Origin: a virus | Length of the DNA: 28,114 nt | Virus record (IMG/VR): IMGVR_UViG_3300042465_003522 | Coordinates: 1-28,114 of that record | Reading direction: 5' to 3' (one strand) | In this document: one piece after another, positions 1 to 28,114 of the stretch | Layout of the letters: each line of letters starts with the position of its first letter | Numbering within the stretch: position 1 is the stretch's first letter | The notes under the pieces: model-generated | Databases searched by the model: none | What the model saw: only the letters and a program-made list of their open reading frames with translations | What the model was told of the DNA's origin: nothing | Translations under genes and position numbers: made by a program

Positions 1-1
1 G

Positions 2-979
2 GCTAAGGTGTTCAAGCCTTTGCCGGAATACAAAGACCCCTGTGACTGGCTCAGTGACAGCAAGGATGCTCTGTTTGTACAGCGCTGGTGGGCTGCTGAG
101 GCTTACGTGCCAGATGGCATTGTATGTGGCAACACATTGTGGGAAGAGATGTCTAAGCCTATGGCACCTGCCAACTGCTTCTATCCTTGGGCAGGTTTAA
201 ATGAAATGACCAGTGGTGTACGTTGGGGTGAGCTTGTCACCATCACTGCTGGTAGTGGCTTAGGCAAGAGCCAAGTGCTACGTGAAATGGCTTGGCACAT
301 CTTGCAGAATACACAAGATAACATTGGTCTGTTGTTCTTAGAAGAGGGGATTAAGAAGACTGGCCTGTCGTTGATGAGCTTGGCAGTTAATAGTCCATTG
401 CACTTGCCTGATTCTCCACCTATCAGCGAGACAGAACGAAGAGCAGCTTATGATGCTACCCTTGGTACAGGTCGTGTGTTTCTATTTGACCATTTTGGAT
501 CGACTAGCGTTGACAACATCCTGAATCGTGTGCGCTACATGGCGAAGGGGCTTGGTTGTAAGTATGTTTTTCTAGACCACCTTAGCATCATCGTATCTGC
601 ACAAGACAACAGCGATGAGCGTAAAGCAATTGATGAGATTATGACTAAGCTGCGTATGCTTGTGCAAGAAACAAACATTGCTCTCATCATTGTCAGCCAC
701 CTGAAACGACCAAGCGATAAGGGGCACGAAGAAGGTGCAGCAACTAGCCTGTCCCAGCTGCGAGGCAGTGCTTCCATTGCACAGCTTAGCGATATGGTGA
801 TTGGTCTTGAGCGTAATGGTCAGCATGAAGATGTACTGAAGAGAAACACTACTCGCGTTAGGGTTTTAAAGAACAGGTATAGTGGTGTCACCGGGCCAGC
901 TTGTGCTTTGCTTTACAACAAAGTTACAGGCAGGATGTTTGAAACTGAAGATGTCTTTCAAGGAGACGATGTGTTATGA
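2..979 (+). CDS. Replicative DNA helicase, T7 gp4-like helicase domain (5' end outside window)
   Basis: ATP-driven hexameric helicase that unwinds DNA ahead of the polymerase. Counting from the GTG at base 8, the sequence shows Walker A GSGLGKS (about 82-88), the catalytic glutamate segment FLEEG (110-114), a Walker B-like FLDHLSIIVSA (188-198), and the IIVSHLKRP and SLSQLRGSASIAQLSD segments that in T7 gp4 form the later RecA-fold motifs. The reading frame stays open to the first base, and the first visible residues align to the linker before the helicase domain of T7 gp4. The gene is therefore cut by the window edge and the GTG at 8 is probably not its start. In T7 the upstream half is a zinc-binding primase; whether one exists here cannot be seen. 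The stop overlaps the next ATG (ATGA). Confidence 0.93.
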   Translation, partial: AKVFKPLPEYKDPCDWLSDSKDALFVQRWWAAEAYVPDGIVCGNTLWEEMSKPMAPANCFYPWAGLNEMTSGVRWGELVTITAGSGLGKSQVLREMAWHILQNTQDNIGLLFLEEGIKKTGLSLMSLAVNSPLHLPDSPPISETERRAAYDATLGTGRVFLFDHFGSTSVDNILNRVRYMAKGLGCKYVFLDHLSIIVSAQDNSDERKAIDEIMTKLRMLVQETNIALIIVSHLKRPSDKGHEEGAATSLSQLRGSASIAQLSDMVIGLERNGQHEDVLKRNTTRVRVLKNRYSGVTGPACALLYNKVTGRMFETEDVFQGDDVL

Positions 980-1134
980 GATCTTATGATGTTTATATAA
1001 AGCATGTCCAATGCTTAAGTGCTTTCCCTGCTGTATCTTTTGATCACATCTTTGATATTGTTAAAAAGAAATGTGACAAGATGCGCTGGTCATTAAACGA
1101 CATTACCATTCAACGGAGGCTTGATGGATTCTAA
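976..1134 (+). CDS. Small hypothetical protein, 52 aa
   Basis: This short reading frame begins with an ATG that overlaps the helicase stop (ATGA) and has AAGGAG ten bases upstream. It ends inside the start of the next gene, overlapping it by 11 bases. The product is basic, with a KKKCDK stretch and a C-terminal IQRRLDGF, and shows no signal peptide or membrane segment. I do not recognise a family. Translational coupling on both sides and a plausible ribosome binding site argue that it is real, and without it the operon would have an untypical 140-base gap. Its place between helicase and polymerase suggests, but does not prove, a replication accessory role. Confidence 0.6.
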   Translation: MRSYDVYIKHVQCLSAFPAVSFDHIFDIVKKKCDKMRWSLNDITIQRRLDGF

Positions 1135-1456
1135 CCAAATGGCTGAAGCTTTCATTGCTAAGTGGAAGGCTGCTCTGGTTAAACAGAATGTTGGAGTACA
1201 ACACAAAGCATTGATTGACAAACCAATTGTGCATTACATAGGCTATGCAAACTTCCATAATGTTTCTGATGTCATTGTTGCGTCAGTGAATGCTCTCAAT
1301 CATCCTAAGCTGGGTAATGACATTGTACGTACAAGCATTGTCATATCCATTGAAGACACTGGTGATTTTGAAACACTGAACACTCGCTATGTCAAGCTTA
1401 GCGACAAGGATGTTGTAGCCTATCTTGCTGGTGAAAGGGAGAATGCTGGTGGCTAA
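1124..1456 (+). CDS. Hypothetical protein, 110 aa
   Basis: I prefer the ATG at 1124 to the TTG at 1121 because CGGAGG (1114-1119) lies at suitable spacing. The protein is soluble and mixed alpha/beta. Its N-terminal helix contains AEAFIAKWKAAL, the middle is hydrophobic (about residues 35-60, HYIGYANFHNVSDVIVASV), and the C-terminus is acidic. No catalytic motif or membrane segment is visible and I do not recognise a family. The end of the gene overlaps the start of the DNA polymerase gene, so the two are probably translationally coupled, and the protein probably belongs to the replication block. Confidence 0.75.
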   Translation: MDSNQMAEAFIAKWKAALVKQNVGVQHKALIDKPIVHYIGYANFHNVSDVIVASVNALNHPKLGNDIVRTSIVISIEDTGDFETLNTRYVKLSDKDVVAYLAGERENAGG

Positions 1457-3551
1457 TTGGATTTATGATTTGGAAACTTATCCAAACTGCTTTACCTTTA
1501 CTGCCCTTAGTGAAGATGAGCAGGACTCTGTTGTGTTTGAAATGTCTACACGCAAGAACGAGGTCGTTGAAATGTTCTCCTTTCTTGACAGCTTGAAGAA
1601 ACGTAAGAGCAAGATGGTGGGCTTCAACAACATTGGCTTTGACTATCCAATTCTTCACAGCTTACTTGACCTTCGTAGCCGTGTAGTTAAGGCGTCAGGT
1701 GGGGCCATTGCTGACAAGGCATATCGTCTGGCACAGGAGCAGATCAAGCAACAAGATGGCTTTAGCAAAACCATTCCTGTCAGCAAAGAATATGTACGGC
1801 AGATTGACCTGTTTAAGATTCATCACTTTGACAACAAGGCTAGGGCAACCTCGCTGAAGTTGCTTGAGTTTAATATGAAGCTTGACACCATCGAAGACTT
1901 GCCATTCCCTGTTGGTGCTACGCTGGCTGATGATGAGATGGATGTGTTGCTTTCTTACAACAGACATGACGTTGATGCAACCCTTCGCTTTTATAAAGAA
2001 AGCTTAGCTGCTGTTAACTTTCGTGAAGAACTGACTAAGAAGTACAAGCGTAACTTTCTTAATCACAACGACACGAAGATTGGCAAAGACTACTTCATCA
2101 TGGAACTTGAGAAGGCTATGCCTGAGTCTTGCTACAAAGAAGACATGAGCGGTAAACGTGTACTTAATCAGACTAAGCGGGATCACATTAACATTAGCGA
2201 ATGCTTGTTCAACTACTACGACTTCAAGCGCCCTGAGTTTCAGGCTGTGTTGGATTGGTTTAGTAAGCAAAGCATCACTGAAACTAAAGGTGTATTCTCT
2301 GGCATTGAGGAACACACTCTTGGTGAAGTGGCTAAGTATTCTGAGATGGTTGTGATGAAGAAGAAGTTTAAAGAAGAACCAACAGAAGAAGATGTTGCTG
2401 CCTTTAAACTTGAGCATCCGCTAGGCTGGGTTGATAAGGTGGAGTTGAAGGCTAAGAAGAAAGGTCAACCTACCTATTCACATTGGGCTAAGTGGAATGT
2501 TGCACCCACCTTGAATGTCGTTGTTGATAACTTTCGTTTTGATTTTGGCACTGGTGGCATTCACGGGTCTATCACATCAAGTGTTGTTGAGAGCGACAAC
2601 TATTATGAACTGGTAGATGCTGATGTTGCTTCAATGTATCCCAACATTGCCATATCGAATAAGGTGTTTCCTCATCACTTGTCTGATAAGTTCTGTACCA
2701 TTTATGAAGATGTGTACAACCAGCGTAAGAGTTATGCCAAGGACACGGCTGAGAACGCCATGCTGAAGCTTGCTTTGAATGGTGTATATGGTGATAGCAA
2801 CAATAAGTTTAGCCCGTTCTATGATCCGCAATATACAATGTCCATTACGATTAATGGTCAGCTGTCTCTGTGTCTACTTGCTGAGAAGCTACTTGACGTT
2901 GAAGGCTTGATACTTATACAAGTTAATACAGACGGTGTGACTGCGTTGGTTCCAAGGAAGAAGCGTAGTGAGTATGATGCCATCTGTACAGCATGGCAGC
3001 AGCAGGTTAAGTTACAGCTTGAGTTTGCTGAATACTCAAAGATGATTATTCGTGACGTGAACAACTACATTGCTGTGTACACAAATGGGAAGACTAAACG
3101 TAAGGGCGCTTACCAATATGAAGGGCTTGGCTGGCATCAGAACCAAGGTAGCTTAGTTATCCAACGAGCAGTTGAGGCAAAGATGTTGTATGATGTTGAT
3201 GTTGACACTTTCATTCGTGGTCATTCCAACATCTATGACTTTATGCTGCGTACTAAGGTGCCTCGTAGTAGCAAGCTAACGCTTACGATGGCTGATGGTA
3301 GTGAGATACAGCAGCAGAATGTATGTCGCTATTACGTATGCAAGGATGGCGGCGTGTTGACAAAGGTGATGCCTCCATTAGCAGAGGGCGAAGAGGATAG
3401 GCGCATGTCTGTTGAGAGTGGCTGGTCTGTGAAGACTTGCAACAACATCAAAGACTTCACCGGCAACATAGACTACCGCTACTACATTGCTGAGGCTAAT
3501 AAGTTGTTAGTTGGAAATGTTTCTGAACAACCTGCTGAAGAGTATGTATAA
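1443..3551 (+). CDS. DNA polymerase, family B-like, with 3'-5' exonuclease domain
   Basis: Phage replicative DNA polymerase, 702 aa from the ATG at 1443. A GTG at 1449 has better spacing from AAGGGAG (1435-1441) and is an alternative start. The proofreading domain shows Exo I DLET (9-12), Exo II GFNNIGFDYP (60-69) and Exo III YNRHDVDA (172-179). The polymerase domain shows family B motif A DVASMYPN (394-401), motif B KLALNGVYG (442-450) and motif C N-T-D-G (495-498). Canonical motif C is DTDS. Here the aspartate equivalent to RB69 D623 remains, and the first aspartate is replaced by Asn. It is not the family A enzyme found in T7, although the helicase, SSB and exonuclease around it are T7-like. 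The gene overlaps the preceding gene and is followed by two hairpins. Confidence 0.92.
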   Translation: MLVANWIYDLETYPNCFTFTALSEDEQDSVVFEMSTRKNEVVEMFSFLDSLKKRKSKMVGFNNIGFDYPILHSLLDLRSRVVKASGGAIADKAYRLAQEQIKQQDGFSKTIPVSKEYVRQIDLFKIHHFDNKARATSLKLLEFNMKLDTIEDLPFPVGATLADDEMDVLLSYNRHDVDATLRFYKESLAAVNFREELTKKYKRNFLNHNDTKIGKDYFIMELEKAMPESCYKEDMSGKRVLNQTKRDHINISECLFNYYDFKRPEFQAVLDWFSKQSITETKGVFSGIEEHTLGEVAKYSEMVVMKKKFKEEPTEEDVAAFKLEHPLGWVDKVELKAKKKGQPTYSHWAKWNVAPTLNVVVDNFRFDFGTGGIHGSITSSVVESDNYYELVDADVASMYPNIAISNKVFPHHLSDKFCTIYEDVYNQRKSYAKDTAENAMLKLALNGVYGDSNNKFSPFYDPQYTMSITINGQLSLCLLAEKLLDVEGLILIQVNTDGVTALVPRKKRSEYDAICTAWQQQVKLQLEFAEYSKMIIRDVNNYIAVYTNGKTKRKGAYQYEGLGWHQNQGSLVIQRAVEAKMLYDVDVDTFIRGHSNIYDFMLRTKVPRSSKLTLTMADGSEIQQQNVCRYYVCKDGGVLTKVMPPLAEGEEDRRMSVESGWSVKTCNNIKDFTGNIDYRYYIAEANKLLVGNVSEQPAEEYV

Positions 3552-3585
3552 TGTGAATTCTTCTTCTAACAAAGAAGCGGCATAG

Positions 3586-3612
3586 GTGGCCTCGTTAGCG
3601 CCACTGTTTTTT
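3586..3612 (+). terminator. Putative intrinsic terminator after the polymerase gene
   Basis: GTGGC (3586-3590) can pair with GCCAC (3600-3604) around a nine-base loop, and TGTTTTTT follows. Just upstream, CTTCTT (3560-3565) pairs with AAGAAG (3572-3577) around a six-base loop. The stems are short, so the terminator may be weak or attenuating. The alternative is that these are processing hairpins in the leader of the SSB gene, which starts 14 bases downstream. Confidence 0.45.
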
Positions 3613-3625
3613 GATTGGAGTTTAT

Positions 3626-4042
3626 ATGAGTGAAGTAAAACGTGTGAAGATTAAGGGCGATGCCTATTGGGCACAACTTGATAAGATCAACGAAATGTCT
3701 GGCAAGTATCAGGTGAACATCTGTAACTTGTCTGATGCAGCTGTTGCTGCTTTGGAAGAGATGGGACTGAGCGTTAGTAGCGATGCTGACAAGAAGCCTG
3801 AGATGGGCAACTACATCACCTGTAAATCTGAGAAGCCCATTAAGGCATACGATACAGATGGTGATGAGATCACTGAGCTTGTTGGCAATGCAAGTAAATG
3901 CAAAGCCTTGATTGGTTCATACCCTTGGACATATAAAAACAAGAAGGGTCTTAGCCCCTCATTGGCTAAACTAGTCATCACTGACTTGGTTGAATATGTT
4001 GGCGGTGGTGCCTTGGGTGCCGATGATGAGGATGTACTTTAA
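3626..4042 (+). CDS. Single-stranded DNA-binding protein, T7 gp2.5-like
   Basis: The product, 138 aa, probably coats ssDNA at the fork and recruits helicase and polymerase. The second half resembles the T7 gp2.5 OB-fold core: AYDTDGDEITEL, a glycine turn, YPWTYKNKKGLSPSL (99-113) and a final strand LVITDLVEYVGGG (117-129). As in gp2.5, the tail is acidic and ends in a hydrophobic residue (ADDEDVL), the feature used to contact replication partners. The protein is shorter than gp2.5 (232 aa), mainly in the N-terminal half. ATG 3626 is preceded by TTGGAG at five bases. It follows two hairpins, so it could be transcribed or regulated separately from the polymerase. Confidence 0.72.
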   Translation: MSEVKRVKIKGDAYWAQLDKINEMSGKYQVNICNLSDAAVAALEEMGLSVSSDADKKPEMGNYITCKSEKPIKAYDTDGDEITELVGNASKCKALIGSYPWTYKNKKGLSPSLAKLVITDLVEYVGGGALGADDEDVL

Positions 4043-4043
4043 T

Positions 4044-4223
4044 ATGGAAACTAATATGAAACTAACTTTTGAACTCTCTGTTGATCAAGCAAACATTGTC
4101 ATGGCTGGACTTGGTGAACTTCCTCTGAAGATTGCTGAACCCGTTGTCGCTCTTATGCGGCAACAAGCTGCGCCTCAGATGACACCTGTTGAGGCTGACC
4201 CTGTAGCAGTGCCTGCTGAGTAA
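4044..4223 (+). CDS. Small conserved phage protein, 59 aa
   Basis: The ATG at 4044 follows the SSB stop by one base; a second in-frame ATG at 4056 would give 55 aa starting MKLTFELS. The protein has a strand-like N-terminus (KLTFELSVDQANIV), a predicted helix (GELPLKIAEPVVALMRQQ) and a Pro/Ala-rich acidic tail. Small phage proteins with the pattern F-E-L-S/T-V-D-x-N-I-V-x-A-G-L-G-x-L-P are common in replication regions, but I know of no assigned function. Its stop overlaps the ATG of the exonuclease by one base (TAATG). Confidence 0.7.
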   Translation: METNMKLTFELSVDQANIVMAGLGELPLKIAEPVVALMRQQAAPQMTPVEADPVAVPAE

Positions 4224-4972
4224 TGATTGCTTTAATTGATGCTGATGTGCTTGCATATCGCATCGCCTTCGCGTGTGAGGATGAGACAGTTGATGTAGCT
4301 AAGCATCGCCTTAGCAACTACATTGTCACCATTCTTGCATGCGGAGTTGATCGCACATACGAAGGCTGCTTCGTTGATCAATGGAAACTTTATCTAACTG
4401 GGAAGGGTAACTTTCGTGAGTCGATTGCTATCACTGCGCCATACAAAGGCAACCGCACAGCACCGAAGCCTGCGCATCATCAAGCACTACGTAATCATTT
4501 GGTTGATTCATGGGATGCTGTTGTGTATGAAGGTATCGAAGCTGACGATGCTATTGCTACGGATGCCACTACGTATGGTGAAGGCAATTGCATCATGGTT
4601 AGTGTTGATAAAGACTTTGATCAAATAGCAGGATGGCATTTCAATTTCATTAAGAACATCGGATACTACATAACTGAAGAGCAAGGCTTATACAATTTCT
4701 ATAAGCAAATCTTAACAGGTGACACTTCCGATAACATCATGGGATTGAAAGGTATAGGGCCAGTCAAGGCTGACAAGCTATTGAGGCAGGGTGTCGATGA
4801 AGATACACGCTCTGACGACTTAACCTATGAGGAAAATCTTTACTGTGTATGCTTGAATGCGTACAACGGAAACGCCACAAGGGTGCTAGAGAATGCTAGA
4901 CTGTTGTGGCTACGGCGTAAACCAAACCAGATGTGGCTACCACCCGGAAGCTTCATAAACTTTACAGGATAA
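4223..4972 (+). CDS. 5'-3' exonuclease, T7 gp6/FEN-like
   Basis: Metal-dependent 5' nuclease (PIN/FEN fold), 249 aa, expected to remove RNA primers and to help degrade or recombine DNA. Visible acidic motifs are LIDADVLAYR (4-13), EADDAIAT (106-113) and SVDKDFDQ (127-134). These are followed by GDTSDN (166-171) and the helix-hairpin-helix MGLKGIGPVKADKLL (173-187). YKGNR at 74-78 is the basic segment usual in this family. The length matches phage gp6-like exonucleases. The start overlaps the previous stop, which fits coupled expression with the SSB block. The specific in vivo role (primer removal or host DNA breakdown) is inferred from T7. Confidence 0.9.
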   Translation: MIALIDADVLAYRIAFACEDETVDVAKHRLSNYIVTILACGVDRTYEGCFVDQWKLYLTGKGNFRESIAITAPYKGNRTAPKPAHHQALRNHLVDSWDAVVYEGIEADDAIATDATTYGEGNCIMVSVDKDFDQIAGWHFNFIKNIGYYITEEQGLYNFYKQILTGDTSDNIMGLKGIGPVKADKLLRQGVDEDTRSDDLTYEENLYCVCLNAYNGNATRVLENARLLWLRRKPNQMWLPPGSFINFTG

Positions 4973-4974
4973 TT

Positions 4975-5313
4975 ATGGAACAAGAACTTAAACCAAACGA
5001 TGTCATCATCATTCTTCGTCCAACGCTTAAAAATGACAATGACTGGGCTGGTGAATACACTCTGATGCTCACTGCCATTGGCCCACTAACCATCTCTGTA
5101 GAAGATGCTCAGAAGCTGCTGGCTGCTGCGCTGATGATTGCGTCTACAGCATCGTTGATGGAGATTGATAGTGATGTGGCTGAGAAGGTTCGTGCCCATT
5201 GTGAGCTTACCTTGGGTGTGCCAGAGGAAGAGACAGTCATTCCTACTCAAATAAACTTTGAGAAAACTTTCATCTTAACCGAGGACACGCCAACGACAGG
5301 AGGTTTACAGTGA
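4975..5313 (+). CDS. Hypothetical protein, 112 aa
   Basis: The ATG at 4975 has ACAGGA five bases upstream and follows the exonuclease stop by two bases. The product is acidic. It has a beta-like N-terminal half (VIIILRPTLKNDN, YTLMLTAIGPLTISVED), then an alanine-rich helix (AQKLLAAALMIASTASLM) and a Thr-rich C-terminus. The helix is not long or hydrophobic enough to call a membrane span confidently. I do not recognise a family. The stop overlaps the GTG of the next gene (GTGA), so the pair is probably co-translated. Confidence 0.72.
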   Translation: MEQELKPNDVIIILRPTLKNDNDWAGEYTLMLTAIGPLTISVEDAQKLLAAALMIASTASLMEIDSDVAEKVRAHCELTLGVPEEETVIPTQINFEKTFILTEDTPTTGGLQ

Positions 5314-5666
5314 GTGGCGATGAACGTATTAAATATATTGAACAAATCAATAACACCTTGCCCGATGATACTCCACCATTGTCAGGTGTGAAGTTTGATT
5401 CAGGCAAGCCACAGTGGAGCTTAGTACCATTCGCTGCATTCTCTGAGGTTGTTGATGTGCTGACCTATGGTGCTAAGAAGTATGCCCCTGACAATTGGAA
5501 GAAGGTTCCTAATGCACGGCAACGTTACATTGACGCAGGCTTCCGTCACTTCGCAGCGTATGCTGGTGGTGAGAAGAAGGATGCTGAGACTGGTATGAGC
5601 CACCTTGCGCACGCTATGTGCTGTATGTTATTTCTACTTGCGTTTGATAAGGATGGTACACAATGA
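5310..5666 (+). CDS. dATP/dGTP diphosphohydrolase-family protein (PF18909-like)
   Basis: The 118-aa product matches the phage family annotated as dATP/dGTP diphosphohydrolase. It has KFDSGKPQWSLVPFAA (28-43), EVVDVLTYGAKKYAPDNW (46-63), RHFAAYAGGEKKD (79-91) and SHLAHAMCCMLFLL (97-110). Family members are all-alpha hydrolases that turn purine dNTPs into dNMPs and supply nucleotide-modification pathways in some phages. The start is GTG, but a perfect AGGAGG six bases before it makes this start convincing. A MazG-like protein and a ribonucleotide reductase lie downstream, which supports a role in dNTP pool control. No PurZ-like gene is visible in the window, so a modified genome cannot be concluded. 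Confidence 0.8.
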   Translation: MSGDERIKYIEQINNTLPDDTPPLSGVKFDSGKPQWSLVPFAAFSEVVDVLTYGAKKYAPDNWKKVPNARQRYIDAGFRHFAAYAGGEKKDAETGMSHLAHAMCCMLFLLAFDKDGTQ

Positions 5667-5836
5667 TTACTATTAACCTTTCGCTATCCGCGAATGGCGA
5701 ACGCGCCGACTTGCGAGACCAATACCTTAGCAAAGAAGATTTGATTGATGCTGTTAAAGCTCATGTTGCATATGCTCTTGATCGCCTTGACTTCACTGAC
5801 ATCACTTTCACTGTTGTTGAAGTTGAGGGCCACTAA
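5663..5836 (+). CDS. Small hypothetical protein, 57 aa
   Basis: This short frame starts in an ATGA overlap with the preceding stop and ends in a TAATG overlap with the following ATG, so it fills the gap exactly. The sequence alternates strand and helix: MITINLSLSANGE, then YLSKEDLIDAVKAHVAYALDRL, then DITFTVVEVEGH. This looks like a compact alpha/beta fold. I do not recognise a family. Coupling on both sides is the main evidence that it is expressed. Confidence 0.65.
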   Translation: MITINLSLSANGERADLRDQYLSKEDLIDAVKAHVAYALDRLDFTDITFTVVEVEGH

Positions 5837-6021
5837 TGGAAGCATCTATTCGCCCTGTGAACTTTGGCTACATTGTTGATGTCTACGAAGACGATGACCA
5901 CTCTGAGTTTGTTTGCATCACTAGGAAAGAAGCACTTGACTTTGTGAACAGCCTGCTGCATGATTACGATCAGCGTGTCAATTTACAATCATTGGTAACT
6001 GAGAAAGTTGACGGAACTTAA
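5836..6021 (+). CDS. Small hypothetical protein, 61 aa
   Basis: An acidic soluble protein with IRPVNFGYIVDVYEDDDH at the N-terminus and a helix ITRKEALDFVNSLLHDYD in the middle. Its start overlaps the previous stop by one base and the HNH gene follows three bases after its end. No motif identifies a function. It is retained because it is exactly spaced within the operon. Confidence 0.65.
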   Translation: MEASIRPVNFGYIVDVYEDDDHSEFVCITRKEALDFVNSLLHDYDQRVNLQSLVTEKVDGT

Positions 6022-6024
6022 CAC

Positions 6025-6405
6025 ATGAGGGAAAGTTACAACAACGGACAATGGACACAAGGTCGCTTCAGAGGCTTCATTGCCTCTGCCTTAAGAGCAG
6101 CAATGCGTGGGTGGATTCCCAAGTATGATGCGAAGAAGGTGGCGCTTGTAGGTAGACGGCTTAATGTAAAGACTGGTAAGCTTGCACAACACTTTGAATG
6201 CGCTAGTTGTAAACAAGCTTTCGTTGATAAGGATGTGCAGGTAGACCATAAGAACCCTGTGGTAGATCCGAAGGTGGGCTTTGTAGATTGGGAAACATAC
6301 ATGGATCGTTTGTATTGTGAAGTTTCTAATCTGCAAGTTCTCTGTAAGAAGTGCCACAAGGAAAAGACAGCTGAAGAAAGATTACTTAGAAAGAAAAAGG
6401 ATTGA
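6025..6405 (+). CDS. HNH endonuclease
   Basis: The 126-aa protein has the zinc-bound HNH (beta-beta-alpha metal) nuclease arrangement: CASC (59-62), VDHKNPVVDP (73-82) with the catalytic histidine H75, asparagine N102 in SNLQVLC, and CKKCH (107-111). The N-terminus (NGQWTQGRFRGFIASALRAAMRGW) is basic and probably contacts DNA. Proteins of this form are common free-standing genes in phage replication regions and may be homing-type nucleases or act in DNA processing. No intron or interon is seen in the neighbouring polymerase. The gene is followed closely by a small membrane protein gene. Confidence 0.88.
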   Translation: MRESYNNGQWTQGRFRGFIASALRAAMRGWIPKYDAKKVALVGRRLNVKTGKLAQHFECASCKQAFVDKDVQVDHKNPVVDPKVGFVDWETYMDRLYCEVSNLQVLCKKCHKEKTAEERLLRKKKD

Positions 6406-6406
6406 T

Positions 6407-6562
6407 ATGTTTTTATCACTATTAACTATTTTGTTTGTTGGTCTTAAGCTAACTAACATTATTGACTGGAGTTGGTGGCTGGTTCTTATGCCATTATATT
6501 TAATGCCAATTGTAGCTATAGCTATGGTTACAGTAGTTGCAGCTTATCGCAATAGGAAATAA
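6407..6562 (+). CDS. Small two-TM membrane protein
   Basis: The 51-aa protein starts at ATG 6407, one base after the HNH stop. It has two hydrophobic spans (MFLSLLTILFVGLKL, 1-15; WWLVLMPLYLMPIVAIAMVT, 23-42) joined by a KLTNIIDWSWW hinge and ends in a positive tail YRNRK. The K-L-T-x-x-I-x-W-S-W-W signature is typical of small phage proteins labelled transmembrane Fragile-X-F, whose role is unknown. It should sit in the inner membrane. AGGA inside its 3' end serves the next gene. Confidence 0.72.
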   Translation: MFLSLLTILFVGLKLTNIIDWSWWLVLMPLYLMPIVAIAMVTVVAAYRNRK

Positions 6563-6563
6563 T

Positions 6564-7457
6564 ATGAGCTTCTTAAAGTATCCACATCTTGAGCGTTTCG
6601 GTGCATCAGAGGTTGAGTCTATTGAAGTCGGAACAACATATGTCTTCCCAAAGCTAGATGGAACAAACGCTAGTGTGTGGGCAGCAGATGATTATTCTAT
6701 TAAGGCTGGTAGTCGTAACCGAGAGCTATCTCTTGAGGAAGACAATGCAGGCTTCTATGCTGCTATGCTGCAAAGTAACCGCGTACAGGCATACTTGCTT
6801 GAACATCCTTGGCATATTCTCTATGGTGAATGGTTAGTTCCTCATTCGCTTAAGACCTATGTTGATACGGCGTGGCGAAAATTCTATGTGTTTGATGTAT
6901 ACAATACTATTACAGAGAAGTTTATTCCCTTTGATAAGTATGAAGAAGGAATGAAGGCATACGGTTTAGACTACCTTGCACCAATTGCCATTGTCAAGAA
7001 TGGAAGTATTGAAACATATACAACCTGCCTTGATAAGAACACAATGCTGATTAAAGATGGTGCTGGTGTTGGTGAAGGAATTGTCATTAAGAACTATGAC
7101 TTCGTTAATAAGTATGGTCGAGTTACATGGGCTAAGCTTGTCACTAACGAATTCAAAGAAGCACACCATAAAGAAATGGGTGCCCCCTTAATTGGTGGTG
7201 AGATAGTAGAAGAAAAGATTGTTACTAAACTTGTTACACAATCCTTAGTTGATAAGGTGGTGGCAAAGATTATTAATGAACAAGGAGGATGGTCTAGTAA
7301 GAACATTCCTCAACTTATTAACACAGTGTTTTATGATTTGATTCGTGAAGATGCATGGACAATGGTAAAGGAATTTAAAAACCCAACAATTAACTTCAAA
7401 ACACTAAGCCACTATACAACAGCAAAAGTTAAAGAACTACGTAAGGATTTATTTTAA
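6564..7457 (+). CDS. RNA ligase, T4 Rnl2-like nucleotidyltransferase
   Basis: ATP-dependent RNA ligase of the covalent nucleotidyltransferase superfamily, 297 aa. Motif I is KLDGTN with the adenylated lysine at K30. It is followed by SRNREL (50-55), YGEW (87-90), EGIVIKNYDF (171-180, motif IV) and VTWAKLV (187-193, motif V). The C-terminal helical segment (about 215-297) has no recognised motif. The predicted reaction is sealing of 3'-OH and 5'-phosphate RNA ends, often repair of tRNAs cut by host anticodon nucleases. No polynucleotide kinase is visible nearby, so ends would need another source of 5' phosphate. ATG 6564 has AGGA six bases upstream. A DNA ligase is less likely because the OB-fold domain is not seen. 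Confidence 0.85.
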   Translation: MSFLKYPHLERFGASEVESIEVGTTYVFPKLDGTNASVWAADDYSIKAGSRNRELSLEEDNAGFYAAMLQSNRVQAYLLEHPWHILYGEWLVPHSLKTYVDTAWRKFYVFDVYNTITEKFIPFDKYEEGMKAYGLDYLAPIAIVKNGSIETYTTCLDKNTMLIKDGAGVGEGIVIKNYDFVNKYGRVTWAKLVTNEFKEAHHKEMGAPLIGGEIVEEKIVTKLVTQSLVDKVVAKIINEQGGWSSKNIPQLINTVFYDLIREDAWTMVKEFKNPTINFKTLSHYTTAKVKELRKDLF

Positions 7458-7498
7458 TGAACATCATAACGGCCCATACTAAACTAAGGAAACTTTAA

Positions 7499-7798
7499 AT
7501 GCAAAACGAACAGGACGATATTGAAACAATTCTTGATGAGTTTGATTTCGAGAAAGCGCATCAAGCTATGACAGCTTTAAACTGGAAATGGGCAACCTCT
7601 GCTGGTGTTCCCACCATTGGAGAGCTACGTAAGCATGCAAGGATGCTTTTGAACTGTGCGAAGAATGCCAACTCAGAAGAGCCAGACTACCTGACAGCTT
7701 CGGGAGGCTTTTACGTTTCTCGCAACCTCTATCCCGGCAACGCTAAACGCTATTACTCTTTGAGTTTTATAGTCTCTGAATGGAATAATTATGAATGA
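7499..7798 (+). CDS. Hypothetical protein, 99 aa
   Basis: The ATG at 7499 has AAGGA eight bases before it. The product is acidic at the N-terminus (DDIETILDEFDFEKAHQAM), has the segment ALNWKWA followed by a helix PTIGELRKHARMLLNCA, and ends in an aromatic stretch with YPGNAKRYYSLSFIVSEWN. Phage proteins with the combination FDFEKxHxxMTALxWKWA are common, but their function is unknown to me. The last eight bases overlap the MazG-like gene. Confidence 0.72.
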   Translation: MQNEQDDIETILDEFDFEKAHQAMTALNWKWATSAGVPTIGELRKHARMLLNCAKNANSEEPDYLTASGGFYVSRNLYPGNAKRYYSLSFIVSEWNNYE

Positions 7799-8108
7799 TC
7801 TAAACAATTATCAACTAGAGGCTATGACCTTCCGCTTGCCGTCAGCCGACGAAGCATATGCCCTTCTTAACTTAGGAGCAGAAGCTGGTGAGGTGTTGGG
7901 CATATTGGCTAAGCATCTTCGTGATGGTGGTGATGATGAAGTTCTTCGTCAAAACCTTAAGAAAGAACTTGGTGATTTGATGTGGATGGTGGCTGCTGTT
8001 GCTTCTGACTTTGACCTTACACTATCAGAAATCTGTGAACACAACATTGACAAGCTGAATAGTCGCAAGGAACGTAATGTTATTACTGGCAGCGGGGACG
8101 ATCGTTAA
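7791..8108 (+). CDS. MazG-like nucleotide pyrophosphohydrolase
   Basis: The 105-aa protein has the all-alpha NTP pyrophosphatase pattern: the metal-binding EAGE (31-34) on one helix, KELGDLMWM (58-66) with E59 and D62 on the next, and NIDKLNSRK at the end of the domain. These enzymes hydrolyse (d)NTPs to (d)NMPs and pyrophosphate. Phage MazG proteins have been linked to ppGpp or dNTP pool control. It is the last gene before a strong terminator, and the RNR gene lies on the other side, so both nucleotide-pool functions are adjacent but in separate transcription units. Confidence 0.85.
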   Translation: MNDLNNYQLEAMTFRLPSADEAYALLNLGAEAGEVLGILAKHLRDGGDDEVLRQNLKKELGDLMWMVAAVASDFDLTLSEICEHNIDKLNSRKERNVITGSGDDR

Positions 8109-8132
8109 AGGTATAACTGCTCTCCACTTTAC

Positions 8133-8154
8133 GGAGCCTCTGTGCTCCTTTTTT
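8133..8154 (+). terminator. Rho-independent terminator between MazG-like gene and RNR
   Basis: GGAGC (8133-8137) pairs with GCTCC (8144-8148) around a CTCTGT loop and is followed at once by six T. This is a textbook intrinsic terminator and closes the replication and metabolism operon. Confidence 0.85.
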
Positions 8155-8174
8155 AATCTTTAAATATATACAAC

Positions 8175-10082
8175 ATGAATACTCCTTGGTCAACAATTGG
8201 CTACCTCACCTACAAACGTACATATGCTCGTCGCCTCAACGAAGACGACATCACTTCTGCCACTGAAGAATTCCCTGACACCATCAAGCGCGTTGTCGAT
8301 GCGTCTAATACACAGCTTGGTTGCAACTTCTCTGAAGAAGAACAAGCACGACTGACCCGCTACTTCCTAGAACTCAAGGGCAGTGTTGCTGGTCGTTTCC
8401 TGTGGCAGCTTGGCACCGCCACTGTAGATAAGCTTGGCCTGTCTAGCCTACAAAACTGTGCCTTCACCGTGGTGGATAAACCTGTTGAACCTTTCGTGTG
8501 GGCAATGGACTTGCTCATGCTGGGTAGCGGTGTTGGCTATAACATCCAGAAAGAAAACGTTGCAAAGCTTCCGATTGTTAATGCAGATTTTAAAAAGCCT
8601 GTGCGCCATAACTCTGCTGGCGCTAATTTTATTGTTCCTGACAGCCGCGAAGGTTGGGTGGCGTTGCTTGGCAAAACTCTTAAGGCTGCGTTCCTTGCCC
8701 ACAAAAGCGGTAACCAAACCTTCACCTACTCGACGCAGCTAATCCGTAGCAAAGGCGCACCCATCAAGGGCTTTGGAGGCACCGCCAGTGGCCCAGAAGA
8801 TTTGGTGTGGGGCATTGATAAGATTAGTGACATTCTTGAGCGTAGGGCTGGTAAGAAGCTGCGTCCAATTGATTGCCTTGACATCATGAACATCATTGGT
8901 GCTGTTGTTGTGGCGGGTAATGTTCGCCGCTCTGCACAAATTGCCATTGGTGACGCAGACGATGTTGAGTTCTTGTTGGCTAAGCGCTGGGACATGGGCA
9001 ACATTCCATCATGGAGAGCAATGTCTAACAACTCTGTTGTTTGCAATGACATTAGTGACTTGCATGACTTCTTCTGGGATGGCTATGAGGGTAAGGGTGA
9101 ACCCTATGGACTGATCAACCTGAAGCTGTCTCGTAAGATTGGTCGCACAGGTGAGACACAATATCCTGATCCTGAAGTGATGGGTTACAACCCTTGCGCT
9201 GAACAAAGCTTGGCTGATAAGGAGACATGTTGCTTGGCTGAAATCTTCTTGCCAAACATTAAGTCTAAGGAAGAGTTGCTTGATGTGGCTAAGCTGCTGT
9301 ATCGCATTAACAAACATAGCCTGTCGCTGCCTTGCCATTTGGAATCAACAGAAGCCATTGTCAACAAGAACATGCGTATGGGCATTGGCATCACTGGTGT
9401 GCTTGAAAGTACGGAAGAGCAGAAGAGTTGGTTGAGTGACACTTACAATGCTTTGCGTGAACACGATGTGACATACAGCTTGCAACATGGTTTCAATCCA
9501 TCCATTAAGCTGACAACAGTTAAGCCCTCTGGAACCTTGTCACTGCTGCCGGGTGTTACACCGGGTGCACATCCTGCTTATGCTCGTTTCATGATTCGTC
9601 GCATTCGCATTAGTTCCAATCATTCGCTGGTTCAAACCTGCCGTGATCATGGCTATGATGTTGAGTACCAGAAGAACTTTGATGGTACACAAGACCACAG
9701 TACGGTTGTTGTTTCATTCCCATTCCGACATAGCGACCACGCTGTGCTGGCTAAGGACATGACAGCCATTGATCAGCTTGAGACAGTGAAGTGGTTGCAG
9801 ACAGCTTGGAGCGACAACAGCGTTAGCTGCACCATTTATTACAAGCTGGAAGAGTTGCCAGAGATTCGCAAGTATCTGAAGAAGCATTACAAGTCTTCAC
9901 ACAAGAGCTTGTCATTCTTGCTACACTCTGGTCATGGTTTTGTTCAAGCACCACTTGAGGAAATCACAGAAGAGCAGTATGATGCTATGGTTGCTTCCAC
10001 TCGCCTAATCACTGACATCTCTAGCGGTGTTGATTTTGATGGTGATCTGGAGTGCAGCACCGGCGCTTGCCCAGTTCGATAA
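8175..10082 (+). CDS. Ribonucleotide reductase, class II (adenosylcobalamin-dependent, monomeric RTPR type)
   Basis: Converts ribonucleoside triphosphates to dNTPs using a B12-generated radical. The 635-aa protein aligns through Lactobacillus leichmannii RTPR landmarks: GYLTYKRTYARRL at the N-terminus, QNCAF with C95, KGFGGTASGP (198-207), VVAGNVRRSAQ (245-255), NPCAEQSL with C341 and E343, ETCCLAEIF with the radical cysteine near C352, TTVKPSGTLS, and a C-terminal redox pair in CSTGAC (C627, C632). It is about 100 residues shorter than the 739-aa Lactobacillus enzyme. The ATG at 8175 is the first possible start, since a stop lies upstream in frame, yet no Shine-Dalgarno sequence is visible. 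It sits between two terminators, so it appears to be its own transcription unit. Confidence 0.95.
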   Translation: MNTPWSTIGYLTYKRTYARRLNEDDITSATEEFPDTIKRVVDASNTQLGCNFSEEEQARLTRYFLELKGSVAGRFLWQLGTATVDKLGLSSLQNCAFTVVDKPVEPFVWAMDLLMLGSGVGYNIQKENVAKLPIVNADFKKPVRHNSAGANFIVPDSREGWVALLGKTLKAAFLAHKSGNQTFTYSTQLIRSKGAPIKGFGGTASGPEDLVWGIDKISDILERRAGKKLRPIDCLDIMNIIGAVVVAGNVRRSAQIAIGDADDVEFLLAKRWDMGNIPSWRAMSNNSVVCNDISDLHDFFWDGYEGKGEPYGLINLKLSRKIGRTGETQYPDPEVMGYNPCAEQSLADKETCCLAEIFLPNIKSKEELLDVAKLLYRINKHSLSLPCHLESTEAIVNKNMRMGIGITGVLESTEEQKSWLSDTYNALREHDVTYSLQHGFNPSIKLTTVKPSGTLSLLPGVTPGAHPAYARFMIRRIRISSNHSLVQTCRDHGYDVEYQKNFDGTQDHSTVVVSFPFRHSDHAVLAKDMTAIDQLETVKWLQTAWSDNSVSCTIYYKLEELPEIRKYLKKHYKSSHKSLSFLLHSGHGFVQAPLEEITEEQYDAMVASTRLITDISSGVDFDGDLECSTGACPVR

Positions 10083-10086
10083 ACCA

Positions 10087-10114
10087 GTGGAGGGTGTAAC
10101 AGCCCTCCGCTTTT
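10087..10114 (+). terminator. Rho-independent terminator after RNR
   Basis: GTGGAGGG (10087-10094) pairs with CCCTCCGC (10103-10110), with one G-T wobble, around an eight-base loop. TTTT follows. It begins four bases after the RNR stop. Confidence 0.8.
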
Positions 10115-10128
10115 ATAGAGAGTTTGTA

Positions 10129-10308
10129 ATGGTTAAGTTTGTGTTAGTATTTCTCTTCTTCTTCTTTCTAGTTGTTCTAACTATGAAAGCCCTTCAACTT
10201 GTCAAAACCCCGGAGCAATACTATAGAGTATTCAAATTAGCCTCATTTATTTCCTTTTGCATTTTAATCACTTCAGCAATTTTGCTAACCATTGTCAATC
10301 TGTTTTAA
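10129..10308 (+). CDS. Small two-TM membrane protein, 59 aa
   Basis: The ATG at 10129, preceded by AGAGAG, lies just after the RNR terminator. The product has two hydrophobic segments (FVLVFLFFFFLVVLTM, about 4-19; FKLASFISFCILITSAILLTIVNLF, about 35-59) separated by a polar loop KTPEQYYR. It should be an inner-membrane hairpin. I do not recognise a family. It lies four bases upstream of the SPFH lipoprotein gene, so the two may act together at the membrane; that is inference from position only. Confidence 0.6.
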   Translation: MVKFVLVFLFFFFLVVLTMKALQLVKTPEQYYRVFKLASFISFCILITSAILLTIVNLF

Positions 10309-10312
10309 TTCT

Positions 10313-11119
10313 ATGAAAAACTTTATCAAATTCTTTACTATTCCTTTTACACTTCTCGCTTTGTTTTCTTTACAGGCTTGCACTCGTATTGAAACTGGAG
10401 AGGTTGGTGTACGTGTCAACGCATCTAAACAAATTGAAGGGACAGAACTACAACCCGGTGGCTTCTATCAAACTCTCATTGGTTCCATCCTGACATTCCC
10501 TGTCAAAGACATTGCCATTGCTCTTGATAACAAAACACCAATGACTGCTGACAACTCTGCGCTGGCAGACTTTGACATCACTGTTGTGTATGCCATTAAT
10601 TCAACGTCTGTGTCTGAGTTGTATTCAACTAAGAGTCGTAGCTTTCACACTGAAGCAAAGGGTGATATTTATCTGATGAGTAACTACATGACTACGCTGG
10701 TGAACAATGCTTCCTACAAAGCTGTGCGTGGTTATAAAGCTTTGGACATTGCAGATAACCGTGCAAAGATTGAAGCTGAAATTCACACCATTGTTACAGA
10801 GCAATTGAAGTCTGAGAAGCTTGACACTGCCCTCACCCTCACCGTTGTTCAAGTACGTAACATCTTGCCCAATGCTGAAATCTTGGCAAGTGCTACAGCT
10901 TATGTTCGTGCACAGAATGAACTGAAGGTTAAGGAAACTGAAGTTGCCATTGCTAAGAAAGAAGCTGAGCGTATGGCTGCACTCTCTGCCAACTCTGGTA
11001 CTTCCATTGCCTACATGCAAGCACAAGCATCTATGAAGATTGCTGAAGGTATTGCTGCTGGTAAGGTAAATACCATTGTTGTTCCAATGGACTTTAAAGG
11101 CATGGTAAACATTAAATGA
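10313..11119 (+). CDS. SPFH/band 7 (prohibitin-like) lipoprotein
   Basis: The 268-aa protein starts at ATG 10313 with a lysine-containing N-terminus, a hydrophobic stretch FTIPFTLLALFSL and a lipobox LQAC, so it is likely lipidated at C23. The segment ETGEVGVRV (27-35) and the following beta-rich region (VKDIAIALDNKTPMTADN, DFDITVVYAI) match the start of SPFH domains. A long charged helix NELKVKETEVAIAKKEAERMAAL (about 203-225) matches the coiled-coil that follows them. SPFH proteins form large membrane rings that organise proteases or lipid domains. In a phage the role could be host membrane remodelling or superinfection exclusion. It overlaps the following nuclease gene by four bases. Confidence 0.82.
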   Translation: MKNFIKFFTIPFTLLALFSLQACTRIETGEVGVRVNASKQIEGTELQPGGFYQTLIGSILTFPVKDIAIALDNKTPMTADNSALADFDITVVYAINSTSVSELYSTKSRSFHTEAKGDIYLMSNYMTTLVNNASYKAVRGYKALDIADNRAKIEAEIHTIVTEQLKSEKLDTALTLTVVQVRNILPNAEILASATAYVRAQNELKVKETEVAIAKKEAERMAALSANSGTSIAYMQAQASMKIAEGIAAGKVNTIVVPMDFKGMVNIK

Positions 11120-11589
11120 TAGAGCTTGCTATTAGCGCAGACATGCTCATCGCTGCACGAGATAAGGCAGCTGCTATGGGCAAGCTGTACAATAGCATCA
11201 CTAGTGGGGCTGGCAACATTGCTGGCTTCATTGGTGAAGACATTGCACAGCAGGTACTAGGTGGTGAACTTATAAACACTTACGACTATGATCTTGTATT
11301 GAATGGTGTGACAATTGATGTAAAGACCAAACAGACCAGTGCTATTCCTTTGCCCTATTACGAATGCAGTGTAGCTGGCTTGAATACTAAGCAAGCCTGT
11401 GACTACTATTGTTTTGTACGTGTAAAGAATGACTTCACAGTTGGTTGGTACTTGGGTGTTTATGCTAAGCAAGCCTACCTAGCTGATGCAGTGTTCATGG
11501 CAAAAGGAACTGTTGACCCAGCTAATAAGTATGTGGTTAAATCTGATTGTTATAATTTGAAAATCTCACAACTAAAGGATGCTATATGA
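11116..11589 (+). CDS. PD-(D/E)XK superfamily nuclease-like protein
   Basis: The 157-aa protein has a plausible PD-(D/E)XK core. E41 lies in FIGEDIAQQVLGG, an aspartate in TYDYDLVLNG (D57 or D59) precedes a beta hairpin, and DVKTK (68-72) supplies the D-x-K. A conserved YECSVAGLNTKQ segment follows (82-93). The N-terminal helix (ADMLIAARDKAAAMGKLYNSI) is typical of related phage proteins often left as hypothetical or called restriction endonuclease-like. Possible roles are host DNA cleavage or branched-DNA resolution; the sequence does not decide between them. It is coupled by ATGA overlaps to genes on both sides. Confidence 0.7.
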   Translation: MIELAISADMLIAARDKAAAMGKLYNSITSGAGNIAGFIGEDIAQQVLGGELINTYDYDLVLNGVTIDVKTKQTSAIPLPYYECSVAGLNTKQACDYYCFVRVKNDFTVGWYLGVYAKQAYLADAVFMAKGTVDPANKYVVKSDCYNLKISQLKDAI

Positions 11590-11870
11590 ACCAACCTAAT
11601 GTAGATCTTCGTCGCACCAAGGTGACGATGAATGACATATTAGATAAGATTGACTCAGTTAAATATACAGTGCTAGATGGCACCACCACCACTGTGTGTT
11701 TGCTCACTATGAAGAATGGATATGCTGTGCTGGGCACTAGCGCCTGTGCAGACCCTGCTGCTTTTAACGCAGCACTTGGTGAGCAGTATAGCTATCAGGA
11801 TGCTGTCAATAATGTCTGGCCTCTTGAGGGCTATCTGTTGCGTGAAGAAATGTCTAAGGAAACAACATGA
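11586..11870 (+). CDS. N4 gp49/Sf6 gp66-family phage protein
   Basis: The 94-aa protein contains the pattern of this small phage family: TTTTVCLLTMKNGYAVLGTSAC (about 33-54), then DPAAFNAALG and the C-terminal AVNNVWPLEGYLL. The family (PF13876-like) is widespread in phages and has no established function. It is translationally coupled to the nuclease-like gene upstream and to the next gene downstream by four-base overlaps. Confidence 0.78.
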   Translation: MNQPNVDLRRTKVTMNDILDKIDSVKYTVLDGTTTTVCLLTMKNGYAVLGTSACADPAAFNAALGEQYSYQDAVNNVWPLEGYLLREEMSKETT

Positions 11871-12067
11871 GTATTAACACTAACACCCTGCGTACAGCAG
11901 ATCGTCGTGCCCCGTTGAAGATTCAGTTTCAACAAGGTTACTATGCTTTCCTTAAGGGATGGCTTGTTAATCAATATGAACTGGTATCGGTACAGGGACA
12001 AGAGTGGCAACGTGGTTTTGATGCTGCTTATTTTGAACAGCTTGATCACATTACTAAGAAAGCATAA
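11867..12067 (+). CDS. Hypothetical protein, 66 aa
   Basis: A basic-to-neutral small protein with IQFQQGYYAFLKGWLVNQYELVS-type aromatic content in the middle and a WQRGFDAAYFEQL segment near the C-terminus. It has no signal peptide or clear membrane span. The ATGA overlap with the preceding gene supports expression. The G-Y/F-x-A-x-x-x-G-W and W-x-x-G-F-x-A-A repeats of aromatic and small residues suggest a small helical fold. I do not recognise the family. Confidence 0.65.
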   Translation: MSINTNTLRTADRRAPLKIQFQQGYYAFLKGWLVNQYELVSVQGQEWQRGFDAAYFEQLDHITKKA

Positions 12068-12069
12068 TC

Positions 12070-12408
12070 ATGTATAAATCAATTAAGAAAACAACACGCA
12101 AGTTTTTGAATAAGAAAGAAGGCATTGCTATTATTCAGTGCGGCCTTGAGCTTAGCGCCTATAGTGTTTTTGCTGACGTAACAATCACAGATTGCAGTCG
12201 TCAAATATCACTAGATTTCAATGCGTATGATGCTAAAGAATATGATGTGAAGTTGGAGAAGCTTGAGCTTATAATTAATGAGCTTGCTGAGTTCTATACA
12301 ACTATGGCTTTGTATAAGAAAGACTGGGTAGATGAGCAAGAATCTCGTAAGGTGGTTCGCAACAAGAAAGAGAATATTGTGACAAGCCTTAACGACTTGC
12401 TAAACTAA
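12070..12408 (+). CDS. Hypothetical protein, 112 aa
   Basis: The last gene of the plus arm. The product has a very basic N-terminus (YKSIKKTTRKFLNKKEG), a strand-rich middle (IAIIQCGLELSAYSVFADVTITD) and a charged helical second half with LEKLELIINELAEFY and RKVVRNKKEN. It could bind nucleic acid or a phage or host partner, but no motif shows this. It begins two bases after the preceding stop and is followed directly by the bidirectional terminator. Confidence 0.7.
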   Translation: MYKSIKKTTRKFLNKKEGIAIIQCGLELSAYSVFADVTITDCSRQISLDFNAYDAKEYDVKLEKLELIINELAEFYTTMALYKKDWVDEQESRKVVRNKKENIVTSLNDLLN

Positions 12409-12412
12409 AAAG

Positions 12413-12436
12413 AAAGCCCCAACTAAGGGGCTTTTT
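12413..12436. terminator. Bidirectional terminator between convergent arms
   Basis: AAAGCCCC (12413-12420) pairs with GGGGCTTT (12427-12434) around AACTAA. T runs follow on the plus strand (TTTTT, 12432-12436) and on the minus strand (TTTC then TTTTT, complement of 12415 back to 12407). It lies between stop codons of the two convergent gene blocks, so it should stop transcription from both sides. Confidence 0.88.
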
Positions 12437-12438
12437 CA

Positions 12439-15400
12439 TTATGGTTTGTACATCACTGCCTGCATCTGTCTGACTAGGCCACCTTTGGCATAAGTAAACT
12501 CACCCTCAAGAATCAGCATCTTCTCTGTAGAAGTTTCTGGTTTGCGATTAAACTTCTTCATGAACTCATCTTCAGCAGATTCTCTTGTTGTTTTTGGAAT
12601 CTTATCATACAGAAGATTGATAGCTTTCTTTGGGTTCTTCTCCATGTAAATATCTTGAGCAGCTTCTTTTGTATCAGACAATGAAGACTGAATAGCTTTA
12701 TTAAGCAATTCCTTTTGCTGATTCATTGAACCTTGCTTATACAGTGGACTAGCCATTTCCTGTTCAGCAGCAGCTTTAACAAGACTGCGTGACAAACGAA
12801 TGTGCATGTTATCGAAATCTCTATCACCACTACTTTTATAAACAGAAAAAGGTTGAACTCCTAACCGAAGAAGTTCATTCTCTATAACACCTGTAGGCAT
12901 CTCAGGTTTAATACCAAGCATCTGCCGAGTAACAGTGGGTACCTTTTGCTCACCGGGTTGGAACAATGAAGGCTTTGCTGGATACTGTTGACGGAATCCG
13001 GGCAATTGACTCAGCACAGGTGCGGCAACACCTGCTCCAAAAGCACCTAATACTTCATCAGCTCTACTAGATTCTTTAGTATCAATGATTCGCATGTCAC
13101 CGCTAAAGGCACTGGCTGCTTCCCAAAAAGGATTAAGTACGTTGTCAAAGCGACCAGCAAAATCTCCAATGAGGCCACCAGCTTTGCGTTGTTTACTTTC
13201 ATCAATACCAGATTCGATACCTTCTTTAAGGGTGTCCACCATAGTCTTTTGAATTCCAGAAACCCTTCCCATGCCCACCATAATCTCTGTAAATTTAGCA
13301 CCGTCAAAATCACGAAGGCGACCAAGTTTCATCATTTCATAATCATTAACAAGGCTTTGTCTTCCTTCTGCGTTTGCAGGCATAGCGTCAATTTGCTTCT
13401 TTAATACAGCAGCATCGGCTTCTCGTTCTTGCGGTGTTAGTGTCAATGAGTACCAGCTAGTCTTACTCATATCTTTCATAAGTTTTGCAGCACCAGCTAG
13501 TGCCCACACCTGTACCAACGGAGCAATATTACTTGCATCTTTAACACTACCATCTTGATCACGGTATTGATAAAAGGGAAGGCTATCGTCTTTGTAATGC
13601 CATGCTGCTGTAACAGCTGCCATGCCTACAACAGAATCCATAACCTTGCGCTTACCATCATAAGACGCTCGTGATGCTTCGATTAGCTTTCCTTCTCCAC
13701 GCAACTTAGCAGCTGTTTGCAACTCCATCACTCCAGCACTACCGCTTAGTGGTGTTAGTCTATACGCATAACGCATAGCATTCATGGTGTATCGCAAGAA
13801 TGGAACAGTTAAATCCTTTAATGGTTTAGCAATTTCATTTCGTCGTGTAATATCAAGAACCTTAAATGCCAGATCTTCAGCAGATGCTTCAAAGCCTCTT
13901 TCACCTAATGCTCGTTGAGGTTTAAACTCATAAGACATTGTGAGCTTCATAGCATCGTCTGCTGCTGCTTCTAATATTGATTGTGGGATTGGTCGCTTGT
14001 TGGCAACAAAATCTAAGTAGTCTAATCCCATCTCTTTCATGCGTCGAGAAACACTATCAACAAACATAGGCCCACGAGTAACAGAGTCGAGTGTTGTATT
14101 CAGAACGTTCAACGACTTCAGAATCTTTACAGTTCCTGTCATATCAGCATCAACACCAACGTGAGTTAGCATGTTTGACAAGCGAGGATTGTTCTTCAAC
14201 ATCACATCTGTTACGTCAGCAGTAAAGCCGCCATCTACCATTTTTGTAACTAATGAAACACTATCGGCAAGGGATTGACCAATGTCTTGTTTGATACGAT
14301 TAGCCGGAAGAGGAACAACGTTACCGCCCAAATCATTAACAGCACGACCAGTTAGCGTAACAGTTTCTTCAAGAATATCAAGGGCATCAGTAATAGGAAC
14401 ACCCTTTTGTTTAACTCCTTTATATAACGTTACGGGAATATCTACAAGAACCGCCTTACCTATATCACCAGCAGTTTGAATGGCTGTAGCAAAGGCTACA
14501 CCAAAAGCATTTAGTACAGTTGTGCTAGGAGCCAGCACAGAAGCTGCCACACTTACGCCTGTAACTTTACTAACGCCTTTTAAAACACTATCTGTCCAGC
14601 GTTGTACACCCTCAGATGATTTGTACAACCTATCAACAGTTAGTTCAAGTTCGGGATCACCACCTGACAGCTTCTTTACAAAGTCTGCCATTGCCTTAGA
14701 CTTCTGCATCACAGCACCAGCATCTGACACAGACACTTTAAATGTATTTAAGAAATCAGTAGGATCAATGCCTGCTTTAGCAGCAGCATCTTTAATCATT
14801 TCAGGACTAGCAGTATCCAAGGCATTAATCATCCCTTGAGTAATCCTAGTTTCGTTTAAGTCTGGACGAAGTTCTGGGTTGTCCTTAAACAATTGTTTAG
14901 TAACGGTGTATATATCATTAATAACATTGTCGTTCAGCACAGCCTTTGTAACATCTGTCTGTGGAGACAACATATCCATTGTTTGCCTAGCTGCTGCCTT
15001 CTCTTCAGCTGTACCGAATAGAGGGCCAAGCTCACCCTTCACCAATTGCTCTCTAGTTTTAAATTGCTCAAGCCAATCAGCATTAGCCTTGTCTACATCA
15101 GCAGTGGGTTTCATCCTTGCTTTTTGTAAGTCAAGCATTCGCTGTTCAGTTGTTTTCAAAGCAGCAGTGTCAACACCTCTACCTAATGCTTTTGTAGTGA
15201 CAGCAGCTAATCCTGTTTCAAGTGCAAGTTGTGAATATGAAAACTCTTTCTGCAATCCCAACTCAACTCTAGTCTTCTGGGTAACTGCACTGGTTCCAGC
15301 AGCAACACCTGCTTCAACACCAGCAGCAATTGTGGAAGGCTTAAGCGCCAGCTTGGTAGCAGTGGTAACACCACGCAACGATGCTTGCTTAACACCCCAG

Positions 15401-16095
15401 CCAACACCACCACTTGCATAGGTCAAAGGACTTTCAAATGGATTAAACGTTGCTCGTAATTCTTCACCAATGTCTGTACCTAGTTTGCTTGAAAGCTCAT
15501 ATGCTTTACTTGCTATTTGTTTTTGATATGGATTAGCATTGAGCGCCCATGTCAACTCATCAACCGTTGCTAGGTCGCCTCGTACAAAGCTACTCTTAAA
15601 CGCTTCCATGATTTCTGTTGGCGTCTTAGGCAATGGTTTGTTTGGTTGACGCTCTGCTAGGTAGGTTGTAGCAACAGATAATATTGCAGGAGCCGTGGCA
15701 GCTGTCTCTGTAGACAACCGCTTAGTGCGTCCACCCATTGGTTGCTTTGGATACATACCAAACACAGCACCACCCGGCCCCTCAACACCGGGAGTTACAC
15801 TAGGTGTTGTACGCTTTGGAGTTATTTGTAATAGCGCCTTGTCAAACTCTGTGAAGTCTGTAAGGGCTTTAGCTGGCGCAACAGGCTTAGGTGTTGCAGC
15901 TTCTAACGAGGGTTGTGCTGGTGGCGCTATAGGCAATAATGTTTTAGGATTAATGGCACCGGGAGGAATTGCCGTTAGAGGTGGTGTAGGCTTTGCAGCC
16001 ACGACAGGTTGTACCGCTTTAGGAATCAAGTCATCGTAGAGTGAAGTTCCTACACTAGGTTTAGAAGCAGGAATAAGATCGCTATAGTCTGCCAT
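12439..16095 (-). CDS. Large internal virion/ejection-type protein, 1218 aa
   Basis: Last gene of the minus arm and the second largest protein in the window. The N-terminus carries two copies of a short motif (DYSDLIPA at 3-10, LYDDLIPK at 19-26), followed by a Pro/Ala-rich linker to about residue 90. The rest is mostly helical with charged segments. One long hydrophobic stretch lies around residues 510-560 (VSVAASVLAPSTTVLNAFGV and onward), and the C-terminus ends AKGGLVRQMQ. Size, composition and position after other internal-type genes resemble the DNA-ejection proteins of podoviruses (T7 gp15/gp16, P22 gp16/gp20) in a general way. I see no lytic transglycosylase or other enzyme motif. The product name is inferred from context. 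Confidence 0.6.
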   Translation of the reverse strand: MADYSDLIPASKPSVGTSLYDDLIPKAVQPVVAAKPTPPLTAIPPGAINPKTLLPIAPPAQPSLEAATPKPVAPAKALTDFTEFDKALLQITPKRTTPSVTPGVEGPGGAVFGMYPKQPMGGRTKRLSTETAATAPAILSVATTYLAERQPNKPLPKTPTEIMEAFKSSFVRGDLATVDELTWALNANPYQKQIASKAYELSSKLGTDIGEELRATFNPFESPLTYASGGVGWGVKQASLRGVTTATKLALKPSTIAAGVEAGVAAGTSAVTQKTRVELGLQKEFSYSQLALETGLAAVTTKALGRGVDTAALKTTEQRMLDLQKARMKPTADVDKANADWLEQFKTREQLVKGELGPLFGTAEEKAAARQTMDMLSPQTDVTKAVLNDNVINDIYTVTKQLFKDNPELRPDLNETRITQGMINALDTASPEMIKDAAAKAGIDPTDFLNTFKVSVSDAGAVMQKSKAMADFVKKLSGGDPELELTVDRLYKSSEGVQRWTDSVLKGVSKVTGVSVAASVLAPSTTVLNAFGVAFATAIQTAGDIGKAVLVDIPVTLYKGVKQKGVPITDALDILEETVTLTGRAVNDLGGNVVPLPANRIKQDIGQSLADSVSLVTKMVDGGFTADVTDVMLKNNPRLSNMLTHVGVDADMTGTVKILKSLNVLNTTLDSVTRGPMFVDSVSRRMKEMGLDYLDFVANKRPIPQSILEAAADDAMKLTMSYEFKPQRALGERGFEASAEDLAFKVLDITRRNEIAKPLKDLTVPFLRYTMNAMRYAYRLTPLSGSAGVMELQTAAKLRGEGKLIEASRASYDGKRKVMDSVVGMAAVTAAWHYKDDSLPFYQYRDQDGSVKDASNIAPLVQVWALAGAAKLMKDMSKTSWYSLTLTPQEREADAAVLKKQIDAMPANAEGRQSLVNDYEMMKLGRLRDFDGAKFTEIMVGMGRVSGIQKTMVDTLKEGIESGIDESKQRKAGGLIGDFAGRFDNVLNPFWEAASAFSGDMRIIDTKESSRADEVLGAFGAGVAAPVLSQLPGFRQQYPAKPSLFQPGEQKVPTVTRQMLGIKPEMPTGVIENELLRLGVQPFSVYKSSGDRDFDNMHIRLSRSLVKAAAEQEMASPLYKQGSMNQQKELLNKAIQSSLSDTKEAAQDIYMEKNPKKAINLLYDKIPKTTRESAEDEFMKKFNRKPETSTEKMLILEGEFTYAKGGLVRQMQAVMYKP

Positions 16096-16097
16096 GT

Positions 16098-17603
16098 TTA
16101 CAAATCCTGTCCAGTTGCTTCTTTAAATCGTTTCTTTACTTGATCAGCATTTGCTCCTTGCCGAATAGCATCATTAGCAATTGCTCGTTCTTCAACAATG
16201 GTACGTTTAACAGGGGCCACTGGCGATGCAGGCTTAGCAAGTGGAGTAGGAGCAACAGCCATTGGTGTAGCAGCACGATCCTTCATCGCCTGATCATATT
16301 GCTCATCAGTTCTACCGGGCACAGCTTGTACCCATTCATCCTTGGGTGTCATAGAACCAGCAACGGGTTTCCTAGCGCCCAGACCTTTAGGGTTAGCAGG
16401 GGCTGCACCGGCTCCACCTAAGTTATAATTGTTCATCAACTCTTGCACACTGTCGTACATTGGAACACCGTCAACAATGTATTCATTGGCAACCAGAGAT
16501 TCTTTCATATATCCCTGTTCTGCTTTAAACATCTTCTGTTGTTCTTCCAGTGGCATATCTTGTTTCTTAGTAGTAGAGATGTGCACTGTTCCGTCATCAA
16601 GTTTAATTGTTTTAAACTCAACAAACTTACGCCAAGATGCACCGACATCATTTTGCATCCTATTGTTAGCATAATCTAAAGCGCTTGTTTTTATTTTACT
16701 GTATGCTTTTTGTTTGTCTTCATCTGTCTTACTAGAGATGGCAGCGGCGTGTCCTTTAATTGCTGTTTGTGTTGATAACAATTGAGCAGCAAGTTCTTGT
16801 TTTTTAGCTGGGTCTTTTTCATCAAGCACTGCAACATTCAAACGATTTGCTCGTTTCTCTAATGTATCGGCAACAGCTGGTGCATATTTATTAACAACAG
16901 ATAGACGAGTTGCAGCGTCTTTATACTCTTGACTTTCTGGGCCAAACTTAATACCAGCTTGTACAACAGCCACCTGTGCTAGATCTTGCATAGCCTCAGT
17001 AGACTTTGGAGATCTAAGTACAGACAGATCAAACTCAGCAGTGCCAACAGGTTTAACTTGTTCTTGCATAGCTCCTTGCATTTGCTCCAAAGGAACACCA
17101 ACGACATTGGCATACTTCTGAGCAGCTGTCTTACCAGCGCGGTCACCAAAGCCTTCAAAGAAACCAGTCTTCTTAAGATCGTCAGCTTTAGTAGCAACCA
17201 TAGAAGGAATCTTATATGCTTGTGCGATACGATCTTTAGCCGTACCGGGAATGTTATCCTCAGTCATTTTAATAATCTGAGAAGCGCTTAGTGTGGAGAG
17301 GTCTACATCCTTATCTGTAACAGCCTTAACAAGCTGAGCACGTACAGCAGGATTGATACCAATTTGATACATCTGTTGCTCACTGAACGCAGCATTGCCA
17401 ACATAGTTAGCTTTGATAATGTCTAGGTCAGCGCTGGCAGAGTCTACCAATTCACGATTATCTTTAACAAGCTTTGCATACCGCTCGTGCATAGTCTTTG
17501 TAGAAGCTAGTGCATATGTCTTTGCTTCTTCTTCAGCTTTGTCCATCTCTTCAGACAAACCTTTAGCGGCACCGCCAGCAAATGCTAATAGATTGAAACC
17601 CAT
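16098..17603 (-). CDS. Probable internal virion protein, 501 aa
   Basis: The N-terminus has a hydrophobic, glycine-rich start (GFNLLAFAGGAAKGL) followed by a long charged helix (EEMDKAEEEAKTYALASTKTM and onward). The body is helical with many Ala, Lys and Gln. A Pro/Ala-rich linker (about 445-465) precedes a last helical element with ANDAIRQGANADQVKKRF. This C-terminal pattern occurs at the ends of phage virion proteins that I associate with ejection complexes. No enzymatic motif is seen. It is separated by two bases from the 1218-aa gene and by three from the 165-aa gene, so the set is probably made together. Confidence 0.55.
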   Translation of the reverse strand: MGFNLLAFAGGAAKGLSEEMDKAEEEAKTYALASTKTMHERYAKLVKDNRELVDSASADLDIIKANYVGNAAFSEQQMYQIGINPAVRAQLVKAVTDKDVDLSTLSASQIIKMTEDNIPGTAKDRIAQAYKIPSMVATKADDLKKTGFFEGFGDRAGKTAAQKYANVVGVPLEQMQGAMQEQVKPVGTAEFDLSVLRSPKSTEAMQDLAQVAVVQAGIKFGPESQEYKDAATRLSVVNKYAPAVADTLEKRANRLNVAVLDEKDPAKKQELAAQLLSTQTAIKGHAAAISSKTDEDKQKAYSKIKTSALDYANNRMQNDVGASWRKFVEFKTIKLDDGTVHISTTKKQDMPLEEQQKMFKAEQGYMKESLVANEYIVDGVPMYDSVQELMNNYNLGGAGAAPANPKGLGARKPVAGSMTPKDEWVQAVPGRTDEQYDQAMKDRAATPMAVAPTPLAKPASPVAPVKRTIVEERAIANDAIRQGANADQVKKRFKEATGQDL

Positions 17604-17606
17604 ATA

Positions 17607-18104
17607 TTAAATAACCTCTTTGTTCTTACGACCCATCAAACCAGACATAGGCTTTTCAGTTTCTTCTGTAGGTTCAACAACCTTCTTATTAAAAATGTTA
17701 GACACTGCTTCACGAATAATACGTGGAGAAACAGTTTCTTCTTTATCATAATCTGAAGCAAACATCTTAGTGTCAATGTTATTGAACACAGCAACAGACT
17801 TAAGCATTTCCATAATCACAGGCATAGCCAAGATGCCGGTATCAACTGTGTGCACACCTTTGCTAACACCACTAAGCATCATTGCTTCTGCAATGACAGA
17901 TAATGGAATACCAGTTTCAAGACTATCTAGCAAATCGTTGCCTGTTTCCTCAGACATAATACCTTCCATATAAAGCTTTACAACATCTGTAAGCTTTACA
18001 AACTTAGGAGGTTGTTGCCATGATCGGCTCTTATCAGGGGCTGTCCAAGATATGCCGGGTGGGATAGAACGATTAACATCAGCCGGTGTTAGTTTAGTTG
18101 CCAT
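17607..18104 (-). CDS. Hypothetical virion-module protein, 165 aa
   Basis: A soluble protein with a polar N-terminus containing PPGISWTAPDKSRSWQQPP. A helical middle follows, with MEGIMSEETGNDLLDSLETG and VIAEAMMLSGVSKG, and then a charged C-terminus rich in Glu and Lys. It has no membrane segment or catalytic pattern. It is placed among the probable internal virion genes with three-base spacing on both sides, so a structural or assembly role is likely, but I do not recognise the family. Confidence 0.6.
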   Translation of the reverse strand: MATKLTPADVNRSIPPGISWTAPDKSRSWQQPPKFVKLTDVVKLYMEGIMSEETGNDLLDSLETGIPLSVIAEAMMLSGVSKGVHTVDTGILAMPVIMEMLKSVAVFNNIDTKMFASDYDKEETVSPRIIREAVSNIFNKKVVEPTEETEKPMSGLMGRKNKEVI

Positions 18105-18107
18105 AGT

Positions 18108-18320
18108 TTATTTAGATGCTTTCATCATTTGATCACGAGCTTCTCGAATGCCTTCAATATAATCAGCAATGATTTCAACAGCTTCTTTCTTCATTGCAGG
18201 CATACCCTTCTCAGCAGGGGCAGCAAAGCCACCAGCGGGTTTAGCTTTCTTTGTAGCTTTACCAGCACGTTGTTCAAGAATTGTTTCAATCTTTTTAAAG
18301 TAACTTTTAATGTGTTGCAT
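18108..18320 (-). CDS. Small basic hypothetical protein, 70 aa
   Basis: I chose the ATG at 18320; an upstream TTG at 18344 would overlap the previous gene and is less likely. The protein has an N-terminal amphipathic helix (HIKSYFKKIETILEQRAG), a Lys/Ala/Gly-rich hinge (KATKKAKPAGGFAAPAEKG) and a C-terminal helix (AVEIIADYIEGIREARDQMM). The length and two-helix form could fit a small scaffold, head or assembly partner. No family is recognised. It lies eleven bases after the stop of the 820-aa gene. Confidence 0.55.
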   Translation of the reverse strand: MQHIKSYFKKIETILEQRAGKATKKAKPAGGFAAPAEKGMPAMKKEAVEIIADYIEGIREARDQMMKASK

Positions 18321-18331
18321 ATTATATGTTA

Positions 18332-20794
18332 TTAAAGAAGCCAAGCCAATGCTGCTTTAGCAATGAAAGATCCAACAGCAGAAGAGGACGCTGCATCTGC
18401 TGCTTTACCTGCTGAGGTTACTGAAGCATTTGCGGAGATGGTTGATTTAGCAATTTCAACAACTCGATCTTGTTCTTGCTCACCACTCTTCCAAGACATT
18501 TCAAGCAAGTCTTTATAGATTAGATTTTGCTGAGCATACACACTAGCTGACATGTCTGTAGCATTCTTTGCATTCACAGCATTAGCAGCATTGGTAGCAG
18601 CAGTATTTGCTGTAGAAACATCAGCAAGTGTTTTAGCATTTGCAATGTTAATCTGAGCAGTCATAGTAGCATTGAAGTTCTCACGCTGGTTAGTTTGCTC
18701 AGCGTTAAACTTAACAAGTTCATTAGCAGCGTTAGCATTAACAACAGCAATCTTATTCTTTTCAGCAGTGTTAAACTGATTAGCTGTTAGAGCAAGAGAT
18801 GCGTTAATCTTATCTGCATCAAGCTTGTTGGTAGCGTTAGTGGCAGCAGCAGCATTTGCGGCAGCGGTGTCACTAGTGATGGACTGAGAAATCTGTTGTG
18901 ACTTAAGCACAGCCATCTGTTGTTTATTATCCAAGTTCTTTAAGTCAGTTTCTAGGAAGGCTCTAGCATTCTGCACATTAGCTTGTTGCAGGTTGTTCAG
19001 ATTAGCCAGATCCATAGAAGCAGCAACAGCAGCGTTAGCAATTGTTGCAGACTGTGCAGCATTCAACTCAGCCAAGCCAACCGATTTCATCATTTCGGAA
19101 TTATGAAGAGTGGCTGTCTCTGCTGCTTTAAATGTCATGTTAGCATTTTCTGACACACGACTAGCATTGAGCACAGCAGCTTGTTGTCGATTGTCTAATA
19201 TCTTACCCTGAAGAGCAGCTTCCAATTGTGCATTAGCCAAAGCTGTTTGTTGCCTATTAGAAGTGTTAGAAATATCAACTTGCACCTGCATAGAACTATT
19301 ATGCAAAGCAGCTTGTTGTACATTGTTTAAATTGATATTGGCTTGTTCAGCAAAACGAGCAGCATTAACAACAGCAGCTTGTTGCATGTTGGTTAAGTTC
19401 TGTCCCTGTAGGGCTGCTTTAATCTGCGTATTAGCAAGCATAGTTTGCTGCATGTTGCTAAGGTTCTGACTCTGCAAAGCAAACGAGTTGGTTGCATTGG
19501 TTACCCGTGCCTGTTGCTCATTAGACAAGTTCTGCAAAGACAAACCTTGTTGAGCAGCGGCATTGGTCAATGCTGTCTGTTGACGATTGTTCAGATTCGC
19601 CATACCCATCTGAGCAAACACCTGAGCATCCTGTGCGGCAATGGGCAAGGCAGACTCCATAGCAGCCTGAAACACAGCTGTAGCAGCCATAGAGCTACTA
19701 CCTAGGCCACGCGATGACATAGCGGCATTAGCTGCCCTAATTGCACCAGCAGCCCATGCTGGCGTCTTACCATCATCAAAGCTCTTCATCAAGTCAGTGA
19801 GTTGTCCCTGCACTGTAGACTGAGCATTAACATCACCTTGTGCTGCCAGTGCCAAAGTGCCAGCGTCAACAGTGAACTTCTCAAGACGAGCAGCAACAAC
19901 TGTAGCATCTGGTGCCAACCCTTCAGAGACAATGGCTGTAGCTTGAGCCATGTCTGATTCTTTAATTGTCTGTGCCTGTACCAACTGCTCAGGAGTGACA
20001 ACACCCTGCGCTGCAACAACTGCTGTAGGTGCCGCTGTCTTTTCAGCAAGAGATTTAATTGCAGCGGCTTCTGTGACAGGGGTAACTAGTTCTTCAGCAG
20101 CTGTGGTGCGAACACCAGCAACAACGGGAGCTTTATATTCAGCACCAACTGTTTCTGCTGCTGCCTTAGCCTCTGGAGACAACTCACCTTGTGCTGCTTC
20201 AACTTTAGAGCCTGCACCAACTGTTCCGGTTGCAGCAACTTGCTTAGCTTGTGCTGCTTCTATAGCGGCCCGTGAAGCTTCTGCCGTAATGGCACCAGCT
20301 GTAATTGCCTCTGGCGCAGCAACAGGTGTTGGAGCAGCCACTTGTGTAGCAGTGCCTGTAGCAACTGTAGTGTCTGGGGTGAAGCCAGCTGTTAGACCTG
20401 CTGCTGTCATGTCTGTTTGAGCAGCTGTGTAGGTTGTAGCTGTAGGTGCAACAGGTACTAGTGGTGGCTCTGGTGCTGGAGCAGGTGCTGGAGTAGGTGC
20501 TGGAGTAGGTGCTGGAGTAGGTGCCGCCACAGGAGTTGGCGCAGGTGCTTGAGCAGGTACTGCTACTCGAGCTTGTAAATCAGTATTCCACGCTCCCCAA
20601 TCAGGCATATCACCACCCTCTCGCATCTTAACAACACCACCCTTAGCCATATACTTAGTAGCAATGCCAGCAAAGCGTTGAGAGTCAGCAGGGGATGATG
20701 CAAGATATTCATCAAACATTTGCATTGGGCCATCATAGCCCATCTTACGTGCAACAATTTCACGCTGCTTTGCGGTGAAAGTTTCTTTAGCCAT
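18332..20794 (-). CDS. Repeat-containing probable internal virion protein, 820 aa
   Basis: The N-terminal 60 residues include EIVARKMGYDGPMQMFDEY and AKGGVVKMREGG. A low-complexity Pro/Ala/Thr-rich linker spans about 78-120, and an Ala/Thr/Val-rich helical region continues to 399. Residues 400-751 consist of sixteen contiguous 22-residue repeats with the core N-L-x-N-x-Q-Q-x-A-x-x-N-A. The last 69 residues are helical and end in the hydrophobic FIAKAALAWLL. There is no enzyme motif. The position between lysis genes and other large virion proteins suggests an internal or ejection protein. The extended repeat helix could form a tube, a coiled coil or a membrane-active surface. Tail-fibre or tape-measure roles are alternatives. 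Confidence 0.6.
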   Translation of the reverse strand: MAKETFTAKQREIVARKMGYDGPMQMFDEYLASSPADSQRFAGIATKYMAKGGVVKMREGGDMPDWGAWNTDLQARVAVPAQAPAPTPVAAPTPAPTPAPTPAPAPAPEPPLVPVAPTATTYTAAQTDMTAAGLTAGFTPDTTVATGTATQVAAPTPVAAPEAITAGAITAEASRAAIEAAQAKQVAATGTVGAGSKVEAAQGELSPEAKAAAETVGAEYKAPVVAGVRTTAAEELVTPVTEAAAIKSLAEKTAAPTAVVAAQGVVTPEQLVQAQTIKESDMAQATAIVSEGLAPDATVVAARLEKFTVDAGTLALAAQGDVNAQSTVQGQLTDLMKSFDDGKTPAWAAGAIRAANAAMSSRGLGSSSMAATAVFQAAMESALPIAAQDAQVFAQMGMANLNNRQQTALTNAAAQQGLSLQNLSNEQQARVTNATNSFALQSQNLSNMQQTMLANTQIKAALQGQNLTNMQQAAVVNAARFAEQANINLNNVQQAALHNSSMQVQVDISNTSNRQQTALANAQLEAALQGKILDNRQQAAVLNASRVSENANMTFKAAETATLHNSEMMKSVGLAELNAAQSATIANAAVAASMDLANLNNLQQANVQNARAFLETDLKNLDNKQQMAVLKSQQISQSITSDTAAANAAAATNATNKLDADKINASLALTANQFNTAEKNKIAVVNANAANELVKFNAEQTNQRENFNATMTAQINIANAKTLADVSTANTAATNAANAVNAKNATDMSASVYAQQNLIYKDLLEMSWKSGEQEQDRVVEIAKSTISANASVTSAGKAADAASSSAVGSFIAKAALAWLL
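18542..19597 (-). repeat. Sixteen in-frame 66-bp (22-residue) tandem repeats
   Basis: Translated from 19597 downwards, the protein divides into sixteen consecutive 22-residue units without any insertion or deletion. The first eleven have the clearest consensus, N-L-x-N-x-Q-Q-x-A-x-x-N-A at positions 1-13. The later five have lost Q-Q but keep the Asn at position 12. At DNA level the copies are diverged, and the motif complementary to CAACAAGC-type sequence recurs every 66 bases. The constant phase shows strong selection on repeat length. Confidence 0.9.
20472..20519 (-). repeat. 12-bp tandem repeat encoding Pro/Ala/Thr linker
   Basis: Four consecutive copies of GGTGCTGGAGTA on the plus strand (the first has CA in place of TA) encode the APTP/PAPT linker near residue 100 of the 820-aa protein. 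Near-identical copies suggest recent slippage and possible length variation between related phages. Confidence 0.85.
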
Positions 20795-20795
20795 A

Positions 20796-21092
20796 TTAAG
20801 TTAATGCCTTATTCAAATAATCTAAAAACTGTGGATTGCTTTTAAGCACCGCAATTAAACCAGCAGTAATGCAATACACTTGTCTTTCAGACATACTAAG
20901 TTGCATACCAATATCAATGGCATGAACAACTTCATGCAGCACTGTATCTACTTCGATAGCAAGTTGCTGTCCCGGCTTTATAATTATAGCTAAGGTGTCA
21001 GGGTTGCACTGTCCCAATAATGTTTCTAAAGACTCGTCATAACATATTGTATATTGTCTACCTATTACATTTACGTTACTTGGCATTGTCAT
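20796..21092 (-). CDS. Mini metallopeptidase-like protein with HExxH motif
   Basis: The 98-aa protein contains LHEVVHAIDIG (52-62), which gives the zincin HExxH (H53, E54, H57). A candidate third ligand E69 sits in SMSERQVYCI, fitting small ImmA/IrrE- or SprT-like phage zinc peptidases. A beta strand TLAIIIKPGQQ precedes the active helix, as expected for the edge strand. I chose ATG 21092 because AAGGA lies nine bases upstream; the frame extends to a TTG at 21101 without a ribosome site. It lies between the endolysin and the 820-aa virion protein. Substrate unknown: candidates are a phage virion protein or a host regulator. Confidence 0.65.
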   Translation of the reverse strand: MTMPSNVNVIGRQYTICYDESLETLLGQCNPDTLAIIIKPGQQLAIEVDTVLHEVVHAIDIGMQLSMSERQVYCITAGLIAVLKSNPQFLDYLNKALT

Positions 21093-21104
21093 ATTATACA
21101 ATCC

Positions 21105-21572
21105 TTATACCACAAGACCGGGAAGGTAGACAGTTTTATTATCTCTCTTCACCGCTGTCAAGGTTTGCTTCTTCAGATTGTTCTTGTCATAGCTAACATG
21201 AACCCAGCCGCTATCAGGAATACCTTTAGTATAAAACTCAAGAATGATTTGTGTGAAAGCGTAGTTATCTGCAATGTACTTGGCAAGTGTTGCATTATCA
21301 ACACCAACAATTTCAATGTCAGCTGCCATACCTTTGCAATGATCGCTAGTGGCTGAACCACCAACACTAGCATTAACAGCAGGGCTACGATAGCCACTAT
21401 TAACTGTCATGCTAGTACCGTAGTTGTTGCGCACAGGCTGTAAAATTGCTGTGGTTAGTAACGATAGGTTATCAATGATTGAGTGTGTTGGTGTGTTGTC
21501 TAAACCTTTACGAAGAGCATCAGCACTCTTGGTAAGTTCAGACAAGGTGAAGTTGGCGCTTATCTGTGTCAT
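21105..21572 (-). CDS. Endolysin, peptidase M15A family
   Basis: The 155-aa protein is a compact zinc peptidase expected to cut peptidoglycan cross-links at lysis. It shows the M15A landmarks VNSGYRSPAVNASVGG (57-72), SDHCKGMAADIE (76-87) with ligands H78 and D85, and GWVHVSY (122-128) with ligand H125. The N-terminal segment FTLSELTKSADALRKGLDN is the usual start of the family. It has no signal peptide, so it depends on the holin. Its ATG overlaps the holin stop by four bases (ATGA), a normal holin-endolysin arrangement. Confidence 0.9.
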   Translation of the reverse strand: MTQISANFTLSELTKSADALRKGLDNTPTHSIIDNLSLLTTAILQPVRNNYGTSMTVNSGYRSPAVNASVGGSATSDHCKGMAADIEIVGVDNATLAKYIADNYAFTQIILEFYTKGIPDSGWVHVSYDKNNLKKQTLTAVKRDNKTVYLPGLVV

Positions 21573-21976
21573 TTGCTTTTCATCGCAATGATGTTCTCAA
21601 GTGTTTTGCCACCAAAGTAGGCACTCATAATTAACATGCCCCATTGACCAAGAAGTGTTACATATGATTCATTAGCATCATAACCAAATGCACTCATGAA
21701 AGCAAATAGGAAATAGCCTACAAAGATTGCAACAAGAGATAATGGTCGAATGTTCTTAGCAAGCCAGCTATCTGTAGAGGCATCAGCTTTCCAGCGATCT
21801 GTTACGTTAGTCTGCTCTGTCTTATAAATGTCTGTCTCATTAGCCATCTTAGCCAACTCACCATCCTGTGCCATCTTAGCAAGTTCAAGTTGAGCAGCAG
21901 CTTTGGCGGCGGGATCGGGTATGAGCTTGTCAATGAGCTTACCACCAATACCTAACAATGCATCTAGTCCTAACAT
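21569..21976 (-). CDS. Holin, 3-TM family (GTA-type)
   Basis: The 135-aa protein resembles phage and gene-transfer-agent holins with an amphipathic N-terminus and C-terminal membrane segments. GIGGKLIDKLIPDPAAKAAAQ (10-30) and WKADASTDSWLAKNIRPLSL (63-82) are typical of the family. Hydrophobic stretches are LVAIFVGYFLFAFMSAFG (82-99) and LLGQWGMLIMSAYFGG (108-123); the third TM is less clear. It would form the lesions that release the endolysin. ATG 21976 has AAAGGA about five bases before it. The stop overlaps the endolysin start. Confidence 0.85.
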   Translation of the reverse strand: MLGLDALLGIGGKLIDKLIPDPAAKAAAQLELAKMAQDGELAKMANETDIYKTEQTNVTDRWKADASTDSWLAKNIRPLSLVAIFVGYFLFAFMSAFGYDANESYVTLLGQWGMLIMSAYFGGKTLENIIAMKSK

Positions 21977-21985
21977 ATGTTTCCT

Positions 21986-22447
21986 TTACTTAGTAGCTTC
22001 TATCGTTATACCAATGGTGAGGTATATCAATAGAGATAATAGTAATGCTCCTAATGAAAGCATTACAGCGTTACGTATTTCTTGTAGCTTCTTAGCCTTC
22101 GCTTTCTTCAGAGCAGCATCTTCTCTTTTCCTATCAGCAACAATTTGATTTCGCTGTTCAAGAATCTGTAACCATAAATGGCTCTGACCTCTACTTATAA
22201 ACTCCCACTTCAGCTTCTCTTCAGCCTGCTGTAGTTGATGTGCTTGCCATACAATGTCTGTTGCTTCTGATGTAGCACTCTTCCTTTTCTTAGGAGAGTT
22301 TGCTTCTTTAAACACAGCATCTTTAGCGTCAAAGAATCTAGACACATCACCCATGATGCCATTTAAATCCTTGCCCATCTTGATAGCAGCTTGCACACCC
22401 TTTATAGCTGCTTGTGCCGCTGCAAAGGCTGTGAAGGGATCTATCAT
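21986..22447 (-). CDS. Membrane-anchored hypothetical phage protein, 153 aa
   Basis: The N-terminal region is helical and alanine-rich (FTAFAAAQAAIKGVQAAIKMGKD). A charged region with HQLQQAEEKLKWEFISRG and a long Lys/Ala/Glu helix follows, and a single C-terminal membrane span (VMLSLGALLLSLLIYLTIGITI, about 128-149) comes near the end. This resembles a family of phage proteins found beside lysis and tail genes, but I have no function for it. The tail anchor with a cytoplasmic helical body could suggest a role in lysis timing or membrane contact during assembly. It overlaps the preceding gene by four bases. Confidence 0.65.
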   Translation of the reverse strand: MIDPFTAFAAAQAAIKGVQAAIKMGKDLNGIMGDVSRFFDAKDAVFKEANSPKKRKSATSEATDIVWQAHQLQQAEEKLKWEFISRGQSHLWLQILEQRNQIVADRKREDAALKKAKAKKLQEIRNAVMLSLGALLLSLLIYLTIGITIEATK

Positions 22448-22626
22448 GATGCTTTCTTATCCTTTACTTGTAGCGTATAGCGACACACCTTCTTATCAAT
22501 GATGAACTCGTTAGCTCCATAGACAACTCTTCCATCCTTTAGTGGTGCTCTAGTTTCACAGACCAACACAAGCGTAGGCGTTGTATTGGGCCAAGGATTA
22601 CCAGCACTGACAATGAATGAAAACAT
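22444..22626 (-). CDS. Small hypothetical protein, 60 aa
   Basis: A short beta-rich protein. It starts MFSFIVSAGNPWPNTTPTL, has a cysteine-containing strand LVLVCETRAPLKDGR and ends with a basic tail KKVCRYTLQVKDKKAS. It starts directly after the stop of the upstream gene (TAGATG) and overlaps the next gene by four bases. There is no lipobox or long membrane segment. Not recognised. Confidence 0.55.
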   Translation of the reverse strand: MFSFIVSAGNPWPNTTPTLVLVCETRAPLKDGRVVYGANEFIIDKKVCRYTLQVKDKKAS

Positions 22627-22875
22627 CTACTTAAGAATGTGAGCCTTGGCAAAGTCTAAGAAGACATAACCAAATCCTACAATTACCATCCACACAAGTC
22701 CCGCTAGAGTCTTCTCTATAATGGCTTTGCGTAGTTCAATGCTCTGTGCTTCTTTCTGAATAGCCATCTTTACCCAACGATGTTCTTCGTCAGATAAGAT
22801 GGGTGGTGCAATTGTTGTAGATTCTAAAGCAATGATAATATCGCTAATGAGTTCTTTACGTTCTTCAGGCGTCAT
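22627..22875 (-). CDS. Single-span membrane protein, possible holin-like, 82 aa
   Basis: The N-terminus is acidic and helical (MTPEERKELISDIIIALES). A charged helix EEHRWVKMAIQKEAQSIELRKAIIEKT follows, and then one membrane span LAGLVWMVIVGFGYVFLDF (58-76) near the C-terminus. Related small phage proteins with the pattern K-T-L-A-G-L-V-W are common near tail and lysis genes. It could be a second holin or antiholin-type regulator, but that is inferred from location and form only. The next gene starts directly after its stop. Confidence 0.65.
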   Translation of the reverse strand: MTPEERKELISDIIIALESTTIAPPILSDEEHRWVKMAIQKEAQSIELRKAIIEKTLAGLVWMVIVGFGYVFLDFAKAHILK

Positions 22876-22894
22876 TGCTTATAGTCTCAATTTG

Positions 22895-23200
22895 TTATGC
22901 TGTAGTCCAAGGCACGCCAGCTTCTTGCACCGGAGCCTTCAGAGCATCAATTTGGCTTTGCAGAGAAGCCTCCACCGTGTCTTTGCCCAGAGTTGTTTGC
23001 ACCCAGCCTACAACAATGGCTTCAGTGAGGCTTGCATAAGGGAGGAAAGATTCGCTTTCCGCTTGTGTGTAGCCGGTGGTGCCGTAGGTGCTGGCTTGGA
23101 ATGTGCCGTCTGTAGCGCTCACGTTGTAGTGCACCGTGACTACGAAGTCATCGGAGGTGAGGCGGTTCATTTGCGAGATTGTCCAGAGATATGTTGTCAT
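22895..23200 (-). CDS. DUF7936-like small phage protein, 101 aa
   Basis: The protein begins with TTYLWTISQMNRLTSDDFVVTVHYNVSA-type beta strands, contains DGTFQASTYGTTGY (31-44) and continues LTEAIVVGWVQTTLGKDTVEASLQSQID to a PW ending. I recognise this as a small family commonly found directly after tail fibre genes in phages. It could be a fibre-associated or assembly protein. ATG 23200 has AAGGA six bases upstream and the gene lies thirteen bases after the fibre stop. Confidence 0.7.
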   Translation of the reverse strand: MTTYLWTISQMNRLTSDDFVVTVHYNVSATDGTFQASTYGTTGYTQAESESFLPYASLTEAIVVGWVQTTLGKDTVEASLQSQIDALKAPVQEAGVPWTTA

Positions 23201-23213
23201 GATTTTTCCTTAG

Positions 23214-26200
23214 TTAAATTGCTTCGAGAGCAGTGATGCGAGCGGTCAGGGCGGTGATGAGGGCTTGCTGCTCTTGGATTGCGGCTGTGAGCGTGGCTAC
23301 CAAGAAGCTGGTGTCAACGCCTTGATATGCAGGAGAGCCATCTTCTTTGACTGCGTCTTTCTCACCCTGCACGCAGTCAGGAACAATCGCTTTTAGCTCA
23401 TGAGCGATAAATCCTTGCCCATTCAAGCCATCTGATTTCCACTTGTATGTGACTGGGTTTAGTGCAAGAACCTTTGCAAGTGCGCCCGTCATGGGAACAA
23501 CGTTTTCTTTTAGCCGGTAGTCGGAAATTGAGGCATACGATACCGTGTTGCTGCTAGTTGAAATATACCCCGCAAGAGTAGTTGTACTTGTATAAAACAA
23601 GGCCGCGTAGTAAGTAGTACCAGTGTGTTGCGTACTAAAACAGGCGTTTCCGCTACTGTTTGGAATGATACTAAGACGGCCTGCACCTTGGTTTAGCAGA
23701 GTCCCCACCAACAAGTTCCCACTAGCATCCAGCCGCATCCGTTCTATGTCAGATGTAGCAAATGCCAAAGGTTTGTAGGCTCCAGTTGAACCGTAGCTTG
23801 CAGAGATAACCCAAGCATCTGGGGTGGTGGCATACCCCATTGCAAGAACAGAATCATTGGCAATACGCTGTATTGTTGATGTGCGTACATTTGCAACAAT
23901 ATCCGCTTCTATTGCAGGAATTACTCTTAATGCACGATTTGATGCTGTTGTGCTTCCAGAAATATCCAACTTTGCAGCGGGCGAAGTAGCCCCAATACCA
24001 ACGTTGCCGGAGGCGTCGATTCGCATCCGCTCTGTTCCGTTGGTGTAAGTAGCAATGTAATCCGCACCAGATTGGTAAAGCCAAAGACCGCCATCAGTAC
24101 GCTTGGAAATTAGCGTTGTTGAGGTTACGCTGTTGGCATTAGTCCATTGAACATCAGTTGCAAGGGCAGTAAAACTTTGTCCAAAATTTGCAACAGTTGC
24201 TTGCGCTGCAACATTTGAAGTTACATTTAATTTTGTAGCACCCGGCGAATTCGTCCCAATGCCCACGTTACCTGCACTGTCGATGCGCATCCGCTCAGTA
24301 GCAGAAGTTGAAAAAACAAGCGGTTGGGCTTGAACTGTTTGTATATAAGTACCCCCAGCGCCGCTGTTACTAAACGAAGTAGTGCCGCCTACTGTTTGAA
24401 AAAGGGAAAAGTAATTATTTGTTCCCGATGCGATACCTAAATATCCCGCATTTGACCCAGCAGTTGCACTTGTATTTGTAGTTGCTACCCAATTTGCAAT
24501 CCCTGACGCATCTTTAGATACATGCAAAGGGTAGCCCGGCGAAGAAGTTCCAATCCCCACATTGCCAGCACTGTCGATGCGCATGCGTTCGTTTCCAAGA
24601 GTGCGAAACTGGATGTTATCTACGCCATTAGCACTTGTAATTGCTGTTCCTCGAATAAACTCTGTGTTTGCTGCAAAAGACGAAGACGATCCCCCTGCAA
24701 ACAAGCGTAACAATGCGCCAGCGCCATCTGAAGTAACAGGATTTTGTTCAAACCTAATAGCACCAAAGTCGTGAGAATTTCGAGTTCCGAGCGATGTGGC
24801 AACAATAGCCGTTGCTCCGCGTGTTTCGGCTACAAAGTTTCGCTGTCCTTTTAGCTCTATCGTCAGGGGGTCTGTGGCACTTGCGTTTAGAACTGTAAGA
24901 CGACTGTCAGGCAAAGTAGTCCCAATCCCCACGTTACCTGCGCTGGTGATGCGCATGGCTTCAGCACCGCCAAGCTGCCATATATGCCCTCGAAAGGTCG
25001 CCGCTTGTGCTGCGTTATAAACGGTGTAGCCAGTGGCGCTGTCGCGGTAAATATCGGTGTATTGACTACTTGCATCAACACCAATGCGTATTTTTGCGGA
25101 AACATTGCCAACGTGAAGTAGTGCTGACGGTGAAGCCGTACCAATACCAACGTTGCCAGCAAAATAATTAACGGCAGTGCCAACAGCGTAGAAGTTAAAA
25201 CGACCTGTGCCAGACGCTATGTCGCTGTAAAAACCGTAGTTGTTGGTCGCGCCAATAAGAGAAGACCCGGCAGTAAAGCCAATTTGAGTTGTTACGGCTG
25301 AGCCGGCACCAATGGTGGCTTGTTGAGCGTGATAGTGTATGTAAGTCGGTAACGTAAACGCTGCTGCTGCTGTTAGCAACACATTGTCAAACGCAAATGT
25401 AGTACTGGTTACATCACTTTGCACAACTCCTTGTTGGCGAACCGCTGAGCCATTAACGCTACCTGTAATGCTTTTTGCAATGAATAAAGTTTGTCCCGCT
25501 GAAGGGGTTGCTCCGATTCCAACTCTACCCGCATTATCAATCCTCATACGCTCAGTAGGCGAAGCAGCGCCGTCAGCAGTGGTGCTGAACACCAAGCGTC
25601 CGGGCATGTCGTTTGTGCCGGGAGTACCGTCTACAAGAGCCTCTATCCGTGCGCCAGCAATATATGCGGCAGAGTCGGCTCCGGCAAATGAAATATCACC
25701 AAGCGAATCACCGGACTGAACGACAGTAAACCCACCGGGTGAAGTGCTGCGGCTTTTTACAAACGTATTGCGTGACGAAAACGCATCATTTGAGAATCGC
25801 CCCTGAGCTGTATACCCAAACGCTGCCCAGTTTTGCAAGCCATTTGCAAACCCCCATACTGGAACTGATGTGGTGTTACCCGTAATAACAGTCCCACTCG
25901 CATCAATTACAAACGGACTAGCGTCAGGATTAGTCGAGTCCTCAACCAACAGCGCATTACCTGTGCCAAGCTGGGTGATACGTAGGGCAGCGTTGGTGTT
26001 GTCGGTTACGCTAATTATTTGATTACCGCTAAGGGTTGTTGTACCCGAGGCAGTCAAAGTAGTAAATGCGCCTGTGCTGGCTGTTGTAGCGCCCACAGTG
26101 CCGTTAATGTTGATAGAGGCTGTGCCGGTCAGGTTTGTCACCGTGCCAGACGAAGGCGTTCCCAACACACCGCCGTTAATAACAGGTGCGCCAGCAGTGC

Positions 26201-26774
26201 CAACATTAACAGCAAGAGCAGTGGCAACACCAGTGCCCAAGCCAGCCACACCAGTGCTGATGGGCAATCCTGTAGCATTAGTCAGTGTAGCCGATTGAGG
26301 GGTGCCCAAGATTGGTGTGACTAGCGTGGGTGATGTAGCCAACACATTATTGCCACTACCTGTGTTAGTAACCGACACCAAGCCTTTGCTGGCATCTGTA
26401 GCAACAGCGCTAGAGGCTGTCAGGCTGGACAACACAGGCTGTGCAGTTAGTGTAGTTACACCAGTTACAGCCAAGGTGCCACCAACGGTTTCGTTGCCAG
26501 CAATGAAAGCATCTTTATACTTCAGCGAAGAGGTGCCTAAGTCAACAGTGTTTGTTGTCTTTGGATACATGGCAGCAATTGTAACTACAACATCCTGCAC
26601 TGGCCCAATCTTAACAATGGCAGCACCCTCAGCAGATGTGCCATCATGAGTGTGACCTGTAGAAGCGTTGAACGCTGTTTGCACGCCATCAAATTCATTG
26701 TCTAAATCGGCAGCATTTATGATGTTTCCATCAGCAATGTTATTGGTAGTGTCTTTACGGGTATATCCGGTCAT
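23214..26774 (-). CDS. Tail fibre with C-terminal S74 intramolecular chaperone
   Basis: The 1186-aa receptor-binding fibre begins TGYTRKDTTNNIADGN and has Gly/Thr/Ala-rich repeats in the first third (LGTPQSATLTNATGLPISTG and similar). Beyond about residue 400 it carries seven copies of an R-M-R-I-D-x-A-G-N-V-G-I-G-T collar motif. The C-terminal 103 residues form an S74/endosialidase-type chaperone. S1084 in ISDYRLKENV is the conserved autocleavage serine, QGFIAHELKAIVPD follows, and a coiled-coil end ALITALTARITALEAI closes it. In this family the chaperone trimerises the fibre and is cleaved off before Ser. The host receptor is not predictable. It is followed by the DUF7936-like gene. Confidence 0.9.
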   Translation of the reverse strand: MTGYTRKDTTNNIADGNIINAADLDNEFDGVQTAFNASTGHTHDGTSAEGAAIVKIGPVQDVVVTIAAMYPKTTNTVDLGTSSLKYKDAFIAGNETVGGTLAVTGVTTLTAQPVLSSLTASSAVATDASKGLVSVTNTGSGNNVLATSPTLVTPILGTPQSATLTNATGLPISTGVAGLGTGVATALAVNVGTAGAPVINGGVLGTPSSGTVTNLTGTASININGTVGATTASTGAFTTLTASGTTTLSGNQIISVTDNTNAALRITQLGTGNALLVEDSTNPDASPFVIDASGTVITGNTTSVPVWGFANGLQNWAAFGYTAQGRFSNDAFSSRNTFVKSRSTSPGGFTVVQSGDSLGDISFAGADSAAYIAGARIEALVDGTPGTNDMPGRLVFSTTADGAASPTERMRIDNAGRVGIGATPSAGQTLFIAKSITGSVNGSAVRQQGVVQSDVTSTTFAFDNVLLTAAAAFTLPTYIHYHAQQATIGAGSAVTTQIGFTAGSSLIGATNNYGFYSDIASGTGRFNFYAVGTAVNYFAGNVGIGTASPSALLHVGNVSAKIRIGVDASSQYTDIYRDSATGYTVYNAAQAATFRGHIWQLGGAEAMRITSAGNVGIGTTLPDSRLTVLNASATDPLTIELKGQRNFVAETRGATAIVATSLGTRNSHDFGAIRFEQNPVTSDGAGALLRLFAGGSSSSFAANTEFIRGTAITSANGVDNIQFRTLGNERMRIDSAGNVGIGTSSPGYPLHVSKDASGIANWVATTNTSATAGSNAGYLGIASGTNNYFSLFQTVGGTTSFSNSGAGGTYIQTVQAQPLVFSTSATERMRIDSAGNVGIGTNSPGATKLNVTSNVAAQATVANFGQSFTALATDVQWTNANSVTSTTLISKRTDGGLWLYQSGADYIATYTNGTERMRIDASGNVGIGATSPAAKLDISGSTTASNRALRVIPAIEADIVANVRTSTIQRIANDSVLAMGYATTPDAWVISASYGSTGAYKPLAFATSDIERMRLDASGNLLVGTLLNQGAGRLSIIPNSSGNACFSTQHTGTTYYAALFYTSTTTLAGYISTSSNTVSYASISDYRLKENVVPMTGALAKVLALNPVTYKWKSDGLNGQGFIAHELKAIVPDCVQGEKDAVKEDGSPAYQGVDTSFLVATLTAAIQEQQALITALTARITALEAI
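23690..25560 (-). repeat. Seven imperfect fibre repeats with an ERMRID-NVGIGT core
   Basis: On the complementary strand the motif encoding E-R-M-R-I-D-x-A-G-N-V-G-I-G-T recurs at irregular distances (copies near 25540, 25150, 24940, 24570, 24275, 24010 and 23720). Some copies are degenerate: one keeps only GNVGIGT and another reads RMRLDASGNLLVGT. The segments between copies differ, which suggests a modular fibre shaft that can recombine. Confidence 0.85.
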
Positions 26775-26812
26775 ATGAGTTTCTCTCTTTTAAACAGTTT
26801 TATCACAACAAC

Positions 26813-28114
26813 CTAGCGTCTGTCATGTATTGAATATTCCAATGTGGCAGCATCAAGTGAAAAAGGTGGATCTTGCCCGTCTGAAATAAATTGTAAAGAA
26901 ACAGTGAATCCTGAACCGATCACTTGTGTTTCAAATTGCTTAACAAGTTTTGTACCGTAATATGTTGTTCCATATTTAGCAGCACTTGTTCCATAAAAAC
27001 CAACAACACCAGTTGCGTTAGACAACGTAATGGTTGATGGTTGAATACTGTTCAGAGTGTCAAAGTCTAGTTTCAAATTGACAGAGGTTGTAACGCTGCC
27101 TTGTGGGTCAGCATACAAAAACATCTTATAGAAAGTCTTCCGAATGCGTGGATCATTTAAATGTACATAGGGTGTTGCAAAAGAAGCAATGATATTACCA
27201 CCATCAAAACTATTACCACTTTCCATTTGATATACATAACCATCATCATGAGCAAAGACAATTGTTTCAGTTTGATCATGATAGTTGGAGTCAGCAACAT
27301 ATGCTCTAATACCGACTGTTTCTGCCCAAGCAATATCTGAGGTATTGTCACCAGACATTTGAGTACCGAGCAAGCCTTTAGAAGAGGATGATGTAACTGT
27401 TGCGTTATATCCTAATATTCTATATTGTGATTTCTGTTTAATTACAATACTAGAAAAGCTACTAGATGAAGCAATAAGAGATGTTGACTCTGCTTGAATA
27501 GGCTTAGATACAACACCTAAATTGAAGTCGTTATTACGATCTGTAGCACCCAACAAACGCAGCCCTTCTGGACCAAGAAAGATTACATCACCACCCATCT
27601 CTTGAATGGTATCACTGGCTACACAACCCACCTTACGTGTGATGGGCTGTAACGAGAAGTCAGCAAGTGTGTTTCCCGTAAGTTGGCTAATTGTCTTCTC
27701 AGTGAAGATGATTAGTGTTTCTCGAAAAACAATTAAACCAGTAATAACATTACCAACAGATATAACACCAGAGCCTGTAGCTGCTTGAAAATCATTATCG
27801 CTATAGGGTGCTGTAAATGTAAGTATATCACCTTTGGCAAAGAACATTTGATTCTTATGGAAAGCTACAAAGCTTGCTCCTTCAATATCAGACGGCCCAT
27901 TATTTAAAATGTTAAAGCTAGCACCATTCCAGATGAATGGATAATTAATACCATCAACACCAATAATCTTTTCAGTTGTGCCAATGCGATATTTATCAAA
28001 GCGAAGCTTCACACCATTTGAATAATTACTTGTCAGCCATGTCAACGCAGCATTATCAGCAGGGCTACTAGCAAGGGCTGGGCTAATGGAAATGGTTGCA
28101 ACACCAGCGACAAC
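26813..28114 (-). CDS. Tail/connector structural protein, 5' end outside window
   Basis: The frame is open to the right window edge (433 residues visible), so the TTG at 28045 is not a trusted start. The sequence is beta-rich with repeated short strands, such as GLIVFRETLIIFTEKTISQL, GGDVIFLGPEGLRLLG and a final strand TVSLQFISD, ending EYSIHDRR. The layout resembles beta-propeller tail or DNA-stabilisation proteins such as P22 gp10 or T7 gp12 tail tubular proteins, especially the central 'effort to display a value then report an error state' type of blade strands. This assignment is a weak resemblance and not a motif match. It is the nearest gene upstream of the fibre, which fits a fibre-bearing tail hub. 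Confidence 0.5.
   Translation of the reverse strand, partial: VVAGVATISISPALASSPADNAALTWLTSNYSNGVKLRFDKYRIGTTEKIIGVDGINYPFIWNGASFNILNNGPSDIEGASFVAFHKNQMFFAKGDILTFTAPYSDNDFQAATGSGVISVGNVITGLIVFRETLIIFTEKTISQLTGNTLADFSLQPITRKVGCVASDTIQEMGGDVIFLGPEGLRLLGATDRNNDFNLGVVSKPIQAESTSLIASSSSFSSIVIKQKSQYRILGYNATVTSSSSKGLLGTQMSGDNTSDIAWAETVGIRAYVADSNYHDQTETIVFAHDDGYVYQMESGNSFDGGNIIASFATPYVHLNDPRIRKTFYKMFLYADPQGSVTTSVNLKLDFDTLNSIQPSTITLSNATGVVGFYGTSAAKYGTTYYGTKLVKQFETQVIGSGFTVSLQFISDGQDPPFSLDAATLEYSIHDRR

Follow-up and report, generated by a model that had tools for sequence, protein, structure and literature searches.

An 11-residue length rule in the 22-residue repeat protein of an HMO-2011-type podovirus

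An uninterrupted array of 22-residue units occupies much of an 820-residue protein encoded in the 28,114-nucleotide window (the whole stretch of viral DNA analyzed here), and raises the question of what structure such an array forms and what it does for the virus. We address it through the repeat itself, the lengths that it takes among relatives, its predicted fold and the genes that surround it.

Repeat array, protein layout and relatives

The repeat protein gene occupies positions 18332-20794 on the minus strand in the list of open reading frames, with codons read from 20794 to 18332; the parts of this gene and the module genes given below are on the same strand. The protein begins with a conserved helical domain (residues 1-60; 20615-20794) that ends with an MAKGG motif and is missing from some relatives, e.g., CHOED. 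A Pro/Ala/Thr-rich low-complexity linker of free length among relatives (approximately residues 78-330; 19805-20563) leads to a second conserved domain (residues 322-398; 19601-19831) with the pattern W-A-x-G..RGLG.SS...A..E.A.PIA..DA, which contains Pro384 (codon 19643-19645), the N-side anchor of the length comparison described below. The repeat array consists of an N-part of eleven 22-residue units (residues 400-641; 18872-19597) and a C-part of ten 11-residue hendecads (residues 642-751; 18542-18871). The remaining C-terminal helix (residues 752-820; 18335-18541) has an Ala/Gly-rich hydrophobic end and includes the C-side anchor, Arg777 (codon 18464-18466).

The earlier note had read residues 400-751 (18542-19597) as sixteen 22-residue units that follow one another with no gap and keep Asn at position 12. 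The division is exact, and Asn is found at this position in 15 of the 16 units, the exception being Lys in unit 11. Of the Q-Q core, whose decay it also described, intact copies are present in units 1-7, 10 and 11. Column identity at period 22 reaches 0.249 compared to 0.111 +/- 0.006 in shuffled sequences (z about 25; 25.8). The 22-residue repeat is thus real and stronger than first described. As the dominant period, 22 was confirmed, but period 11 is almost as strong (z 24.0, with lower values at 33 and 44) and is the quantum of the family. Autocorrelation also reveals a 66-residue superperiod (z 10.9), which stems from the likeness between units 3-5 and units 6-8, a block duplication. No 66-bp tandem repeat was found by TRF on the DNA, so the units have diverged at the DNA level. 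The N-part is composed of true 22-mers with the consensus NLSNRQQAALxNAQxxAQLDLA, and the C-part of 11-mers, which are of the F-N-A type in homologues. Among the 352 repeat residues, Pro is absent, Gly accounts for ~1%, and Asn and Gln together make up 28%.

The window protein has no match in Pfam, PHROG or NCBIfam, and searches with the repeat against Pfam, PHROGs, NCBIfam and PDB sequences returned nothing. Sub-threshold Pfam matches to YjbT, DUF1048 and LRR_EndoS were judged to be chance. Matches to PDB sequences, e.g., myosin light chain, were spurious and fell on the Pro/Ala linker; they are caused by a 12-bp tandem repeat at 20472-20562 that encodes its Ala-Pro stretch. Foldseek retrieved only generic helices from PDB (E > 2) and four significant matches from BFVD.

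The window virus is an HMO-2011-type podovirus. The best public match, with 90% identity over 81% of the protein, belongs to an unclassified podovirus from Manatee Spring (MW202701.1), followed by HMO-2011-type roseophages, the SAR116 phage HMO-2011 and pelagiphages. Remoter matches were found in Vibrio phage CHOED, Aeromonas phage MQM1, Pseudoalteromonas phage Slicky01 and Sinorhizobium phage phiM6; the CHOED protein matched only itself in a search against viral contigs. The matched relatives are annotated as hypothetical, except for the closest public homologue (MW202701.1, 15863-18454), which carries the evidently spurious label 'huntingtin'. HMO-2011 phage1322_25 and CHOED_013, annotated only as hypothetical, belong to the same family and have in common with the window protein both end domains, the repeat and the length rule, but contain fewer repeat units.

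Length rule between the conserved anchors

Lengths were measured between two anchors outside the repeat: Pro384, which belongs to the motif A-x-P-I-A-x-x-D-A, and Arg777, which belongs to (G/A)-E-x-x-x-(D/N)-R. Their positions were taken from alignments or from profile HMMs that covered solely the flanks. In the initial 66 relatives, the distance between them always equals 8 modulo 11. The same was observed for all 192 proteins of the enlarged first set, which fall into ten length classes of 206, 217, 228, 239, 283, 371, 393, 503, 613 and 723 residues. A second search, run after the rule had been formulated, gave 75 measured proteins, all at 8 modulo 11, and 63 of them are not identical to first-set proteins; two more could not be scored, one with PLA replacing PIA and one cut off before the second anchor. 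This search added a new class of 404 residues (393 + 11), bringing the number of values between 206 and 723 to eleven. Altogether the 255 relatives show no exception, although by shared ancestry they are not independent events and correspond to at least ten length changes that obeyed the rule. The chance that ten random lengths agree modulo 11 is about 4e-10, and none of 200000 random length sets agreed at any modulus from 7 to 40.

The constraint is specific to the segment between the anchors. As controls, the position of Pro384, i.e., the length of the N-terminal portion, is scattered over all residue classes modulo 11, and the length of the tail beyond the rod varies freely. Within classes the segment aligns without internal gaps, for instance across 77 relatives of the 283 class, and same-length relatives remain gapless down to 22-39% identity. 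Across the family, the rod spans 15 to 62 hendecad-lengths. Growth of the N-part has mostly been by blocks of 22, 66 and 110 residues; however, single 11-residue steps in phiM6, CHOED and the 404 class indicate that the conserved unit is the hendecad, with 22 being its double in the N-part. The structural quantum is therefore 11 residues (three α-helical turns), not 22. The 283, 393, 503, 613 and 723 classes are separated by exact 110-residue (5 x 22) steps. Similarity between 110- and 242-residue blocks in the long members suggests, at the sequence level, that duplications of preferred blocks took place.

The C-terminal tails differ among relatives. A Peptidase_S74 domain (chaperone of endosialidase) was detected above the Pfam cut-off at the C terminus of four of ten scanned relatives, mostly of the 217 class (E down to 8.5e-12), and its motif was matched in two more, one of the 393 and one of the 503 class. 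In the 217-class proteins from contigs L061, L062, L067 and L071, it takes up the C-terminal ~60 residues. The Pfam scan of the window protein did not reveal this domain. Approximately half of the 283 class (49 members, e.g., L077, 12700-13413) carries a different extra domain, conserved and of ~70 residues, with the pattern CWVAREVYG...RWLxxRxWLKYxAPKWL...KHGExFAxFISNKPALKWxVR, an exchangeable tail module.

Predicted helix and its surface chemistry

AlphaFold2 modeling of the full protein with 56 sequences yielded an all-helical structure at low confidence (pLDDT 55), with a helix at residues 623-769. Because of this low confidence, AlphaFold2 was run a second time on a cropped 283-class homologue with the gapless alignment of 77 sequences. 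In the homologue model, the hendecad C-part and the C-domain are covered by one unbroken helix of 177 residues (pLDDT 80-91), and the 22-mer N-part is helical at low confidence. Thus, the single long helix that had been proposed is predicted with high confidence for the C-part only, and the N-part is modeled as all-helical with low confidence. The proposed correspondence of a 2 x 11 period to hendecads agrees with the modulo-11 rule, the all-helical prediction and a textbook 3-4-4 core in the C-part, where hydrophobic residues occupy hendecad phases 7, 10 and 3. In this part, the power at 98.2 degrees is 6.4 compared to 1.0 in shuffled sequences, and the heptad power is 0.5.

The N-part has a different pattern. 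Its second harmonic (8.3) exceeds the first (3.0) and no single stripe dominates, as would be expected from two opposite hydrophobic seams. Positions 2, 6, 13 and 17 of the 22-mer hold essentially no hydrophobic residues and are rich in Gln, Ser and Ala. On the helical wheel, the sector at 196-229 degrees is likewise occupied by Gln, Ser and Ala with no hydrophobic residues, and is a candidate lumen face. The strongest periodicity of the N-part, 131 degrees per residue, is not accounted for by a simple two-face helix.

Gene module and possible functions

The repeat gene heads a conserved module. In the window, it is followed on the minus strand by a small ORF of about 70 amino acids (18108-18320), a conserved 165-aa protein with the pattern GxSLTxxPxxRPW... 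(17607-18104), a 501-aa protein of gp15/gp20 size (16098-17603) and a 1218-aa protein of gp16 size (12439-16095). The same succession of the repeat gene, a small ORF and proteins of ~165, ~400-750 and ~820-1400 aa was found, with occasional insertions, in HMO-2011, CRP-1, HTVC115P, HTVC033P, CHOED, MQM1, Slicky01 and phiM6. In HTVC115P, a gene annotated as toxin-activating lysine-acyltransferase (L080, 8888-9337) lies directly downstream of the repeat gene and precedes a ~420-aa protein; other 371-class contigs have ORFs of similar size at this position. CRP-603 contains a gene for a 313-aa cell wall hydrolase (L079, 8531-9472) between the repeat protein and the remainder of the module. The repeat protein carries a motif (M/Y)AKGG(V/L)V(K/R) within its N-terminal domain (window 20650), and the 1218-aa protein has this motif at its very C-terminus (window 12492); the conservation of AKGG was insufficient to treat it as a signal common to the two proteins.

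The module resembles in order and sizes the podoviral gp14-gp15-gp16 operon (PMC8954989). Its three downstream genes follow the ejection-operon size order of about 200, 450-750 and 600-1300 aa, and the operon-like series of ~165, 500 and 1200 aa has the same order as T7 gp14-gp15-gp16, P22 gp7-gp20-gp16 and DEV gp73-gp72, whereas the repeat protein is an additional first gene. The four module proteins showed no similarity to T7 gp14, gp15 and gp16, which were compared as single sequences, so that distant homology could escape. Since no T7 match was obtained by profile, it is gene order and protein size in the conserved module that make an ejection role plausible. The earlier note had called the repeat protein a virion protein by inference; a search of the literature returned no virion proteomics or mass-spectrometry data for the protein or any relative.

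The tube-forming DNA pilot protein H of phiX174 (PDB 4JPP) is the nearest working analogue. The H tube contains hendecads such as QKEIAEMQNET and has a lumen lined by Gln, Asn and Arg (PMC7354561). Both proteins would combine a long α-helix with Gln/Asn-rich hendecads and a hydrophobic Gly/Ala-rich terminal segment, and both come from small phages that deliver DNA through a Gram-negative envelope; the 11/3 hendecad helix of H has its counterpart in the modulo-11 rule and the 3-4-4 core of the C-part. However, H has three hendecads followed by heptads, whereas the repeat protein extends over 15 to 62 hendecad-lengths with no heptad signal and belongs to a dsDNA podovirus. Homology between the two was not supported: hhalign gave a probability of 0.3%, and a local NLSxxQQ match to H was not significant, with 4 of 500 profile shuffles scoring equal or better. 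Only the C-domain profile, one of four, beat all 500 shuffles on H (6.1 bits, 20 tests), which we ascribe to coiled-coil composition bias.

The reading that we put first, with confidence slightly short of even, is an oligomeric hendecad rod within an ejection-like module that forms part of a DNA conduit comparable to that of H. The repeat protein would be the first of four module proteins that resemble podoviral ejection (internal virion) proteins. Its center would be a long, straight, amide-rich α-helical rod, with three turns per 11 residues, joining two conserved end domains whose rotational phase has to stay fixed; a duplication or a loss would then be tolerated only when it comprises whole hendecads. 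Several copies would probably pack side by side via two hydrophobic/alanine seams, and the tube or bundle that they make may contact DNA through a face lined by Asn and Gln. We infer that the protein could exit the capsid before the genome does and make up, or line, a section of a conduit across the cell envelope; the exact 11-residue steps would then probably exist because the rod is part of the DNA delivery tube. Against the conduit stands the length of the longest members, since a 723-class protein would measure ~100 nm as a single helix, too long for an envelope tube. Accommodating this length requires at least the N-part to fold back, to kink at unit boundaries or to stack differently.

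A serious rival, in our view unlikely, is an external fiber or tail needle in which a homotrimeric or dimeric hendecad coiled coil projects from the short tail and has its length set by the number of repeats. The S74 chaperone that ends a minority of relatives is usual on trimeric tail fibers and counts against the conduit, the single-stripe core of the C-part is as in dimers or trimers, and the repeat gene lies downstream of fiber and lysis genes. However, most family members have no S74 domain, neither beta structure nor a receptor-binding domain is predicted, and the ends of the protein, in contrast to host-range fibers, stay conserved in phages whose hosts range from SAR11 to Vibrio. The ejection-like module that always follows the repeat gene also argues against a fiber.

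A ruler or scaffold that acts within the head or tail at assembly, similar to a siphophage tape measure and not a conduit, appears improbable. Tape-measure proteins are helical and change in length by whole 11-residue units with aromatic markers (PMC3271669, PMC5099701), and the repeat family shows the same whole-unit variation together with F-x(10)-F in the C-part of homologues. In contrast to tape measures, the repeat protein has an Asn/Gln/Ala composition and is followed by ejection-like genes, and in HMO-2011-type phages, podoviruses with short tails (PMC9038755), a long tail that could be measured is absent. Nor does the repeat-gene neighborhood correspond to that of the tube genes of a long tail.

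It is similarly improbable that the 22-mers of the N-part build a solenoid or hinged stack, with a short helix and a linker in each unit, leaving a hendecad coiled coil to the C-part alone. The helices of the N-part in the AlphaFold2 model of the window protein start at residues 469, 491, 513, 535, 557 and 579, exactly 22 apart, which hints at kinking or stacking of the N-part. The N-part usually changes by 22s and 110s, and a plain helix would hardly be expected to show a periodicity of 131 degrees. On the other hand, these N-part helices have pLDDT of just 50-64 with no strands, longer continuous helices are retained in the homologue model, and the scarcity of Gly and absence of Pro speak against this arrangement.

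The amphipathic membrane-surface helix of the apolipoprotein or synuclein type, families with known 11- and 22-residue periods to which the earlier note had compared the repeat, is very improbable, as the helical moment of the whole repeat at 98-100 degrees does not rise above shuffles, its net charge is zero (22 basic and 22 acidic residues), its mean hydrophobicity is about 0, and the second harmonic is significant in place of a single stripe.

Length-quantized helical phage machinery was known before; what is new is the present uncharacterized family, which is conserved and to which none of the inspected records assigns a function. In the modulo-11 rule, nature has in effect varied the length of a helical viral machine in a large-scale experiment. 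The rule predicts that the hendecads form a continuous helix whose ends are locked in phase, and the family lends itself to asking how rod length relates to the virion core, to the thickness of the envelope or to the delivery of the genome. Phages of the HMO-2011 type rank with the dominant groups of marine viruses, and the result bears on how they cross the host envelope. Only tentatively can the family be proposed as a new class of podoviral ejection proteins, α-helical hendecad DNA conduits, convergent with phiX174 H, whose length between the anchors evolves by exactly three turns at a time and varies more than threefold. If true, this class of conduits would be shared by the abundant HMO-2011-type marine phages and by relatives as diverse as SAR11, Vibrio and rhizobial phages.
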